Shown here piece by piece: positions 1-64,000 of a stretch of 64,000 nt of DNA; position 1 is the stretch's first letter, and each line of letters starts with the position of its first letter. The notes under the pieces were generated by a model. The model did no database searches, was not told the DNA's origin, and saw only the letters and a program-made list of their open reading frames with translations. Source of the stretch: Haloarcula nitratireducens (lineage in GTDB: Archaea; Halobacteriota; Halobacteria; Halobacteriales; Haloarculaceae). The stretch lies in NCBI RefSeq assembly GCF_019599505.1, contig NZ_RKLT01000001.1, positions 930,001 to 994,000 on the forward strand, given 5' to 3'. A program made the translations under genes and the position numbers.

Positions 1-2
1 AG

Positions 3-515
3 TTGGCTATCGAGCGAGCGGGCGGGAGCGTCCCCGACGAGGACGTCGAGCAACTCACCGGCACGCTCGACGACTCCCGACCGACCGCGATGCCGCGGAC
101 ACCGACCACACAGACCCCGGAAAACGTCACTATCGGCTACATCGAGGAGGTCGTCGTCTCCGGGACGCGGGGCAACAAGACCGTCCTCGCCAAGTCCGAC
201 ACCGGGGCGACCCGGACCAGCATCGACGCCGAGCTCGCCGCGGACATCGGCACCGGACCCATCCTCGACATCGTGAAGGTGAAGTCCGGAAGCGTCAAGT
301 CCGGCCGCTCGCGGCCGGTCGTGGACCTCGTCGTCGGGATCGGCGGGACCCAACACACCGTCACCGCCAGCGTCGAGGACCGCTCGCACATGGAGTACCC
401 CCTCCTGCTGGGCCGGGACATCCTCAAGCACTACCAGGTGAACGTCAACCGACGCGCGGACGACGAGTACGACGACCTGGACTCCGAAGAGGAAGAGGAG
501 TCGACGCTCGAATAG
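3..515 (+). CDS. Retropepsin-like RimB/ATP-dependent zinc protease family domain (5' end lies outside the window)
   Basis: The reading frame is open to the left edge, so this is probably the C-terminal part of a longer protein; an internal ATG at 90 would give a free-standing protein of about 141 aa. The conserved part holds an aspartic-protease-like DTGA motif (KSDTGATRTSID) and a C-terminal LLGRDIL, as in the retropepsin-like family once called ATP-dependent zinc protease and often encoded with or fused to RimK glutamate ligases. The roughly 30 residues before the ATG look like an acidic linker, which would suit a RimK fusion, but that is inference. The C-terminus is a Glu/Asp-rich tail. 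It ends one base before the convergent methyltransferase gene. True substrate unknown. Confidence 0.7.
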   Translation: MAIERAGGSVPDEDVEQLTGTLDDSRPTAMPRTPTTQTPENVTIGYIEEVVVSGTRGNKTVLAKSDTGATRTSIDAELAADIGTGPILDIVKVKSGSVKSGRSRPVVDLVVGIGGTQHTVTASVEDRSHMEYPLLLGRDILKHYQVNVNRRADDEYDDLDSEEEEESTLE

Positions 516-516
516 C

Positions 517-1578
517 TCAGGACGGTAGTCGGGCTTCGACCAGCGAGTTGCCCGGGCCGCCGCGCCGAACCGTCTTCTCGGTCACCGCTTCGAAGCCGCT
601 CTGTTCGAGCCAGGTGCGGACGTCCTCGTACGCGTGGACATCCGCTCCCAGCGTGACGCGGTAGGTGAGCCCGACGAATCCGACGCCCGTCTGCCCGAGT
701 GAGGAGCCGCCGGCGTCGGCGAACTGGTCGAGAACGGCGATCCGACCGCCCGGACCGAGCGAGGCGGCCACCCGCTCGAACAGCGCGCGACACTCGGGGG
801 CGTCGTGCGCGTGGAGAACGTTGAACAGGAGCGCGACGTCGTACCTCTCCCCGAGCGCGTCGGTCTCGTAGTCGCCCGCTCTGACCCGAAGGCGGTCCGC
901 GAAGTCGGTCGCCGCTATCTCCTCGCGGGCGACGGTGAGCGCCGCCGGCGCGTCGAACACCGTCGCGCGGAGGTTCGGGTGTCGAGAACAGAGTTCGACG
1001 GCGTACAGCCCGTGGCCGCCGCCGACGTCGAGGAGCGTCCGCGCGTCGTCCGGCACGGTCAGCTTCGACGCGATCTCGTCGACCAGCACCGTCGCCGCGG
1101 CCCGAAACCCGCGCTGGGCGAGCTCCCAGCGCTCGGGTCGCTCGTCGAACCACTCGTACATCGAGCGCGGCGGTTCGCCCTCTCGAACGGTGGTCTCGAG
1201 GTGTTCCGTCCAGAAGGGAAACACCAGCTCGTCCCAGAACGCGAACCACGGGGCCATATTCGTCTCGCTCCCGGTTGTGAGCCACCGTTCGGTCGTCCCG
1301 GTCAGCTCGTAGCCGGCCGACCCGCTCTCGACGTACCCCGTCGCGGCGAGCAACCGGAGCAGCGGTCGTAATCCGTCCGGATGTGCGCCGACGCTGTCGG
1401 CGAGCGCCGTCGCGGAGAGCGGCCGGTCGCTCCCGTCGAGCGCTTCGAAGAGACCGAGGTCGATAGCGAGCGCGACGGCGCGGAACGCCCCCGCGCCGAA
1501 CAGATCCAGTATCGGCGCGGGCCCCTCGTTCAGACGGAACAGAAGCAGCCGTTCGAGCACGTTCGGCCGGACGGGCAT
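517..1578 (-). CDS. SAM-dependent O-methyltransferase (plant/bacterial OMT-like, PF00891 type)
   Basis: A 353-aa protein with an N-terminal winged-helix dimerisation region (about residues 20-105) and a C-terminal Rossmann methyltransferase domain. SAM motif I is LLDVGGGHG at residues 182-190, followed by an acidic residue at the end of beta-2 (VFDAP, Asp209). This order is typical of the acetylserotonin O-methyltransferase/hydroxyneurosporene methyltransferase family, which methylates hydroxyl groups of small molecules. The substrate cannot be told from sequence; a carotenoid or quinone-like acceptor would be a guess. The start ATG at 1578 gives the full N-terminal domain. It faces the protease gene at its 3' end and has no operon partner. 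Confidence 0.82.
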   Translation of the reverse strand: MPVRPNVLERLLLFRLNEGPAPILDLFGAGAFRAVALAIDLGLFEALDGSDRPLSATALADSVGAHPDGLRPLLRLLAATGYVESGSAGYELTGTTERWLTTGSETNMAPWFAFWDELVFPFWTEHLETTVREGEPPRSMYEWFDERPERWELAQRGFRAAATVLVDEIASKLTVPDDARTLLDVGGGHGLYAVELCSRHPNLRATVFDAPAALTVAREEIAATDFADRLRVRAGDYETDALGERYDVALLFNVLHAHDAPECRALFERVAASLGPGGRIAVLDQFADAGGSSLGQTGVGFVGLTYRVTLGADVHAYEDVRTWLEQSGFEAVTEKTVRRGGPGNSLVEARLPS

Positions 1579-1829
1579 GACAGAGAAGCAAGCGGTGGGC
1601 GCGCATAGCGTTGCCGGGTCAGTCCGTTACTTCCGCGACGCTCTCGGCGATGTCTCTTTCCGCCCGCTAAATGGAGAGCGTCGCGTTACTCCGATCGGGC
1701 ACCCACTGCTAACAGTTTCGTTACGAACCGTGATTGATATGCGATAGGGCGTCGCCACTCAGATTCGAGACGATAAGAAACAGGCCCTGTCCTTTTGCCG
1801 TCTGACGACGTACGAACTCTGCACTAAGA

Positions 1830-2423
1830 ATGGTTGATGAGGCCAAACCGGTACTAGCGGAAGACCCCGTGATGGCGGAGTTGGTAGAAGAATACGACCC
1901 GTACGCTGAACCCGATTGGACCGAGTTCGAACGGCTGTGTATCTCGATAATCAACCAACAGCTCTCCACCGCGAGCGCGGCGGCGGTGAAAGAACGGGTC
2001 TTCGAGTTGCTCGACGAGGAAGTCACCCCCGAGAGAGTGCTGAGCGCCGACGAGGAAGCGCTCCGAGACGCCGGGCTGTCGGGGATGAAAGTCGAGTACA
2101 TGCAGAACGCAGCGGAAGCCTTTCAAGAGCGAGACTATTCCCGCGAGGGGCTGTCAGACCACTCGAACGAGGAGATCATCGAACGACTCACCGAGATCAA
2201 GGGAATCGGCGAGTGGACCGCCCGAATGTATCTGCTGTTCGTGATGGAGCGTCCCGACATCCTCCCGTTGGGGGACCTCGCAGTACGGAAAGGTATCGCA
2301 GACCTATACGGCGACGGCGAAGACATGACTCGCGAAGAGATGCGCGAGATAGCGGAGAACTGGCGTCCCCATCGTTCAGCGGCCACGAAATACATCTGGG
2401 CGAATTACGAGTCCGATTCGTAG
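1830..2423 (+). CDS. DNA-3-methyladenine glycosylase, AlkA/HhH-GPD family
   Basis: A 197-aa protein of the helix-hairpin-helix GPD superfamily, which excises alkylated bases from DNA as the first step of base excision repair. The helix-hairpin-helix is at residues 120-137 (TEIKGIGEWTARMYLLF) and the catalytic aspartate is Asp149 in PLGDLAVRKG. The early IINQQLST segment is the usual signature of the AlkA/MAG branch. The C-terminus (NWRPHRSAATKYIW) matches the AlkA tail WRPWRSYA-like motif. No Fe-S cluster cysteines are present, so this is not EndoIII/MutY-like. It is monocistronic, about 250 nt downstream of the divergent methyltransferase start. Confidence 0.88.
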   Translation: MVDEAKPVLAEDPVMAELVEEYDPYAEPDWTEFERLCISIINQQLSTASAAAVKERVFELLDEEVTPERVLSADEEALRDAGLSGMKVEYMQNAAEAFQERDYSREGLSDHSNEEIIERLTEIKGIGEWTARMYLLFVMERPDILPLGDLAVRKGIADLYGDGEDMTREEMREIAENWRPHRSAATKYIWANYESDS

Positions 2424-2460
2424 GGCGTCTGCCGCCTGTCGTCGTTCGAACGTCGAGCGG

Positions 2461-3039
2461 TCAGCCGTCGACGATCGCGGGGTCGGGCGTCCCGTCGCGC
2501 TCGTGTTCGGCCTCGTCGGCGGGTTTCGCCGGATTCCCGATGACGGTGGTCTCGGGCGGCACGTCGTCGACGACGACGGCTCCCGCGCCGACGGTCGCGT
2601 TCTCGCCGACGGTGATCGGACCGACGAGCGTCGCGGCCGCGCCGACGGTGACGCCGTCTTCGAGCGTCGGATGCCGTTTCTCGCGGCGCATCGACGCGCC
2701 GCCGAGCGTGACGCCGTGGTACAGCAGCACGTCGTCGCCGATGTCGGCCGTCTCGCCGACGACGGTGCCCATCCCGTGGTCGATGAACAGCCGCTCGCCG
2801 ACGTCCGCGGCGGGGTGGATCTCGACGCCGGTGAGAAAGCGCGTCAGGTGCGAGAGCAGTCTGGCGGCGAAGCGGTGATCTGCGGCCCACAGCGCGTGGG
2901 CGAGGCGGTACAACCAGACGGCGTGCAGGCCGGGATACGTGAGGACGACCTCCGCGGCGCTGGTCGCGGCGGGGTCTTTCGCCTGTGCCGTCCGGACGTC
3001 CTCGCGGACCGTGTCGAGTATCGTGGGTATGTCGAACAT
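2461..3039 (-). CDS. cysE: Serine O-acetyltransferase
   Basis: The enzyme makes O-acetylserine from serine and acetyl-CoA, the entry step to cysteine. The 192-aa protein has an alpha-helical N-terminus followed by left-handed beta-helix hexapeptide repeats from about residue 75. FIDHGMG (Asp88-His89) and LLYHGVTLGG (His108) are the catalytic region of CysE. I chose the ATG at 3039 because MFDIPTILDTVREDV begins the conserved helical domain; the frame stays open to 3141 with an Arg/Pro-rich, non-conserved extension. It is shorter than the 273-aa E. coli enzyme but typical of archaeal and Gram-positive EpsC/CysE. No cysK neighbour is visible. Confidence 0.9.
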   Translation of the reverse strand: MFDIPTILDTVREDVRTAQAKDPAATSAAEVVLTYPGLHAVWLYRLAHALWAADHRFAARLLSHLTRFLTGVEIHPAADVGERLFIDHGMGTVVGETADIGDDVLLYHGVTLGGASMRREKRHPTLEDGVTVGAAATLVGPITVGENATVGAGAVVVDDVPPETTVIGNPAKPADEAEHERDGTPDPAIVDG

Positions 3040-3262
3040 CGTGGATACGGTGTCGGGTGGTCGAAAGCAGGTGCGACGTGGAGAACAGGACTCAGTAGCG
3101 ACAGCGACAGCCGACCGTGAGGGCGCGCTGTGCGGTCGCACGGACGGTTCGGTCGCGGGACGAACACCCGGCGGACATACCCGATATTCGTAGCCGGAGC
3201 GGTATAAAATGGGAGGTGTCTCGGACGGAGACCACAGAAGCCGCTCGACCGTCGAGGGTCCG

Positions 3263-3703
3263 TCAGTCGATGTCGATGCGATGGCCCGCCGTGATCGGAT
3301 CCGCCTTCCCGACGTGGACCGTCAGCACGCCGTTGGTCATCGAAGCGGCGACGTCCTCGTCGTCTATCTCGCTCGGGAGCCTAATCCGACGGGAGACCGA
3401 CTTCTGAGATCGCTCGCGTCGAACGTAGTTCGCGTCGGACTCGTCTGCTTCCTCGCTGCGTTCGGCGTCGATGCTGAGCGTCTGGTCGGTGATGTACACG
3501 TCGACGTCGTCCGTCTCGAAGCCGGGCAGGTCGGCGGTGACGACGAACTCGTCGTCCGCGTCGACGAGGTCAACCTGCGGCATCGACGCATTCGCCGACC
3601 GCGTCTCGAATCCGGACCCCCACCGCTGGGCCGCTTCTTCGAACTGCCGACTCATCTGTTCGAGCCACGCCTCCACGTCGTCGAACGGTGACTGTCGAGT
3701 CAT
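3263..3703 (-). CDS. Small heat-shock protein, Hsp20/alpha-crystallin family
   Basis: A 146-aa ATP-independent chaperone. The N-terminal 40 residues are amphipathic, with DVEAWLEQMSRQFEEAAQRW. The alpha-crystallin domain spans about residues 43-140, with the diagnostic ADLPGFETDDVDVYI strand region and a late NGVLTVHVGK strand. The C-terminus ends in RIDID, which offers an I-x-I type oligomerisation contact. An AACTAAG box near 3731-3737 sits about 30 nt before the start. A short inverted repeat GTCACCGTGAC at 3759-3769 lies just upstream of that box and could be an operator, which is inference only. Confidence 0.88.
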   Translation of the reverse strand: MTRQSPFDDVEAWLEQMSRQFEEAAQRWGSGFETRSANASMPQVDLVDADDEFVVTADLPGFETDDVDVYITDQTLSIDAERSEEADESDANYVRRERSQKSVSRRIRLPSEIDDEDVAASMTNGVLTVHVGKADPITAGHRIDID

Positions 3704-3829
3704 CGCCCTCTGACACGCCCGGGCGACGCTTAGTTACCCAGCGAGTACGGGTAGAAGGGTCACCGTGACGGCGTTGCGCTCGCGTTGTCACGAGAGTAAG
3801 CCGTCCTTCGGCGGCTCACGACGGTCGCG

Positions 3830-4987
3830 CTATACCATTCCCTTGCCGAGTAGTTCCCGGGCGATGATGTTCTTCTGGATCTCGGTCGTCCCCTCGTAGA
3901 TCTGGGTGATCTTCGCGTCGCGGTAGAACCGTTCGACGTCGAAGTCGTCGACGTAGCCCGCACCGCCGTGGATCTGGACCGCCTCGTCGGCCGTCTCGAC
4001 GGCGACCCGAGAGGCCTTCTCCTTGGCCATCGACGCGAGTTTCGTGAGCCGGTCGTCGGCGTTGTCGACGCTCCACGCCGATTTGTAGGTCAGCTGTCTC
4101 GCGGCCTCGATCTCGGTGAACATCTCGGCGAGTTTGTGCTGAACGGCCTGGAACTCGGAGATGGATCGACCGAACTGCTCGCGGTCTTTGGCGTATTCGA
4201 GCGCGCGTTCGGCCGCGCCCCGGGCGATGCCGACGCCCTGCGCGGCGACGCCGGTCCGCGTCTCGTCGAAGAACTGCATCAACTGCAGGAAGCCGGCCCC
4301 CCGGGTACCGACGAGGTTCGCCTCGGGAACGCGCACGTCGTTTAAGCGCAACTCCGCCGTGTCCGACGCGCGGATGCCGAGTTTGCCCGTTATCTTCTCG
4401 GCATCGAACCCGTCGCGGTCGGCCTCGACGAGGATCTGTGAGAAGCCGTTGTACCGACCCTCGGCCTCGGGGTCCGTCCGGCAGAGGACGACGAAGTAGT
4501 CGCCGACGGTGCCGTTGGTTATCCACATCTTGTTACCGTCGACGACCCATTCGTCGCCGTCCTTCTCGGCCCGCGTCGAGACCGACGAGACGTCCGACCC
4601 CGTGTCGGGTTCGGAGATCGCCGTCCCCATGATCGCCTCGCCCGCCGCCACCGGTTCGAGGTACTCCTCCTTCTGGGCCTCCGTCCCGAATCCCACGAGC
4701 GCGTCCGCGCCGAACGCCGCGGACTGGATGCACAGGCCGATGCCGGGGTCGGCGGCGAACAGTTCCTCGGCGATGACGGCGTTGGTCAGCGTGTCGTAGC
4801 CGACCCCGCCGTACTCCATGGGGACGTTCGCCTCGGTCAGGCCCATCTCGGCGGCTTTCTCGACGATCTCGCGGGGAAACTTCTCCTCGCGGTCGTACTC
4901 CGTAGCGACGGGCGCGACCTCGTTCTCGGCGAAGCGCCGTACCTCGTCGCGAATCTGACGCTGTTCGTCGGACAGTGCGAAGTCCAT
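3830..4987 (-). CDS. Acyl-CoA dehydrogenase (short/medium-chain type)
   Basis: FAD enzyme that introduces the 2,3-double bond into acyl-CoA esters, the first oxidative step of beta-oxidation. The 385-aa length and all signatures fit: [16 protein letters not shown] (substrate/flavin region), [10 protein letters not shown], and the C-terminal [15 protein letters not shown], in which Glu365 is the expected catalytic base. The frame stays open far upstream to 5860 across the divergent gene; the start at 4987 ([15 protein letters not shown]) is the family's normal N-terminus. It diverges from the HAD/ECH fusion at 5102, so the two may be co-regulated from the 114-nt shared gap. Acyl chain-length preference is not readable here. 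Confidence 0.93.
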
Positions 4988-5101
4988 GTGCGATGTGTTC
5001 GCGTGGCACCCAATTAATGGTTCGTAATCTGAAATAAACTCGATAGAGGTTCTTCGGCGAGAGAAACGTTGAAACGTGGGCCGGCAGTGGGGACATATGT
5101 C

Positions 5102-7066
5102 ATGGATTTCGAGGACATCGAGACGGTCGCGGTGCTCGGCGCGGGCAACATGGGTCACGGAATCGCCGAGGTCGCCGCGCTCGCCGGCTACCAGGTGCAG
5201 ATGCGCGACATCAAAGAGGAGTTCGTCCAGGACGGCTACGACAACATCGAGTGGTCGCTGAACAAGCTCGCCGAGAAGGACCAGCTCACCCAACAAGAGG
5301 CCGACGAGGCACTCGGTCGGGTCACCGCGCTCGTCGACGTCGAGGACGCCGTCAGCGACGCCGACGTCGTCATTGAGGCCGTCCCCGAGAAGATGGTGAT
5401 AAAGAAAGACGTCTACACCGACGTCGAGAAGTACGCCAAAGACGACGCCATCTTCGCGACGAACACTTCCAGCCTCTCCATCACCGAGCTCTCGGAGGTC
5501 ACCGAGCGCCCCGAACAGTTCTGCGGGATGCACTTCTTCAATCCCCCGGTCCGGATGCAACTCGTCGAGGTCATCTCCGGGGAGTACACCGCCGACGAGA
5601 CGCTCGACACCATCGAGGAACTCGCCGAGGCGTTCGATAAGACGCCCGTCCGCGTCCGCAAAGACTCGCCCGGCTTCATCGTCAACCGCATCCTCGTCCC
5701 GCTGATGAACGAGGCCTGCTGGCTCGTCCACGACGACGTCGCCACCATCGAGGAGGTCGACTCGACCACGAAGTTCGACATCGGTCTCCCGATGGGGTCG
5801 TTCGAGCTCTCGGACCAGGTCGGCAACGACGTCGGCCTGCACGTCCTCGAATACATGCACGAGATGCTCGGTGACGCCTACGAGCCGTGTCCGCTCTTAG
5901 AACGGAAAGTCGATAGCGAGGAACTCGGGAAGAAGACCGGCAAGGGCTTCTACGACTACGACGACGGCGGCGCTGACATCCCGACCGACGCCGGTCGCGA
6001 AGACGTCGAGAATCGCCTGCTGGCCGTGATGGCCAACGAAGTCGGCAAGCTCGTCGAGAACGACGTCGCGCCCGTCGCGGACATCGACGAGGCGGTCATG
6101 CTCGGCGGCGGCTTCCCCGAAGGCCCCGCGAAACTCGCCGATAAGGCCGGCTTGGACTCGCTCGTCGAGACGCTCAAGACCGTCCACGAGGAGACCAGCG
6201 AGGAGCGCTACGAAGTCTCTGAGGGTCTGCGCTCGGCCGCCGAGGCGGGTGGCTTCTACGGCGCCGACGAGGACTCGGAAGCGACGTTCGAGAACATCAA
6301 CGTCGCCGACGTCGGCGAGATGGTCGGTCGCATCGAACTCGACCGCCCCCACCGAATGAACACCATTAGCCCGGAACTGATGGACGAACTCACGGACGCC
6401 GTCGACATCCTCAGCGACGACGACGAGATCCGCGCGATACTGCTGACCGGGGCCGGCGACAAGGCGTTCTCCGCCGGGGCCGACGTCCAGTCGATGGCCT
6501 CCAACGCGACGCCGCTGGAAGCCGTCGAACTCTCGAAGAAGGGCCAAGAGACCTTCGGCAAACTGGAAAAATGCCCGATGCCGGTCGTCGCCGGCATCGA
6601 CGGCTACGCGCTGGGCGGCGGGATGGAACTGGCCACCTGTGCGGACCTCCGGGTCGCCTCGAAGCGCTCGGAGCTCGGTCAACCCGAACACGATCTCGGC
6701 CTCCTGCCGGGATGGGGTGGCACCCAGCGTCTCGCCAACATCGTCGGCGAGGGCCGCGCCAAGGAGATCATCTTCACTGCCGAGCGCTACGACGCCGAGG
6801 AGATGGCCGACTACGGCTTCATCAACGAGGTCGTCGGCAACAGCGAACTCGAAGACCGCGCGTTCGAACTGGCCGCCGACCTCGCCGCCGGCCCGCCGGT
6901 CGCCCAGAAGTTCACCAAGCGGGCGATGCTCGCCGGCCGCGACGACACCGAGGCCGGGCTCGAAGTCGAGTCGCAGGCCTTCGGCCACCTCATCGGTACG
7001 GAGGACGTGATGGAAGGGATCACGGCCTTCATGGGCGACGGAGAACCGAACTTCCAAGGGAAGTGA
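5102..7066 (+). CDS. 3-hydroxyacyl-CoA dehydrogenase / enoyl-CoA hydratase fusion protein
   Basis: A 654-aa bifunctional protein with the dehydrogenase first and the crotonase domain last, the archaeal order, opposite to bacterial FadB. The NAD-binding motif is [12 protein letters not shown] (residues 9-20), the catalytic His is His144 in GMHFFNPP, and TNTSSLSI follows the family. The hydratase domain starts near residue 405. It keeps the oxyanion segment AFSAGADVQ and both catalytic glutamates (GGGMEL and QPEHDLG), so hydratase activity is expected. Together the domains turn enoyl-CoA to 3-ketoacyl-CoA. I chose the ATG at 5102 rather than 5069 because [13 protein letters not shown] sits directly before the Rossmann fold. 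It is divergent from the acyl-CoA dehydrogenase. Confidence 0.92.
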
Positions 7067-7091
7067 GGAAACCGTCGTAAGAGCTCGCTCT

Positions 7092-7121
7092 GACGGAAGT
7101 GAGCCCGATTTCCAGGGGAAG
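7092..7121 (+). pseudogene. Possible remnant of a duplicated enoyl-CoA hydratase 3' end
   Basis: Twenty-five bases after the stop of the fusion gene, the + strand reads DGSEPDFQGK, almost the same as the fusion protein's own C-terminus DGEPNFQGK at 7037-7063. Crotonases commonly end this way. There is no open frame to support a gene, so this is most simply a decayed tail of a second copy or a local duplication. Chance similarity cannot be excluded at ten residues. Confidence 0.35.
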
Positions 7122-7260
7122 CAGCGCCGCCGAGTCAGTTACCCTCGTCTCACCCGATGCGTCGGTTTTCGTACCGTACTTCGCCAGTTGTCGAACGGCC
7201 TCGGAGACGGGCCGAGCGGCGCGTGTGACCGCGCCCCAGAGAGTCGAGATTTCGATGGGG

Positions 7261-7266
7261 TTAAAT
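7261..7266 (+). promoter_or_regulatory. TATA-like box of tRNA-Glu(TTC)
   Basis: TTAAAT lies 26-31 nt before the first base of the tRNA, the usual archaeal TATA position when transcription starts at or just before the mature 5' end. Confidence 0.55.
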
Positions 7267-7291
7267 TGGAGCACCCGAAACGCCAGAATGC

Positions 7292-7366
<75 letters not shown>

Positions 7367-7584
7367 CATTTCTATCGAAGCAACGGAGCGATGGAGCGGC
7401 CGCGACGTTCTCAGACGGTATCGAGACATCGTAAGCGGCGACGGTCAGATCGTCGAAGGATTTGTTTGCGGCGTGGCGAACACCGACGGCGTCCATCCGT
7501 GAGACTCGCAATCACTTCGCGACTATTCACCGATACCGGGAGCGGATGTCGCCGAAACGAACAGTAAGAGAGTGAAGGCAGTAG

Positions 7585-7590
7585 CTATTT
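7585..7590 (+). promoter_or_regulatory. TATA-like box of the GlmU-like gene
   Basis: CTATTT begins 33 nt before the ATG at 7618, a spacing that predicts a leaderless transcript. Confidence 0.4.
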
Positions 7591-7617
7591 CCGCGGTCCA
7601 CGAGACGCACAGTCCAC

Positions 7618-8799
7618 ATGCAAGCAGTCGTTCTCGCGGCCGGGGAAGGGACACGGATGCGTCCGCTGACCGCGAACACGCCGAAACCCATGCTGCCCGT
7701 CGCCGACAGACCGCTCGTCGCCCACACCGCCGACATGGCCATCGAGGCCGGGGCCGACGAACTGATCTTCGTGGTGGGCTACGAAGCGGACGCCGTCCGG
7801 TCGTACTTCGGCGAGACGTACCGCGGTGCGCCGGTCTCCTTCGCCGTTCAGGAAGAACAGCAGGGGACGGCCGACGCCGTCAGCGCAGCGTACGAATACT
7901 TAGACGGGCCGTTCGCCGTTCTCAACGGCGACAACCTCTACGACGAGGAGAGCATCTCGACGCTGTTCGACGCCGCCCCCTCTATCGCGGCGTTTCGCGT
8001 CGGCGACCCCTCGAACTACGGCGTCCTCTCGACGGACGGCGACAGCGTCACGGACGTCGTCGAGAAACCGGAAGAGCCGCCGACGGAACTGGCGAACGCC
8101 GGCGCGTACGTCTTCCCCGCCGAAGCCCGCGAGTGGCTGGACGTCCCCCTCAGCGACCGCGGCGAGCGCGAGATCACCGACGTGGTCGCCCGCGTCATCG
8201 AGGAGCGCTCGGTCACGGCCGTCGAGGTGGACCGCTGGCTGGACGTGGGCCGGCCGTGGGAACTACTCGAAGCCAACGAGTGGAAACTCGACGAGCAGAC
8301 CCGCCGCATCGACGGCGACGTCCGCGGCGACGCGGAGCTACGCGGCAACGTCGTCGTCGAAGAGGGGGCAGTCATCGAGCCCGGCGTCACCATCGAGGGA
8401 CCGGCGCTCGTCCGGTCGGGCGCGCACCTCGGGCCGAACGCGTACGTCCGCGGCGCGACGATGCTCGGCGAGAACGCGCACGTCGGTCACGGCGTCGAGA
8501 TCAAGAACACCGTCGTCATGGCCGACTCGAACGTCCCGCACGTCTCCTACGTCGGCGACAGCGTGCTGGGTCACGACGTGAACTTCGGCGCGGGGACGCA
8601 GGTGGCGAACCTCCGCCACGACGGCACGGAAGTGAAGCTGACGGTGAAAGGCGACCGCGTCTCGACGGGCCGCCGGAAGTTCGGCGTCGTCGCGGGCGAC
8701 GGCGCTCGAACGGCCATCAACACCAGCCTCAACCCCGGCGTCGTCCTCTCGCCCGGCGCGACGACGGCCCCCGGCGAGAGCGTCACTCGGGACCGGTAG
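7618..8799 (+). CDS. glmU: Bifunctional sugar-1-phosphate nucleotidylyltransferase/acetyltransferase, GlmU-like
   Basis: The 393-aa protein has an N-terminal nucleotidylyltransferase domain (residues 1 to about 220) with the signature LAAGEGTRMRPLT at 6-18 and the metal-binding NGDNLYDE near residue 101. It has a C-terminal left-handed beta-helix from about residue 240 made of hexapeptide repeats. This layout is that of archaeal GlmU, which acetylates glucosamine-1-P and then forms UDP-GlcNAc, feeding protein glycosylation and lipid or surface polysaccharides. A glucose-1-P or other sugar nucleotidyltransferase with the same folds is the alternative. No glycosylation cluster surrounds it. Confidence 0.85.
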   Translation: MQAVVLAAGEGTRMRPLTANTPKPMLPVADRPLVAHTADMAIEAGADELIFVVGYEADAVRSYFGETYRGAPVSFAVQEEQQGTADAVSAAYEYLDGPFAVLNGDNLYDEESISTLFDAAPSIAAFRVGDPSNYGVLSTDGDSVTDVVEKPEEPPTELANAGAYVFPAEAREWLDVPLSDRGEREITDVVARVIEERSVTAVEVDRWLDVGRPWELLEANEWKLDEQTRRIDGDVRGDAELRGNVVVEEGAVIEPGVTIEGPALVRSGAHLGPNAYVRGATMLGENAHVGHGVEIKNTVVMADSNVPHVSYVGDSVLGHDVNFGAGTQVANLRHDGTEVKLTVKGDRVSTGRRKFGVVAGDGARTAINTSLNPGVVLSPGATTAPGESVTRDR

Positions 8800-8829
8800 A
8801 GCGACCTCGCCCTCGCGGCGATTCTATGG

Positions 8830-8836
8830 GATTAAG
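8830..8836 (+). promoter_or_regulatory. TATA-like box of the small zinc-binding protein gene
   Basis: GATTAAG sits 27-33 nt before the ATG at 8863 and points to leaderless transcription. Confidence 0.45.
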
Positions 8837-8862
8837 TAGGGCGGAACCGACGCACAGGTAAG

Positions 8863-9048
8863 ATGGTCGACCCAACTTCGGACCACCACGAGGACGTCGA
8901 CGAGGAGGAGGCACCGAACTGCGAGGTCTGCGGCGACGCGATAGTCAACGAAGTCACACACCGGGTAACGACGTGGGTCGCCGACGACAGCGTTCAGACC
9001 GTCCACTTCTGTAGCGAGGACTGTAAGACCGAGTGGGACGAGTCCTGA
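8863..9048 (+). CDS. Small zinc-finger protein (CxxC...HxC...C type)
   Basis: A 61-aa acidic protein with a Cys20-x2-Cys23 pair and a C-terminal His48/Cys50/Cys54 group (VHFCSEDCKTEW), a layout resembling MYM/TRASH-like treble-clef fingers. Such one-domain zinc proteins are abundant in haloarchaea and mostly uncharacterised; some bind partners in metal or nucleic-acid metabolism. The N-terminal 18 residues are Asp/Glu-rich and look disordered. It has its own promoter-like box and is not obviously in an operon with the GlmU-like gene, whose stop is 63 nt upstream. Confidence 0.75.
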   Translation: MVDPTSDHHEDVDEEEAPNCEVCGDAIVNEVTHRVTTWVADDSVQTVHFCSEDCKTEWDES

Positions 9049-9087
9049 ACCGGCTCGCTTCTGCGGATGCCCCGCCTCGTCGCGGCC

Positions 9088-9633
9088 TCACCGTCGTTTC
9101 GCGTCGGTCGCGTCCGCCGGACCATCAACTTCGTCGTACGTCTCCTCGATGGTCTGTTGCCCGCCGATGCGCGTCGAGATCCACCGAGTGAACGCGTCGA
9201 AAACGGTGACGACGGGGTACAACAGGAGCTCGACGTATCGCAGCGGCGTCACGACCCGGAGCGCGAACGTCTGCGCGTGGCCGAGTCCGTAGGACTTCGG
9301 GACGATCTCGCCGGCGACGAGGACGACGCTGGTGGCCAGTAGCGTCGTCAGAACCACCGCGATGCCCGACTGGAACCGCTCGACGAACACCGCCGTCAGC
9401 AGGCTCGAGAGGGCGATGTTGACGACGTTGTTCCCGACGAGAATCGTCACGAGGAGGCGGTGTGGGTCCGCCAACACGTCCTCGGCGGCGGCCGCTCGCG
9501 GGTCCGTCGTCGCGGCGGCCGCCAGCCACTCCCGCGAGAGGGAGAACAGCGCCGTCTCGCTGCTGGAGAAGAAGGCGCTACAGCAGAGCAGTACGACGAC
9601 GGCGGCGAGCGTCGGCAAGACGGGTGTCGACAT
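9088..9633 (-). CDS. CNNM (DUF21) membrane-domain protein without CBS domains
   Basis: A 181-aa membrane protein whose N-terminal segment SAFFSSSETALFSLSR (residues 19-34) is the signature of the DUF21/CNNM transmembrane domain found in Mg2+/Co2+ transport-related proteins (CorB/C, MpfA, CNNM). Further hydrophobic helices follow around LLVTILVGNNVVNIALSSLL and VVLTTLLATSVVLVAG. Normal family members continue with two CBS domains and a CorC_HlyC domain; these are missing here, so it is a stand-alone membrane module. The frame is open to 9771, but MSTPVLPTLAAVVVLL at 9633 fits the membrane start. Ion transport is inferred from the family. Confidence 0.82.
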   Translation of the reverse strand: MSTPVLPTLAAVVVLLCCSAFFSSSETALFSLSREWLAAAATTDPRAAAAEDVLADPHRLLVTILVGNNVVNIALSSLLTAVFVERFQSGIAVVLTTLLATSVVLVAGEIVPKSYGLGHAQTFALRVVTPLRYVELLLYPVVTVFDAFTRWISTRIGGQQTIEETYDEVDGPADATDAKRR

Positions 9634-9738
9634 ACACGGTCGGACACTCCGTCGTGTGAAAGAACCGACGAATCGCTCACGGTCCCGAGTTCGACAGCCA
9701 ACGACGTCGCTATCGCTCGGTACGTCGAAATTGAGAAA

Positions 9739-9813
9739 TGCTCCGTCAGGGATTCGAACCCTGGTCATCACCGTGAGAGGGTGATATGATTGGCCGGACT
9801 ACACCAACGGAGC
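9739..9813 (-). tRNA. tRNA-Glu (anticodon CTC)
   Basis: On the minus strand the 75-nt sequence folds with acceptor arms GCTCCGT and ACGGAGC plus discriminator A. The anticodon stem TCACC/GGTGA encloses CTCTCAC, giving anticodon CTC. The T-arm reads AGGGTTCGAATCCCT. CCA is not encoded. It complements the TTC isoacceptor 2.4 kb away on the other strand, and both share the same D-arm sequence. Confidence 0.97.
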
Positions 9814-9840
9814 GTACATTGAATCGGAGGACGGAGATAC

Positions 9841-9847
9841 GTATAAT
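9841..9847 (-). promoter_or_regulatory. TATA-like box of tRNA-Glu(CTC)
   Basis: On the minus strand ATTATAC lies 28-34 nt before the 5' end of the tRNA. Confidence 0.5.
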
Positions 9848-9880
9848 GATTGTGTTTCGAAAGCGCTCTGTGTGGGTTTC

Positions 9881-11008
9881 TCACTCCTCCTCGAAGGGAG
9901 AGCCGGCGGCGTCCGGTTCCTCGCCGGCGAGACTGATGATGTTCTCGCGGCCGACCCGGAGTTTGCTGATCTCGCCGTCGTCTTCCATCTCCGAGAGGAG
10001 CATACTGACCTTCGACTTCGACCAGTCGGTGGCGTCGACGATGTCGACCTGTTTCATCCGGCCGCCGTTGGCTTCGAGCAGTTTGAGGACGCGGGCGTCG
10101 TCGGTGAGCAACTCGTCGTCGGCGACCGCCGGTTCGGGCTCCGGTTGGGACGGCGCTCTGGACTGGCCACCGGGCGTCGTCTCGGGCGGCGCTCCCCCGG
10201 TATCTGCGCCTCCCAGGGCCGCTTCGGCGACGCCGGAACGCCACGCCGCGACGGCGACGGCACCGAGCGCGAGGACGACGATACCGACGACGAAGGGCAG
10301 CATGTCGCCCGCCAGCAGCGAGCCGCCACCGGATCCGGGCTCGTTCGCCAGCACTACTTCGCGCGGCCCGAGTTCGACGTAGGGTCGCTGGTCGGTGAAG
10401 GACTGCTCGCCGACCCAGGTGACCGTCTCACTGCGGGCCAGCGAGCCGGGCTGGCTCCGCGAATCCGGAGACGGCTGGGCCTCCGCGAACCCCAGCCCCG
10501 GCCCCCGTTCGACGACCAGCGACTGGTTCTGTCCGATGTAGAACCCGCCCTGGAAGACGTCGCTGACGACGACCCGCTCGCCGGTCGCGTTGGCGAAGTT
10601 CGTCCAGAGGAACGACATGCGAACCGTCCCCGTGCTCTGGACCGGGTTGACCGAGGCGGAGCGGTCGAACGTCCGCGCGCCCATCGCTCGCCCCGTCTGG
10701 TTGGTCCCGTACTGCGTGAGCAACCCGGCCTGTTCGACGAAGTCGGCGTACAGCTCCGTCTCGTTGCGCTCGAACTCCTCGGCGAAGGCCTCGAACGTCT
10801 CCTGTTCGGACTCGTTGGACAGCGGCGTCTGGTGTTCGATGGCCCACGTCGCGGAGCCGTTCTCGTACACCGTCACGCGGAAGGTCGTCTCGGTGAAGCC
10901 GTCGGGGGTCTGCACGCTCGCCGGTTCGGGCGCGCTGAGCGCGGGTCCGGCGGCGAGGCTGGGAACGAGCAGAAGAGCGACGACGACGGCGGCAGCCGCG
11001 CGAGACAT
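9881..11008 (-). CDS. Membrane-anchored winged-helix protein with extracytoplasmic domain
   Basis: The 375-aa protein begins with a secretion signal (residues 1-25), then about 200 residues expected outside the cell, a transmembrane helix at about 236-255, a Pro/Gly-rich linker, and a C-terminal winged helix at about 302-362 (DARVLKLLEANGGRMKQ, then TDWSKSKVSMLLSEMEDD). The order suggests a one-protein sensor in which an outside domain could control a DNA-binding domain inside. Similar proteins are common in haloarchaea but I know of no characterised target. The ligand and regulon cannot be read from sequence. It lies 49 nt upstream, by coordinate, of the end of the FAD/Fe-S dehydrogenase gene on the same strand. 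Confidence 0.78.
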   Translation of the reverse strand: MSRAAAAVVVALLLVPSLAAGPALSAPEPASVQTPDGFTETTFRVTVYENGSATWAIEHQTPLSNESEQETFEAFAEEFERNETELYADFVEQAGLLTQYGTNQTGRAMGARTFDRSASVNPVQSTGTVRMSFLWTNFANATGERVVVSDVFQGGFYIGQNQSLVVERGPGLGFAEAQPSPDSRSQPGSLARSETVTWVGEQSFTDQRPYVELGPREVVLANEPGSGGGSLLAGDMLPFVVGIVVLALGAVAVAAWRSGVAEAALGGADTGGAPPETTPGGQSRAPSQPEPEPAVADDELLTDDARVLKLLEANGGRMKQVDIVDATDWSKSKVSMLLSEMEDDGEISKLRVGRENIISLAGEEPDAAGSPFEEE

Positions 11009-11057
11009 CTAGGTCTTATGACCCGAGGACAGCATAAAAGCGCTGTGAATGGTCCCC

Positions 11058-14000
11058 CTACCGTCTGACGCCGCCGACGGCGTCGGCCAGTTTCTCGACC
11101 GGATGGGTGGGCTTACTCCCCCGCGGCCGGTCGCTTAACTGGGTCCGGCAGGACGCGCCGGGCGCGACGACCGCCTCGCCGTCGCTCCCGTCGACCTGCT
11201 CGTAGAGGATGCGAGCGATGGCCTTGCTCATCGAGTAGTGCTCGGCCTCGTAGCCGAAACTGCCGGCCATGCCACAGCACCCCGAATCCAGCGGGTCCAC
11301 GTCGTAGCCGGCACGCCGGAGGACACCGACGGCGTGGTGGTCCTTCCCGACGGCCTTCTGGTGACAGTGGCCGTGGTAGGTCAGCGCCGCCCCGTCGGGG
11401 TCCCAGTCGACGCCCGCGTCCAGCGCGAACCGGTCGAGGTACTCACAGAGGCCGAAGGCGTTCGCGGCCACCGTCGTCGCTGCATCGTGGTCGTGGCCGA
11501 GGAGGTCCAGGTAGTCGGACTGGACCATCACCGCGTCGGAGGGCTCAACGGCGACCACGTCCCAGCCGTCCCGTACTTCGGGCGCGACGGCCGCGACGTT
11601 CGTCGCCGCCCGCTCGCGGGCCACGTCGACGAACCCCTTCGAGTGGGCCGCCCGGCCCGACGCGGTCACGTCGTCGGGAACTCGCACGTGAACGTTCGCC
11701 GCCTCCAGAACTTCGACGGCCGCGCGGAGGACCGCCGGGTCGCTGTAGTTGTTGTAGGTGTCGGGGAACAACAGCGCCCGCCGCTCGGCGTCGGCCTCCG
11801 AAACCCGCGGTCCTCTATCGGCCCACCAGTCGGTGAACGACTCGGACTCGAACGTCGGCAGGTCCCGCTCCCGGGCGATGCCGAGCAGTTTCTCGCTCAC
11901 TACGCCGCTGCCGGGGAGCCGCTGCGCCCAGTTCGAGAGCGGCGCGAGCGCGCTGCCCGCCCTGCTCACCGTCTCGATGTTGGCGAACAGCCGCTCGCGG
12001 AGGCTCGCGCCCTCCCGCTCGTGACGGGCGTGCTCGACCTCGACTTTCAGCTTCGCCATGTCGACCTCGCTCGGGCAGTCCTTCGCACAGCCCTTACAGC
12101 CGATACAGAGGTCCATCACCTCCGAGGCGAACTCGCCGTCCGTGGGGTCGTCCGGTAAGTCGCCGCTCATGGCCTGTCTGAGCATGTTCGCTCGGCCCCG
12201 AGTGCTCGTCACCTCCTCGTCGGCCGCGCGGTAGGTCGGACACATCACGCCGCCGGTGGTCTCCTGCGGGCCGCGACAGCCGCCGCAGCCGTGGCACAGT
12301 TCGACCATCCCCTGCATCCCGTTCTCGTTGGGCCAGTCCAGCGCGGGGTCGAACTCGTACTCGAAGTCGTACTCCGGCGAGAATCGCAGGTTCTCGGTCA
12401 TGTCGACGGTCCGGGCGCGCCGCGGGGCCCCGCCCGCCTCGACAGTGTCCTCGGAGACGCCGACGACCTGGCCGGGGTTCAGCAACCAGTCGGGGTCGAA
12501 CGCCCGTTTGAGGTCCTGAAAGACGCCCCAGACCTCGTCGCCGTACAGTTTGTGGTTCCACTGCGTGCGTGCGCGGCCGTCGCCGTGTTCGCCCGAGACG
12601 CTCCCGCCGTACTCTCTGACGAGGTCCGTCGCGCCGTCGGCGATGGCCTCCATCCGCTCGACGCCCTCGACGGTCTTGGTGTTCACGAGCGGCCGGATGT
12701 GGAGACAGCCCGGCCCGGCGTGGGCGTAGAAGGAGGCGAAGGTCCCTTCGTCTTCCAAGAGGTCCTGAAAGTCCGCGACGTACTCCGGGAGGTTCTCCGG
12801 CGGGACGGCGGCGTCCTCTATGAAGCTAATGTGTTTGGCGTCGCTGGTCCGCGAGAGGAGAATCGGCAGGCCGGACTTCCGGAGCTTCCAGAAGCGCGCC
12901 CGCTCGTCGTCGTCGTGGGCCTCGCGGGCGTGGAACGCCCGAACGTCGGCGGCGGTGATATCGGCCGCGCCGTCGCTCGGGTCGCGCTCGGTCGCCACGT
13001 CGCCGACGCGGTCGGCCAGCAGGTCCGCCACCTTCTGTTTCCCCTCGGCGTCGTCCTCGGCGTAGAACTCCACGAGCAGCACCGCGCCGGTGCCCGCCGG
13101 GAGCATCTCGGCGACGAGGTCGCCGAACTCCTCCGTATCCGCCGCCAGATCGAGCAACACGTCGTCGAGCACCTCGACGGCCGCCGGGTCGTGGTCGAGG
13201 ATCGGGGCCACGTCCTCCATCGCCGAGACGAGGTCCTCGTAGGTCAGCAGCGCCATCGCCTTCGTCTCGGGGACGGGTTCCAGCGAGACGGTCGCCTCGG
13301 TGACGACCGCGAGCGTCCCCTCGCTCCCGGCCAGCAGTCGCGCGAGGTTGACCGTCCCCTCGTCGCCGTACTCGCCGCGGGCCTCGCCGACGAGGCGGTC
13401 GAGGTTGTACCCCGAGACGTTGCGCTTCAGCTGCGGGAACGCCGACTCGACGGCGTCGGTCTCCTCGTCGACGACTCGCGCGACTTCGGCGTAGATGCGC
13501 GCTTCGAGGTCGCCCTCCGGGTCGCCCTGTTCCCGGAGCGTCTCGACGGCCACCTCGCCGAAGGTGGTGACGGTGCCGTCCGCGAGAACGACCTCGCAGG
13601 ACTCGACGTAGTGGTCGGTCTTGCCGTACTGCAGCGAGTGCGCGCCGGTCGAGTTGTTGCCGATGGCACCGCCTAGCGCGGACTTATCGCCCCACGCGGG
13701 GTCCGGCGCGAACTTCAGGTCGTGGGCGGCGAGTTCGTCGTTCAAATCGCCGAGTCGAACTCCCACGTCCGCCGTCGCAGTTCGGTCCTCGGGGTCGATC
13801 TCTCGCACGCCGTCCATGTGTCGAGTGAAATCGAGGACGACGGCCTCGTTGACCGCCTGCCCGGCGAGGCTCGTCCCACCGCCGCGGGGCAGTACGGGAA
13901 TCTCCCGCCCCGCGCAGTAGCCGACGACGGTGGCCACGTCGTCGGTCGACTCCGGGTAGACGACGCCGACCGGCGTCACCTCGTACGCGCTGGCGTCGGT

Positions 14001-14165
14001 GGCGTACAGCTGTCGGGAGTACTCGTCGAACCGGACGTCGCCCGCGATTCGCTCCGCGAGGTCCGAAACCATGCCCGGCCGCATCACGGCGTCGGTCTGG
14101 TAGTCGTAGTCCGCTCGCGCGTCGCTCGCCGGGTCGTCGCTCGGTCCCTGCTCGGTAGCGCCCAT
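11058..14165 (-). CDS. FAD/Fe-S-dependent D-2-hydroxyacid dehydrogenase (YdiJ / D-lactate dehydrogenase type)
   Basis: A 1035-aa fusion. An N-terminal FAD-binding PCMH domain (PRGGGTSLAGQAVNE) and FAD-oxidase C domain are followed by ferredoxin-type Fe-S motifs: CHGCGGCRG near residue 622 and CIGCKGCAKDCP near 690. A C-terminal CCG domain contains SGCCGMAGSFG near 960. This is the layout of E. coli YdiJ-like proteins, which oxidise D-2-hydroxyacids (2-hydroxyglutarate, lactate or glycolate) and pass electrons to a carrier, here plausibly menaquinone. The frame is open to 14219; the ATG at 14165 is preferred because upstream residues are not conserved-looking. It diverges from livH. The exact substrate is uncertain. 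Confidence 0.87.
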   Translation of the reverse strand: MGATEQGPSDDPASDARADYDYQTDAVMRPGMVSDLAERIAGDVRFDEYSRQLYATDASAYEVTPVGVVYPESTDDVATVVGYCAGREIPVLPRGGGTSLAGQAVNEAVVLDFTRHMDGVREIDPEDRTATADVGVRLGDLNDELAAHDLKFAPDPAWGDKSALGGAIGNNSTGAHSLQYGKTDHYVESCEVVLADGTVTTFGEVAVETLREQGDPEGDLEARIYAEVARVVDEETDAVESAFPQLKRNVSGYNLDRLVGEARGEYGDEGTVNLARLLAGSEGTLAVVTEATVSLEPVPETKAMALLTYEDLVSAMEDVAPILDHDPAAVEVLDDVLLDLAADTEEFGDLVAEMLPAGTGAVLLVEFYAEDDAEGKQKVADLLADRVGDVATERDPSDGAADITAADVRAFHAREAHDDDERARFWKLRKSGLPILLSRTSDAKHISFIEDAAVPPENLPEYVADFQDLLEDEGTFASFYAHAGPGCLHIRPLVNTKTVEGVERMEAIADGATDLVREYGGSVSGEHGDGRARTQWNHKLYGDEVWGVFQDLKRAFDPDWLLNPGQVVGVSEDTVEAGGAPRRARTVDMTENLRFSPEYDFEYEFDPALDWPNENGMQGMVELCHGCGGCRGPQETTGGVMCPTYRAADEEVTSTRGRANMLRQAMSGDLPDDPTDGEFASEVMDLCIGCKGCAKDCPSEVDMAKLKVEVEHARHEREGASLRERLFANIETVSRAGSALAPLSNWAQRLPGSGVVSEKLLGIARERDLPTFESESFTDWWADRGPRVSEADAERRALLFPDTYNNYSDPAVLRAAVEVLEAANVHVRVPDDVTASGRAAHSKGFVDVARERAATNVAAVAPEVRDGWDVVAVEPSDAVMVQSDYLDLLGHDHDAATTVAANAFGLCEYLDRFALDAGVDWDPDGAALTYHGHCHQKAVGKDHHAVGVLRRAGYDVDPLDSGCCGMAGSFGYEAEHYSMSKAIARILYEQVDGSDGEAVVAPGASCRTQLSDRPRGSKPTHPVEKLADAVGGVRR

Positions 14166-14336
14166 GTCCGGTGGTTCGGGCGAGCCGACGTTATACTGTC
14201 GGCTGTTGGCAACCGTCAACGTCCCGCACGACCCAGTTCGGCGAAGTCGATAACGGCATTATCCGACAGTGCGCTGTCATACGCCACCGCTCGATCCCCG
14301 ATTCCGGCCGCGTAGCGACCCGAAATCACCGGAGAG

Positions 14337-14343
14337 TTATTTA
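14337..14343 (+). promoter_or_regulatory. TATA-like box of the liv operon
   Basis: TTATTTA lies 28-34 nt before the ATG at 14371, predicting a leaderless mRNA for livHMGF. Confidence 0.55.
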
Positions 14344-14370
14344 CGTTCGAGTGCAGAAACACAGCCAACA

Positions 14371-15486
14371 ATGGGAATCGCTGACACAGTCGCGGACGGG
14401 CGGCGGGTCGCCATCGAGCGACCCGGGACCGGCGTCGTCGCCGTCGCCGTCGCCTATCTACTGGCCGACCTCGTGACCAAACTCGCCGGGACGACGGTGT
14501 ACGCGCTGGGCTACCGCGTCATGGGTGGATCGCTGACCGCGGGGTCGCTCGCGTCGATGGTACTGGACGGCTTACTCGTCGGATTAGCGGTGGGACTGGC
14601 CGGCATCGGCCTCTCTATGACCTACAGCATCCTCGACTTCGCCAACTTCGCCCACGGCGATACGGTGACGGTCGGCGCGTTCGCGGGGTGGGTCACCGCC
14701 TTCGTCCTCGCCAACCTGGCGACGAGCGCCCCCATCGCCGACCTGTTCCTGTTCGACGGCGGGCGGCAACTGAGCACCGCCTCGACGTACGCCTTCGTCC
14801 TCCTCGGCCTGGTCGCCGCCGCCGTCGGCACCGTCGGCGTCGTGTTGGCCGTCGACCGCCTCGTCTACCGTCCGATGCGCGGCGCGGACAACATCTCGCT
14901 GCTCATCGCCTCCATCGGCGTGGCGCTGGCGCTTCGCTATCTCATCGCGTTCGTCTTCAGCACGCAGACCAGCGGCGTCGCCACGGTCGGCGCGCAGGTC
15001 CAGCTGGGCGCCGGCGTCACCGTCACGGACAACGAGATCGCGCTCCTCGTCGTCTCGGTGGTACTCATGCTCGCCGTCCACCTCCTGCTCCAGCGGACGA
15101 AACTCGGGAAGGCGATGCGCGCGATGGCCGACAACGAGGACTTGGCGCGGATCACCGGGATCCCGACCGAGCGGGTCGTCCGCCTGACGTGGGTCCTCGG
15201 CGGCGCGCTGGCGGGCGTCAGCGGCTATCTGCTCGTGCTGGAACGGGGCACCATCGCCTTCAACTTCGGCTGGATCCTCCTGTTGCTCATCTTCGCGGCG
15301 GTCATCGTCGGCGGCATCGGCTCCATCTACGGCGCGATGGCCGGCGGCGTCCTCATCGGCCTCGTGGACAGCCTCGCGCTCATCTGGCTCCCGTCGGGGC
15401 TGACCCGCGCCGCCGCCTTCGCCGTCCTCATCGTCGTGTTGCTCCTGCGACCGTCGGGCATCTTCAGCGGGGTGAGTACGGCATGA
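14371..15486 (+). CDS. livH: Branched-chain amino-acid ABC transporter permease LivH
   Basis: First gene of a four-gene ABC import operon. The 371-aa membrane protein has about eight to ten hydrophobic helices and typical LivH segments: GLSMTYSILDFANFAHGD, KAMRAMADNEDLARITGI (coupling loop to the ATPases) and AVIVGGIGSIYGAMAGG. It is somewhat longer than bacterial LivH (about 300 aa) because of an extended N-terminus and a loop around residues 110-140. The start at 14371 (MGIADTVADGRR) follows a TATA-like box at leaderless distance; the frame is open from 14269. It overlaps livM by four bases (ATGA). Substrate could be leucine/isoleucine/valine, or amides/urea, since the family is broad. Confidence 0.92.
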   Translation: MGIADTVADGRRVAIERPGTGVVAVAVAYLLADLVTKLAGTTVYALGYRVMGGSLTAGSLASMVLDGLLVGLAVGLAGIGLSMTYSILDFANFAHGDTVTVGAFAGWVTAFVLANLATSAPIADLFLFDGGRQLSTASTYAFVLLGLVAAAVGTVGVVLAVDRLVYRPMRGADNISLLIASIGVALALRYLIAFVFSTQTSGVATVGAQVQLGAGVTVTDNEIALLVVSVVLMLAVHLLLQRTKLGKAMRAMADNEDLARITGIPTERVVRLTWVLGGALAGVSGYLLVLERGTIAFNFGWILLLLIFAAVIVGGIGSIYGAMAGGVLIGLVDSLALIWLPSGLTRAAAFAVLIVVLLLRPSGIFSGVSTA

Positions 15487-16769
15487 GCGCCGTCGAAGAC
15501 GTTCGGGCGAGACTGCTCGCACTCCCCGACGCCGCGCTCGTCGCCCTGTTCGTCCTCGCCATCTGGCTGGTGCTCTCAGTACTGGCCTTCTCCGTCGGCG
15601 CGGCCCAATCCGCGAACCTCGCGGCCGGGTTCGTCGGGAGCGTCACCGTGTTAATCGGGGCCTACGCGCTGCTCACGCTGGCGCTGAACCTCCAGTGGGG
15701 CTACACCGGCCTGTTCAACATCGGCGTCGCCGGCTTCATGGCCGTCGGCGCGTACACGACGGCCATCCTGACCGCGCCGGCCGATCCCGGAGCCGGCGGC
15801 GTCCCCGGATTCGGTCTCCCGCTGTGGTTCGGCCTGCTGGGCGGGATGGTCATGGCCGCGCTGGTCGGCGCGCTCGCCGCCCTCCCCGCGCTCCGGCTGC
15901 GGGCGGACTACCTCGCCATCGTCACGGTCGCGCTCTCGGAGATAATCCGCCTGTTCGTCAACTGGCAGGGCGTCGCGGAGGTACAGGTGTTCGGCAGGCG
16001 ATTCGGCACCGGCGGCGCGACGGGCATCTCCTTTCCCGCACCCGACGACGTGATCGCCGAGGTCGTCAGAGGCTTGGGGGGGCCGCTCGTCGCTATCGCC
16101 GAAAGCCTCGGCGTCTCCGGGCCGAACGTGGTCAACATCGCCTACGGCCTCGCCCTCTTCGCGCTGGTCGTCGGCGCGTACTGGGTCCTGAACCGACTCG
16201 TCAAATCGCCCTTCGGCCGCGTCCTGAAGGCCATCCGCGAGGACGAGACGGTGACCCAGTCGCTCGGGAAGGACACCCGCCTGTTCAAGATAAAGGCGTT
16301 CATGATCGGCTGTGCGCTGATGGGGCTGGCCGGCGCGCTGTTCCGCGGCGGGGCCGGGTACATCAGCCCCGCGCAGTTCCGCCCGGCCATCACGTTCTAC
16401 GTCTTCGCCGCGCTCATCATCGGCGGGTCCGGGTCCAACACCGGCAGCGTCCTCGGCGCGGCGACGTTCTCGGCGCTCCTCTTCTACCTGCCCGCCCGCC
16501 TCGGCGAGTACTTCCCGACGTTCGGGACGAACGCGCCGGGCAACGTCGTCGAAGCCGTCGCCGCGCTCGGGTCGCTGGACCCGACGCCGCTTTTAGCCTA
16601 CACGATCAGCAACGTCAGCACGCTCCGGTTCGTTCTCATCGGCGTCGTCCTCATCTACATCATCCAGAACTACCCGCAGGGGATACTGGGCAACCGGAGC
16701 GAACCGGCGACCAGCGTCGACCTGACGCGACACCGACCCGCCGATAGCGGGGGTGAGACCGATGAGTGA
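15483..16769 (+). CDS. livM: Branched-chain amino-acid ABC transporter permease LivM
   Basis: Second permease of the operon, 428 aa with multiple membrane helices. LNLQWGYTGLFNIGVAGF and LPALRLRADYLAIVTVALSE are LivM signatures, and SPFGRVLKAIREDETVTQSL is the cytoplasmic coupling loop. The C-terminal 40 residues are hydrophilic and end close to the start of livG. Its ATG overlaps the livH stop by four bases, and its end overlaps the livG start (16762), so translation of the operon is probably coupled. Length is normal for the longer LivM class. Confidence 0.92.
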   Translation: MSAVEDVRARLLALPDAALVALFVLAIWLVLSVLAFSVGAAQSANLAAGFVGSVTVLIGAYALLTLALNLQWGYTGLFNIGVAGFMAVGAYTTAILTAPADPGAGGVPGFGLPLWFGLLGGMVMAALVGALAALPALRLRADYLAIVTVALSEIIRLFVNWQGVAEVQVFGRRFGTGGATGISFPAPDDVIAEVVRGLGGPLVAIAESLGVSGPNVVNIAYGLALFALVVGAYWVLNRLVKSPFGRVLKAIREDETVTQSLGKDTRLFKIKAFMIGCALMGLAGALFRGGAGYISPAQFRPAITFYVFAALIIGGSGSNTGSVLGAATFSALLFYLPARLGEYFPTFGTNAPGNVVEAVAALGSLDPTPLLAYTISNVSTLRFVLIGVVLIYIIQNYPQGILGNRSEPATSVDLTRHRPADSGGETDE

Positions 16770-17604
16770 CGCCGAGACGGTCGGAGCGGAACGCGGTCCG
16801 AGCGAGGGCGTGCCGACGACCAGCGAGGCCATCGACTCGCCCCTGTTGGAAGTCGAGGGGCTCCGCAAGGAGTTCGGCGGCGTCACCGCCGTCGACGGCG
16901 CGTCCTTCCGCGTCGCTCCCGGCTCGCTGACCGGGCTCATCGGCCCGAACGGGGCCGGGAAGTCCACGACGTTCAACTGCATCACGGGCATTCACGAACC
17001 GACCGCCGGCACCGTCCGGTTCGACGGGCGAGACGTCACCGGGCTCCCGCCCTACGCGCTGGCCGAGCGCGGCCTCGTCCGCACGTTCCAGATCGCCCGG
17101 GAGCTCTCCGAGATGACGGTGCTGGAAAACGTCATGCTCGCGCCGCCGGGGCAGGTCGGCGAGTCGGCGATTCGGGCGGTGCTTCCGGGCCTCCGCGAGG
17201 CGGTCGAGCGCGACGAAGCCGAAGTCGTCGAGGACGCGTGGGAGACGCTCTCCTTCTTCGAGATCGACCACCTCGCCCACGAGAACGCCGGCAACCTCTC
17301 GGGCGGTCAGCGGAAACTGCTGGAGATGGCCCGCGTCCTGATGACCGACCCCGAGATGGTCTTACTGGACGAACCGCTCGCCGGCGTCAACCCCACGCTC
17401 GAAGAGAAACTGCTGGACCGCATCGACGAACTCCGGCGAGAGGGCCTGACGTTCCTGCTCGTCGAACACGACATGGACGTCATCATGGAACACTGCGAAC
17501 ACATCATCGTCATGCATCAGGGGCGGGTCCTCGCGGAGGGCGACGCCGAGACCGTCCAGCGCGACGAACGCGTCCTGGAGGCGTATCTGGGAGGCGACGT
17601 ATGA
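16762..17604 (+). CDS. livG: Branched-chain amino-acid ABC transporter ATPase LivG
   Basis: A 280-aa ABC ATPase powering uptake through LivHM. Visible motifs: Walker A GPNGAGKST, LivG-specific GLVRTFQIARELSEMTVLENV, signature NLSGGQRK, Walker B MVLLDEPLAGVNPT and the H-loop VEHDMDVIMEHCEH. I take the ATG at 16762 (MSDAETVG); an in-frame GTG at 16753 is possible. The first 30 residues are a haloarchaeal acidic extension. It overlaps livM upstream and shares a four-base ATGA overlap with livF downstream. Confidence 0.93.
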   Translation: MSDAETVGAERGPSEGVPTTSEAIDSPLLEVEGLRKEFGGVTAVDGASFRVAPGSLTGLIGPNGAGKSTTFNCITGIHEPTAGTVRFDGRDVTGLPPYALAERGLVRTFQIARELSEMTVLENVMLAPPGQVGESAIRAVLPGLREAVERDEAEVVEDAWETLSFFEIDHLAHENAGNLSGGQRKLLEMARVLMTDPEMVLLDEPLAGVNPTLEEKLLDRIDELRREGLTFLLVEHDMDVIMEHCEHIIVMHQGRVLAEGDAETVQRDERVLEAYLGGDV

Positions 17605-18356
17605 GTCAGCGCGCGACCCGGGCCGAGGACGCGACGCTCCCAGAGATCACCGAGAGCCTGCTCTCGGTCCGCGACCTGGACGCCGGTTACGGCGACTTAC
17701 AGGTGTTGGAGAGCGTCGACATGGACGTCGGCGACGGCGAGTACGTCGTCGTCGTCGGCCCCAACGGCGCGGGGAAGTCCACCGTGATGAAGTCCGTCTT
17801 CGGCCTGACGACGCACATGGGCGGCGAGATACTGTTCGACGGCACCGACATCAGCGCGCGCCGCCCGGACCAGATAATCCACCAGGGCATCGGTTACGTC
17901 CCCCAGACCGACAACGTCTTCGCGTCGCTGAGCGTCCGCGAGAACTTAGAGATGGGCGCGTACATCTTAGACGAGGTGCCCGAGGACCGGATTCGGGCGG
18001 TGTACGACCGGTTCCCGATCCTCGGCGAGCGCTCGACCCAGAAGGCGGGGACGCTCTCGGGCGGTCAACGGCAGATGCTGGCGATGGGTCGCGCGCTGAT
18101 GCTGGACCCCGACTTGCTCCTCTTGGACGAACCTTCGGCGGGTCTCGCGCCGGACCTCGTCGCCGAGATGTTCGACCGCATCGACGGCATCAACGACGAC
18201 GGCACCGCGATTCTGATGGTCGAACAGAACGCCAAGGAGGCGCTCAGACGCTGTGACCGCGGCTACGTCCTCGTCCAGGGACGGAACCGCTATCAGGACG
18301 CCGGCGAGACGCTGCTAGCCGACCAGCAGGTCAGACGGGAGTTCCTCGGCGGCTGA
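17601..18356 (+). CDS. livF: Branched-chain amino-acid ABC transporter ATPase LivF
   Basis: The second ATPase subunit, 251 aa. Walker A is GPNGAGKSTVMKSVFG, LivF-type IIHQGIGYVPQTDNVFASL follows, the signature is TLSGGQRQMLAMGRALM, and Walker B reads LLLLDEPSAGLAPD with VEQNAKEAL after it. It is the last gene of livHMGF; its stop lies 35 nt from the stop of the convergent livJ, so the binding protein is made from a separate transcript. Gene end and start are supported by the four-base overlap with livG. Confidence 0.93.
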   Translation: MSQRATRAEDATLPEITESLLSVRDLDAGYGDLQVLESVDMDVGDGEYVVVVGPNGAGKSTVMKSVFGLTTHMGGEILFDGTDISARRPDQIIHQGIGYVPQTDNVFASLSVRENLEMGAYILDEVPEDRIRAVYDRFPILGERSTQKAGTLSGGQRQMLAMGRALMLDPDLLLLDEPSAGLAPDLVAEMFDRIDGINDDGTAILMVEQNAKEALRRCDRGYVLVQGRNRYQDAGETLLADQQVRREFLGG

Positions 18357-18391
18357 GCGGCGAAAATAGTGAATTCCGGGTCGAACTGACG

Positions 18392-19792
18392 CTACTGATT
18401 CAGCGCGCTGTTCAGCTGTGACGTGTACGAGGACTGCTGGGACTCGAAGCCGACCTGCTGGACGACGGAGCCGCCCTGTTCTTCGAACGCGCTGACGAAG
18501 CTCTCCTGGAGCGCCTGTCCGTAGCTGTTGTTGAGATACAGCGTCGACGCCGAGGACGCCCCGAGTTCCTCGGTGGCGACCTGGGCGAGCACCTGCCCCT
18601 GCAGCGCGTCGCTCGGCGGCGTCCGGAAGACGAAGTCGTCGTCTTCGAGGTCCGTGATGGCGGGCGAGGTGGAGGCCGGCGAACAGCCGACGACCTGGCT
18701 GTCGACGAGGACGTTCCGGGCGACCTGAATCGTCGCCTCGGAACTGGCGGCCCCGGTAATCATCGGGTAACCGGCGCTGACCAGCGAGTTGGCGGCGTTG
18801 ACGGCCGCCTGCGCCTGCGACTGGGTGTCACCGACCTGCGTCTCGATTGACTGGTCGATGGCGTCCCGGAGTTGCATGGCCGGGAGCAAGGCGGCGTCCC
18901 GAATCGGCTGGCCGAGCGGCCCGAGGTCGCCGGTTTCCGGCTGCAGGACGCCGAGTCTCACGGTTCGGTCGCTCCCGCTGCCGCTCCCGGACGGCTCCGG
19001 CTGCGGCAGGTCGCCCGACCCCCCGAACTCGATAGTGTCTCGCGTCTCGACGCCCGACTGCGTGAAGCCGAACACCTGATACTGCGCGGAGGTGATGTCC
19101 CCCGCCTCGTCGAAGTTGACGTTGCTGGAGGCCCCCGCGTACTCGATGTTCTCGCCGGCGGCGGCCGCCGCCGCCGCGTCGGGGAGTTCCGACGGGGTAT
19201 AGGTCGTCCCGCCGGGGTTGGCGACGACGCGCATATTGTCGCGGACGGCCGCCCCGTCGTTCGATCCCGCCATGAGGTTGGCCAGAATCAGGACCGCGCT
19301 GGCGTCGTACGCCTGCGAGGTGAACACGCCCGCCTGCTCGTAGTCGAACTCCTCGAGGAACAGGTTCGTGAACGTCTCGACGCCCGGACCGGACGCCGAC
19401 GGGGCGGTCCCCTGGACGTTCGACATGTCGTTGCCGACGTCGCCCGGGAGGCTGCCGTCCTGTAACCCGTCGGTCACGAGGATGTCGACGGTATCGTCGC
19501 CGTAGTCGGAGTAGTAGTCCTTGAACAGTTGGACGCCGCTCTGCGGGTAGCCGACGACCATCAACACGTCGGGCGTGTCGCTGGCCCCGCCGTCACCGCC
19601 GTCGCCGCCCTCCGTCCCGGTTCCGGTGCTACCGCCGTCGCCGCCGTCACCGGTTCCGCCGTCACTGCCCCCGTCTCCGCCGTCTCCGCCATCGCTCGGT
19701 TCGGTCGAACACCCGGCGAGGCCGGCGATGCCCAGCGTACCGAGCGCGCCGGTGCGCTTGAGGAACATTCGTCTACTGTTATCACGACTCAT
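18392..19792 (-). CDS. livJ: Tat-exported lipoprotein, branched-chain amino-acid type substrate-binding protein LivJ
   Basis: A 466-aa binding protein. The N-terminus has a twin-arginine signal (SRRMFLKR, residues 6-13) and a lipobox LAGC with Cys28, so it should be exported folded and tethered to the membrane by lipid. An Asp/Gly/Ser/Thr-rich linker (about residues 29-68) leads to a Peripla_BP_6-like fold. Unusually, the segment VRLGVLQPETGDLGPLGQPI, normally at the N-terminus of mature LivJ-like proteins, lies after about 150 residues that read like the C-terminal lobe of such a protein. This suggests a circularly permuted or tandem arrangement. Start chosen at 19792, next to the Tat motif. 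It is convergent with livF and is the likely partner of LivHMGF. Confidence 0.85.
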   Translation of the reverse strand: MSRDNSRRMFLKRTGALGTLGIAGLAGCSTEPSDGGDGGDGGSDGGTGDGGDGGSTGTGTEGGDGGDGGASDTPDVLMVVGYPQSGVQLFKDYYSDYGDDTVDILVTDGLQDGSLPGDVGNDMSNVQGTAPSASGPGVETFTNLFLEEFDYEQAGVFTSQAYDASAVLILANLMAGSNDGAAVRDNMRVVANPGGTTYTPSELPDAAAAAAAGENIEYAGASSNVNFDEAGDITSAQYQVFGFTQSGVETRDTIEFGGSGDLPQPEPSGSGSGSDRTVRLGVLQPETGDLGPLGQPIRDAALLPAMQLRDAIDQSIETQVGDTQSQAQAAVNAANSLVSAGYPMITGAASSEATIQVARNVLVDSQVVGCSPASTSPAITDLEDDDFVFRTPPSDALQGQVLAQVATEELGASSASTLYLNNSYGQALQESFVSAFEEQGGSVVQQVGFESQQSSYTSQLNSALNQ

Positions 19793-19816
19793 ATCTATTC
19801 GAGTTTGCACCCACTA

Positions 19817-19826
19817 GTAGAAATAG
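19817..19826 (-). promoter_or_regulatory. TATA-like box of livJ
   Basis: Minus-strand CTATTTCTA lies 25-34 nt before the livJ ATG at 19792. Confidence 0.4.
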
Positions 19827-19902
19827 GTTGCCCGTCTCCGGGCGCCGTACGGCACCGGAACGGTCGTCTCCACAGAGAGCGGTTCGTCAGGCGACCGACC
19901 TG

Positions 19903-20643
19903 TCAGGGGGCGAGTCGGTTCTTCCGGTTCTTCATCTCGCGCTCGTAGTGGTCGAACGTGATGGGACACCAGTCGGCCGCGATGTCGAGAAGGTCTTCGG
20001 TCATGTTCCGGATCTCCCACTGGGCGTCGGCGGCCGCCCGCATGTCCGCGACGTGCATCAGCATGCGGACGTTCATCGACATGACCATGTTGACTTTCGT
20101 CCCAATGGGGAGGACGAACCGGGCGTCCTCGGGCGGCATGCCGAGGTCCAGCAGTTCCTGATAGGACTCGACGGCGTCCGCGACGGTGTTCCGGAATATC
20201 TCCTCGCGCTTCTCGACGTCCGCCTCGTCGGCGTCGGCCTTTTGATTTCGACCCACCCAGTCGGGGTCCGTCGCCGACGGCGGGACGACGACCATCTCGC
20301 CCTCCCGGACGTCGTCGGGGTCCACCTCGTCGAAGGAGACGTACCGCATCGACTGCACGTCGAAGGAGACGTGTCGGTGCCGGGTGATCTGTGCCATACA
20401 CGACCGCGAGACGCCCTCGACGGCGAACGTGATCTGCGGGTGTTCGAACGGGCCGAAGTGGCCGTGCTCCAGCAGGTGACCGATGAGCGTCTCCTTCTTG
20501 GCTTCGAGCGAGTCGCCCTCGACCGTCTCCATCGTCGCTTCGAGCGACTGGCCGCCGACGAACTCGTCGCTGTAGTCGTTACGGGCCGCCTTACAGACGA
20601 GGTCCTCCGGGTCGTCGGTGGCCTCTAACAGCGTGACTTCCAT
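19903..20643 (-). CDS. thyX: Flavin-dependent thymidylate synthase ThyX
   Basis: Converts dUMP to dTMP with methylene-tetrahydrofolate and FAD/NADPH. The 246-aa protein carries the ThyX motif RHR-x7-S at residues 88-98 (RHRHVSFDVQS). The C-terminal part has the substrate-binding MNVRMLMHVADMRAAADAQWEIR region with the family's conserved Arg. The start at 20643 (MEVTLLEATDDPED) lies just after a minus-strand AATTTTGA box at about leaderless distance; the frame remains open to 20763 with a non-conserved extension. There is no thyA in the window, so this may be the cell's only dTMP source, which cannot be judged from 64 kb. Confidence 0.94.
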   Translation of the reverse strand: MEVTLLEATDDPEDLVCKAARNDYSDEFVGGQSLEATMETVEGDSLEAKKETLIGHLLEHGHFGPFEHPQITFAVEGVSRSCMAQITRHRHVSFDVQSMRYVSFDEVDPDDVREGEMVVVPPSATDPDWVGRNQKADADEADVEKREEIFRNTVADAVESYQELLDLGMPPEDARFVLPIGTKVNMVMSMNVRMLMHVADMRAAADAQWEIRNMTEDLLDIAADWCPITFDHYEREMKNRKNRLAP

Positions 20644-20695
20644 ACGGGGAGGGAACGCCCGAGGGTCAAAATTCTTCCTCCCCGCGGCCGGCGGC

Positions 20696-21352
20696 TCAGA
20701 GTCGCTTCCAGTCGGTCGGTTCGCCCGAGAGCCCGAGCACGCGCGATTCGCGACCCCCGCCATCCGCGTCGCGGACCTCGATGAGCCCGTCGAACGCCTG
20801 CTTGATGACCTGAATCGTCTGCTCGTCGTGCGCCCCCGAGTCGATGGTGAAGACGCCGATGTAATCGGCCGCGTCCAGCCGCGAGGAGAGGACGTGACAG
20901 AACTTGAACACCGTCTTCTTGTCCGTGTAGGTGAGCATCGTCGACAGCGAAACGAGCGCCAGTCGGCCCCGTTCGCGGCCGGAGTTGTGCAGGCCTTCGA
21001 GCGCCTTCGTGATGCCGATCCCGATGCCCGTGAGGTCGCTCGGCGAGGACACCTGATGGATGTATGCGCCCTCGAAGGAGCCGCCGGAACTGCCCTCGCC
21101 GCGGCAGTCGACGACGCCGAGCTGCGAGTCGTTCAGCTCCGGAACGAGCTCGCGGAAATCCGTGACGACGTCCTCCGCCTTGTCGCTAGTCGTCACGACG
21201 ACGGCACCGTCGCCGTTGCGCGCGCCGTCCGCCAGAATGTCGTAGGCGAGTCGCTCTTTCCCGGTCATCGCGGGACCGGAGATGAGGATACTCGACCCGG
21301 GCCGTACCTCCCGAAGCGCGTCGAATTCGACAACCGATGAGAGATCGTACAT
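20696..21352 (-). CDS. RAD55/KaiC-like ATPase (haloarchaeal HTR-like protein)
   Basis: A 218-aa RecA-fold protein with a Walker A-like GPAMTGKE at residues 26-33, where the usual Thr/Ser after Lys is Glu, and a Walker B-like strand RGRLALVSLSTML. Related haloarchaeal proteins are described as HTR-like or RAD55-family and often sit beside signal-transduction genes; ATP hydrolysis is uncertain given the altered P-loop. The ATG at 21352 leaves 13 nt to the HalX gene stop. An in-frame ATG at 21382 would overlap that gene by 17 nt. The arrangement points to a two-gene unit with the response regulator; function unknown. Confidence 0.75.
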   Translation of the reverse strand: MYDLSSVVEFDALREVRPGSSILISGPAMTGKERLAYDILADGARNGDGAVVVTTSDKAEDVVTDFRELVPELNDSQLGVVDCRGEGSSGGSFEGAYIHQVSSPSDLTGIGIGITKALEGLHNSGRERGRLALVSLSTMLTYTDKKTVFKFCHVLSSRLDAADYIGVFTIDSGAHDEQTIQVIKQAFDGLIEVRDADGGGRESRVLGLSGEPTDWKRL

Positions 21353-21365
21353 GTCATTCACCCCC

Positions 21366-21950
21366 TCAGTTTTCTTCGCCACTGCTCAGTCCGCGTAACG
21401 TCGCGATGAAGTCGTCGTCGTCCTCGATCCCACCGAGCGTGTCGGAGAGGCCGTCCTGCATCTCTTCGATCTCGTCGTCTAGATCTTCGTACTGGTCGTT
21501 CTCGGCGAGTTCGGCCCCCGATTTGGTCGCCTCCAGCGTCGCTCGCTTCTCGACGAGCGCGTAGTACTCCTGGAGCATCGAGTCGTACTCCGACCGGTCT
21601 AAGAGGTTCGTCACCGTCTCGTGGAGCTGCTCGCTCCGGATCGGCTTCGAGAGGTACGCGTCGAACCCCATCTCCAAGATGTCGAAGTCCGGCTCGACGG
21701 CGGTTACCATCGCCACGCGGCAGTCGAGCTCCCGCTCGCGGATCCGACTCAGTACTTCGTCGCCCGAGAGACCGGGCATCATCCGGTCTAAGAGGACGAT
21801 GTCGACGGACTCGTCGAGCAGTTCGAGCCCCTCGTCCCCGTTCTGGGCCATCCGGACCTCGTATTCGCCCTCTAGCCAGAGCTTGTACGTCTCGGCGACA
21901 TCCGGTTCGTCTTCGACGATCAACACGACGGGCGGGTCCGATTCAGACAT
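21366..21950 (-). CDS. Response regulator with HalX domain
   Basis: A 194-aa two-component receiver. The acidic pocket is Glu13-Asp14, the phosphorylated residue Asp55 in IVLLDRMMPG, the switch Thr83 and the conserved Lys102 in YLSKPI. The C-terminal 75 residues are a Glu-rich predicted coiled coil of the HalX type (LQEYYALVEKRATLEATKSG), known only from haloarchaeal regulators and of unknown output; there is no DNA-binding domain. A minus-strand ATATAGAA box near 21971-21978 gives a leaderless start. It is followed by the RAD55-like ATPase. A histidine kinase lies about 2 kb downstream on the other strand but need not be the partner. Confidence 0.9.
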   Translation of the reverse strand: MSESDPPVVLIVEDEPDVAETYKLWLEGEYEVRMAQNGDEGLELLDESVDIVLLDRMMPGLSGDEVLSRIRERELDCRVAMVTAVEPDFDILEMGFDAYLSKPIRSEQLHETVTNLLDRSEYDSMLQEYYALVEKRATLEATKSGAELAENDQYEDLDDEIEEMQDGLSDTLGGIEDDDDFIATLRGLSSGEEN

Positions 21951-22080
21951 GCTGTTCTTACTGCCCTCGTTTCTATATCCACCTACATAGCCCTGTGGGT
22001 GTCGGCCGTAGCGGGCACGAAAGGTCTGGTTACCGGCCCGGAGCGACAGCCACATTGGACTGCCCGACGAACGGGGGAGC

Positions 22081-22656
22081 GTGATACGAAACCTCGCTCG
22101 GGGCGTCCAGTCGTTCACGAGCAACGCGTTTCTGGTGACGGGCGACCGAACGGTGCTCGTCGACGTGGGCAACGAGTTCGACGTCGTCTCGGCCGTCGAA
22201 GACCACGCCGGCGGCCTCGACGCCGTCGTCCTGACGCACACCCACTACGACCACGTCGGCAACCTCGGCGACGTCGTCTCCGCGTTCGACGTCGACGTCT
22301 GGGGATACGACACCGAACAGGACGGCGTCACCGACGCCATCGCCGACGGGGAGACGGTCCAGTTGGGCGACCACGAGTACGAGGCGCTGCACACGCCCGG
22401 ACACAAGAACGACCACCTCTGTTTCCACTCGCCGGCCGCGAGCGTGCTGTTCGCCGGCGACCTGATCTTCGCCAACGGGAGTTTCGGCCGCACCGACCTC
22501 GAAGAGGGGGACCGCGACCAACTGGTCGAGAGCATCGACCGCGTCCTCGATACCGTCGGCGAGGACCTAGACGAGATGCACACCGGCCACGGCCCGAGCG
22601 TCACCGATAACGCGTACCACGACATCGAACTGGCGTGGCAGGCCGCCCGGTTCTGA
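22081..22656 (+). CDS. MBL-fold metallohydrolase (glyoxalase II-like)
   Basis: A 191-aa metallo-beta-lactamase-fold enzyme. The metal motif HTHYDHVG holds His53, His55, Asp57 and His58; further ligands are in LHTPGHKNDH, LFAGDLIF and MHTGHGPS. This set binds two metals and usually hydrolyses thioesters (glyoxalase II-like) or related substrates. The start is a GTG at 22081 that gives the usual short N-terminal strand. It diverges from the HalX regulator. The precise substrate is not evident. Confidence 0.87.
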   Translation: MIRNLARGVQSFTSNAFLVTGDRTVLVDVGNEFDVVSAVEDHAGGLDAVVLTHTHYDHVGNLGDVVSAFDVDVWGYDTEQDGVTDAIADGETVQLGDHEYEALHTPGHKNDHLCFHSPAASVLFAGDLIFANGSFGRTDLEEGDRDQLVESIDRVLDTVGEDLDEMHTGHGPSVTDNAYHDIELAWQAARF

Positions 22657-22672
22657 GGGCTCGTCGAGCGCC

Positions 22673-23488
22673 TCACTCGAACGCCGTCGCCAGCAGCGCG
22701 TCGTAGGCGTGGTCGTAGGCGTCCGCGACGGCCTCGGGGTCCGCCCGCGTCTCGCCGTCGAGCGCCGGCAGTCGCACCGCGCCCTTCCGATCGATGAGGT
22801 CGACGACCTTCTCGACGCGCTCCTCTAACTGGCCGTCGCCGGGACCGCCGGTGGCTATCTCGCAGGCCTTCGCGTAGCGGTCGCCGTCGTAGAAGCGCGC
22901 TCGACCGGGTTCGACGACGGCGACGGCGTCCGGGACGAACCCGTCGAGCGGACGCGCCACGTCGCCGTAGGACTCCACGACGGCGCGGTCGGTCGCGGCG
23001 ATGTCCTCGGCGAGCGAGTCGAGCGCCTCGGCGTGCATCGCGCCCATGAGGTCGTTGAAGTCAGGCACCGACGTGACCCGCGGGGCGGCGTCGAGCGGGA
23101 GGCGCTCGGCGACGGACTCCGGAGTATCGACGGTCCCGTTGACGACGAACTCGCCGACGCCGTCGGTACCGACCCTGTCGACGACGAACTGCTGGTCGTC
23201 TTTCCCGAGCAGTCCGGTGCTGGGGCCGGGCGAGGGATGCCAGAGGCGGTGAATCGGGTTGATGGCCTCCGGTCGGACCTCGCCCGGCGACGCGGCCGCC
23301 AAGCGCTTCGCGTCCTTCCCGAAGAGACGGCCCTCTTCGGTGGCGTGCAGGAAGTCGTCGTGGTCGAACCAGTAGTTGTTGCCGGCGCGGGGCTTGAACC
23401 CGCGCGCGTCGGTGTGAGCCAGCAAACCGACGGAGAACGTCGTCTTGCCGGCGTCGACCCGGTCGCCCCCTGCGACGAGCAGGTTCAT
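22673..23488 (-). CDS. P-loop ATPase of unknown role
   Basis: A 271-aa protein starting MNLLVAGGDRVDAGKTTFS, where GGDRVDAGKTT (residues 7-17) is a Walker A motif of the deviant type seen in MipZ/BioD-like NTPases that handle one substrate per subunit. DRAVVESYGDVARPLDG could be the second metal/acidic region. The middle contains GNNYWFDHDDFLHAT, rich in aromatic and acidic residues. The gene overlaps the upstream small gene by four bases (ATGA at 23485-23488), so they are co-translated. I recognise it as a conserved haloarchaeal ATPase without known function. Confidence 0.72.
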   Translation of the reverse strand: MNLLVAGGDRVDAGKTTFSVGLLAHTDARGFKPRAGNNYWFDHDDFLHATEEGRLFGKDAKRLAAASPGEVRPEAINPIHRLWHPSPGPSTGLLGKDDQQFVVDRVGTDGVGEFVVNGTVDTPESVAERLPLDAAPRVTSVPDFNDLMGAMHAEALDSLAEDIAATDRAVVESYGDVARPLDGFVPDAVAVVEPGRARFYDGDRYAKACEIATGGPGDGQLEERVEKVVDLIDRKGAVRLPALDGETRADPEAVADAYDHAYDALLATAFE

Positions 23489-23754
23489 TCGTCGTCGAGT
23501 CCGTACAGCCCGACCACGTCCTCGGCGTCCGGTTCGGCGAAGACCAGCGAGTCCTGGTTGAAGATCATCCACGGGATGGCCCAGTCGACGAAGACGGACT
23601 CGTTGAACTCGCTCAACTCGGCGTCGACCGGGAGTCCCTGCAAGAGCCGAGCGATCTCGGGAATCGTGTACAGCTTCTCCGGGTCGAGGATGTCTGCCGG
23701 TTCGTGCAGTTCGAAGGAGAGGATCTCGTCGAATTCGCGCTTCTCGACTGGCAT
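23485..23754 (-). CDS. Conserved haloarchaeal protein of unknown function
   Basis: An 89-aa acidic protein (MPVEKREFDEILSFELHEPA...) with no catalytic or metal motif visible. The middle (LYTIPEIARLLQGL) could form two helices. It is translationally coupled through a four-base overlap to the P-loop ATPase downstream, which suggests a common process or a physical partner. I do not recognise a function. Confidence 0.7.
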   Translation of the reverse strand: MPVEKREFDEILSFELHEPADILDPEKLYTIPEIARLLQGLPVDAELSEFNESVFVDWAIPWMIFNQDSLVFAEPDAEDVVGLYGLDDE

Positions 23755-23836
23755 TACCCCGGGTACGCAGAGGCATTGGGTAAATCCCTCGAAGCCGTCG
23801 TAACAACTTTGTTCCTCTACGCTAGGTGATAGATGG

Positions 23837-25519
23837 ATGGTTTCGGTCTTCGTCGGCTACGCGTTCGTGCTGCTAGCCTCGGGGGTGTTCGTCGCCGCGC
23901 TGGCGATGTACGCGTGGGACCGTCGAGACCGAGTCGGTGCCAAGCCGCTGTCAGTTCTGTTGATCGGGCAGGCGGTCTGGTGCGGCTGTGCCGCCGCCGC
24001 CGTGCTGTCACGGGAGACGTGGTGGGCGCTGTTCTGGTCGCGTGCGTGGTACGTCGGCATCGTCGTCACCGTGGCCGGTCTGTTCGTCTTCGCGCTCGAA
24101 TACACGGGTCACGAGAAGTGGCTCGGGTGGCGAACGTACGCGTTGCTCGCCGTCGAACCCGCGATACTGCTCACCGTCGCGGCGGTCGCTCCGGAGATGC
24201 TCTATACGGTCGAGGGACGGTCCACGGCCGAGATGCTCGGGTGGGTCGTCGTCTCCGGCGACGTATTCTGGGCGCACGTCGCGTACTCGTACCTGCTCGT
24301 GACCGTCTCCTCGGTCCTGATCGTCCGGTTCGCGCTCTCGTCGGGGGAACTGTATCGGAAGCAGGTGTACGGCCTGCTCGCCGCGATCGCCGTCCCGTGG
24401 GCGGGCAACGCGCTCTATCTGTTCGGCGACGTCGGCGTCGACACGACGCCCATGACGTTCGCCGCGACCGGCGCCGCGCTCTCGTGGGCAGTCCTGCGGG
24501 CCGGTTTCCTCGACATCTCCCCGATCGCCCATCAGAAGGTCGTCGAGTCGCTGAACAGCGCCGTCTTCGTCATCGACGGCGAGGGCCGACTCACCGAGGT
24601 CAACGACGCGGGACGGCAGTTACTAGGCGGTGACGGGGTCGTGAACGAGCCCGTCGCGGACGCCTTCGCGGAGTGGCCGGCGCTGCGCGATACCGCCGTC
24701 CTCGAGGTCTCCTCGGAGACGCGGACGGAAATCGCCCGAGACGACCGCTACTTCGACGTGCACGTGACGCCGCTGTACGACGACAGGGACCACCGTATCG
24801 GGCGGCTGGTTCTCGTCCACGAGATGACCGAACAGAAGACGCGCGAGCGCCAACTCGAACACCGCAATCAGCAGTTAGACCGGTTCGCGTCCGTCGTCTC
24901 TCACGACCTCAGAAACCCGTTGAACGTCGCGGACGGGAGTCTGGAACTCGCGCGTGAGACCGGCAGTCCACAGCACTTCGATAGGCTCGAACGCGCCCTC
25001 GGGCGAATGGACCAACTCATCGGCGAGATGTTAACCCTCGCCCGCGGCGGGTCGGTCACCGACGAAGCGACGGTATCGCTGGCGGCGGTCGCACAGAAGG
25101 CGTGGGGACACGTCGAGACCCGCGACGCGACGTTACGAGTCGACACCGACCGCGCCGTCGTCGGTAGCGAAGAGCAGCTGTTGCAACTGCTCGAGAACGC
25201 GTTCCGGAACAGCGTAGAGCACGGGGGCGACGGCGTGACTATGACCATCACGGCCGACGACGACGGGTTTTACGTCGCCGACGACGGGGAGGGGATCCCC
25301 GAAGCGGAGCGCGAGAGCGTCTTCGAACACGGGTTCACGACGAGCGAGGAGGGGACGGGGCTCGGGCTCGCGATCATCGAACACGTCTCCGAGTCCCACG
25401 GCTGGGACGCGACGATAACCGAGAGCGACGCCGGTGGTGCGAGACTTTCTATCACGGGCGTCGAGACCAAGACGGACGGCGCGGCGAACGCGGCCGTCGA
25501 CGAGCGGTCTCGCAACTGA
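23837..25519 (+). CDS. Sensor histidine kinase with 7TM N-terminal domain
   Basis: A 560-aa kinase. Seven hydrophobic helices span residues 5-225 (histidine-kinase 7TM sensor domain), then a PAS-like region (about 235-335; AVFVIDGEGRLTEVNDAG), a HisKA dimerisation domain with phospho-His356 in ASVVSHDLRNPLN, and a HATPase domain with N-box ENAFRNSVEHG, G1 DDGEGIPEAER and G2 GTGLGLAII. No receiver is attached. ATGs at 23833 and 23837 are both close; 23837 is in frame. The signal is unknown; it is likely an embedded-membrane or lipophilic cue by analogy with 7TM sensors. Confidence 0.9.
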   Translation: MVSVFVGYAFVLLASGVFVAALAMYAWDRRDRVGAKPLSVLLIGQAVWCGCAAAAVLSRETWWALFWSRAWYVGIVVTVAGLFVFALEYTGHEKWLGWRTYALLAVEPAILLTVAAVAPEMLYTVEGRSTAEMLGWVVVSGDVFWAHVAYSYLLVTVSSVLIVRFALSSGELYRKQVYGLLAAIAVPWAGNALYLFGDVGVDTTPMTFAATGAALSWAVLRAGFLDISPIAHQKVVESLNSAVFVIDGEGRLTEVNDAGRQLLGGDGVVNEPVADAFAEWPALRDTAVLEVSSETRTEIARDDRYFDVHVTPLYDDRDHRIGRLVLVHEMTEQKTRERQLEHRNQQLDRFASVVSHDLRNPLNVADGSLELARETGSPQHFDRLERALGRMDQLIGEMLTLARGGSVTDEATVSLAAVAQKAWGHVETRDATLRVDTDRAVVGSEEQLLQLLENAFRNSVEHGGDGVTMTITADDDGFYVADDGEGIPEAERESVFEHGFTTSEEGTGLGLAIIEHVSESHGWDATITESDAGGARLSITGVETKTDGAANAAVDERSRN

Positions 25520-25577
25520 GCGACTCACTGCTGGCGCTCGACTGTCGCACTCGAAAAAATATCGCGGTGAGGAGCCG

Positions 25578-26189
25578 TTACTCGAAGTGACTGACCGCGG
25601 TCTGGTACTCGTCTGCGGCGTCGTCCCAGTCGACGACCTCGAAGAAGGCGTCGATGAACGAGCCGCGGTCCGGACCGTAGTCGTAGTAGTACGAGTGCTC
25701 CCAGACGTCGAGGGCCAGAACGGGGTGTGCGCCCCAGAGCGCGCCCTGGTCGTGCTTGTTGACCTTGACGTTGCGAAGTTGCTTGGCAACGGGGTCGTAG
25801 ACCAGCAGCGCCCAGCCGCCGGCGGCCTTCGCGGCGGCCTCGAACTCGTCCTTCCAACCGTCGTAGGAGCCGAAGTCCTCCTCGATGCGGTCGCGGAGTT
25901 CGCCTTCGGGTTCGCCGCCGCCGTTGGGCGACATGTTGTTCCAGAACAGCGTGTGGAGGTAGTGCCCACAGCCGTTGTGGGTGACGTCACCCAGCGCACC
26001 GGCCGTCGAGGAGTGGTCGCCGGACTCGCGGTTCTCGGCCAGCGTCTCCTCGGCCGATTCCAGCCCGTTTACGTAGCCCTGATGGTGGGTGTCGTGGTGC
26101 CACGTGAGCACCTGCTCGGAGATGTGAGGCTCCAGCGCGTCGTAGTCGTACGGGAGCGGTGGCAGCTCCGGTTCGGAGTGTTCTGACAT
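25578..26189 (-). CDS. sod: Superoxide dismutase (Mn/Fe family)
   Basis: A 203-aa cytoplasmic enzyme that dismutates superoxide. All four metal ligands are in place: His31 (TWHHDTHHQGYV), His79 (YLHTLFW), Asp161 and His165 (LDVWEHSYYYDY). The length and sequence match haloarchaeal Mn-SODs. The ATG at 26189 is preceded by a strong Shine-Dalgarno sequence (GGAGGAG), rare in this genome, and a TATA-like/palindrome element 40-50 nt upstream, so the message has a real 5' leader. No operon partner. Confidence 0.96.
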   Translation of the reverse strand: MSEHSEPELPPLPYDYDALEPHISEQVLTWHHDTHHQGYVNGLESAEETLAENRESGDHSSTAGALGDVTHNGCGHYLHTLFWNNMSPNGGGEPEGELRDRIEEDFGSYDGWKDEFEAAAKAAGGWALLVYDPVAKQLRNVKVNKHDQGALWGAHPVLALDVWEHSYYYDYGPDRGSFIDAFFEVVDWDDAADEYQTAVSHFE

Positions 26190-26196
26190 ATGAAAT

Positions 26197-26203
26197 CTCC
26201 TCC
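26197..26203 (-). promoter_or_regulatory. Shine-Dalgarno sequence of sod
   Basis: Minus-strand GGAGGAG lies 8-14 nt before the sod ATG. Most genes in this window look leaderless, so a leadered sod message with a strong SD stands out. Confidence 0.6.
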
Positions 26204-26228
26204 ACAGGAAACGTCGCGCGGCCCACTG

Positions 26229-26240
26229 TTAAACGTTTAG
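26229..26240 (-). promoter_or_regulatory. sod promoter: TATA-like box overlapping the palindrome TAAACGTTTA
   Basis: The perfect 10-bp palindrome TAAACGTTTA (26230-26239) sits 41-50 nt upstream of the sod ATG and includes the TTTAA expected as a TATA element. A regulator binding there would block TBP access. Regulation is inference. Confidence 0.4.
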
Positions 26241-26265
26241 GAACCGTATGGTATCGCACACCATA

Positions 26266-26295
26266 GAGCGCGAGACGGCGTACCGTCTCGCGCTC
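26266..26295 (-). terminator. Strong hairpin just downstream of phr
   Basis: A perfect 13-bp inverted repeat (GAGCGCGAGACGG and its complement) around a CGTA/TACG loop begins two bases after the phr stop codon. There is no long T-run after it, so it may act as a 3'-end stabiliser or barrier between phr and sod rather than a classic terminator. Confidence 0.5.
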
Positions 26296-26297
26296 GC

Positions 26298-27695
26298 TCA
26301 GTCCCTCGCTCGCTCGAACATCTCGATCGCTTCCTCCCGGCGCTGACTGTGGTCCACGATCGGCTCGGGGTAGTCGGGGGCCGCGTTCTCTCGCTGGGTC
26401 GGCGACGCCTCGTGCCAGTTGTGAATTATCTCCGCGCCGGCGTCCCGCAGTTCCGGGACGTACCGCTTGATGTACTCGGCGTCGGGGTCGTAGCGCTCGC
26501 CCTGCGTCATCGGGTTGAAGACGCGGAAGTACGGTTGGGCGTCGGTCCCCGTCGAGGCCGCCCACTGCCAGCCGCCGTTGTCGTTACCCGTGTCGTGGTC
26601 GACCAGCTTCTCTCGGAACCAGTCGTAGCCCTCTCGCCAGTCGACGAGCAGGTCCTTCGTGAGGAAGGAGGCGACGATCATCCGGAGGCGGTTGTGCACG
26701 AACGCCTCCTCGCGGAGTTGGCGCATCCCGGCGTCGACGATGGGATAGCCCGTCTCGCCGTCCTTCCACGCCCGTAGCCCTCTCTCGTCGGTGTTCCACC
26801 GAATCTCCGTCTCGTACTCCTTGTAGTTCTCCGTGACGACGTTCGGGTTCGCGAAGAGGACCTGCGCGTAGAACTCGCGCCAGGCGAGTTGGGACTGGAA
26901 CTCCTCGACGGAGGAATCTCGGTCGCTGCCCGGCTCGGTCGCGCTCCGGGCCTCGGCGGTGCCCTCGTACACCTCGCGGATACCGATGGTACCGAACTTG
27001 AGGTGGGCCGAGAGGCGCGACGTGCAGTCGTCGGCGGGGTAGTCCCGACGCTCCTCGTAGCGGTAGACGTCGTCTTCGAGGAAGGAGTCGAGCAGATCGC
27101 GGGCGCGGTCGGTGCCCGCCGGCGGCACGTCCGCTTCGGGTTCGTCGAATCCCAGCTCGTCGAGCGTCGGCAGGGCGTCGCCCTCGACGTCGGCCAGCGC
27201 CTCGCGCTCGGGCGCGTCGTAGGGGGCGTCTTTCTCGCGCTCGCTCCACTTCCGGCCGAAGTAGGTGAAGACGCTGTAGGGGTCGCCGTCGTTGGTCGTT
27301 ATCTCGCCGGGCTCGTGGAGGACGGCGTCCTGGACCGCCTCGCGGGCCACGTCGGCGGCGTCGAGGGCCTGTCGAACGTCGGCGTCGCGTTCGCGCGCGA
27401 GCCCGGAGTAGTCCTTCCCCCACGTCACCACGTCCGCGCCGTACTCGGCGGCGAGTTCGGGCAGGACCTCGCGGGGGTCGCCGCGGGCGACGACGAGATC
27501 GCTACCGCGGTCGCGGTACCACGAGCGGAGGCCGTCGAGCGCGTCGAGCATGAACGCGACGCGGGGCGGGGCGGCGTGGTCGAGGACGGCGGTATCGAAG
27601 ACGAACGCCGGGACTACGGGGTCGTCCGCGCTGGCGCGCGCGAGGCCGGCGTTGTCCGCCGCTCGCAGGTCCCGCCGATGCCAGTGAAGTCGCAT
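26298..27695 (-). CDS. phr: Deoxyribodipyrimidine photolyase (class I CPD type)
   Basis: A 465-aa light-dependent DNA repair flavoprotein. The N-terminal antenna domain begins MRLHWHRRDLRAADNAGLAR, and the C-terminal FAD domain contains LSAHLKFGTI, EFYAQVLFANP and NDNGGWQWAASTGTDAQPYF with RVFNPMTQGERYDPDAEYI, the classic photolyase flavin/DNA region. The full family length is present. Haloarchaea rely heavily on photoreactivation, which fits a sunlit habitat. The gene diverges from the PaaG-like crotonase and ends at a strong hairpin. Confidence 0.95.
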   Translation of the reverse strand: MRLHWHRRDLRAADNAGLARASADDPVVPAFVFDTAVLDHAAPPRVAFMLDALDGLRSWYRDRGSDLVVARGDPREVLPELAAEYGADVVTWGKDYSGLARERDADVRQALDAADVAREAVQDAVLHEPGEITTNDGDPYSVFTYFGRKWSEREKDAPYDAPEREALADVEGDALPTLDELGFDEPEADVPPAGTDRARDLLDSFLEDDVYRYEERRDYPADDCTSRLSAHLKFGTIGIREVYEGTAEARSATEPGSDRDSSVEEFQSQLAWREFYAQVLFANPNVVTENYKEYETEIRWNTDERGLRAWKDGETGYPIVDAGMRQLREEAFVHNRLRMIVASFLTKDLLVDWREGYDWFREKLVDHDTGNDNGGWQWAASTGTDAQPYFRVFNPMTQGERYDPDAEYIKRYVPELRDAGAEIIHNWHEASPTQRENAAPDYPEPIVDHSQRREEAIEMFERARD

Positions 27696-27787
27696 ACGGA
27701 CGGATGGAGTGTATCACGCAAAAAGGCGCACCCAACACGGTTTGGCCCGGCGGCAGAGTTATTCCGGTGGCCCCGGTGGTCCGCGGT

Positions 27788-28582
27788 ATGTCTGCCGACG
27801 ACGTGGTACTCGACATCACAGGCGACGTCGCCACCGTGACGCTCAATCGACCGGACGTGCGGAACGCGCTTGCCGTGGATACCGCCCGCGAACTCACCGA
27901 CCGCTTCGAGACCATCGCCGACAGCGACGCCCGCTGTGTCGTCGTCGAGGGGGCCGGTCCCGCCTTCTGCGCCGGCGGCGATATCGGCGCGATGATCGAG
28001 GGGGTCGCCGAGGACCAGCCGCCGGCCGACCGCGCCGAACTCGTCGTCTCGGCGATCAACGCCGCGGTGGAGTCCGTCTACGACTGCCGCCTCCCGGTCG
28101 TGGCGAAGATAGACGGCCCGACGTTCGGGGCCGGCGCGGGGCTCGCGCTGGCCTGCGACATCCAACTGGCGAGCCCGGAGGCGAAGATCGGCTTCGGGTT
28201 CCGGCAGGTCGGTCTCGCCATCGACTCCGGCATCTCCTACTCGCTGCCGCGCATCGTCGGGCCGAACAAGGCCAAGGAACTGGTGTTCACCGGCGAACTG
28301 CTCGACGCCGACGCCGCCCGCGAACTCGGCATCTTCACGCGCCTATTCGAGGAAGACGCCTTCGAGGAGGGCGTCGAGAACCTCGCGACGACCATCGCCG
28401 AGGGACCGACCGTCGCGCTCACGCAGGCCAAGCGACTGCTAAATCGCGGCTCCGAGGGGACCTTCGAACAGGCGCTCGACCGCGAGGCGACCGCGCAAGG
28501 CCTCGCCTTCACGACCGACGACCACGAGGAGGGCGCGACGGCGTTCATGGAACAGCGCGACCCCGAGTTCGAGGGGCGCTAA
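27788..28582 (+). CDS. Crotonase-family isomerase, PaaG/enoyl-CoA isomerase-like
   Basis: A 264-aa crotonase-fold protein. The oxyanion segment AFCAGGDIGAM is intact, but the two glutamates needed for hydratase chemistry are replaced: GGGxEL is GAGAGL, and the QPE position is GFGF. Instead it has VGLAIDSGISYSLPR with Asp146, as in PaaG and related delta3-delta2-enoyl-CoA or epoxide isomerases. I therefore call it an isomerase rather than a hydratase. The ATG at 27788 starts a normal family N-terminus; the upstream open stretch from 27704 is not family-like. The next gene, 72 nt on, encodes a ferritin-like oxidase. Confidence 0.82.
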   Translation: MSADDVVLDITGDVATVTLNRPDVRNALAVDTARELTDRFETIADSDARCVVVEGAGPAFCAGGDIGAMIEGVAEDQPPADRAELVVSAINAAVESVYDCRLPVVAKIDGPTFGAGAGLALACDIQLASPEAKIGFGFRQVGLAIDSGISYSLPRIVGPNKAKELVFTGELLDADAARELGIFTRLFEEDAFEEGVENLATTIAEGPTVALTQAKRLLNRGSEGTFEQALDREATAQGLAFTTDDHEEGATAFMEQRDPEFEGR

Positions 28583-28654
28583 GCGGCCGAGAGCGGCCGG
28601 GCGACGCCGACCCGCATCGTCAACCCTTTACTACATTCGGGTTGACGAGCGCGT

Positions 28655-29554
28655 ATGTCCGACGACACGTTCCGGTTGGCGGTGGACCGCGACGACCGAT
28701 CGTTCCGGTACTACCGCAACGCCGTCGAGCGCCACTGGGACCCGGCCGACGTCGATATCGCTCGGGACCGCGACCCGCTGGTCGACGCCCACCCGAAGAC
28801 GTTCGAGAACTTCAGAGCGACGGTGGCGAAGTTCGGCGCGGGCGAGCGAGCGGTGACCGAGGACCTCGCGCCGCTGGCCGTCGCGCTCTCGGACGCCGAA
28901 TCGCAGGCGTACCTCTCGACGCAGCTGTACGAGGAAGCCCGGCATCTCGACTTCTTCGAGCGCTACTGGCGCGAGGTCGTCAACCCCGTCGAGGAGGCGC
29001 GCGGCCTCGACCCCACCTCGCCGACCGACGACCGCTGGATCAACGCGGCCTACGACGAACTGCTGGCCCGCACCGACGAGGCGATGCACCGCCTGTTGGA
29101 GTCGGATACGCCGGAGAACCGCGCAGTCGCCTACTGTCACTACCATCTGACGATCGAGGGCATCCTCGCACAGACCGCCTACTGGGGGCTCCAACGGAGT
29201 TTCGGTCGCGGGGAGAGCGACCTCCCGACGCTTCCAGGGTTCACCGAGGGGATTCGGGCCATCCGGAGCGACGAGGGCCGCCACGTCGGGTTCGGGATGT
29301 CACAGTTGAAGGCGCTGGTCGCCGACGGCGTCGACCCGCAGCTGCTGCACGACACGGTCAACGAACTCCTGCCGCTGGTCCAGCGGACGACGACCGACGG
29401 CATCAGCGCGGGTTCGGGCCGCGAGACGTCGGGCCCCTCGGCCGCCGACCTCCAGACGTACGCCGCCGAGAAGCACACCGAGCGGATGGCCCAGATAACC
29501 GACGAATCCGCCACTCTCCCGGACGTGGAGACGCTGGTCGCGCTGGAGAGCTGA
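28655..29554 (+). CDS. R2-like ligand-binding oxidase (R2lox), ribonucleotide reductase small-subunit superfamily
   Basis: A 299-aa ferritin-like protein. Metal ligands are Glu64, Glu94-x-x-His97 (EEARH), Glu168 and Glu207-x-x-His210 (EGRH). Val67, three residues after the first ligand, and Tyr163, five before Glu168, match the pair that forms the tyrosine-valine ether cross-link in R2lox, the Mn/Fe oxidases first seen in Mycobacterium and Geobacillus. It is therefore distinct from the radical-generating R2 subunit, and no large R1 subunit gene is present. Its natural substrate is unknown; R2lox binds a long-chain fatty acid. It follows a PaaG-like isomerase and precedes a regulator. Confidence 0.87.
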   Translation: MSDDTFRLAVDRDDRSFRYYRNAVERHWDPADVDIARDRDPLVDAHPKTFENFRATVAKFGAGERAVTEDLAPLAVALSDAESQAYLSTQLYEEARHLDFFERYWREVVNPVEEARGLDPTSPTDDRWINAAYDELLARTDEAMHRLLESDTPENRAVAYCHYHLTIEGILAQTAYWGLQRSFGRGESDLPTLPGFTEGIRAIRSDEGRHVGFGMSQLKALVADGVDPQLLHDTVNELLPLVQRTTTDGISAGSGRETSGPSAADLQTYAAEKHTERMAQITDESATLPDVETLVALES

Positions 29555-29569
29555 CCGTGCGAGCCGCAA

Positions 29570-29588
29570 CTGTCAAATCTCGTGACAG
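29570..29588. promoter_or_regulatory. Inverted repeat CTGTCA-N7-TGACAG before the wHTH gene
   Basis: A perfect 6-bp inverted repeat with a 7-nt spacer lies 13-31 nt before the ATG at 29601, overlapping where TATA and start site would be. This position suits an operator bound by the regulator encoded next to it. Confidence 0.4.
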
Positions 29589-29600
29589 AGGAGAGTACGT

Positions 29601-30113
29601 ATGGTAGCCGAGACCCCGGACTGGGAGTTCAAACAGCGGGACGTCCACATACTACGGGAACTCGCCGCCGAACCCCAGCGGTCCTCGCGCGAGCTCGCGA
29701 GCATCCTCGAGACGAGGTACGACATCGACGTCTCGCACGTCACCGTCAGCGAGTCCATCCGGAAGATGCGCGAGGAGGACGTCTTCCGGGAGGCCATCGT
29801 CCCCAACGAGTCGCTGTTCAACTTCGCGCTCTTCGAGTTCAAGTTCAACCCGGAACACTTCGCCGACGCGTGGCACGACGCGATGGTCGCGATCCGCGAC
29901 GACGAGCACACGCTCATCTACTTCCTCTCGGACGGGGAGTACCAGTGGAAGTCGGTGATGATGTTCCCCACCCGCACCGCCGAATCGCGGTGGATTCACG
30001 AGTTCTACAAGAACCACGGCGATGTCGTCCAGAACGTGCGCAACTCCGTCGTCCACAACGTCCTGAAGTTCCAGACCGACCCGGAGATATTCACCGCGCT
30101 ACACGAAGAGTAG
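29601..30113 (+). CDS. Winged-helix transcriptional regulator (Lrp-like N-terminus)
   Basis: A 170-aa protein with a DNA-binding winged helix at about residues 10-75 (RDVHILRELAAEPQRSSREL, then VTVSESIRKMREEDVF). An alpha/beta C-terminal domain of about 90 residues is rich in aromatic residues (NFALFEFKFNPEHFADAW). The N-terminus resembles AsnC/Lrp proteins, but the C-terminal RAM fold is not obvious. Ligand and targets are unknown. An inverted repeat in front of the gene could be its own operator. It may control the upstream R2lox/crotonase pair. Confidence 0.77.
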   Translation: MVAETPDWEFKQRDVHILRELAAEPQRSSRELASILETRYDIDVSHVTVSESIRKMREEDVFREAIVPNESLFNFALFEFKFNPEHFADAWHDAMVAIRDDEHTLIYFLSDGEYQWKSVMMFPTRTAESRWIHEFYKNHGDVVQNVRNSVVHNVLKFQTDPEIFTALHEE

Positions 30114-30134
30114 AGAGGAGAGAGAAAGTCCGAC

Positions 30135-30416
30135 TCAGAGTTTCCGCTCGGCGTCCTCGGCCAGCTCCTTCATCCGCTTGCCGACTCGCCCGGCGTCGGA
30201 GAACTCGTCTTCGCTCATCGCCGTCGCCAGCGCGTTCCCGAGGACGAAGACGGCGTGTTTGTGCTCGCTCTTGGACTTGTGGACGTCCGAGGGCCGAACG
30301 TCGAGTTCGTCGTAGGGGTCGAACAGCGAGGGGTCGACGCTGTCCATCTCGTCGCGGAAGAACTCCATGATCGTCACCATCTGCTCGTGGAGCTCCAGTA
30401 GCTCGTCTTTGTGCAT
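30135..30416 (-). CDS. UPF0058 family protein
   Basis: A 93-aa helical, charged protein starting MHKDELLELHEQMV, with the family's middle DVHKSKSEHKHAVFVLGNAL. UPF0058 is an archaeal-only family of unknown function. It stands alone, convergent with the wHTH gene (22-nt gap), and shows no metal or catalytic motif. Confidence 0.85.
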   Translation of the reverse strand: MHKDELLELHEQMVTIMEFFRDEMDSVDPSLFDPYDELDVRPSDVHKSKSEHKHAVFVLGNALATAMSEDEFSDAGRVGKRMKELAEDAERKL

Positions 30417-30490
30417 ATTGTGATGTGTATTCGACGGGACTCGTATAAGAATTGCTTGGGAGAGGGTAACAGACTGACACGGCCCGCCGA

Positions 30491-30706
30491 TTAAAAGACG
30501 TACTCGTCGTCGTGACCCATCATACCGTCTTCCTCGAATCCGGGTTCCTCGTCCTCGTCCTGAGGGCCGGACGTCTTGTACGCTTTCAGCCCGGTGGAGA
30601 GGAGGTCTTCGATGGCTTCCTCGCGGTTGAGGAACTCGCCTCGCTCGACCAGCTGAGCGATCTGCATCTCTAGATGTTCCGGGACGTTGATCTCTACCTT
30701 TGGCAT
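30491..30706 (-). CDS. Ribbon-helix-helix (CopG-like) DNA-binding protein
   Basis: A 71-aa protein. Residues 1-45 fit a ribbon-helix-helix: beta strand KVEINVPEHLE, then helices MQIAQLVERGEFLNREEAIEDLLSTGLKA. The C-terminal 25 residues are acidic and Gly/Met-containing, ending DDEYVF. The ATG at 30706 is preceded by a TTTAAA box at about 31-36 nt; the upstream in-frame ATG at 30772 would place that box inside the gene. Small RHH proteins of this kind act as dimeric repressors, some in cell-cycle control; the target is unknown. Confidence 0.77.
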   Translation of the reverse strand: MPKVEINVPEHLEMQIAQLVERGEFLNREEAIEDLLSTGLKAYKTSGPQDEDEEPGFEEDGMMGHDDEYVF

Positions 30707-30733
30707 CGCAACGTTGCCACCTTTGGGGAAGGC

Positions 30734-30742
30734 ATATTTAAA
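30734..30742 (-). promoter_or_regulatory. TATA-like box of the RHH gene
   Basis: ATATTTAAA, read on the minus strand as TTTAAATAT, lies about 28-36 nt before the ATG at 30706. It supports that start over 30772. Confidence 0.5.
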
Positions 30743-30919
30743 CCTGACGGGGGTCGTTACGGTATCGAACAACTATTAATCCGGTTCGTCGCTATCTGGT
30801 TTTCGAAATTCCATATTCAGTTCCCGCATCGTGAACCAGCGGCGGGTCAGTGAGCGGCGGGGCACCGCCGGTTTCGGGTATAGTCAGGCTCAAAGGGGCG
30901 GCATCCTAAGACCGACGTG

Positions 30920-32257
30920 ATGGAACCACTGCGTGGTGACGAGCGGACGGTGGGCGAGACGGCAGTCGTCACGCGCGGTTGTCGAATCGAGCGCGGGACG
31001 CCCCGCCCGGTTCTCGACGCCGATACGCGCCCGACGTTCGCGTGGGCCACCGATTCGGAGGCGATCGCCGCGAGCGGTGCCGCCGCCCTCGTGACCGCCG
31101 ACGGCTCCTCGCGCTTCGCCGACGTGCAGACGGCCGCCGAGAGGCTCTTCGACCGCTGTGAGGTCCCGGCCGGCCTGCCGAGCGCCGCGCGCCCCCGCCT
31201 GTTCGGCGGCTTCGCCTTCCACGAGGGCGACCGCGACGGCGACGACTCCCCGTGGGACGGCTTTCCCGGGGCCGCGTTCTTCCTCCCCGAACTGCAGGTG
31301 ACCGAGACCGACGGAGAGACGTGGCTCACGACGACTGGGACCGGCGCGTCGGCCGAAACCGACGCCGACCGACTGCTCGAGACGTGGCGCGACCGGCTGG
31401 CCGACGCCGCCGCGTCGCCCCGGGCCGACCCGCCGGGCGTGGACGCCCGCGAACGAACCCCGTCGCAGGCCGTCTGGCGCGAGCAGGTGGGCAACGCGCT
31501 GGAACGGGTCGACAGCGGCCGCCTCCAGAAGGTCGTCCTCGCGCAGGCGCTGCGCGTGAGCCTGCGCGAAGACCTGTCGGTCCCGACCGTCCTCGACCGG
31601 TTGGCCGAGACGTACCCCGACTGCTATCGGTTCATGTTCGCGCCGCCCGGCGACGGGACCTTCTTCGGCGCGACGCCGGAACGCCTCGTCTCGCTCCGGG
31701 GCCGAACCGTCCGGACCGAGGCGCTGGCCGGGTCGACCGGCCGCGGCGACACCCCGGCCGAAGACGAGTGGCTGGCCGCGGAGCTGCTCGACAGCGAGAA
31801 GGACGTCCACGAGCACCAGCTCGTCGCCGACGCCATCCGCGACCAGTTAGAGCCGTTCGCCTCCTCGGTGCGCATCGGCGAGCGGACCGTCCGCCGACTG
31901 GCGACGGTTCAGCACCTCAGAACGTCGATTACCGCCGAACTCGGACGGGACGAACACGTCCTCTCGCTGGTCGAGGCGCTCCACCCGACGCCCGCCGTCG
32001 GCGGTCTCCCGCCGGACGAGGCCCTGCGGACCATCCGCGAGACGGAGGCCTTCGACCGCGGGTGGTACGCCGCCCCCGTCGGCTGGGTCGACGCCGCGGG
32101 CAACGGCACCTTCGCCGTCGGCATCCGCTCGGCGGTCGCCCGCGACCGGACGGCCACGCTGTTCGCCGGAGCGGGCATCGTCGCCGACAGCGACCCCGAC
32201 CGGGAGTGGGACGAAGTGCAGCTCAAGTACCGCCCGATGCTGGACGAACTGGAGTGA
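30920..32257 (+). CDS. menF: Isochorismate synthase MenF
   Basis: First enzyme of menaquinone synthesis from chorismate. The 445-aa protein has the chorismate-binding domain at its C-terminus: FFGATPERLVSLRG, TEALAGSTGRG, EKDVHEHQLVADAI, HPTPAVGGLP and the final AGAGIVADSDPDREWDE, all diagnostic for isochorismate synthases. An in-frame GTG three bases upstream (30917) is an alternative start. menD follows after three bases, so the two are one operon. In haloarchaea menaquinone is the main respiratory quinone. Confidence 0.93.
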   Translation: MEPLRGDERTVGETAVVTRGCRIERGTPRPVLDADTRPTFAWATDSEAIAASGAAALVTADGSSRFADVQTAAERLFDRCEVPAGLPSAARPRLFGGFAFHEGDRDGDDSPWDGFPGAAFFLPELQVTETDGETWLTTTGTGASAETDADRLLETWRDRLADAAASPRADPPGVDARERTPSQAVWREQVGNALERVDSGRLQKVVLAQALRVSLREDLSVPTVLDRLAETYPDCYRFMFAPPGDGTFFGATPERLVSLRGRTVRTEALAGSTGRGDTPAEDEWLAAELLDSEKDVHEHQLVADAIRDQLEPFASSVRIGERTVRRLATVQHLRTSITAELGRDEHVLSLVEALHPTPAVGGLPPDEALRTIRETEAFDRGWYAAPVGWVDAAGNGTFAVGIRSAVARDRTATLFAGAGIVADSDPDREWDEVQLKYRPMLDELE

Positions 32258-32260
32258 CAC

Positions 32261-34045
32261 ATGGGCTATCCGAACGTCAACGCGCTGTGGGCCGAGACGC
32301 TGGTCGAGGAACTCGTCGCCGGCGGCGTCGAGTCGGTCTGTCTCTCGCCGGGCAGCCGCTCGACGCCGCTGACGGTCGCCTTCGCCGAGCATCCCGAGAT
32401 ACGGACGTTCTCGCACCTCGACGAGCGCTCCTCGGCGTTCTTCGCGCTCGGCCGCGCGCGCCGGACGGGGAAGCCGACGCCGCTGGTCTGCACCTCTGGA
32501 ACGGCCGCCGCGAACTTCCACCCGGCGGTAATCGAAGCCGACCAGTCCGGCGTGCCGCTGCTCTTGCTCACGGCCGACCGACCGCCGGAACTCACGGACA
32601 GCGGCGCGAATCAGACCGTCGACCAGGAGAAACTGTACGGCGACGCGGTCCGCTGGTACCGGGACATGCCCGAACCCGAGGCCGAACCGCGGAAGGTCAG
32701 GATGCTGCGGACCACCGCCGCTCGGTCGCTCGCCGCGTCGACCGCCAGCGACCCCGGCCCGGTGCATCTCAACTGCCGCTTTCGCAAACCGCTCGAACCG
32801 ACGCCGGTCCCCGACGACGACCCGGACGGCGTGTCCGACGACTGGGCGGACGGCGACCGATTGGCCGCCGAGGGTCGGGACGGCCCGTTCGTCCGGACCG
32901 AGCAGGGGCGGCCCGAACTTCCGTCCGAGGAGATCACCCGCGTCGCCCGCGCCGTCGAATCCGCCGACCGGGGGCTCATCGTGGCTGGACCCGCGGACGA
33001 CGGCCTCGCTCCCGAGGCGCTCGAAGCGCTCGCGGGAGCCACCGGCTTCCCGGTCCTCGCGGACCCGCTGTCTGACCTCCGGTTCGGCCCGCACGTCGAC
33101 CGCCTCGACGTCCCGGTCTGTGGCGGCTACGACGCCTACCTCGGCTCCGACGCCGTCGCGTCGTGGGCCGACCCCGGCGTGGTGCTTCGCTTCGGCGCGT
33201 CGCCCACGTCCAAACCGCTCCGGCACTATCTTCGGGATACAGGCTGCCGCCAGTTCGTCGTCGACCCGGCGGGCGGGTGGACCGAAGCCGAGTTCACCGC
33301 CTCCGACCTGCTGGTCGCGGATCCGAACGCCACCGCGAGCGCCCTCGGCGAGCGCGTGACCGAACGGGGCAGCGAGCCGTGGCGGGAGCGGTTCGCGGCC
33401 GCGGAGCAGGTCCACTGGGAGGCAGTCGGAGACGCGCTCGCGTCCGACGACCGCTACTGGGAGGGCGGCGTGCTGGCCGACGTGTCCCGGCTCGCGCCCG
33501 ACCCGACGACCTTGTTCGTCTCCAACAGCATGCCCGTCCGCGACCTGGACCGCTTCGGCCGCCCCCGAACCGCGAATCTCACCGTGCTGGGCAACCGCGG
33601 GGCCAGCGGCATCGACGGCATCACCTCGACGGCGCTCGGTGCGGGCAGCGCGACGGACGACCCGCTGGTGCTGGTGACCGGCGACCTCGCGTACTACCAC
33701 GACATGAACGGTCTGCTCGCGCTGGGCCGCTGTGGCGTGGACGCGACCATCGTCCTCGTGAACAACGACGGCGGCGGCATCTTCGGGATGCTCCCCATCG
33801 CGGACCACGACACCTTCGAGTCGCAGTTCCGGACGCCGCACGGGCTGGACTTCGGCCCGACGGGCGACCTCTACGGACTGGAGTTCCGACGGGTCGAAGA
33901 CCGCGCGGCGTTCGAAGAAGCGTTCGAGAAGTCGGTCGACAGCGCGGGCACGCAGGTCATCGAACTCCGGTTCGATTCCGAGGCGAGTCACGACCGACGC
34001 GGGGAACTGACTGCGCGCAGCCGCCGGGCTATCGCCACTCGCTGA
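32261..34045 (+). CDS. menD: 2-Succinyl-5-enolpyruvyl-6-hydroxy-3-cyclohexene-1-carboxylate synthase MenD
   Basis: A 594-aa thiamine-diphosphate enzyme that joins isochorismate and 2-oxoglutarate. It begins NVNALWAETLVEELVAGGVE with SPGSRSTPLTVAF; SHLDERSSAFFALG carries the catalytic Glu region. The C-terminal cofactor domain has GNRGASGIDGITSTALG, VTGDLAYYHDMNGL and VNNDGGGIFGMLPI. All are MenD hallmarks and the length is normal. It is tightly coupled to menF (3-nt gap). Its last 17 bases overlap the 3' end of the convergent serine protease gene. Confidence 0.95.
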   Translation: MGYPNVNALWAETLVEELVAGGVESVCLSPGSRSTPLTVAFAEHPEIRTFSHLDERSSAFFALGRARRTGKPTPLVCTSGTAAANFHPAVIEADQSGVPLLLLTADRPPELTDSGANQTVDQEKLYGDAVRWYRDMPEPEAEPRKVRMLRTTAARSLAASTASDPGPVHLNCRFRKPLEPTPVPDDDPDGVSDDWADGDRLAAEGRDGPFVRTEQGRPELPSEEITRVARAVESADRGLIVAGPADDGLAPEALEALAGATGFPVLADPLSDLRFGPHVDRLDVPVCGGYDAYLGSDAVASWADPGVVLRFGASPTSKPLRHYLRDTGCRQFVVDPAGGWTEAEFTASDLLVADPNATASALGERVTERGSEPWRERFAAAEQVHWEAVGDALASDDRYWEGGVLADVSRLAPDPTTLFVSNSMPVRDLDRFGRPRTANLTVLGNRGASGIDGITSTALGAGSATDDPLVLVTGDLAYYHDMNGLLALGRCGVDATIVLVNNDGGGIFGMLPIADHDTFESQFRTPHGLDFGPTGDLYGLEFRRVEDRAAFEEAFEKSVDSAGTQVIELRFDSEASHDRRGELTARSRRAIATR

Positions 34046-34820
34046 GCGACTCTTCGAGGGTCCCCTCCGGGACTGCCGTGGTCTCTCCCTCCGTCTCCGG
34101 GAGTTCGGTGAAAGCCGTATCGTTCTTGCTGAAGTCAGGTCGGTCGCCGCCGGTCGTGCTCCCCGAGACGACGCCGACGACGTCCCCGTCGAGGGTGACC
34201 AACGGGCCGCCGCTGTTGCCCTGCTGGACCGGCACCGTCGAGAGCAGCCAGTCGATGCCGCGGGGCCGTCGGTAGAACCGTCCGAGCGTGATGAGCCACT
34301 TCCCGAGTCGCCCCGGGTGGCCCACGGTGACCAGCGGGTCGCCGTACTCCAGATCGGCCGAGTCGCCGAGCGAGAGCGACGGCACCGAGACGTCAGTGTC
34401 GAGGAGCGCGAGGTCGGGCCGCATGTCCTCGTAGTAGCCGACTCGCTCCGCGGTGCCGGTCGTCCCGTCGAACGTCTCGACGGACATCGACGACGCCCCC
34501 AGCACGACGTGGGCGTTCGTGACGATCCGTCCGTCGCCGACCGCCCATCCGGTGCCGCGCCGTCGGTCGGTCTCTAAGACGACGACCGAATCCCGAATCG
34601 CCCGTCCGGTCTCGGACGCTCGCTCTCTCGTCGCGTCGTCGAACGGCTCGGTCGGCGGATCTCTCCCGTCGACCTGCTCGCCGGCCGCTTCCGCCGCCGT
34701 TCGAACCCGCTCTTCGAGCGCGGAGCCGTCGTCCGGGAGTCGTTCGACGACGCCGGAGCAACCGGAGAGTCCGGCCGCGGCGGCGAGCGACGCGAGAACC
34801 GAGCGGCGTGACCGAGCCAT
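34029..34820 (-). CDS. Tat-exported trypsin-like serine protease (S1/HtrA protease domain) lipoprotein
   Basis: A 263-aa predicted cell-surface protease. The N-terminus has twin arginines (RSRRSVLASL) and a lipobox LSGC with Cys21. The catalytic triad is His104 (TNAHVVLG), Asp136 (RPDLALLDTD) and Ser203 (QQGNSGGPLV). There is no PDZ domain, so it is shorter than DegP-type HtrA proteins. It sits between menD and the J-domain protein; its 3' end overlaps menD by 17 nt in a convergent arrangement. A role in extracytoplasmic quality control is inferred. Confidence 0.88.
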   Translation of the reverse strand: MARSRRSVLASLAAAAGLSGCSGVVERLPDDGSALEERVRTAAEAAGEQVDGRDPPTEPFDDATRERASETGRAIRDSVVVLETDRRRGTGWAVGDGRIVTNAHVVLGASSMSVETFDGTTGTAERVGYYEDMRPDLALLDTDVSVPSLSLGDSADLEYGDPLVTVGHPGRLGKWLITLGRFYRRPRGIDWLLSTVPVQQGNSGGPLVTLDGDVVGVVSGSTTGGDRPDFSKNDTAFTELPETEGETTAVPEGTLEESLSEWR

Positions 34821-34854
34821 ACCGCATCGAGGGGGGCCGAACGTATAGGGGTTA

Positions 34855-35835
34855 TCACAATCGCAGGACGGAGAACGTCAGCACGGAGAATCCGAGCGGC
34901 AGCCACGTCCCACACAGCGCGACGATCCCGACGATGGAGAGGAAGCCGACGTCGAGCGCGAACAGCGCCAGCGGTGTGACGAGGCTCCAGCCGCCGAAGA
35001 CGAGCAGCGCGACGCGCGGCATCGACTGGAGGTAACCGACGATCAGCAGCCCGCACGCGCCGACGATGGCGTTGACGTACAGCGGGAAGCCCGGCATCAC
35101 CGTGGTGAACAGTAGCGCGGGGTAGAGGACGACCATGAGCCCGAGTACCGTCAGCTCGTTCTCGGTCGGAAAGAGACGGATACCGCGCTGGCCGACCTCG
35201 ACGCTCTCTCTGACGGTGTATCCCGCGGACGTGTTCCATACACCGCCATCACCGTTCCCGGTGGCTCCCGCGGCCGTAGCGCCCGTAGCGGTCCCGCCCG
35301 TCGCCGTCGCGGTAGCAGCCGCCTCGGTCGGACTCGTCCCCGTTGTGCCCGTCTCCGCCGTATTCTCGGCCCGGCTCGCGGTCTCCGTGGCCGTCTCCCG
35401 CTCGGACCGATTCCCGCGGACGCGTTCGCTCGCCCGCCGTTCGCGCCGCGTCCGGTCCCCGCTCCGCCGTCGAGCGCGCCCGTCGTTCTCGCCGACGGAG
35501 CCGTCTTCGTCGTCAGTATTCGAATCCGCCCGGGTCGACTCCTCGCTTCCGGTCCCGTAGCCGGCATTCCGCGCCGCTCTGGCGACGTCGCTACCCCCCG
35601 GTTCGGGATCGTTGCCCACGTAGGCTGCGTGACCGACCCTGTCGTATCGCGCCCGCTCCGTCTCGTCTACGAGGACGTCGCGGGCTTCGACGAGTTTTCG
35701 GGTCGCGACGCGAGCGTCGGCGTCGTCGTTCACGTCGGGATGGGTCTCCTTCAGGCGCTCTCGATAGGCCGCGTCGATCTCGTCGGTCGTCGCGTCCTCG
35801 GCGACGCCGAGTACCTCGTAGAACGTCTCGCTCAT
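34855..35835 (-). CDS. Membrane-anchored J-domain (DnaJ-like) protein
   Basis: A 326-aa protein with an N-terminal J-domain (residues 1-66) containing the Hsp70-activating His32-Pro33-Asp34 (KETHPDVND). A long low-complexity region follows, first Arg/Glu/Ser-rich and then Ala/Thr/Gly-rich (about 90-215). It ends in about three to four membrane helices (about 230-326). It lacks the Gly/Phe and zinc-finger regions of chaperone DnaJ, so it is a type III J-protein that could recruit DnaK to the membrane. It is 34 nt upstream, by coordinate, of the secreted protease on the same strand, which suggests a joint quality-control role. Confidence 0.87.
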   Translation of the reverse strand: MSETFYEVLGVAEDATTDEIDAAYRERLKETHPDVNDDADARVATRKLVEARDVLVDETERARYDRVGHAAYVGNDPEPGGSDVARAARNAGYGTGSEESTRADSNTDDEDGSVGENDGRARRRSGDRTRRERRASERVRGNRSERETATETASRAENTAETGTTGTSPTEAAATATATGGTATGATAAGATGNGDGGVWNTSAGYTVRESVEVGQRGIRLFPTENELTVLGLMVVLYPALLFTTVMPGFPLYVNAIVGACGLLIVGYLQSMPRVALLVFGGWSLVTPLALFALDVGFLSIVGIVALCGTWLPLGFSVLTFSVLRL

Positions 35836-35894
35836 GGAGGGCTGGTGTACCGTCTACTCCGAAACAGCCGCGTAAAAACCCACCTCCCCGATTA

Positions 35895-36206
35895 TCAGAA
35901 CTCTCGTTCGGGTTCCCGGTGAGAATCCGTCGGCTGGGCGGTCGCCGTCGCCTCGGTCGCTTCCGCTTCAGTCGTCTCGGCGGTTGTGGGGTCCTCGACG
36001 CGTCGCTGGGCCAGCTGCTCCAGTGCGCTCGCGATGCGCGCGAGGACGAGGACGAACCGATGGAACAGGTAGACGAGCCAGACCACGGCGACGGCGAGCG
36101 ATCCGAGGAGAATCGTTCCCTGAATCACGAGGCTGTACGCGAGGATCAGCGCCGAGAGCGTCGCTAATCCGATCTCGAGCGTCCGGTCGGTCGTTTCGGA
36201 GGGCAT
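35895..36206 (-). CDS. Small membrane protein of unknown function
   Basis: A 103-aa protein with two adjacent hydrophobic helices (ATLSALILAYSLVIQGTILL and LAVAVVWLVYLFHRFVLVL). A Thr/Glu/Ala-rich cytoplasmic tail follows. The ATG at 36206 gives a short hydrophilic N-terminus before the first helix; an upstream in-frame start at 36356 would run into menB. It diverges from menB. I do not recognise the family. Confidence 0.7.
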   Translation of the reverse strand: MPSETTDRTLEIGLATLSALILAYSLVIQGTILLGSLAVAVVWLVYLFHRFVLVLARIASALEQLAQRRVEDPTTAETTEAEATEATATAQPTDSHREPEREF

Positions 36207-36279
36207 ACGTCCCCGATGCGCTCCGACCAGCCGTAAAAGCGTTCGCCGTGCGGCGAATCTTTTTGCGGGGGGCGCTGTC

Positions 36280-37242
36280 ATGCCCGGTATGGTCTCAGAG
36301 CTATTCGACTCCGACCGCTGGGAACCCGTCGAGCGGTTCGACTTCTCAGATATCACCTACCACCGCTCGACGGAGACGGGCGCGGTCCGCATCGCCTTCG
36401 ACCGCCCCGAGAAACGCAACGCCTTCCGCCCGGAGACGGTGGACGAACTCTCCGAGGCGTTAGACCACGCGAAGCGACTCACCGACGTCGGTTGTGTCCT
36501 CATCACCGGTAACGGTCCCTCCCCGAAGGACGGCGGGTGGGCGTTCTGCTCCGGCGGCGACCAGAGCATCCGCGGCGAGAGCGGCTACGAGTACGACGCC
36601 GACAGCGAATCGCCGCGCGACTCGGAACGGGCGAGCGGGGAGCGCCGCGACCCGCGAGACGTCGGCGACGACGACGCGCCCGAGAACGTCGGCCGCCTCC
36701 ACATCCTCGAAGTCCAGCGCCAGATCCGCCACATCCCGAAACCCGTCGTCGCCGTCGTCCCCGGCTGGGCCGTCGGCGGCGGCCACTCGCTGCACGTCGT
36801 CTGTGACCTGACCATCGCCAGCGAGGAACACGCGAAGTTCCTCCAGACCGACCCCGACGTGGGTTCCTTCGACGGCGGCTTCGGCTCGGCGTATCTCGCC
36901 CGGCAGGTCGGCCAGAAGAAGGCCCGCGAGGTGTTCTTCCTCGGGAAGACCTACGACGCCGAGGAGGCCGCCGACATGGGCATGGTCAACGAGGCCGTCC
37001 CGCACGCGGAGTTAGAGGACGCCGCCATCGAGTGGGCCGAGCGCATGAACGAGAAGTCGCCCACCGCGATGCGGATGCTGAAGTACGCCTTCAACCTCGA
37101 CTCCGACGGCATGGTCGGCCAACAGGTCTTCGCCGGCGAGGCGACCCGACTGGCCTACATGACCGACGAGGCCCAGGAGGGCCGCGACGCCTTCAACGAG
37201 GGGCGAGAGCCAGACTTCGACGGGGTGCCCTGGCACTACTAA
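36280..37242 (+). CDS. menB: 1,4-Dihydroxy-2-naphthoyl-CoA synthase MenB (type II)
   Basis: Crotonase-fold enzyme that closes the naphthoquinone ring from o-succinylbenzoyl-CoA. The 320-aa protein has DRPEKRNAFRPETVDEL, AFCSGGDQSIRG, GWAVGGGHSLHVVCDL, QTDPDVGSFDGGFGSAYLAR and a long C-terminal MRMLKYAFNLDSDG, all MenB-specific. The residue after QT is Asp191, where bicarbonate-dependent enzymes have Gly, so this is a type II MenB like the mycobacterial enzyme. An insertion of about 35 residues (102-136) is acidic and Arg-rich. ATG at 36289 is an alternative start. The gap to menA contains a hairpin array. Confidence 0.95.
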   Translation: MPGMVSELFDSDRWEPVERFDFSDITYHRSTETGAVRIAFDRPEKRNAFRPETVDELSEALDHAKRLTDVGCVLITGNGPSPKDGGWAFCSGGDQSIRGESGYEYDADSESPRDSERASGERRDPRDVGDDDAPENVGRLHILEVQRQIRHIPKPVVAVVPGWAVGGGHSLHVVCDLTIASEEHAKFLQTDPDVGSFDGGFGSAYLARQVGQKKAREVFFLGKTYDAEEAADMGMVNEAVPHAELEDAAIEWAERMNEKSPTAMRMLKYAFNLDSDGMVGQQVFAGEATRLAYMTDEAQEGRDAFNEGREPDFDGVPWHY

Positions 37243-37663
37243 ACGACCTTTTTCTGCGTCGGGTTCGCGTCGCCGCTTCGCGGCGCGCGAACCTCTCCTT
37301 GAAAAACGCCCTCAGAAGTCTTCGACTTCTGATGGGCTCGCAAGCGCGACGCGCTTGCGAACGTCGGTCGCACTCGCGCCGCGAGTGCGAGCACGGGAGA
37401 GCTTCGCTCTCCCGGCGATGAAAAAGGCCGGAATCGCCGACGGCGATTCCGGTACGAATCGGTTACGGCGATTCCGGTACGAATCGGTTACGGCGACCGC
37501 CGACCGCCTACCGCCTACCGCGACAGCAACGCTCTTCCGTTCTGTTTCCCGGGCACGGTAGCCGCGTAGTTCTCCGCGGCGACTTCGAGCGGGGCGGTGC
37601 CGGGCCGTCGTCGGGCTCCCCGAACCACAGTCGCTTTGGGGGTAGCGTCCCGAGTTCCGCCCA
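37243..37663. repeat. Non-coding menB-menA gap with a hairpin array and tandem repeats
   Basis: This 421-nt gap has no credible gene. After a T5 run at 37249-37253 come six perfect or near-perfect inverted repeats: 37263-37292 (13 bp with one bulge, TTC loop), 37313-37331 (8 bp, TTC), 37338-37360 (11 bp around one base), 37368-37390 (11 bp around one base), 37395-37413 (8 bp, TTC) and 37428-37452 (12 bp around one base). Next is a 25-bp unit repeated twice, 37441-37465 and 37466-37490, each containing CGATTC-N6-GAATCG. Heptamers CGACCGC x2 and CTACCGC x2 follow (37494-37521). The menA promoter must lie in the rest. Confidence 0.85.
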
Positions 37664-38623
37664 ATGAGTGCAGCGACGGCAGACATCTCGAAGCGGAAGG
37701 CGTGGCTCATGGCGGCCCGGCCACAGACGCTCCCCGCGGGGGCCGCGCCGGTCGTCGTCGGTATGGGACTGGCCGTCCACGAGGGCGTGTTCGCCCCGCT
37801 TCCGGCGCTCGCGGCGCTGGTCGGGGCGCTGCTCATCCAGGTCGGGACGAACTTCGCCAACGACTACTACGACGCGGTGAAGGGCGCGGACACGAACGAA
37901 CGCCAGGGCTTTACGCGAGTGACCGCCGGCGGCCTCATCGAACCCGACGCGGTCAAGCGAGCGATGATCCTCACCTACGCGCTGGCAGTCGTCGTCGGCG
38001 TCTATCTCGTCGCCATCGGCGGCCTCCCCATCGTCGTCGTCGGCCTCTCGGGCATCGCCGCCGGCGTCCTCTACACCGGCGGTCCGTTCCCCTACGGCTA
38101 CCGCGGACTGGGTGACCTCTTCGTCTTCGTCTACTTCGGACTGGTCGCCGTGACGGGCACCTACTACGTGCAGGCGGTCGCGAGCATGCCTGCCGCCGGG
38201 ACGTTTCCAATGGGCCTCCCCGCGGGCAGCGTCACCGCCGCGGCGATAACCGCCAGTCTCCCCGCCGCCGGCCTCTCGACGGCCATCCTCGTCGTCAACA
38301 ACGTCCGGGACCGGGAGACGGACATGGCCGCCGGCAAGAAGACGCTGGCAGTCTATCTGGGCTACGGCTGGAGCCGCGCGGAGTTTCTCGCTGTCGTGGG
38401 CATGGCCTACGTCGTGCCGATCCTGTTCGCGCTCGACCCCGACTACGGGCTCTGGGCGCTCGCGCCGCTCCTCTCGCTCCCGCTGGCGGCGTCGGTGACG
38501 AAGACGGTGCTGACCCGCACCGACGGCGAGGCGCTGAACCCGGCGCTGGAACGCGTCGGCCAGACGCTGTTCGTCCACTCGATACTGTTCGCCGCCGGCC
38601 TCGCGCTCCCTCGATTCCTATGA
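37664..38623 (+). CDS. menA: 1,4-Dihydroxy-2-naphthoate polyprenyltransferase MenA
   Basis: A 319-aa UbiA-superfamily membrane enzyme that attaches the isoprenoid chain. The first prenyl-diphosphate/Mg2+ motif is [11 protein letters not shown] (residues 66-76). The second is [17 protein letters not shown] (about 226-242). [17 protein letters not shown] at the N-terminus is MenA-specific. Eight to nine membrane helices are expected. It starts the menA-menC-menE operon, with a four-base overlap (ATGA) into menC. Confidence 0.94.
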
Positions 38624-39645
38624 AGGTCGAACCGTTCTCCCTCCCGCTGGAGTCGCCGCTCGAAACCGCCAGCGGGACCATCGAGGAGCGAAACGGATTC
38701 GTCGTCCGCGCCGACCACCGCGGCGAGACGGGCATCGGCGAGGCGACGCCGCTGCCGGGCTGGACGGAGTCGCTGGGGGACTGCCAGACGGCGCTCGATT
38801 CGGCGACCTCGCTGCGCGACCTCGACGCGGCCGAGGTGCCAGCGGCCCGCCACGGCGTCGCTACGGCGATGCTGGACGCCGACGCGCGGGCCGACGGCGT
38901 TCCGCTCTACCAGTGGTTCGACGCCGACAGTGCCGACCGCCGCTGTCGGTCGGTCCCGGTCAACGCCACCATCGGTGACGGGACGCCGTCGGAGACCGCC
39001 GACGCCATCGCCGAGGCCGTCGAGTCCGGTTTCGACTGCTGTAAACTGAAGGTCGGCGCGCGTTCGGTCGAGGAAGACGTCGAGCGCGTCCGAGCGGTCA
39101 GGGAGCGGGTCGGCGACGACGTGACGCTCCGCGCCGACGCGAACGGCGCGTGGACTCGCCCGGAGGCCGAATCCGCGTTCGAGTCCTTCGAGTCGCTGGC
39201 CGTCGAGTACGTCGAACAACCGCTCGCGGCCGACGACCTCGCGGGCCACGCGGCGCTTCGCGGTGGAAGCGTCGGCGTCGCCCTCGACGAGTCGCTCGTC
39301 CAGAAGCGGGTCGGAACCGTCTTCGACGCCGACGCCGCCGACGTGCTGATTCTGAAGCCGATGGTACTGGGCGGCCCCGGAGACGCCTACACGCTGGCGA
39401 TGCAGGCCCGCGAACGGGGCATCGAGCCGGTCGTGACGACGACCGTCGACGCCGTCGTCGCCCGCCTCGCCGCGGTCCACGTCGCGGCGGCGATTCCCGA
39501 CGTGGCGGCCTGCGGACTGGCGACCGGCGACCGACTCGCCCGCGACCTCGCGCCGGACCCGACGACCGTCTCGGAGGGTCGGATCTCCGTCCCGCAATCT
39601 GACGGTCTGGGCGTCGATCCGTCGGAGGTGCAGACCGATGCGTGA
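38620..39645 (+). CDS. menC: o-Succinylbenzoate synthase MenC
   Basis: A 341-aa enolase-superfamily dehydratase. The catalytic lysine pair is in CCKLKVGARS. Metal-binding acids are in LRADANGAW, VEYVEQPLA and VALDESLV, and the second-side lysine is in LILKPMVLGG. The order K-K/D/E/D/K matches OSB synthase; muconate-lactonising or dipeptide epimerase activity is excluded mainly by the men context. It overlaps menA by four bases and menE by eight. Confidence 0.92.
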   Translation: MKVEPFSLPLESPLETASGTIEERNGFVVRADHRGETGIGEATPLPGWTESLGDCQTALDSATSLRDLDAAEVPAARHGVATAMLDADARADGVPLYQWFDADSADRRCRSVPVNATIGDGTPSETADAIAEAVESGFDCCKLKVGARSVEEDVERVRAVRERVGDDVTLRADANGAWTRPEAESAFESFESLAVEYVEQPLAADDLAGHAALRGGSVGVALDESLVQKRVGTVFDADAADVLILKPMVLGGPGDAYTLAMQARERGIEPVVTTTVDAVVARLAAVHVAAAIPDVAACGLATGDRLARDLAPDPTTVSEGRISVPQSDGLGVDPSEVQTDA

Positions 39646-41131
39646 GCCGGTCGAGTGGCCGACGCGAGACCTGCTGACTCATCGCGCAGGGACGACGCCC
39701 GAGCGAACCGCCGTCGTCGACGCCGACGGGGGCGGGACGACGACCTACCGCGAACTGGACGCCGCCGTCGACGAGGTCGCGGCCGCGCTCGAGGCGCTGG
39801 ACACGCCGAACGGCCGCGTCGCGACGCTGGTGGACACCCGGCCGGCGGTCGGCCGCCTCCTGTTCGGTGCGATGCGACGGGGACTGACGCTGGCCCCGCT
39901 GAACGTCGAACTCGACGCCGAGACGCTCTCGACGCAGTTGCAGGCGCTCGACGCCGACACGCTCGTCTGCGAGCGCGACACCGAGGAATTGGCGACGGAG
40001 ATAGCCGACCGCCCGGTCGTCTCGGTCGACGCTCCCGACGGCGGCGGCGTCGAACGCTCGCTCTCTGACGAGGCGGTCGAGGACGGCGGGACCGCCGAAC
40101 CGGTCGAACTGGACCGCGACGCGACCCAGCTCGTGTTGTTCACGTCCGGGACGACCAGCGACCCGAAGGGAGTCCGCCTGACCGTCGGCAACCTCGTCGC
40201 CAGCGCGACGGCCTCAGCGTTCCGACTCGGCGTCTCGCCGGGCGACCGCTGGCTGGTCTGCCTCCCGACGTACCACATGGGGGGTATCGCCCCGTTCGTC
40301 CGCTGTGTCCTCTACGGGGCGGCCGTCGTCGTCCAGCGTGAGTTCGCCGTCGGAGCGACCGCGAGAGCCGTCGACGAGCGCGGCGTCACGGGCGTCTCGC
40401 TCGTGCCGACGATGCTCAAACGGCTCGTCGATGCGGGCTGGAACCCCGCGGGGACGCTCCGGTTCGTCCTGCTCGGCGGCGGCCCGGTGCCGCCCTCGCT
40501 CGTCGAGCGCTGTCGGGAGCGCGACATCCCGGTCTGTCCGACCTACGGGATGACCGAAGCGGCCTCCCAGATAGCGACGGCGCGCCCGGAGACGGCGTTC
40601 GAACACCGCGACACCGTCGGCCAGCCCCTCGTCTGTACGGACGTGAAGGTGGTCGCAGACGGCGACCCGGTCGGACCCGGCGTACGCGGCGAACTAGTCG
40701 TCGACGGGCCGACGGTGACACCCGGCTACCTCGACGAGGCCGCGACGGACGCCGCGTTCGGCCCCCACGGACTCCAGACCGGCGACCTCGGCTATCGCGA
40801 CGAGGACGGGCGGCTGTGGGTCGTCGGACGGGCGGACGACCGCATCGTCACCGGCGGCGAGAACGTCGACGCCGCGGCCGTCGAGGCGGTGATTCGGCAG
40901 TGTCCCGGCGTCGAGGAAGCCGCCGTGGTCGGCCTGCCGGACGAGGAGTGGGGCGAGCGTGTGACCGCCCTCGTCGCGGGGGACGCCTCGCCGGAGTCAG
41001 TCCTGGAATACTGCCGAGACGAACTCGCGCCCCACGAGGTCCCGAAGCGGGTCCGCGTCACCGACGCGCTTCCCCGGACGGCGTCGGGGACCGTCGACAG
41101 AGCGGCCGTCCGGGCCGCGATGCGGAACTGA
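39638..41131 (+). CDS. menE: o-Succinylbenzoate-CoA ligase MenE
   Basis: A 497-aa acyl-adenylating enzyme that makes OSB-CoA for MenB. AMP-binding motifs are LFTSGTTSDPKGVRLT, PTYGMTEAASQI and TGDLGYRDEDGRLWVVGRADD, with GGENVDAAAVEAVI leading to the C-terminal flap and a late Lys (GTVDRAAVRAAM region). The length is close to bacterial MenE plus a few loops. It is the last gene of menA-menC-menE; the next gene starts 40 nt later. MenH and the DHNA-CoA thioesterase are not found in this window. Confidence 0.92.
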   Translation: MREPVEWPTRDLLTHRAGTTPERTAVVDADGGGTTTYRELDAAVDEVAAALEALDTPNGRVATLVDTRPAVGRLLFGAMRRGLTLAPLNVELDAETLSTQLQALDADTLVCERDTEELATEIADRPVVSVDAPDGGGVERSLSDEAVEDGGTAEPVELDRDATQLVLFTSGTTSDPKGVRLTVGNLVASATASAFRLGVSPGDRWLVCLPTYHMGGIAPFVRCVLYGAAVVVQREFAVGATARAVDERGVTGVSLVPTMLKRLVDAGWNPAGTLRFVLLGGGPVPPSLVERCRERDIPVCPTYGMTEAASQIATARPETAFEHRDTVGQPLVCTDVKVVADGDPVGPGVRGELVVDGPTVTPGYLDEAATDAAFGPHGLQTGDLGYRDEDGRLWVVGRADDRIVTGGENVDAAAVEAVIRQCPGVEEAAVVGLPDEEWGERVTALVAGDASPESVLEYCRDELAPHEVPKRVRVTDALPRTASGTVDRAAVRAAMRN

Positions 41132-41171
41132 CGCCAGAGCGGTTTTCTTGGTGCGGCGCGTACTCGGCTCC

Positions 41172-41909
41172 GTGTGCACTATCGTCCTCGCGTGGCAGGT
41201 CTTCGAAGACGCGCCGGTCGCGTTCGCCGCCAACCGCGACGAGCGCGTCGACCGACCGTCGAAGCCGCCCGCGCCGCGACACTGGGGGTCCCGCGTCGTC
41301 GCGCCGGCCGACGAAGAGGCGAGCGGGACGTGGGAGGGCTACAACGAACACGGGCTGCTCGTGGCGCTCACTAACCGCTGGGTGGACGCCGACCTCGCCG
41401 GCGAGCGCTCCCGTGGGCTCCTCGTCCGGGACTGTCTGGGCCACGAGACCGCCGAGGACGCCGCTCGCGCCGTCGAAGGAGCGCTCCGCGAGGCCGAGTA
41501 CGAGGGGTTCAACCTCCTGTTGGCCGACGAGAACGCGGCGCTGCTCTTCGAGTGGGACGGCCAGCTCGCAGTGCGGAACCTGAATCCCGGCGTCCACGTC
41601 GTCGTCAACGTCGGCGCGGACGGCGACTACCGGATTCCGAGTTTCCGGGCCGACGCCGGGGAGGAGCAGGCGGCCAACGCCGACCGGCTCCGGGACCACC
41701 TGCAGGTCGAACCCGGCGAAGCGGTCGACGCGTGGCTGGACCGCGCGGGCGAGACCATCGGCGACCACGAGTACGGCGTCTGCGTCCACGGCGACGGCTT
41801 CGGGACGCGGTCGTCGTCGCTCATCTCGATAGGCGAGCGCCGGCGATACGACTTCGCGGACGGGCCGCCCTGCCGAACGGAGTATCGCCCGGTCGAAGGT
41901 CAGATTTAA
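41172..41909 (+). CDS. NRDE (TANGO2-like) family protein
   Basis: A 245-aa protein that starts MCTIVLAWQ with FAANRDERVDRPSKPP, the NRDE signature that names the family. The N-terminal Cys2 would be exposed after Met removal, as in Ntn-hydrolase folds. I chose the GTG at 41172 because family members begin MCTI; the open frame runs eight codons further upstream. The human relative TANGO2 is linked to heme/lipid handling, but no reaction is established for archaeal members. It follows menE by 40 nt on the same strand and may be co-transcribed. Confidence 0.87.
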   Translation: MCTIVLAWQVFEDAPVAFAANRDERVDRPSKPPAPRHWGSRVVAPADEEASGTWEGYNEHGLLVALTNRWVDADLAGERSRGLLVRDCLGHETAEDAARAVEGALREAEYEGFNLLLADENAALLFEWDGQLAVRNLNPGVHVVVNVGADGDYRIPSFRADAGEEQAANADRLRDHLQVEPGEAVDAWLDRAGETIGDHEYGVCVHGDGFGTRSSSLISIGERRRYDFADGPPCRTEYRPVEGQI

Positions 41910-41910
41910 G
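41903..41910 (+). promoter_or_regulatory. TATA-like box of the 41937 regulator
   Basis: GATTTAAG overlaps the NRDE stop codon and lies 27-34 nt before the ATG at 41937, predicting a leaderless start. Confidence 0.5.
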
Positions 41911-41936
41911 CGGCCGACCGTCAGTATACACTACAT

Positions 41937-42287
41937 ATGAGTTCTGCAGCGTCGGAGGCGGACCTCTCCGAGGACGAACTGGCCGGGCTGGAGCTTATCC
42001 GCGAGTCCGGCGGCGTCCACCAGAGCGACTTCTGGAAGGACCTGGACGTCTCCTCCCGGAAGGGCAGTCGCATCGTCGAGTCCCTCTTCGAGAAGGGTCT
42101 CATCCAGCGCGAGGAGACCATCTACGAGGGACACAACACGTACTACCTCACGCCCGCCGCCCGCGACCTCGACTTCTCGCTGTTGATGGCCGGCGACATG
42201 CTCTCGCCGTTCATCGGCGACGAGGAGGTCGACCCCCACGACGACACCTTCTCGCAGTGGGTCATGAACCTCGCGTACCAGGGCTGA
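41937..42287 (+). CDS. Small winged-helix (MarR/Lrp-like) regulator
   Basis: A 116-aa protein with one winged helix: LAGLELIRESGGVHQSDFW, then VSSRKGSRIVESLFEKGLIQRE and the wing ETIYEGHNTYYLTPAARD. The last 30 residues (FSLLMAGDMLSPFIGDEEVD) are not helical-repeat like and may bind a partner. No ligand pocket is recognisable. It has its own TATA-like box and no operon. Target genes unknown. Confidence 0.77.
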   Translation: MSSAASEADLSEDELAGLELIRESGGVHQSDFWKDLDVSSRKGSRIVESLFEKGLIQREETIYEGHNTYYLTPAARDLDFSLLMAGDMLSPFIGDEEVDPHDDTFSQWVMNLAYQG

Positions 42288-42384
42288 CGGCAGAGTGCGA
42301 CTCGTTTCGTCGCACCGTTCGCAGACCGCACAGCCGCCGCTGCGGCGTCGATAAAACGGAGAACCGGAGACGGAGTCCGAAACG

Positions 42385-42822
42385 TCAGTCTTCGAGCGCG
42401 TCGGCGATGCGATCGAGCGTGCGTCGCACGTCGTGGACCTCGTCGCGGAGCTTTCGCATCTCGCGGGTGAGTTCCTCGTTGTCGCTGCCGCCCTCGGCCT
42501 CGCGGCCGGGTCCGGGTTGGCCGCCGGGGCCGCCGCCCATCCCGCCGGGACCCGCGCCGCCGGGACCGCCGCCGCCCATCATGCCGCCCATCATCTGTGC
42601 GAACGGGTTGCCGCCACCGCCGCCCATTCCGCCGGGGCCGCCACCGCCGCCCATCATCTCTTCCATGCGCTCCTCGCGGCTCATCTCGCCCTCTTCGCCC
42701 TCTTCGCGCTCCTCGGCGCGCTGCTGGCGGATCTCTTCGACTCGCTCGCGGAAGGATTTCTCCTCGTCACCGTCGTCGCTCGATTCGGGCGCGTCGTCGG
42801 CGTTCTCTGGTTCGTCTGCCAT
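42385..42822 (-). CDS. GGM-rich low-complexity protein with charged coiled ends
   Basis: A 145-aa protein in three parts. An acidic, Glu/Arg-rich N-terminus (about 1-55) is a probable long helix (SFRERVEEIRQQRAEER). A central region (about 56-110) is made almost only of Gly, Met and Pro (MMGGGGGPGGMGGGGG, MMGGMMGGGGPGG). A C-terminal helix is ELTREMRKLRDEVHDVRRTL. The Gly-Met stretch recalls GroEL C-terminal tails. I find no known function. The ATG at 42822 begins the acidic helix and is favoured over 42903. Confidence 0.75.
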   Translation of the reverse strand: MADEPENADDAPESSDDGDEEKSFRERVEEIRQQRAEEREEGEEGEMSREERMEEMMGGGGGPGGMGGGGGNPFAQMMGGMMGGGGPGGAGPGGMGGGPGGQPGPGREAEGGSDNEELTREMRKLRDEVHDVRRTLDRIADALED

Positions 42823-42862
42823 ACCTCCGGGTTCGGCTGGGCCGCTGAAAAGGATTGTCGTG

Positions 42863-43210
42863 TCAGGACAGGCGACGCACGACGGTCGAGAGTCCGATGC
42901 CACACGCCAGCAAGACGACGAGGTTGAACCCCGCCATGAACAGCGGCCGGTATCGGCGGGTGACGAACGTGTCGACGGCGGCCGAGACGGAGAAGTAGAG
43001 CCGGAACGTGGCCACCAGCGCGACGAGGGCGAGGACCGTCAGTGCCCCCCATTCGAGGTACTCGACGGCGGAGCGGCCGGCGTCGTTGTCGTCCGCGTCC
43101 TTCGCGTCGCTCGACGGCTGGTCTCCGCCGGGCGGGCGGCGGGTGTCGTCGGCGTCGGCCGGTCTCTGATCGGTCGATACGGTCGGGTCAGTGGTTGGTT
43201 CCTCGGTCAT
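42863..43210 (-). CDS. Two-helix membrane protein of unknown function
   Basis: A 115-aa protein with a long acidic, disordered N-terminus (about residues 1-48) and two membrane helices (WGALTVLALVALVATFRLYF and FMAGFNLVVLLACGIGLSTV). Its start overlaps the end of the upstream PGF-CTERM protein gene by four bases (43207-43210), so the two are co-translated and may form a surface/membrane pair. No family recognised. Confidence 0.72.
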   Translation of the reverse strand: MTEEPTTDPTVSTDQRPADADDTRRPPGGDQPSSDAKDADDNDAGRSAVEYLEWGALTVLALVALVATFRLYFSVSAAVDTFVTRRYRPLFMAGFNLVVLLACGIGLSTVVRRLS

Positions 43211-44223
43211 GGGTGCCTCCGTACGAGTCCGAGCGTCGCGGCGACGAGTGCGACGAGCGCGGCGAGAGCGGTGAAGCCGGGACCGCTCCCACCGGCGGTC
43301 GACGTCGCCGCTCGCCCGTCCATTCCTCCGTCCTCGACGGTCTCCTCCGCGAAGTCGCCCGAGTCGAAGCCGACGTCGCGTCGCGTCTCGTTCGCCGTCA
43401 GCGTCTCCTCGGGGTCGAGGTTCGCGGGCGCGCTCTCCGTGGCGACGATGACGCCGTCGGACCGGAGGATACCGTCCAGCCAGTAGTTGTAGCCGTCGGG
43501 GACGGTCAGCGCGGTGCTGGCCGTCTGCGTCCGCCCGGGACGTATCTGACCGACCCGGAGCGCCGACTCGTCGGCGACGACGTTCGAATCGGCCTGTCTC
43601 GCGCGTACTCGGAGCGAGAGGCCGCCGGCTTGGTCGTCGCCGCTGTTGGTGAGATACGCCGTCACGTTCAGCGTCGTCTCATTGTCCGCCACGTCGACGA
43701 TGCGGTAGGAGATCGCCCGGAGCGGCGTGTTCGCGTTCTCGAACCGGTGAAACGCCACCGTCGAGCGGGCGTACGCCGGCGTCAGCGCGCCCACGTTGCG
43801 GACCGTCCGCCGCTGGACGGAGACGCGCCGGCCGTCTTCCGCCACCGTCGTCTCGATGCGGTAGTCGCCGTCGCGCTCGACCGTGAGGTTCCGGGTGAAC
43901 GAGACGTCCCGCTCGCCGGTCACGTCGCCGAGCGTCTGTCGTTCGGTCGTCGCCACCAGTCCGGTGTCGGCGTCGATCGCCCGCGTCACGACGGTGACGT
44001 TCTCGGCCGCCCCGCCGCGGTGTTCGAGGGTGGAAGTGAGCGAGAGCGTCACCGTCTCTCCCGTGACGTCGTGAGCGTCGACGTAGGAATCGCGGAGGTC
44101 GAGGTGGCTCGGACGGACGTCCTCGGTCGGCTCCGAGAGGACGCCGGGGACCGCCGTCGCGCTGGCGACCATCGTCAGCGTGAGGAGGGCGATGGCACCA
44201 GCCAGTAGTACATCACGTCGCAC
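43207..44223 (-). CDS. Secreted surface protein with PGF-CTERM-like anchor
   Basis: The 338-aa protein has a Sec signal (LLAGAIALLTLTMVASATAV), an extracellular region of about 270 residues rich in beta-strand and NxT/NxS glycosylation sequons, and a C-terminus GSGPGFTALAALVALVAATLG plus RR. That end matches the PGF-CTERM signal processed by archaeosortase A, which replaces the helix by a lipid anchor. The domain may be a repeated Ig-like fold; its function is not known. A minus-strand CATTTATC box (44246-44253) precedes the start at leaderless distance. Confidence 0.82.
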   Translation of the reverse strand: MRRDVLLAGAIALLTLTMVASATAVPGVLSEPTEDVRPSHLDLRDSYVDAHDVTGETVTLSLTSTLEHRGGAAENVTVVTRAIDADTGLVATTERQTLGDVTGERDVSFTRNLTVERDGDYRIETTVAEDGRRVSVQRRTVRNVGALTPAYARSTVAFHRFENANTPLRAISYRIVDVADNETTLNVTAYLTNSGDDQAGGLSLRVRARQADSNVVADESALRVGQIRPGRTQTASTALTVPDGYNYWLDGILRSDGVIVATESAPANLDPEETLTANETRRDVGFDSGDFAEETVEDGGMDGRAATSTAGGSGPGFTALAALVALVAATLGLVRRHP

Positions 44224-44245
44224 GACCGTGAGCGCGACACGCTCC

Positions 44246-44253
44246 GATAAATG
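44246..44253 (-). promoter_or_regulatory. TATA-like box of the PGF-CTERM protein gene
   Basis: Minus-strand CATTTATC lies 23-30 nt before the ATG at 44223. Confidence 0.5.
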
Positions 44254-44286
44254 TTTTGTGCACGAATTGAAGGGCGTTAATTGAAC

Positions 44287-45042
44287 TCAGTCGAACGCGC
44301 CGAGACTCGACTGGAGGTCTCGATCGGTGCCGCCGTCGGTGAGTTCGTAGCCGACGAGCTGTCGCAGGTCGACGGCGTAGGTGCTGCCGTTGTTGTCGAG
44401 GACAGCGACCCGACCCTTCGTTCCCCGGACGGTGCCGGTGGCGAGCGTCTCGGCCATCGGGCGCTTCGCCAGCGAGAGCCCGTAGTCGAACTCGTAGGTC
44501 GAGAGCGGGTCGTACTCGGCCAGCACCCTCTCCCAGAACGCCTCGTCTACCGACTCGTCGAACCCGGCTATCTTCGTCGGAACCCGGACTCGGTCGCCGA
44601 GGTCGCCGGCCATGTCGGCCTCGATCTGTCGGGCGATGCGGCCGTCCGCGACGGTTCGGAGGTGGGCCGCCCGATCCGCGCCCTGTTCGCGGAGGCGAGT
44701 CTCCAGTCGCCACGAGCGGGTGACGCCGACCTTGACGGTGTCGGGGGCGAAGACCGCCAGATAGACGGCGTGTTCCTCGTCACAGGCGTCGATGGGTTTG
44801 TTACACTCCCCGGTACAGCGCGCACAGGGCCACCTGCTCGTGTGTTCGGGGCAATAGGGGGAGGGCGAGTTCTCGCAGGCGTGATGGATCTCGCCGTCGG
44901 TCGCGCCGGCGCAGTGGCGCTCGCCCAGCGAGTAGGAGAGTTCGGTCCCCGGGTTCAGTCGTTCGAGGCTGACGCTCCCGCCCTCGGCCAGCAGGAGGCC
45001 AGCGTGGTCTTCGACGCGCGAGTGGTACCCGACGACCTGCAC
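44287..45042 (-). CDS. DUF2797 family protein
   Basis: A 251-aa protein with a Cys/His cluster in the first third (CENSPSPYCPEH, CARCTGECNKPIDACDEEH), probably binding zinc. A GIY-YIG-like stretch follows (AVYLAVFAPDTVKVGVTRSW, then RLREQGADRA), a recognised similarity of DUF2797. Function unknown. The chosen start is GTG 45042 (VQVVGYHSR), where the conserved part begins; a GTG at 45108 would add 22 basic residues that look non-conserved. It diverges from the PEBP gene. Confidence 0.77.
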   Translation of the reverse strand: MQVVGYHSRVEDHAGLLLAEGGSVSLERLNPGTELSYSLGERHCAGATDGEIHHACENSPSPYCPEHTSRWPCARCTGECNKPIDACDEEHAVYLAVFAPDTVKVGVTRSWRLETRLREQGADRAAHLRTVADGRIARQIEADMAGDLGDRVRVPTKIAGFDESVDEAFWERVLAEYDPLSTYEFDYGLSLAKRPMAETLATGTVRGTKGRVAVLDNNGSTYAVDLRQLVGYELTDGGTDRDLQSSLGAFD

Positions 45043-45117
45043 GCCTTTCGGTTGGCGACCGACGGGCAAATGGCTACCGGGACGACGCTTTTGCACTTTG
45101 GGAATCACTGTCTAGGT

Positions 45118-45573
45118 ATGGCGGATTTCGAACTCACCAGTCAGGCGTTCGACGACGGAGCGCGCATTCCCGAGGAACACGGCTACGCGGCCGGAAACGT
45201 CAGCCCGCCGTTGCGGATACAGAACGCCCCGGCGACGGCCGAGTCGCTCGTCTTAATCGTCGACGACCCCGACGCGAAGCAACCCGCGGGGAAAGTGTGG
45301 GACCACTGGCTCGTCTGGAACATCCCGGCGGGCACGCGCGAGATCGCGGCGGGCAGGACGCCCGACGGGGCGACCGAGGGACAGAACGACTACGGCGAAG
45401 TCGGCTGGGGCGGGCCGAACCCCCCCGACCGCGAGCACACCTATCGCTTCCTCCTGTACGCGCTCGATACCACGGTCGCGCTCCCGCGGGGGGCGAGTAA
45501 GGACCAGCTGTACGACGCCGCCGAGGGGCACGTCGTCGGCAAGGCGGAGCTGACCGGGACGTTCTCTCCGTGA
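45118..45573 (+). CDS. YbhB/YbcL-type phosphatidylethanolamine-binding protein (PEBP/RKIP family)
   Basis: A 151-aa protein with the PEBP pattern: YAAGNVSPPLRIQNAP, LVLIVDDPDAKQPAGKVWDHWLVWNIP, GEVGWGGPNPPDREHTYRFLLYALD. The DPD and GxxPP segments with the His (EHTYRF) form the anion-binding pocket of the family. There is no signal peptide, so it is cytoplasmic. The family's role in prokaryotes is not established. It has a free-standing promoter region shared with the divergent DUF2797 gene. Confidence 0.92.
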   Translation: MADFELTSQAFDDGARIPEEHGYAAGNVSPPLRIQNAPATAESLVLIVDDPDAKQPAGKVWDHWLVWNIPAGTREIAAGRTPDGATEGQNDYGEVGWGGPNPPDREHTYRFLLYALDTTVALPRGASKDQLYDAAEGHVVGKAELTGTFSP

Positions 45574-45592
45574 GCCGGGCGAATCCCCCCGC

Positions 45593-46519
45593 TCAGAGTT
45601 CGTCCAACAGTTCCCGCACAGACTGGCGAACCGCGTCGTCGCTCGACTGGTCGGGTTCCCAGCCCAGCGCCGCCAGCTTGTCCACGGAGAGGCGCATCCG
45701 CGGCACGTCGCCGGTCCAGCCGCGGTCGCCGCCGGTGTACTCGTACTCGGGGTCGATTCCCATCTCGTCGGCGACGATGTCGGCGATGCGGTCGACGGAG
45801 GTGGTCGTGCGCGTGCCGAGGTTGAACACGTTGTGGTCGGCGTCGGCGTGGGAGACGGCGTACGCCATCGCCTCGACGCATTCGGTGACGTGCATGTAGG
45901 ACTTCTGCTGGCGGCCGTCGCCGAGAATCGTGAGCGAGTCGGGGTTCTCGCGCAGCTTCTCGACGAAGTCCGGAATCACCGCTCCGCGCAGTCGCGGCCC
46001 GACGATGTTGGCGAAGCGGAACACCCACGACTGGAGGCCGTGGCTGTGGGCGTACGTCGAGATCAGGGACTCTTCGGCGAGTTTCGTCGCCCCGTAGACG
46101 CTGATGGGTTCAAGCGGCGCGTAATCCTCGGGCGTCGGCCGCGGGGCTTCGCCGTACACCGTCGAAGACGACGTAAACGCGAGGTTATCGACGCCCGCCT
46201 CGTCCATCCGTTCGAGGAGGTTGTACGTGATCGTGCTGTTGTCCTCGAACTGCCGCCGCGGCGCGTCGGTGTCGACGAGCTTCGAGGCCGCGAGGTGGAC
46301 GACGAGGTCCGTCTCGGGAGTGACCGCATCCTCGACGACGGCGGGGTCGGTGAGGTCGCCCTCGACGACAGACGCCTCGTCGTGGACCCACTCGCTGTGA
46401 CCGTTCGACCCGTCGTCGGCGACGACGACGTCGTTGTCGCCGACGAGCCGCTCCACGAGGTGACTGCCGATGAAGCCGGCACCGCCCGTGACGACGATTC
46501 GCTTCCCTTCGAGTTCCAT
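45593..46519 (-). CDS. NAD-dependent sugar-nucleotide epimerase/dehydratase (GalE-like)
   Basis: A 308-aa short-chain dehydrogenase of the extended class. NAD-binding motif VVTGGAGFIGSHLVERL at the N-terminus, catalytic SSSTVYG and YGATK (Tyr-x3-Lys), and substrate region FRFANIVGPRLRGAVIPDF. These fit UDP-glucose 4-epimerase or a related sugar-nucleotide enzyme for surface glycosylation. The frame is open to 46849 but MELEGKRIVVTGGAG at 46519 is the true N-terminus. No glycosyltransferase is adjacent, so the sugar is unknown. Confidence 0.9.
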   Translation of the reverse strand: MELEGKRIVVTGGAGFIGSHLVERLVGDNDVVVADDGSNGHSEWVHDEASVVEGDLTDPAVVEDAVTPETDLVVHLAASKLVDTDAPRRQFEDNSTITYNLLERMDEAGVDNLAFTSSSTVYGEAPRPTPEDYAPLEPISVYGATKLAEESLISTYAHSHGLQSWVFRFANIVGPRLRGAVIPDFVEKLRENPDSLTILGDGRQQKSYMHVTECVEAMAYAVSHADADHNVFNLGTRTTTSVDRIADIVADEMGIDPEYEYTGGDRGWTGDVPRMRLSVDKLAALGWEPDQSSDDAVRQSVRELLDEL

Positions 46520-46604
46520 ACGCGCACTGTCGCGGGACCGCCAAATAGCGTTCCGGTACGGGAATGCCAACGTCGTTTTATAGCTCGCGTCGTGAAAGGA
46601 GGGT

Positions 46605-47324
46605 ATGACGCGCCTCAGTCGCCGCGCATTCCTCGCAAGCAGCGTCGCCCTCGCGGGAGGTCTCACGGGCTGCTCCGGACTCGGCTCGACCGGTCCGACC
46701 GGCGAGGGGAGTGCCGACGGCAGCGACGGGAGCTCCGGCGGAACGAACTCGAACGGCGGAACCGGCTCGACCGACGGGACTGGAACGGCCACCGGCGACC
46801 TCCTCCCCGCGCCGGTCGCAGGCGACCCGGACGCCGACGTGACCGTCACGGCCTGGGAGGACTACGCCTGCCCGCACTGCCGGACGTACTCGACGGCGGT
46901 GTACCCGAAGGTGAAGTCCGACTACATCAGCAACGGATCGATCCGCTACGAGTTCCACGACTTCCCGGTGATGGACAGTCAGGTGACGTGGCAGGCCGCC
47001 AACGCCGCGCGCGCGGTGCAGGTGGAAGCCGGCGACGAGGCGTACTTCACCTACTCGAAGCGCCTCTACGAGAACCAGCGTCGCCTCGGCCCGGACGTCT
47101 ACGCCGAACTCACCGACGGTCTCGACGCGGGCGGCGACGTCGTCAGACAGGCCGCGACGAACCGGACGTACGACCCAACGATCAAGGCCGACCGACAGGC
47201 GGCCATCGACAAGGGACTCCGCGGGACGCCGGCGGTGATCGTCGACGGGAACCAGGTCCAGTGGGAGAACGAAATCGCCTACGCGCCGGTCCGCGACGCC
47301 ATCGAGAGCGCGCTGAACGGATGA
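46605..47324 (+). CDS. Tat-exported DsbA-like thioredoxin-fold lipoprotein
   Basis: A 239-aa protein with a twin-arginine signal (LSRRAFLASS), a lipobox LTGC (Cys23), a Gly/Ser/Thr/Asp linker (about residues 24-65), and a DsbA-like thioredoxin fold. The redox motif is CPHC in WEDYACPHCRTYS; the cis-Pro is in GTPAVIVDG. It should act as an extracellular thiol oxidase or isomerase. Its stop overlaps the trm56 start by four bases, although the functions seem unrelated. Confidence 0.9.
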   Translation: MTRLSRRAFLASSVALAGGLTGCSGLGSTGPTGEGSADGSDGSSGGTNSNGGTGSTDGTGTATGDLLPAPVAGDPDADVTVTAWEDYACPHCRTYSTAVYPKVKSDYISNGSIRYEFHDFPVMDSQVTWQAANAARAVQVEAGDEAYFTYSKRLYENQRRLGPDVYAELTDGLDAGGDVVRQAATNRTYDPTIKADRQAAIDKGLRGTPAVIVDGNQVQWENEIAYAPVRDAIESALNG

Positions 47325-47869
47325 AGGACGACCACGACGTGACGGTCCTCCGTCTCGGCCATCGCCCCGGCCGGGACGAGCGCATGACCACCCACGTCGG
47401 CCTCACCGCGAGAGCCCTCGGTGCGGACCGGGTCGTGATGGCCGGGTCCGCCCGAGATCGGACAGATACCATCGTCGACATCACCGAGCGCTTCGGCGGT
47501 CCGATGGCCGTCGAGACGACCGAGGAACCGAAGGGGTTCATCCGGAACTTCGAGGGGACGGTCGTCCACCTGACGATGTACGGCGAGCCGATTCAGGACG
47601 TGGAGGCCGACGTGCGCGAAGCGCACGCCGAGGGCCCTCTCCTGCTCGTCGTCGGCGCGGAGAAGGTCCCCTTCGAGGTGTACGAACGCGCCGACTTCAA
47701 CGTCGGCGTGACGAACCAGCCGCACTCCGAAGTGGCGTCGCTGGCCGTCTTCCTCGACCGACTGTTCGAGGGTCGGGAACTCGACCGCGAGTGGGAGGAC
47801 CCCGACCGCGTCGTCGTACCGATGGAGACCGGCAAGCGAGTCGTCGACCCCGACGAGCGAGCGGAGTAG
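47321..47869 (+). CDS. trm56: tRNA (cytidine(56)-2'-O)-methyltransferase Trm56
   Basis: A 182-aa SPOUT-fold methyltransferase that 2'-O-methylates C56 in the T-loop of archaeal tRNAs. Diagnostic segments are VTVLRLGHRPGRDERMTTHV, GFIRNFEGTVVHLTMYGEP, LLLVVGAEKVPFEVYE and ADFNVGVTNQPHSEVASLAV, the last forming the SAM-binding knot. It overlaps the upstream DsbA-like gene by four bases and precedes tfe by 85 nt. Confidence 0.95.
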   Translation: MKDDHDVTVLRLGHRPGRDERMTTHVGLTARALGADRVVMAGSARDRTDTIVDITERFGGPMAVETTEEPKGFIRNFEGTVVHLTMYGEPIQDVEADVREAHAEGPLLLVVGAEKVPFEVYERADFNVGVTNQPHSEVASLAVFLDRLFEGRELDREWEDPDRVVVPMETGKRVVDPDERAE

Positions 47870-47923
47870 TCTCCGGGAGGCGCTTCGACGGCTGTTTCCC
47901 GAGCATCGGCCGGGTCCGGTGGG

Positions 47924-47929
47924 TTTAAA
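47924..47929 (+). promoter_or_regulatory. TATA box of tfe
   Basis: TTTAAA (in GGGTTTAAACG) lies 26-31 nt before the tfe ATG, giving a leaderless transcript. It means tfe need not depend on read-through from trm56. Confidence 0.55.
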
Positions 47930-47954
47930 CGCTTCACGGCCCGAACCTCAGCCA

Positions 47955-48485
47955 ATGGCTTTTGAGGAACTCCTGGAGGACCCGGTCATACAGAAATACC
48001 TCCACGAGCTGGTCGGACCGAAAGGGATGCCGGTCGCCGCCGCGCCGCCGGACGGCGAAGTGACCGACGAGGAACTGGCCGAGGAGCTCGGACTCGAACT
48101 CAACGACGTGCGCCGCGCGCTCTTCATTCTCTACGAGAACGATCTGGCGTCGTACCGCCGGCTCAGAGACGAGGACTCGGGGTGGCTCACCTACCTCTGG
48201 ACGTTCGAGTACGAGAATATCCCCGAGCAACTCGAAGAGGAGCTGTACCGCTTACTCGACGGGCTCGAAGAGCGCCGCGAGTACGAGCGCGATAACGAGT
48301 TCTACCTCTGTGAGAACTGCGGCATCCGCTTCGAGTTCGGCGAGGCCATGGAGTTCGGCTTCGAGTGTCCCCAGTGTGGCAACCAGGTCGAGACGATGGA
48401 GAACACCCGTCTCGTCACCGCCATGGAGGACCGCATCGAGGAGCTCCGCGACGAACTGAACGTAGACATGGACGCACAGGCCTAA
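47955..48485 (+). CDS. tfe: Transcription initiation factor TFE (TFIIE alpha)
   Basis: A 176-aa general factor that helps open the promoter with TBP, TFB and RNA polymerase. The N-terminal extended winged helix (about residues 1-95) is VTDEELAEELGLELNDVRRALFILYENDL. A linker and a zinc ribbon with CENCGIRF and CPQCG (about 128-150) follow, then a C-terminal helix. The start at 47955 follows a TTTAAA box at leaderless distance; the open frame from 47919 would cross that box region. Its stop codon shares one base with the next gene's ATG. Confidence 0.96.
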   Translation: MAFEELLEDPVIQKYLHELVGPKGMPVAAAPPDGEVTDEELAEELGLELNDVRRALFILYENDLASYRRLRDEDSGWLTYLWTFEYENIPEQLEEELYRLLDGLEERREYERDNEFYLCENCGIRFEFGEAMEFGFECPQCGNQVETMENTRLVTAMEDRIEELRDELNVDMDAQA

Positions 48486-49156
48486 TGGTCGTCCTCGGCA
48501 CCAAAGTGTACGTCACGGGCGACGCCCGCGATCGTTCGCTGGACGGGCTGCGGTCGCTGGTCGCGAACGAACTCGGCGATCTCGACGTGGAGTTCGACGT
48601 CGGCCACCGGAAGGACGACTTCCCGACGGTCACTATCGACGGTCCCGACGCCACCGTCGCCCGGAACCTGCTCCGCGAGGAGTTCGGCGAGGTCGTCACC
48701 ACCCACGAGGCCGGCGAGACGTACGTCGGCACGCTCGACTCGTGGGACGACGACGGGTTCGTCTTGGACGTCGGGTTCGGCCAGACGGTTCGGATCCCCG
48801 CCGAGAACCTGGACCTCGGGCAGGGCTCGCCCGAACAGATCCGCAAGCGGTTCGGACTGGTCCAGCACATCCCGCTTCGGTTCGTCGCCGGCGACGACCC
48901 GCGACTCGCCGACGAGGAGGTCGACCGCCTCTACGACTGGACCCGTGGCAACGCCCGCGTCAACGCCAACAGCGTCACCCGCTCGGAGGCCCGCGCGACC
49001 GTCAACCGGGCCGGGCACGCACAGGACATCGTCACCGTCGAGCGCATCGGTCTCCTCGAACAGAGCATCGTCTGCAACCCCGATACCGACGCGCCGGGTC
49101 TCCTGTCGGACATCGGCCGCTTCATGCCCTCGGAACTGCTCGCCGTCGTCCCCTGA
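48485..49156 (+). CDS. DUF2110 family protein
   Basis: A 223-aa archaeal protein of unknown function, usually encoded next to tfe as here (one-base overlap, 48485). The middle ETYVGTLDSWDDDGFVLDVGFGQTVRIP looks like an OB/S1-type beta barrel, and a C-terminal ACT-like end (TVERIGLLEQSIVCNPDTDAPG) follows. This suggests RNA or protein binding in transcription or translation; that is inferred from context and fold hints. Confidence 0.87.
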   Translation: MVVLGTKVYVTGDARDRSLDGLRSLVANELGDLDVEFDVGHRKDDFPTVTIDGPDATVARNLLREEFGEVVTTHEAGETYVGTLDSWDDDGFVLDVGFGQTVRIPAENLDLGQGSPEQIRKRFGLVQHIPLRFVAGDDPRLADEEVDRLYDWTRGNARVNANSVTRSEARATVNRAGHAQDIVTVERIGLLEQSIVCNPDTDAPGLLSDIGRFMPSELLAVVP

Positions 49157-49159
49157 TAC

Positions 49160-49957
49160 ATGCACCGTCGCTACCTCGCTCTCGTCGCCGTCCTGGCGCT
49201 CGTCGGACTCTCCGGCTGTGCCGGGCTGTTCGGCTCGAACCAGGTCTCGTCGGACCAGCTGAACCAGAACGCCAGCTACGACTGGGACGCGCGGGCCGAC
49301 GTGAGCGTCACCCTGAACAAATCGTCGTACGAGGCGGTCTACGCCGTCCGGAACAACGAGACTCTCGCGGTGTACGACCGCGACGGCCTCGGCAGGGAAC
49401 AGAGCGTCCCCATCAGCGCGCTCAAGTTCCGCTACGAGAACGGCACCGTCGTCACGCCGGCGAACTCCTCGATGAACGCGACGCAGAGCCGGAGCCAGAC
49501 GACCATCAACTTCCCGGGAGAGGGTAACGTCACCGGACAGATCGCCTACACCGCCCCCCGTAGCGGGAAGGCCTACGGGACGCCCACTCATCTCCAGGGG
49601 GCCACCTACTCGGTGACGCTGCCGCCGAACGGTCGCGTCGGCGTCCCGCTGCTCTCGCAGGTGAACCCCGGCGGCTACGAGACGAGCGTCGACGAGGCCA
49701 CCGACCGCATGACGGTCAGCTGGCCCGACGGCGTCTCGGCCCAGCAGCTGCGGGTCCGCTACTACCTCCAGCGTGACCTCTACATCTTCGGCGGCCTGTT
49801 CGTCGTCGCCGTCGTCCTCGGCAGCATCGGCACGCTGTACTACTACCGGCAGGTCCAGTCGGCAAGACGCCGCCGGAAGGAAGCCGGCATCGACTTAGAG
49901 GAGGAGGAGACCGACGACGACATCGGCGACGACGGCCCGCCGCCGGGCATGCGCTAG
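49160..49957 (+). CDS. Membrane lipoprotein (DUF5803-like) of unknown function
   Basis: A 265-aa protein with a signal and lipobox (LVGLSGCAGLFG, Cys20), an external beta-rich domain of about 180 residues with NxS/NxT sequons, then a transmembrane helix (IFGGLFVVAVVLGSIGTLYYY, about 215-235). A basic-then-acidic cytoplasmic tail (RRRRKEAGIDLEEEETDDD) ends the protein. The combination of lipid anchor and C-terminal helix is unusual and would clamp the domain to the membrane at both ends. It follows DUF2110 by three bases and is likely the last gene of the tfe unit. Confidence 0.77.
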   Translation: MHRRYLALVAVLALVGLSGCAGLFGSNQVSSDQLNQNASYDWDARADVSVTLNKSSYEAVYAVRNNETLAVYDRDGLGREQSVPISALKFRYENGTVVTPANSSMNATQSRSQTTINFPGEGNVTGQIAYTAPRSGKAYGTPTHLQGATYSVTLPPNGRVGVPLLSQVNPGGYETSVDEATDRMTVSWPDGVSAQQLRVRYYLQRDLYIFGGLFVVAVVLGSIGTLYYYRQVQSARRRRKEAGIDLEEEETDDDIGDDGPPPGMR

Positions 49958-50317
49958 CCGTCGTATCGGCGTTTAGGTTAACACGTTCCGCTGCAACCGC
50001 GAACAGCCGGAAAGCCCCGAAAGACGCGGAGCGTCTTCCGACCCTCGCGGAATCGCAGAGTCCGCTCAGTCCCGCTACGTCGGCTGCTCGGCCAACTATG
50101 GGGTGGGACTGGAAGGGGCGATACGCTCGACGCTGGCGCGGACCGACAAGCACCGAAGCCGAGCGTCAGCGAGGCGAAGCGCGCAGCGGCCGCACCGAGT
50201 CGAGCGCGTCGCGGCTTTCTGGGTGTTCGAGTCACTGTTTCCGGGGAACATCTCTCAGATAAAATAGATTCGGACGGTGACCGACAGTATTTGTGTCGGC
50301 GCGCCCTACCCCGGCGT
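49958..50317. other. Non-coding gap with candidate structured element
   Basis: No credible open frame lies in these 360 bases. A 7-bp hairpin AAGACGC-GGA-GCGTCTT is at 50021-50037. From 50086 to about 50166 there is a G-rich core (GGGGTGGGACTGGAAGGGG) flanked by GCTCGGC (50086-50092) and its complement GCCGAGC (50158-50164), with an alternative pairing of ACGCTCG (50123-50129) and CGAGCGT (50160-50166). Two mutually exclusive pairings would suit a small RNA. The last 60 bases, AT-richer (GATAAAATAGATTC at about 50256-50270), probably hold the cinA promoter. Confidence 0.45.
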
Positions 50318-51013
50318 ATGCGCGTCGCGGTGGTCACGGTCGGGGACGAACTGCTCGCCGGAGAGACGGTCAACACGAACGCCGCGTGGCTGGGCCGGCA
50401 GTTAGCCGAGCGGGGCGTCACCGTCGAGCGAACGACCGTCGTCCCCGACCGGACCGCGGACATCGCCCGGGTCGTCAACGAGTACCACGCCGACTACGAC
50501 GCGGTCCTCGTCACCGGCGGCCTCGGCCCGACCCACGACGACGTGACCATCGAGGGCGTCGCGGCGGCGTTCGGCCGGGAGGTCGTCGAGAGCGAGGAGG
50601 CGCTCTCGTGGCTGGCGGAGAACGGCGGCTACACGCGCGAGGACCTGGCCGACGGGACCGGCGAGGTGCCCGAGGGCAGTCGCGTCCTGCCGAATCACGA
50701 CGGCGTCGCGCCGGGCTGTGTCGTCGAGAACTGCTACGTCTTACCGGGCGTCCCCTCGGAGATGAAGCGGATGTTCGAGGAGGTCGCCGACGAGTTCAGC
50801 GGCCAGCAGCGGTACGTCCGCACCGTCGACGCCGCCGAACCCGAGAGCGCGCTGCTCTCTCGAATCGACGAGGTGCGGGGGAAGTTCGCCGTCAAGGTCG
50901 GGAGCTACCCCGGCGAGTACGTGACGGTTCGCTTCGAGGGGACCGACGAGTCGGTCGTCGAAGACGCGGCCGCGTGGCTGGGTGAGCGAGTCGAACAGCC
51001 CGAGAGCGAGTGA
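50318..51013 (+). CDS. CinA/MoaB-type molybdopterin-binding domain protein
   Basis: A 231-aa protein starting MRVAVVTVGDELLAGETVNTN, with VLVTGGLGPTHDDVTIEGVA, the hallmark of the MoCF/CinA N-terminal domain. It contains only this domain and a small C-terminal extension, without the PncC nicotinamide-nucleotide amidase of bacterial CinA. The domain in CinA is a nucleotide (ADP-ribose) pyrophosphatase, so a NAD-cleanup role is possible; the NAD kinase-like gene nearby fits. The ATG at 50318 is the family start. No competence genes are present. Confidence 0.88.
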   Translation: MRVAVVTVGDELLAGETVNTNAAWLGRQLAERGVTVERTTVVPDRTADIARVVNEYHADYDAVLVTGGLGPTHDDVTIEGVAAAFGREVVESEEALSWLAENGGYTREDLADGTGEVPEGSRVLPNHDGVAPGCVVENCYVLPGVPSEMKRMFEEVADEFSGQQRYVRTVDAAEPESALLSRIDEVRGKFAVKVGSYPGEYVTVRFEGTDESVVEDAAAWLGERVEQPESE

Positions 51014-51017
51014 GTTT

Positions 51018-51134
51018 TCACCGGACGAGGTAGCGGTACCAGGCGGCGGTGAGGAGCAGCCCGCCGATGGTCAGCACCGCGCCGGCGGCGCTGATGACGC
51101 CGGTCTGAACGCCCGTTTGCAGGAGTGAGATCAT
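51018..51134 (-). CDS. 38-residue single-helix membrane peptide
   Basis: The minus strand reads an ATG-to-TGA frame of 38 codons: MISLLQTGVQTG, then a hydrophobic helix (VISAAGAVLTIGGLLLTAAW) and YRYLVR. One clear transmembrane segment with a positively charged end fits a small membrane protein. It fills the gap between the cinA-type gene and the NAD kinase-like gene and would otherwise be left unannotated. No homology is claimed. Confidence 0.6.
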   Translation of the reverse strand: MISLLQTGVQTGVISAAGAVLTIGGLLLTAAWYRYLVR

Positions 51135-51212
51135 ATCCGTGCCTTCTGCGGGCGGTGGCTTGAAAGGCACGTTCCCGGGCGTCTTTTGCCGCCGGGTGTC
51201 GTAGGCCCGCCA

Positions 51213-52286
51213 ATGCGACGAATCGGCGTCGTGGTCAACCCCATCGCCGGCATGGGCGGCCGCGTAGGGCTGAAGGGAACCGACGGAAAGGTCGCCGAGG
51301 CGCGCGAACGAGGCGCGGAGCCGCGCGCTCCGGAGCGGGCACGCGAAGCGCTCACCTCGTTGGCCGAGGTGGGGACCGACGTGGAGCTACTGACCTACGG
51401 CGACCCGATGGGAGCGTCGATCGCGCGCGACGCCGGGTTCGACCCGACGGTGGTCGGCCACCCCGCGGACCCCGGCACGACGACGCCGGCGGACACGAGA
51501 ACGGCGGTGCGGGCGTTCGTCGAAGCGGGCGTCGACGCCATCCTCTTCGTCGGCGGCGACGGGACGGCCGTCGACGCGGCGGAGACGCTCGACGAACTGG
51601 ACGACGAGACGCCGATGCTCGGCGTCCCGGCGGGCGTGAAAGTGTACTCCTCGGTGTTCGGCGTCTCGCCGCGGGCGGCCGGTCGCATCGCCGCGACGTT
51701 CACCGAGACGGAACCGGCAGAGGTCAACGACATCGACGAGGACGCCTTCAGGGGCGGCGAGGTCGTGACCGAACTCCGGGCCGTGGCGACGGTGCCGGTG
51801 GCCGACCAGCGCCAGTCGGCGAAACAGCTCGGCGGCGGCACCGTCGAGACGCTGGCGGAGGGCGTCGCGGAGAGCGTCCGCCCCGGCGTCACGTACGTCC
51901 TCGGGCCGGGGAGTACTGTCGGCGCGATAAAGGAGCGACTGGGGTTCGAGGGGACGACGCTCGGTGTGGACGTCTGGCGGGACGGCAACCTCCTCGCGAA
52001 GGACGCCGCCGAGTCGGACATCTTAGATTCGCTGGGCGAGGAGAACGTGATCGTCGTCTCGCCCATCGGCGGACAGGGGTTCGTCTTCGGCCGCGGAAAT
52101 CAACAGCTCTCGCCGGAGGTGATTCGCCGGTGCGAGATCGAGATCGTCGCCTCCCGTCGAAAGCTCGACGAGATCGGGTCGCTTCGAATCGACACCGGCG
52201 ACGCGGCCCTCGACGCCGAACTGGCCGGCTGGCTCAAGGTCCGCGTCGGCCGGTTCGAACGCCGTCTCGTCGAGGTGCTGGCCTGA
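51213..52286 (+). CDS. ATP-NAD kinase family protein
   Basis: A 357-aa protein of the NAD kinase/diacylglycerol kinase superfamily. The N-terminus VVVNPIAGMGGRVGLKGTDG and the nucleotide motif FVGGDGTAVDAAETL are conserved; VPAGVKVYSSVFGVSP replaces the typical NAD kinase GTLGFL. This places it in the larger archaeal/proteobacterial ATP-NAD kinase-like group rather than NadK proper, so the substrate is less certain. The ATG at 51213 is the family start. Context with a CinA-type protein suggests nucleotide-cofactor metabolism. Confidence 0.85.
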   Translation: MRRIGVVVNPIAGMGGRVGLKGTDGKVAEARERGAEPRAPERAREALTSLAEVGTDVELLTYGDPMGASIARDAGFDPTVVGHPADPGTTTPADTRTAVRAFVEAGVDAILFVGGDGTAVDAAETLDELDDETPMLGVPAGVKVYSSVFGVSPRAAGRIAATFTETEPAEVNDIDEDAFRGGEVVTELRAVATVPVADQRQSAKQLGGGTVETLAEGVAESVRPGVTYVLGPGSTVGAIKERLGFEGTTLGVDVWRDGNLLAKDAAESDILDSLGEENVIVVSPIGGQGFVFGRGNQQLSPEVIRRCEIEIVASRRKLDEIGSLRIDTGDAALDAELAGWLKVRVGRFERRLVEVLA

Positions 52287-52358
52287 CGAGCGTGGCGAAA
52301 TCGACCTGCGCGACAATTGATTGTATTTGTCCGAGCATATTAATTGGCGTATAGTGAA

Positions 52359-52366
52359 GATTAAGG
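52359..52366 (+). promoter_or_regulatory. TATA-like box of the PhoU-family gene
   Basis: GATTAAGG lies 25-32 nt before the ATG at 52391, predicting a leaderless transcript. The 60 nt before it are AT-richer than their surroundings. Confidence 0.5.
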
Positions 52367-52390
52367 TCTACCGCGAATAACAAAGGCCAT

Positions 52391-53425
52391 ATGGAAACGC
52401 GGAAAGTGCAGCGGCTGGGTCCGTCGACGCTCGCGATGACGCTACCGTCGGAGTGGGCCGGCGAGCACAACGTCGAGAAAGGAGACGAAGTGTCGCTTCG
52501 GATGGGCGGAAAGGGAACGCTGACCGTTCTCCCCGAGTCCGTCCAGACGGAGGAGTCGGAGGCGGTAATCCACGCCGAGAACCTCTCTGCCGACGCCGTC
52601 GAGCGTGCCATCGTCGCCCAGTACGTGCTCGGTCGGCGCATCATCCACGTCGAGGCGCCCGAAGGAGAGACGCTCGAATCCGCCCACATCAACGCCGTCT
52701 ACAACGCCGAGACCCAGCTCATGGGACTCGGCGTCATCGAGGAGACACCGAACCGCATCACCATCCGCTGTTCGGTCGACCCCGAGGACTTCACGCTCGA
52801 CAACCTCCTCGAACGGCTGGAGTCGACCGGCTCGACGATGCGGAACGAGGCCGTCAAGGCGCTGGCTCACGGTAACCCGGACCTCGCACAGCGGGCGCTG
52901 AACCGGGAGCGGCAGGCGAACAAGATCTTCGTCCTCCTCCTGCGCCTCATCTTCACCGCCTATCAGAACCCCAACCTCGCGCGGGCGGTGGGGCTCGAAG
53001 ACGGCTTCCCGCTCATCGGCTACCGCTCCATCGCGAAGAACCTCGAACTCACCGCCGACAACGCCGAGGACATCGCCGAGATCGCTTTAGAGACGACCGA
53101 CCACTCGCTCGACGTCGAGAGTTCGACGATGCGTCGCATCCGCGATTTCACCGACGAAGTCAACGAGATAACCGGCCTCGCGGTGCAGGCCGCCGTCGAA
53201 CGCGACTACGACACCGCGATTCAGGTGCGCGAGACCTACTCGAAAATCGGCGACAAGGAACACGACATCCTCGACGACCTCCCGGAGATGGACAACGAGA
53301 GCCTGCTGCAGGTGCGCGAGGTGCTCGTCAGCCTCCAGCAGACCGCGGAATACGCGGTCAGGAACGCCGAGATAGCCACGAACCTCGCGCTCGACGAGGA
53401 GTCCGAACACACGACGATTCGGTAA
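52391..53425 (+). CDS. Phosphate uptake regulator with AbrB-like and PhoU domains
   Basis: A 344-aa protein. The N-terminal 50 residues (METRKVQRLGPSTLAMTLPS...) are an AbrB/SpoVT swapped-hairpin DNA-binding domain. The rest is a three-helix PhoU repeat region (about 130-340), with DNAEDIAEIALETTDHSLD and EYAVRNAEIATNLALDEE. In haloarchaea such fusions regulate phosphate transport genes, so the protein may sense PhoU partner state and bind DNA directly. No pst genes are in the window, so it acts in trans. Confidence 0.9.
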   Translation: METRKVQRLGPSTLAMTLPSEWAGEHNVEKGDEVSLRMGGKGTLTVLPESVQTEESEAVIHAENLSADAVERAIVAQYVLGRRIIHVEAPEGETLESAHINAVYNAETQLMGLGVIEETPNRITIRCSVDPEDFTLDNLLERLESTGSTMRNEAVKALAHGNPDLAQRALNRERQANKIFVLLLRLIFTAYQNPNLARAVGLEDGFPLIGYRSIAKNLELTADNAEDIAEIALETTDHSLDVESSTMRRIRDFTDEVNEITGLAVQAAVERDYDTAIQVRETYSKIGDKEHDILDDLPEMDNESLLQVREVLVSLQQTAEYAVRNAEIATNLALDEESEHTTIR

Positions 53426-53479
53426 ATTATCGATAGCGATTCGATTCGCGCTCCCGGCAACGCTCCAATCTTCTCGCAC

Positions 53480-53487
53480 ACTTAACC
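53480..53487 (+). promoter_or_regulatory. TATA-like box of the SSADH/decarboxylase operon
   Basis: ACTTAACC lies 26-33 nt before the ATG at 53513. It separates this two-gene unit from the PhoU-family gene upstream. Confidence 0.4.
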
Positions 53488-53512
53488 GTCTGGGCGGCGA
53501 ATTCGGCGTGTC

Positions 53513-54874
53513 ATGGAGGTCACTAATCCGGCGACCGGCGAGCGGGTCGACTCGTACGAGGAGGACGGCGAGGACGACGTAGAGGCCGCCCTCGAGACCG
53601 CGGTCGAGACGTTCGACTCGTGGCGGGACCGCCCGCTCCAGGAGCGGACGGACCTGCTCGCGAGCGCGGCCGAGGTCCTCCGTGAGAACAAACAGCGCTA
53701 CGCCGAGACGATGACCGAGGAGATGGGGAAACCCATCACGCAGGCGAAGTCGGAGGTCGAGAAGTGCGCGTGGGTCTGTGAGCACTACTCCGAACACGCC
53801 AGCGAGTACCTGGCCGAGAAGGGGCATCCGAGTCCGGCGGGGTCGACCGCCAAGACCGTCTACGAACCGCTCGGACCGGTACTGGCGGTCATGCCGTGGA
53901 ACTTCCCGTTCTGGCAGGTCTTTCGGTTCGCCGCGCCGTACGTCACCGCCGGCAACGTCGGCCTGCTGAAACACGCCTCGAACGTCCCCGGCTGCTCGGA
54001 GGCCATCGAGGAGGTGTTCCGCGAGGCGGGCTATCCCGAGGGGGCGTTCCAGTCGCTGCTGGTCTCCTCGGACCAGGTCGAGGGCGTCCTCGAAGACGAC
54101 CGGGTGAAGGCGGCGACCCTGACCGGGAGCGGTCCCGCCGGGCGGTCCGTCGCCGCGACGGCCGGCGAGAACCTGAAGAAGACGGTGCTGGAACTGGGCG
54201 GGAGCGACCCGTACGTCGTCCTCGACGACGCTGACGTCGAGGAGGCCGCCGAGACGGGTGCGTGGGCGCGCGTCCAGAACGGCGGCCAGTCCTGTATCGC
54301 GGCGAAGCGCTTCATCGTTCACACGGACGTCTACGACGAGTTCGAGGAGAAGTTCGTCGAGCAGATGGAGTCGTACACGATCGGTGACCCGACCGACGAG
54401 GACACGGAGATCGGCCCGCAGGCCCGCGAGAGCCTGCTCGAAGACCTGCACGAACAGGTCGAAGACAGCGTCGACGCCGGCGCGGACCTGCTGACCGGCG
54501 GCGAACCGCTGGACCGCGAGGGCGCGTACTACCCGCCGACGGTCCTCGCTAACGTTCCCGAGGGCTGTCCCGTCGACAGCGAAGAGGTGTTCGGCCCGGC
54601 CGCGCCGGTGTACGAAGTCGAAGACGAGGAGGAAGCCATTCGGAAGGCCAACGACACGGAGTTCGGGCTGGGCGCGAGCGTCTGGACCGAGGACAGGGAA
54701 CGCGGCGAACGCCTCGCCGGGCGAATCGACGCCGGCTGCGTCTACGTCAACCAGCTCGTGAAGTCCGATCCCCGCGTGCCCTTCGGCGGCATCAAGGAGT
54801 CGGGCTACGGCCGCGAACTCTCGGGTGCCGGGATGCGCGAGTTCGTCAACCGCAAGACGGTGTGGGTAGAGTGA
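53513..54874 (+). CDS. Succinate-semialdehyde dehydrogenase (GabD1-like aldehyde dehydrogenase)
   Basis: A 453-aa aldehyde dehydrogenase that should oxidise succinate semialdehyde to succinate with NAD(P)+. Key residues are Asn130 (PWNFPFW), Glu227 (LELGGSDP) and nucleophile Cys261 ([15 protein letters not shown]). The latter string and the short 450-aa form are typical of the GabD1 branch found in cyanobacteria and mycobacteria. Its stop codon shares one base with the ATG of the next gene, a thiamine-diphosphate decarboxylase, so the two form an operon and probably one pathway. Other short-chain semialdehydes are possible substrates. Confidence 0.9.
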
Positions 54875-56460
54875 TGCGGGCGTCCGATCTCCTGGTCGCG
54901 TCTCTCGAACGCGAGGGCGTCGAGCACGTCTTCGGCCTGCCGGGCGAGGAGATGGAGGACCTCCTGTTCTCGATCCGGGACTCCGAGGTGACGTTCGTCC
55001 CGGTGCGACACGAGCAGGGCGCGGCGTTCATGGCCGACGTCCACGGGCGACTGACCGGCGACGCCGGCGTCTGCCTCTCGACGCTCGGCCCCGGCGCGAC
55101 GAACCTCCTCACCGGCGTCGCGGACGCGCACCTCGATAAGAGCCCGCTCGTCGCCATCACCGCACAGGGGAGCCTCGAACGCCTCCACAAGGAGAGCCAC
55201 CAGGCGCTCGACGTCATCGACCTGTTCGGCCCCATCACGAAGTGGAACGCCCAGCTCAACGACCCCGACATCATCCACGAGTCGGTCCGCAAGGCGTTCA
55301 AGATGGCCGAGCACGAGAAACCCGGCGCGACGCACCTCGAACTCCCCGAGGACGTGGCCGCCGAGGACGCCGACGTAGAGCCGATGCCGACCCGCGACCG
55401 GGTCCGTGTCGGCGCGCCGGACAGGGAGGCCCTCGACCGGGTGAAATCGCTCCTCGAAGACGCCGACCGACCGATCGCCATCGCCGGCAACGGCGCGGTT
55501 CGCACGCGGGCGTCCTCGCAGTTGCGCGCCCTCGTCGAGGCGACGGACATGCCGACCGTCTCGACGTACATGGGCAAGGGCGCGGTCTCGGACGACGACG
55601 AGCACTCGCTGCTGACGCTGGACTCGGGAGCGCACGGCGAGGCCGCGAGCGCGCTCGAGGAGGCGGACCTCGTCCTCACCGTCGGCTACGACATCGCCGA
55701 GCACGACCCGGCGGGGTGGGAACACGGCAGCCCCGTCGTCCACGTCGACAGCCAACCCGCCGAGGTGTACGAGGCCTACAACCCGCAGGTGGAGGTCATC
55801 GCGGACATCGGCGAGACGCTCCGCGAACTCACCGAGTGGTGCGAGGCCAAGGCCCCGGAGTTCGACACGGAGTGGTACGCGGACCGCCGGGACCACATCG
55901 TCGACGACATCGACCGCGAACCGACCGCAGAAGCGCCCTTCACCGTCGAGAGCGTGGTCCCGATGCTGCGCGACGCGATGGCCGACGACGACGTGCTCAT
56001 CTCCGACGTCGGGAACCACAAGATGGCCATCGCCCAGAACTTCCCCACCTACGAACCCAACACCTGCATCATCTCGAACGGGTTGGCGTCGATGGGGATC
56101 GGCGTCCCCGGCGGACTGGCCGCGGACCTCGCGGTCGACTCGAACGTCGTCGTCGGCACGGGCGACGGCGGCTTCCTGATGAACGCCGCCGAGATCGAGA
56201 CCGCGACCAGACTGGGCTGTTCGTACACCATCGTCGTCTTCTGCGACGACGACTACGGACTCATCTCTCGGAAGCAGTCGGACCACACCGGCGAGTCCTT
56301 CGGGACGACACTCACCACGCCCGACCTCGTCACGTTCGCCGAGAGCTTCGGCATCGACGGCTACCGAGCCGATTCGGCCGAAGAACTCGAGAGCGCGCTC
56401 GACGAGGCCGTCGGCGGCGACATGGCCCTCATCGAGGTGCCGGTCGAAGGCACGAGCTGA
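54874..56460 (+). CDS. Thiamine-diphosphate enzyme, acetolactate-synthase-like; candidate 2-oxoglutarate decarboxylase
   Basis: A 528-aa ThDP enzyme of the POX/AHAS family. The cofactor-activating glutamate is Glu47 in VRHEQGAAFMADVHGRLTG; CLSTLGPGATNLLTGVADA follows. The ThDP/Mg2+ motif starts GDGGFLMNAAE (430-440) and ends CDDDYGL, with Asp where Asn is common. KESHQALDVIDLFGPITKWN and SNGLASMGIGVPGG are shared with the cyanobacterial 2-oxoglutarate decarboxylase clade rather than with IlvB. There is no small regulatory subunit or ilvC nearby, which argues against acetolactate synthesis. The ATG at 54874 overlaps the SSADH stop by one base. Substrate needs assay. Confidence 0.84.
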   Translation: MRASDLLVASLEREGVEHVFGLPGEEMEDLLFSIRDSEVTFVPVRHEQGAAFMADVHGRLTGDAGVCLSTLGPGATNLLTGVADAHLDKSPLVAITAQGSLERLHKESHQALDVIDLFGPITKWNAQLNDPDIIHESVRKAFKMAEHEKPGATHLELPEDVAAEDADVEPMPTRDRVRVGAPDREALDRVKSLLEDADRPIAIAGNGAVRTRASSQLRALVEATDMPTVSTYMGKGAVSDDDEHSLLTLDSGAHGEAASALEEADLVLTVGYDIAEHDPAGWEHGSPVVHVDSQPAEVYEAYNPQVEVIADIGETLRELTEWCEAKAPEFDTEWYADRRDHIVDDIDREPTAEAPFTVESVVPMLRDAMADDDVLISDVGNHKMAIAQNFPTYEPNTCIISNGLASMGIGVPGGLAADLAVDSNVVVGTGDGGFLMNAAEIETATRLGCSYTIVVFCDDDYGLISRKQSDHTGESFGTTLTTPDLVTFAESFGIDGYRADSAEELESALDEAVGGDMALIEVPVEGTS

Positions 56461-56489
56461 GACTGCCACCGCTGGGCCGCAGCGGTCCG

Positions 56490-57722
56490 TCAGCGGCCGA
56501 GCGCGAGCAGGCCGTCGTCCGTCTCGGTCGTCACGCCGGTCGAGGGCGGTATCGGCGTCTTCGACGGTTCGGCCGGTGACGCCTCCTCCGTCGGCGTCTC
56601 GGCGTCCGTCGGCGTCTGCGTCGCCGTCTCGCCGTCGTCGCCGAACAGGCCGCCGTCGGAGTCCGTCGCCGTCTCGGTCGGCGTCGGCGTTCCCGCATCA
56701 GTTCCGTCGTCGGGCCCGCCGTCGGCGTCCGCATCGCCGTCGGCGCTCGCGTTCGCTCCGGTCGGGTACTGTCCCTTGTTCCCGAAGACGTCCGTCTCGA
56801 TGGTCTTCGAGTAGTCGAGCGAGCGCAGGTCGACGCGGAACCGCTCGCCGCCGGCCTCGACGATCAGGTAGAAGTCGATGTAGAGGTCCGTCACCTGATT
56901 GCGTTCGAGATGGGTGACCCACCACTCGTCTAAGTTCTCGTTCTCGATGGCCGTAGTGGTCCCGAGCGTCTTCGTCTGCCCCGGACCGATGGTGTAGCCG
57001 CGGTCCGTCTCACCCTCGCCCACGGTCACGTCGTTCATCGTGATTTCGTAACCGATCTTCGTGATCGTGTAGGGGTAGGGCTTGGGATTGAACACCGTGA
57101 AATCGAGCTTCATCGGCGTCTCCGCCTGCGTGAGGTTCCCCTGGTCCCACTGCCCTCGGGTCTCGTTGACGTAGAGGAGCGGGTTCGAGAGCAGCGCCCG
57201 TTCGGACTCTATCGGTCGCGTCTCGGTCGAGTTGAACTGCCCGATGATGTCCGTCTCTATCTCTTTGTCCTGCTGAACCGAGATGGAGCGACCGCCGACG
57301 AGCGAGGAGGAGACGTCGGCGTCGATGGTCACCTGCGTCCGCTCGCCGTTCTCGATGTGGGTGTGCCACCACGGGGGAATCTGCCCGTTTCGCATCCGCG
57401 TCGAGAAGTCGAGGCTCGTGTTACCCTGTTCCAGTGCCAGACCGCTCTTGTTCCCCGAGGCCATCCGAACGCCGTTCATCGCCACGGTGTACTCGACGGA
57501 CGTGCTGCCGAGCAGACTCCCGACGAAATCCGGGTTCGGGTTGTGCAGCAGAAGCGTCGTCCGTACCCCCGTCGTCTCGTTCGAGACGTCGCTGAAGTGG
57601 TTCTCGACGGATTCGACCGTCGGCGTCCCGACGACGCCGAGCGCGAACGCGCCCCCCACGCTCAGGCCGAGCACCACGAAGACGGCAGCGGCGATCTTCA
57701 GTAGTCCGAATCCTGCCATCAC
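56490..57722 (-). CDS. Membrane protein with two LEA14/WHy-like domains
   Basis: The 410-aa protein begins with a single membrane helix (IAAAVFVVLGLSVGGAFALG). Two copies of a beta-sandwich domain follow, about residues 35-165 and 185-325. Each starts with a TTLLLHNPNPDFVG- or DFTVFNPKPYPYTI-like segment, the NPN/NPK pattern typical of LEA14/water-stress domains. The second half of each copy shares WWHTHIENGERTQV or WWVTHLERNQVTDL. A disordered acidic Thr/Pro/Glu tail follows. LEA14-like proteins are linked to desiccation and osmotic stress; here the domains would be outside the cell. It diverges from the 57807 gene. Confidence 0.8.
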   Translation of the reverse strand: MMAGFGLLKIAAAVFVVLGLSVGGAFALGVVGTPTVESVENHFSDVSNETTGVRTTLLLHNPNPDFVGSLLGSTSVEYTVAMNGVRMASGNKSGLALEQGNTSLDFSTRMRNGQIPPWWHTHIENGERTQVTIDADVSSSLVGGRSISVQQDKEIETDIIGQFNSTETRPIESERALLSNPLLYVNETRGQWDQGNLTQAETPMKLDFTVFNPKPYPYTITKIGYEITMNDVTVGEGETDRGYTIGPGQTKTLGTTTAIENENLDEWWVTHLERNQVTDLYIDFYLIVEAGGERFRVDLRSLDYSKTIETDVFGNKGQYPTGANASADGDADADGGPDDGTDAGTPTPTETATDSDGGLFGDDGETATQTPTDAETPTEEASPAEPSKTPIPPSTGVTTETDDGLLALGR

Positions 57723-57806
57723 ACAGGTCTCTCTCGTCGGTCGTTATATGTGCTGTGTCTACCTCACCCCGAATGAACTAAGTGCGCCACAGCGATACGC
57801 TCTGAC

Positions 57807-58034
57807 ATGGCTACGCAGACGAAGTCGGACATGGGCGTCGGGCTCGGACTAGCGCTCGGACTCGTCGCCGTCGGCGCGTCGGTGATGACGGCGCTCTACA
57901 GCTACAACTACGCCATCTTGGACGCACAGGGCGGAGAGACCGCGGGACTGCTGGCAAACAGCGGCGTCGCCTTCGGCGTCGCCATGCTCGCGGCGGGACT
58001 GGCACTGGTCGCTATCCACGCCTACGACGGCTGA
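57807..58034 (+). CDS. Two-helix small membrane protein
   Basis: A 75-aa haloarchaeal protein with two membrane helices (GLGLALGLVAVGASVMTALY and GVAFGVAMLAAGLALVAIHA) joined by a short hydrophilic loop (YAILDAQGGETAGLL). No known function. It shares an 84-nt gap with the divergent LEA14-like gene. Confidence 0.72.
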   Translation: MATQTKSDMGVGLGLALGLVAVGASVMTALYSYNYAILDAQGGETAGLLANSGVAFGVAMLAAGLALVAIHAYDG

Positions 58035-58132
58035 TACGGATTGTTGTAATCTCTTTCCGGTACGCCGGTCCGGTCGGCGATCACCGGCAAACAGCTACAA
58101 CAGTCCGTGTGAGCGCGGTGTCCGAAAGGAAC

Positions 58133-58140
58133 GATTAAGA
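58133..58140 (+). promoter_or_regulatory. TATA-like box with BRE-like CGAAAGG upstream (58163 gene)
   Basis: GATTAAGA lies 23-30 nt before the ATG, preceded by CGAAAGG a few bases upstream, an arrangement typical of archaeal core promoters. Confidence 0.45.
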
Positions 58141-58162
58141 ACGCTCGGCACGTAACGCGGGT

Positions 58163-58387
58163 ATGGCCGATTTCAGCGAGGAAGACCGACGCATTCTGGA
58201 CTACCTCCGGGACAGCGTCTCGCGCGGAGACAGCTACTTCCGCGCGAAGAACATCGCCTCACAGCTCGGTCTCTCGGCCAAACAGGTGGGCGCTCGCTTG
58301 CCCCGGCTGGCCGAGGAAGCCGACGAGGTCGACATCGAGAAGTGGGGGCGGTCGAAGTCGACGACGTGGCGCGTCACACCGAGCTAA
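58163..58387 (+). CDS. Small winged-helix protein
   Basis: A 74-aa single-domain protein: EEDRRILDYLRDSVSRGDSYFRAKNIAS, recognition helix LSAKQVGARLPRLAEEA, and a short wing IEKWGRSKSTTWRV. This resembles a compact wHTH DNA-binding module with Arg/Lys on the recognition side. It is a conserved-looking haloarchaeal protein; targets are not known. Confidence 0.77.
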   Translation: MADFSEEDRRILDYLRDSVSRGDSYFRAKNIASQLGLSAKQVGARLPRLAEEADEVDIEKWGRSKSTTWRVTPS

Positions 58388-58506
58388 CGTAGCCACGGAA
58401 GAGACGCGCTCGCCGGCCCGAACTGCGCCGTTCGGTCGGTGTAGAAACCGTTTCGATTGTCATTACAGTCGGTGGATTCATTCGTCCGGACCCCTGAGAG
58501 TCCCGT

Positions 58507-58938
58507 ATGACTGTCCGGGTAGAGCGGTCGATGACAGTGTCGGCATCGCCCGAGCGCGTCTGGGACTTTATCGCCGACCCGGAGCAGCGAGCGCGTCCGA
58601 TCAGCGTCGTCGAGGACTGGGAAGTGGAAAGCGAGACGGAGTCCACGTGGTTCCTCTCGCTCCCCATCCCGTTCGTCGACCGGACTATCCGGGTCGAGAC
58701 CGAGGACGTAGAGCGGCGCGAACCGGAGTTCGTCCGCTTCGTCGGCCGGTCGAAGGTGATGAAGGTACAGGGCGAACACGAACTCGAACCGACCGACGAG
58801 GGCGGGACTCGCCTCACCAACCGGTTCATCGTCGACGGGAAGCTCCCCGGCGTCGAACGGTTCTTCAAGCGCAATCTGGACGACGAGATGCGGAACCTCG
58901 AACAGGCGCTGCGGGACGAACTGGAAGTCGAGGCATGA
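58507..58938 (+). CDS. SRPBCC (START-like) domain protein
   Basis: A 143-aa protein of the polyketide-cyclase/CoxG-like fold: MTVRVERSMTVSASPERVWDFIADPEQRA at the N-terminus, a central beta sheet, and the long C-terminal helix FFKRNLDDEMRNLEQALRDEL, forming a hydrophobic ligand cavity. The ligand is unknown. It overlaps the nitrilase gene by four bases (ATGA), so the two are coupled. Confidence 0.84.
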   Translation: MTVRVERSMTVSASPERVWDFIADPEQRARPISVVEDWEVESETESTWFLSLPIPFVDRTIRVETEDVERREPEFVRFVGRSKVMKVQGEHELEPTDEGGTRLTNRFIVDGKLPGVERFFKRNLDDEMRNLEQALRDELEVEA

Positions 58939-59753
58939 AGCTCGCGCTCGCCCAGCTCGAGGTCGAACCGGCGAAAGTGACAGAGAACGTCGAACGCGCC
59001 GTCGAAGCCATCGCCGCCGCCGGGCGGCGAGACGCCGACCTCGTCGTCCTGCCCGAGCTGTTCAACGTCGGCTACTTCGCGTTCGACAGCTACGCCCGGA
59101 ACGCCGAGGCGCTCGACGGCGAGACGCTCTCGGCGGTCCGCGAAGCCGCCGTCGAGCACGGCGTCGGCGTCCTCGCCGGGAGTATCGTCGAGGATTTAGA
59201 GACCAGCGCGGCCGACGGCCTCGCCGTCCCGGCCGAAGAGGGCCTGGCGAACACCGCCGTCTTCTTCGACCGTGACGGGAAGCGACGGGCGGTGTACCGC
59301 AAACACCACCTCTTCGGCTACGGGTCGGCCGAACAGGACCTGCTGGAACCCGGCGAGCGCCTCCCGACCGTCGATTTCGAGGGCTTTACTATCGGCGTGA
59401 CCACCTGCTACGACCTTCGGTTCCCGGAGCTGTACCGGCGTCTCGTCGACGACGGCGTGACGCTGGCGCTGGTCCCGAGCGCGTGGCCCTACCCCCGCGT
59501 CGAACACTGGAATCTCTTCCCCCGGACTCGCGCCGTCGAGAACCTGCTGTACGTCGCGGCGGCCAACGGCGTCGGCACGTTCGACGAGAGCGAGTTACTC
59601 GGTCGCTCGACGGTGTACGACCCGTGGGGGACGGCGCTCGCCAGTTCCGGCGACGACGCGGCGCTGGTGACCGCCGAGGTCGATCCCGAACAGGTCGAAC
59701 GGGTCCGCGAGGAGTTCCCGGCGCTCGCCGACCGCCGGACGGCGTTGCGATAG
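58935..59753 (+). CDS. Carbon-nitrogen hydrolase (nitrilase superfamily)
   Basis: A 272-aa omega-amidase/nitrilase-like enzyme with the full triad Glu41 (LPELFNVG), Lys123 (YRKHHLF) and Cys158 (TTCYDLRFPE). This fits an amidase for small amides (for example 2-oxoglutaramate or N-carbamyl compounds). The substrate cannot be fixed from sequence. It is translationally coupled to the SRPBCC gene. Confidence 0.93.
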   Translation: MKLALAQLEVEPAKVTENVERAVEAIAAAGRRDADLVVLPELFNVGYFAFDSYARNAEALDGETLSAVREAAVEHGVGVLAGSIVEDLETSAADGLAVPAEEGLANTAVFFDRDGKRRAVYRKHHLFGYGSAEQDLLEPGERLPTVDFEGFTIGVTTCYDLRFPELYRRLVDDGVTLALVPSAWPYPRVEHWNLFPRTRAVENLLYVAAANGVGTFDESELLGRSTVYDPWGTALASSGDDAALVTAEVDPEQVERVREEFPALADRRTALR

Positions 59754-59832
59754 GTCCAGCCGCTCTTTCACAAAAAACGCGTTTTGAGCCATCGGCGACA
59801 CTATACTCGGCGGACGAGCACTGCTAGCCGTC

Positions 59833-60846
59833 ATGTCGAGAAAGATAGTGGTCCTCGCGGTCGCGGCGACGCTCCTGCTCGCCGGGTGTGCCGGCCTCGG
59901 CGGTAATTCGGCTGGGGGCGACGGTGCCCAAATGGCCGGCGACGGCGGTAACGGGGGCAGCGGTGGCGACGACGCTGGCGCTACGAGCGGCGGCCAGGAG
60001 AACTCCGACGCTAGCACGAACGGAAACGCCCAAGTGAACGCCGCCGCCCAGCAGCGCGCGATAATCAGGACCGGACGGATGGTCGTCGAGGTGGACAACT
60101 TCTCGCAGCGGCGCAACGCTATCGTGTCGCAGGCCCGAGAGTACGGCGGCTACGTCAGCGACTCGAACCAGCGCCTCCACCGCAACGGCGAGGCGAAATG
60201 GGTCTCCGGCTACGTCGTCCTCAGAGTCCCGAGCGAGCGTTACCGGGCGATGCAAGCGGCCGTCGGCTCGGAGGGGACCGTCGTGACCGAGGAGACGACG
60301 ACGAAGGACGTCACCGACCAGTTGGTCGACCTCGAAGCGCGACTGGAGAACCTCGAACAGCGCCGCGACCGGCTCCGGACGTTCTACGACCGGGCCAACG
60401 ACACGGAGGAACTGCTCCGAATCGAGGAGGAACTCTCGGACGTGCAGGGCGAGATAGAGCGACTGGAGGCGCAGAAGCGCTCGCTCGAACAGCGGGTGGC
60501 GTACTCGACGCTCCGGGTCGAGCTAAACGAGCCTCAACCGGGCGTCACGCAGATACGGACTCAGTACCACGAGCAGTCGCTCGCGGCCGTGTTCATGGGG
60601 TCGGTGCGGGACGTCTACGTCTTCGGTCGGGCGACGCTGGTGACGATCGCGGCCGTCGCGCCGTGGCTCGGAGTCCTGGCGGTGCCGGCGCTCGGACTTC
60701 GCTGGCTGCTCGGCGGTCGGGGCGTCCCGCTGGTCGGTCGGCTCCGCGGTGGCGACAGCGAGACGGGCGATAGTGACGTGGACGACAGCGAAGCGAACGA
60801 CACCAGTAACGAGACGACTGTGATAGACGACAACGAGGACCGCTAG
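59833..60846 (+). CDS. DUF4349 family membrane lipoprotein
   Basis: A 337-aa protein with a signal and lipobox (LLLAGCAGLGG, Cys19), a Gly/Asp/Ser linker to about residue 62, and a beta-rich DUF4349 domain. A long predicted coiled coil (about 160-220: LVDLEARLENLEQRRDRLRT and EEELSDVQGEIERLEAQKRS) and a membrane helix (about 262-295) follow. The domain occurs in bacteria and archaea on the cell surface and its function is unknown. Confidence 0.85.
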   Translation: MSRKIVVLAVAATLLLAGCAGLGGNSAGGDGAQMAGDGGNGGSGGDDAGATSGGQENSDASTNGNAQVNAAAQQRAIIRTGRMVVEVDNFSQRRNAIVSQAREYGGYVSDSNQRLHRNGEAKWVSGYVVLRVPSERYRAMQAAVGSEGTVVTEETTTKDVTDQLVDLEARLENLEQRRDRLRTFYDRANDTEELLRIEEELSDVQGEIERLEAQKRSLEQRVAYSTLRVELNEPQPGVTQIRTQYHEQSLAAVFMGSVRDVYVFGRATLVTIAAVAPWLGVLAVPALGLRWLLGGRGVPLVGRLRGGDSETGDSDVDDSEANDTSNETTVIDDNEDR

Positions 60847-60974
60847 TCGACCGACACCGGGTGTTTTTTACCGTTGGGTCCGTAACGATATCTCGCTGGC
60901 AAGGCGCTTTTCACGTCGATGCCAGCGCTACAGCCCGTCTCGCTGCTCGGCCACACGGCGTCGCTCGTCCGCCG

Positions 60975-60994
60975 AAGGCTGTCCGGACAGCCTT
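60975..60994. terminator. 20-bp perfect palindrome between convergent genes
   Basis: AAGGCTGTCCGGACAGCCTT lies in the 186-nt gap between the DUF4349 stop (60846) and the aldehyde dehydrogenase stop (61033). As a symmetric element between two convergent ends it could fold in transcripts from either side. No other feature was seen in the gap. Confidence 0.5.
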
Positions 60995-61032
60995 TCTCGT
61001 CACTCCTCGTCCACCGCTTTCGTCCGCTTCGC

Positions 61033-62571
61033 TTACCGCTCCTCGTCCGTCTTTATCTCCGCTGAGAGGCCCTGTGCCATCTCGATCTCCTTCGAGTTGT
61101 TGAGCGTCCACGCCGTCCGCTCGGTGACGGCCTCGACGACCTCGCGGGCGTGGGGCGGGCCGCTCCCGGACTTCTTGACGCCGCCGAACGGTAGCTGGAC
61201 CTCAGCGCCGATACACGGGAGGTTGCCGTAGGCGAGGCCGACCTCCGCGTGGTCGCGGTAGTAGTTTATCTGCCGGTAGTCCTCGGAGACGACCGCGCCG
61301 GCCAGTCCGTACTCCGTGTCGTTCTGTATCTCGACGCCGCGCTCGATGTCGCCGTCGTACTCCACGAGGGCGACGTGCGGCCCGAACACCTCCTCGTGGA
61401 ACGGGTCGAGGTCGGTGTCGGCGTCGACCTCGTAGACGAACGGACCGACCCAGAAGCCGTCCTCGTGCCCCTCGGGAATCTCCTCGGCGTCGAGTTCCGC
61501 GCGGTCGACGAGCACCGTCGCGTCGTCCGAATCCCGGACCGCGTCGTTGTACCGCTGGAACTTCGCTATCTGGTCCTCGTCGGCCAGCGGTCCCATGAAC
61601 GTGTCCTCGGAGAGCGGGTCGCCGACGGTCACGTCCTCGGCGAGGTCCACGAACTTGCGCTTGAACTCCTCGTAGACGTCCGTGTGGACGACGAGGCGTT
61701 CAGCGGAGACACAGCGCTGGCCCGTCGTCTTGAACGAGGACATGACCGTCGAGTGCAGCGCGATGTCCATGTCGGCGGCGTCGGTGACGACGACACTGTT
61801 CTTCCCGCCCATCTCACAGCAGGCGTTGCGCCCCGCGCGGCCGCCGATCTTCTCGTCGACCTTGTGGCCGACCTCGGCGCTGCCGGTAAAGAGGACCGTA
61901 TCGACCCGGTCGTCCTCGACGATTGCGTTTCCGGCCTCGCCGTAGCCCTGCACGAGGTTGAACACGCCGTCGGGTATCCCCGCGTCCTCGAACATCTCGG
62001 CGACGGTCTGGCCGCACCACGGCGTCTGTTCGGCGGGCTTCCAGACGACGGTGTTGCCCTCGACCAGCGTGACCGCCATGTGCCAGTAGGGGATGGCCAC
62101 CGGGAAGTTCCACGGCGTGATACAGCCGACGACGCCCTTCGGACTGCGGCGCATGTAGGCGTCCTTGCTCGGGATCTCCGAGGGGACCACGTCGCCGTGC
62201 GGGTGGCGGGCGTTGCCGGCCGCGAGTTCCACCATGTGGGCCGCTTCGACGACGTCCGCGCGGCCCTCGGATATCTCTTTGCCGCACTCCTTCGTGACGA
62301 TCTCGCCGAGTTCGTCGGTTCGGTCGCGGAGTTCGTGATACACGTCCCAGAGGTACTCCGCCCGATCGATGTACGAGAGGGCGCGCCACTCCTCGACGGC
62401 CGATTCGGCGGCCGAGACGGCGTCGCTGACGTCTTCCTCTGTCCCGCGGTGGACCGTCTGCAGCGTCTCCCGCGTCGCGGGGTTCACCGTCTCGAACGTC
62501 TCGGTTCCGTGCCCGCTTCGCCACTCGCCGTCGACGTAGTGCCGGAGCGGTTCGGTCTGGTCGTCGCGCAT
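61033..62571 (-). CDS. Aldehyde dehydrogenase (NAD(P)-dependent)
   Basis: A 512-aa aldehyde dehydrogenase with Asn155 (TPWNFPVAIPYW), Glu253 (CCEMGGKNSVVV) and nucleophile Cys287 (TTGQRCVSAERLVVH). GKNSVVVTDAADMD and IPYWHMAVTLVEGNTVVWKPA are typical of the branch that includes haloarchaeal sugar-pathway 2-oxoglutarate/glutarate semialdehyde dehydrogenases and ALDH7-like enzymes. The substrate is therefore a semialdehyde or fatty aldehyde; I cannot choose. The C-terminal 20 residues are charged. No linked pathway genes are adjacent. Confidence 0.9.
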   Translation of the reverse strand: MRDDQTEPLRHYVDGEWRSGHGTETFETVNPATRETLQTVHRGTEEDVSDAVSAAESAVEEWRALSYIDRAEYLWDVYHELRDRTDELGEIVTKECGKEISEGRADVVEAAHMVELAAGNARHPHGDVVPSEIPSKDAYMRRSPKGVVGCITPWNFPVAIPYWHMAVTLVEGNTVVWKPAEQTPWCGQTVAEMFEDAGIPDGVFNLVQGYGEAGNAIVEDDRVDTVLFTGSAEVGHKVDEKIGGRAGRNACCEMGGKNSVVVTDAADMDIALHSTVMSSFKTTGQRCVSAERLVVHTDVYEEFKRKFVDLAEDVTVGDPLSEDTFMGPLADEDQIAKFQRYNDAVRDSDDATVLVDRAELDAEEIPEGHEDGFWVGPFVYEVDADTDLDPFHEEVFGPHVALVEYDGDIERGVEIQNDTEYGLAGAVVSEDYRQINYYRDHAEVGLAYGNLPCIGAEVQLPFGGVKKSGSGPPHAREVVEAVTERTAWTLNNSKEIEMAQGLSAEIKTDEER

Positions 62572-62674
62572 ACCAGGCGGTACGCCGGCGGCTGTGAAAA
62601 GTTATGCGTCAACACACCCCGAACCGGCGGACGGCGCGAACGCGGAGACCGTCGGAACGCCGATTCCCCGGCGG

Positions 62675-64000
62675 TCAGCGCTCGCGTTCCCGTTCCAGCG
62701 CGCGTTCGAAGTGTTCGGCTCCGATAGTCACCTCGTCGGCGCGCTCGCTGGCCTCGGCCGGCCCCATCTCCTCGGCGGCCTCGCGGATGGCCAGCATCGA
62801 CGCCTCGCGGACGACGGCTTCGAGTTCAGCCCCCGAGAACCCCTCCGTCTCGGCGGCGAGGTCCGATAGCGAGACGTCCTCGGCGACGGGTTTGCCCTCG
62901 GTGTGGACCGCGAGAATCGCCTCGCGGGCGTCGTGGTCCGGGTTCGGCACCTCGACGTGCTGTTCGAGTCGGCCCGGTCGCAGGAGGGCATCGTCTATCA
63001 TGTCCCGGCGGTTGGTCGCGGCCAGCACCACGAGGTTCGGGTTCTCGGTGATGCCGTCGAGTTCCGCGAGCAGTTGGGAGACGACGCGCTCGGTCACCTC
63101 GTTGCCCTGGCCGCGGTGGCTGGCGATGGCGTCGATCTCGTCCAAGAAGATGATGCTCGGGGCGGTCTGTCGGGCGCGTTCGAACAGTTCTCGCACCGCC
63201 TCCTCGCTCTCGCCGACGTAGCGGTCCATGATCTCCGGCCCGGCGACGTGGATGAAGTTCACGTCGCTCTCGCCGGCGACGGCGCGGGCGAGCAGCGTCT
63301 TGCCGGTCCCCGGCGGGCCGTACATGAGGATGCCGCTGGGCGGGTCCGTCTTCGTCGCCGAGAACAGGTCACCGTACTCCAGGGGCCACTCGATGGCCTC
63401 GGTCAGCGTCTGCTTGACCTCGGGAAGCCCGCCCACGTCGTCGAAGGAGACCGCCGGCGACTCGGCGACGTACTCCCGCATCGCGCTGGGTTCGACGGTC
63501 GCCAGCGCCTCGTCGAAGTCCTCGCCGCGGACCTCGCTATCCTCGCGCTCCGCCCGCAACGCCGCCATCGCCGCCTCGGTGGTCAGCGACGCGAGGTCGG
63601 CCCCGACGAAGCCGTGGGTCTGGGCGGCGATGCGGTCTAGGTCCACGTCCTCGTGAATCGGCATGTCCCGCGTGTGGACGTCCAGAATCTCGCGGCGGCC
63701 GCTCTCGTCCGGGACGCCGATCTCGATCTCGCGGTCGAAGCGGCCGCCGCGGCGGAGCGCGGGGTCGACGGCGTCGACGCGGTTGGTCGCGCCGATGACG
63801 ACGACGCGCCCCCGGTCTTCGAGGCCGTCCATCAGCGTGAGCAACTGCGCGACCACGCGGTTCTCCATGTCGGCGTCCTCGTCGCGAGACCCCGCGATGG
63901 AGTCTATCTCGTCGACGAAGAGGATGGCCGGGGCGTTCTCCTCGGCTCTCTCGAAGGCCTCCCGCAGTCGCTCCTCGCTCTCGCCCTTGTACTTCGAGAC
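62675..64000 (-). CDS. CDC48-type AAA ATPase, C-terminal two-thirds (5' end beyond the window)
   Basis: The visible 441 codons run from the D1 domain ([20 protein letters not shown], Walker [13 protein letters not shown]) through its arginine finger region ([19 protein letters not shown]) into a complete D2 domain. D2 has [15 protein letters not shown], Walker [15 protein letters not shown], Walker [11 protein letters not shown] and the second [15 protein letters not shown]. Archaeal CDC48/VAT hexamers unfold proteins, often for the proteasome. The N-domain and D1 Walker A lie outside the right edge. The sequence from 63868 on continues in frame, so the ATG there is internal. Confidence 0.94.

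Follow-up and report, generated by a model that had tools for sequence, protein, structure and literature searches.

A putative cyanobacterial-style route from 2-oxoglutarate to succinate encoded by a two-gene operon in Haloarcula nitratireducens

A published account (PMC9768450) assigns a decarboxylase and a succinate-semialdehyde dehydrogenase (SSADH) to cyanobacteria and a ferredoxin enzyme to aerobic halobacteria. Two overlapping genes of Haloarcula nitratireducens raise the question of whether the cyanobacterial type of route is also encoded in a haloarchaeon. In the window, i.e. the whole analysed stretch of 64,000 nucleotides (contig NZ_RKLT01000001.1, positions 930,001 to 994,000), these genes form an operon that, judged from its sequence, probably (at a probability of about 0.76) encodes a CoA- and ferredoxin-free conversion of 2-oxoglutarate to succinate, an already known pathway in a lineage new to it. 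The ThDP-dependent enzyme would cleave 2-oxoglutarate to CO2 and succinate semialdehyde, both the substrate and the release of the aldehyde, as opposed to carboligation, being predicted. The SSADH, probably translated from the same message, would oxidize the semialdehyde to succinate, probably with NADP+, and flux through the route is likewise a prediction. Were this correct, approximately one third of the sampled haloarchaeal species (136/391) would carry a cyanobacterial-style route masked by an acetolactate synthase label, a curated family model would be propagating that name, and the choice of the cell between ferredoxin/CoA and NADP routes at one carbon branch point would become testable.

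Gene layout and the dehydrogenase

Both genes lie on the forward strand, as do all the features given below. The first (53513..54874; 453 aa; Pfam Aldedh) encodes a GabD1/SySSADH-type dehydrogenase, and the second (54874..56460; 528 aa from its ATG) a ThDP-dependent, 2-oxoglutarate-decarboxylase-like protein of the PRK08322 family. The preliminary description of this DNA had placed the SSADH gene before the ThDP gene with a one-base overlap, which is exact in the DNA: the junction reads GTGATG, in which the stop codon TGA (54872-54874) and the ATG (54874-54876) have one base in common. The automatic list of open reading frames begins the second gene at a GTG (54862), four residues further upstream; a start at the ATG (54874) is preferred since it agrees with the start in relatives. 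The motif CTTAACC (53481..53487), spotted by eye approximately 29 nt 5' of the SSADH ATG, is a possible TATA-like element that could suit a leaderless transcript of this gene. The three flanking genes scanned against Pfam and NCBIfam (PhoU/MazE-like, NAD-kinase-like and LEA_2) include no ilvN, ilvC or alsD, in agreement with the earlier remark that the ThDP gene has no small subunit or ilvC neighbour, and, of six neighbours in the window, none was seen again next to the pair at the 15 loci on contigs and in the six genome segments compared.

The best solved relative of the dehydrogenase is 4it9/3vz1, named succinate-semialdehyde dehydrogenase (505 bits), with 52 % identity to the Synechococcus enzyme 4it9 over 449 columns. 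All ten mapped residues are kept (Cys262, Glu228, Asn131, Trp130, Trp135, Arg139, Ser207, Ser419, Lys154 and Ser157), a set outside which Glu360 in the Cyanothece numbering falls, its mapping being uncertain. By alignment, the catalytic Cys262 corresponds to Cys261 (codon 54293..54295); Arg139, near the succinate-semialdehyde carboxylate, to Arg138 (53924..53926); Ser419, near the substrate carboxylate, to Ser418 (54764..54766); and Lys154 and Ser157, associated with NADP preference, to the ends of the stretch from Lys153 to Ser156 (53969..53980). The NCBIfam SSADH equivalog NF006915 is still the top-scoring model for this protein, although its cut-off is missed (612 vs 730 bits).

Active site and predicted substrate of the ThDP-dependent enzyme

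The profile search against Pfam and NCBIfam assigns TPP_enzyme_N, M and C domains to the second protein, and the three-domain ThDP architecture is present together with the equivalents of the catalytic Glu50 and the GDG Asp435. The reference for comparison is MiKGD, a purified 2-oxoglutarate decarboxylase (PMC10418658), as which a protein of Microcystis NIES-4325 (L069) was taken because its strain, its mass of 59.8 kDa and its active-site letters (17/17 matching at the published numbers) agree with that report. Identity to the window protein is 44.5 % for this protein, 34 % for AlsS and 28 % for E. coli IlvI/IlvB. The segments ESHQALD, TKWN, SNGLASMGIG and GDGGFLMN, pointed out earlier as clade-like, are present, and the Microcystis enzyme carries close versions of them.

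Fourteen of the 17 reported cyanobacterial active-site positions are identical in the window protein, including two lysines at the docked substrate; those that differ are, in MaKGD numbering, Gln254 (Gly), Ala384 (Asn) and Tyr531, which is aligned with Gly at the shorter C-terminus. Glu50, which activates ThDP, aligns with Glu47 (codon 55012..55014), and Asp435 of the GDGG ThDP/Mg motif with Asp431 (56164..56166). Among the six 2-oxoglutarate contacts (Val382, Lys386, Ala408, Leu467, Lys471 and Gln254), all except Gln254 are kept. Lys386, a contact of docked 2-oxoglutarate, corresponds to Lys383 (56020..56022), which is replaced by Gln in E. coli IlvB/IlvI and His in AlsS; Ala408 corresponds to Ala405 (56086..56088), Gln in AlsS; and Lys471, to which the published docking model assigns a salt bridge with 2-oxoglutarate, corresponds to Lys467 (56272..56274), where AlsS and E. 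coli IlvB have Gln and E. coli IlvI has Trp. Across the family, Lys386 is kept in 44/44 haloarchaeal-type rows, which take in L004 and L005 (record titles: Mollicutes and Euryarchaeota), and in 64/64 other rows; the Gln254 position is Gly in all 44 of the former and Gln in just 38 of the latter, and 10 of the 44 have N, Q, E or H in place of Lys471. The residue table left out L012, L013, L014 and L025 (partial or interrupted) and L118 (a cut Gcl, with L124 in its place), while L114, L116, L117 and L123 gave no match and are not rows of it.

The first alternative to be considered, although unlikely, is a non-oxidative decarboxylase acting on a different 2-oxoacid (e.g. 2-oxoadipate or a product of sugar-acid degradation), whose corresponding aldehyde would be oxidized by the aldehyde dehydrogenase (ALDH). 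The variation of Lys471 fits such an enzyme, as does the diversity of partners: in 15 of the 41 family rows scored, the locus contains an ALDH of a different type, the four of these that were scanned all match lactaldehyde dehydrogenase best (each under the cut-off), and the partner type switches at least five times on the tree; on the branch sister to the haloarchaeal clade, the partner is an ALDH of a different type. However, the partner in the window is SySSADH-like and keeps the carboxylate-binding residues, Lys383 and Lys467 match docked 2-oxoglutarate contacts, and the same SSADH type is found again in distant parts of the family (cyanobacteria, Rokubacteria, Dehalococcoidia and Bacteroidota), all of which argues against this alternative.

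Ligation is common among ThDP enzymes of this fold, which would favour a carboligase that turns a 2-oxoglutarate-derived carbanion into an acyloin, with SSADH only clearing leaked semialdehyde, a reading we regard as highly improbable. Such chemistry with glyoxylate is cited for Mycobacterium Rv1248c (PMC10418658), but the cyanobacterial relatives release the aldehyde, according to the same report, and the one-base overlap with the SSADH gene suggests that the aldehyde is the product.

Family name, occurrence and the KorA-type oxidoreductase

The suspicion that the ThDP-dependent enzyme is misannotated holds: among 120 listed homologues, the 23 rows with an NCBI name are labelled acetolactate synthase large subunit in 20 cases and thiamine pyrophosphate-binding protein in three. 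The window protein scores 592 bits with PRK08322 (NF006187, 'acetolactate synthase large subunit'), above the cut-off of 509, the next-best model being AlsS (418 bits), and the NIES-4325 protein scores 878 bits; since the model thus also takes a proven 2-oxoglutarate decarboxylase, its label is not diagnostic. In the tree, which took 77 of 118 rows and has long outgroup branches, the family is split from IlvB, Gcl, Oxc and PoxB at support 100/98 and from AlsS at 96/97, with the long-branched PDB 13bb also at the family base. In this check, proposed with the preliminary description, the window protein did not fall within IlvB or AlsS, as grouping the haloarchaeal enzymes with either was rejected (p-AU 0.00028 and 0.0073, respectively). 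A single clade of haloarchaeal and cyanobacterial enzymes was also rejected (p-AU 1.5e-52), and with it strict orthology to the cyanobacterial branch, which leaves kinship at the family level. The claim that the locus holds exactly the pair of Synechococcus sp. PCC 7002 thus stands for the family and fails for strict orthologues, because the haloarchaeal enzymes are not the sister group of the cyanobacterial ones.

In AlsS, Q424 and Q487 position the second pyruvate, according to PMC9469723; these residues (Klebsiella Gln420 and Gln483, the Bacillus-Klebsiella shift in numbering being inferred in this analysis) align with Ala405 and Lys467 of the window protein. A catabolic or biosynthetic acetolactate synthase with a chance ALDH neighbour, to which the NCBIfam model name, most database names and the position of the pair inside an ilvB-ilvC-leuC-leuD...leuB run in one genome (G130) would point, is very unlikely, this identity being rejected by the tree tests and the replaced acceptor glutamines, besides the absence of a small subunit, ilvC and alsD among the scanned neighbours, the separate IlvB encoded in genome G001 and the same family name of a proven 2-oxoglutarate decarboxylase. 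The earlier reading as 2-oxoglutarate decarboxylase and SSADH is supported, as far as sequence comparison goes, by the family of the proven enzyme, by most substrate and cofactor residues and by the SySSADH-like partner.

Of 391 haloarchaeal genomes, 136 carry the ThDP gene. Within a sample of 145 genomes, SSADH is present in 45/45 genomes with the ThDP gene vs 44/100 without it, statistics that ignore the shared ancestry of the genomes; the two genes are adjacent in 26 of the 45, and the other 19 all have SSADH elsewhere. G001, the nearest relative examined, has these two genes in an identical arrangement, with proteins 97 % and 95 % identical to those of the window, which, together with the adjacency in 26 genomes, argues against pairing by chance. 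Four haloarchaeal copies with no SSADH close by (L006, L007, L009 and L010) have neighbours unrelated to this pathway, and 20 ORFs next to the genes of bacterial relatives form a mixed set with one glutamate-dehydrogenase-like member. In G219, a gene of the latter kind adjoins the pair, and in a Phycisphaeraceae contig one adjoins the ThDP gene, a rare arrangement (2/117 loci searched); the product of such genes would be 2-oxoglutarate.

KorA-type genes occur in 383 of the 391 haloarchaeal genomes, so the decarboxylase/SSADH route would usually be a second one, and KorAB is present in G001. In most haloarchaea with the pair, it would form an extra branch beside the KorA-type oxidoreductase and succinyl-CoA synthetase, and in the few genomes without KorA-type genes, its route may be the main one. 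Four of the eight KorA-less genomes have both genes of the pair and four have neither; an association of KorA loss with the pair found no statistical support (4/8 vs 132/383, Fisher p 0.46). In G249, the absence may reflect an assembly gap, since its congeners (genus g55) have KorA. It is tentatively suggested, with some doubt, that in some haloarchaea the bypass replaced the 2-oxoglutarate:ferredoxin oxidoreductase and alone closes the citric acid cycle, with G130, G022 and G219 as candidates. The single-contig genome G130 encodes citrate synthase and a single oxidoreductase alpha/beta pair, which belongs to the Por-like subfamily, and no E1 dehydrogenase was found in it. G022 (120 contigs) has one E1-type gene, and no oxoacid:ferredoxin oxidoreductase alpha subunit was found among its contigs. 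G219, at 92 % completeness, has no KorA-type gene and carries the pair twice, once next to the glutamate-dehydrogenase-like gene.

Comparison with known systems

The closest known system is the cyanobacterial 2-oxoglutarate decarboxylase (Synechococcus PCC 7002 A2770, Synechocystis sll1981 and Microcystis MAE_06010/MiAbW_01735) with its SSADH (A2771). The haloarchaeal enzyme shares with it the PRK08322 family, 44.5 % identity (NIES-4325) and ThDP and most substrate residues, and the SSADH gene lies upstream, in the same order, at cyanobacterial loci (e.g. L036, L050 and L053). However, the archaeal enzymes do not form the sister group of the cyanobacterial ones, Gln254 and Ala384 are replaced by Gly and Asn, the window protein ends at about Tyr531, and most haloarchaea also carry a KorA-type gene. 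The dehydrogenase resembles the cyanobacterial SSADHs (SySSADH 4it9/3vz1 and Cyanothece cce4228) in its 52 % identity (4it9) and the ten residues, including Lys154/Ser157 for NADP, but it is a predicted haloarchaeal enzyme under the NCBIfam SSADH cut-off. AlsS (1ozf, 4rjj) and AHAS IlvB belong to the same three-domain superfamily, although they form separate clades, the AlsS acceptor glutamines are replaced in the window protein and no regulatory subunit is adjacent. The haloarchaeal KorAB, which makes succinyl-CoA and reduced ferredoxin, likewise leads 2-oxoglutarate toward succinate in outcome, but does so with a different protein assembly.

Gene arrangement and the dehydrogenase

The aldehyde dehydrogenase gene (53513–54874, plus strand; 453 aa; Pfam Aldedh) is followed on the same strand by the gene encoding the ThDP enzyme (54874–56460; 528 aa; Pfam TPP_enzyme N, M and C), and direct reading of the DNA places the single base common to both at TGATG, as the preliminary description had proposed. 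A putative TATA-like element, CTTAACC, picked by eye, is located approximately 29 nt before the first ATG. The claimed lack of a small-subunit or ilvC neighbour also held for the three neighbours scanned with Pfam, which are PhoU/MazE-like, NAD-kinase-like and LEA_2 genes and include no ilvN, ilvC or alsD. The PhoU-domain protein encoded just upstream of the operon (52391–53425) carries a MazE-like N-terminal domain.

The solved structures nearest to the dehydrogenase, 4it9 and 3vz1 (505 bits, 52 % identity), are those of a succinate-semialdehyde dehydrogenase (SSADH), identified as the Synechococcus PCC 7002 a2771 enzyme from the use of 3VZ3 in the available text of PMC7510979. All 10 residues mapped from that text are kept, including Arg139 and Ser419, located near the substrate carboxylate, and Lys154 and Ser157, associated with NADP preference. 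These similarities uphold the earlier assignment as a GabD1-type SSADH; the protein reaches 612 of the 730 bits required by the curated NCBIfam SSADH cut-off, and thus misses it.

Family and active site of the ThDP enzyme

The top NCBIfam model for the ThDP enzyme is PRK08322 (NF006187; 592 bits, cut-off 509), while the highest score is 418 for the AlsS models and 343 for the biosynthetic IlvB ones. PRK08322 is named 'acetolactate synthase large subunit', although this curated model also takes, at 878 bits and far over its cut-off, a Microcystis aeruginosa NIES-4325 protein (L069). The latter is taken to be the purified 2-oxoglutarate decarboxylase MiKGD because the strain is the same, its size is 550 aa and 59.8 kDa (59.82 in the paper), and 17/17 active-site letters fall at the published numbers. 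Purified MiKGD and MaKGD, the latter also from Microcystis, decarboxylate 2-oxoglutarate, and MaKGD gave no aldehyde when assayed with each of five other 2-oxoacids (PMC10418658, available text). The family name is therefore no evidence for acetolactate synthesis, and the suspicion that the window enzyme is misnamed was justified.

In a tree of 77 rows, for which the tool warned of long outgroup branches, PRK08322 members were separated from E. coli IlvB, IlvI, Gcl, Oxc and PoxB and from the haloarchaeal IlvB of a near relative of the window genome (support 100/98), as well as from Klebsiella AlsS (96/97). The solved 'acetolactate synthase' 13bb joined the base of the PRK08322 group on a long branch. 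The 16 haloarchaeal rows formed a single group (100/100), nested in a 25-row subgroup (100/99) that also includes rows from Bacteroidota, Woesearchaeota, Omnitrophota and other groups. The grouping with IlvB, which the preliminary description had named as counting against its proposal, did not appear and was rejected when constrained (p-AU 0.00028), as was grouping with AlsS (p-AU 0.0073). Because of this placement, and because a group of haloarchaea and cyanobacteria alone was also rejected (p-AU 1.5e-52), the haloarchaeal enzyme is assigned to the PRK08322 family, yet not as a close orthologue of the proven cyanobacterial decarboxylase; the proposed cyanobacterial type stands for family membership and falls for close orthology.

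Of 17 positions named as touching ThDP or 2-oxoglutarate in the available text of PMC10418658 (MaKGD numbering; 14 tabulated, the GDGG glycines read separately), the window protein has the same residue at 14: E50, V382, H385, K386, A408, M410, G434, D435, G436, G437, D462, Y465, L467 and K471. Q254 is replaced by Gly and A384 by Asn, and a Gly also aligns with Y531, at the C-terminus, which is shorter in the window protein. K386 is unchanged in 44/44 haloarchaeal-type and 64/64 other rows, being Gln in E. coli IlvB/IlvI and His in AlsS, while K471 is present in 34/44 and 59/64, respectively; the published lysine contacts were obtained by docking to a predicted model rather than seen in a crystal structure. 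In Klebsiella AlsS the residues aligned with positions 408 and 471 are Gln420 and Gln483, taken to be Bacillus Gln424 and Gln487, for which a role in placing the second pyruvate is reported (PMC9469723, available text). At these two positions the window protein has Ala and Lys, which speaks against acetolactate synthesis.

Distribution and partner genes

Among 145 haloarchaeal genomes, ThDP scores were bimodal (555–627 bits versus at most 426), with 45 over the cut-off. A GabD1-like SSADH (576 bits or more) occurred in all 45, compared with 44 of the 100 others (Fisher 1.2e-12, ignoring shared ancestry). It lay directly upstream on the same strand in 26/45 (gap −1 to 264 bases), and was encoded elsewhere in all 19 genomes with a non-adjacent pair (versus 44/100, p 1.3e-6). 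In a set of 391 haloarchaeal genomes the ThDP gene was found in 136, a few as partial frames only. Sharing or movement of the gene across domains is suggested because a 76 % identical protein (P0031) is named for a bacterium, Salinibacter sp. 10B. A pair of the haloarchaeal type (67 and 70 % identity) was also found on a contig labelled Mollicutes (L004), a bin label that looks wrong.

The same SSADH type was found near the ThDP gene in 26/41 scored rows, including cyanobacteria, Rokubacteria, Dehalococcoidia, Omnitrophota, Neomarinimicrobiota and others. The remaining 15/41 had an aldehyde dehydrogenase of another type; the four scanned best matched lactaldehyde dehydrogenase, below its cut-off. 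The partner type switches at least five times on the ThDP tree, which is compatible with a single aldehyde that different partners can oxidise as well as with a shift in substrate. On a Phycisphaeraceae contig (L045:3614-4963), the ThDP gene, which has an aldehyde dehydrogenase partner of another type, is immediately preceded by a glutamate-dehydrogenase-like gene. Two Nitrosopumilus MAG contigs (L028, L044) encode a divergent PRK08322 member, and no SSADH-like gene was found in the loci retrieved around it.

Relation to the ferredoxin enzyme and to the known pathway

Two oxidoreductase alpha-subunit subfamilies, approximately 36 % identical to each other, were distinguished, which we presume from haloarchaeal annotation to be Kor and Por; NCBIfam models do not separate them. 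KorA-type genes were found in 383/391 genomes and succinyl-CoA synthetase alpha in 145/145. The eight KorA-less genomes, all with citrate synthase, comprise four with the ThDP gene and SSADH (G022, G130, G219, G249) and four with neither (G002, G008, G287, G383). The absence in G249 may be an assembly gap. G022 (120 contigs) yielded no oxidoreductase alpha subunits and has an E1-type gene. In G219 (92 % complete) the pair occurs twice, and one copy has downstream of it, in the same orientation, a glutamate-dehydrogenase-like gene (L173:6186-7331, L172:6043-9002; Pfam ELFV, below NCBIfam cut-offs). In the single contig of G130 the sole oxidoreductase pair is Por-like, and no E1 dehydrogenase was found there or in G002 and G008; the latter two also lack KorA-type, PRK08322-type and GabD1-type genes, though citrate synthase is present.

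A simple replacement of KorAB by the pair is weakened, since the pair is not enriched among KorA-less genomes (p 0.46; 8 versus 383) and four genomes lack any gene searched for the step. The G130 pair (L168:7750-19998) also counts against it, being located inside an ilvB-ilvC-leuC-leuD...leuB run, between leuD and leuB, with two sugar-phosphate genes intervening (IlvC, LeuC and LeuD assigned by eye; LeuB is LeuB-like).

Halobacteria are described as using the ferredoxin enzyme (PMC9768450, available text). No report of the decarboxylase route in haloarchaea was found in the open-access literature searched; Zhang and Bryant 2011, outside it, may mention non-cyanobacterial homologues. On the sequence evidence, the window pair is most probably a true archaeal operon for 2-oxoglutarate decarboxylase and SSADH that carries a wrong name in databases. 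It would most likely represent a new lineage, with a putative cellular use, for the already known pathway from 2-oxoglutarate to succinate.
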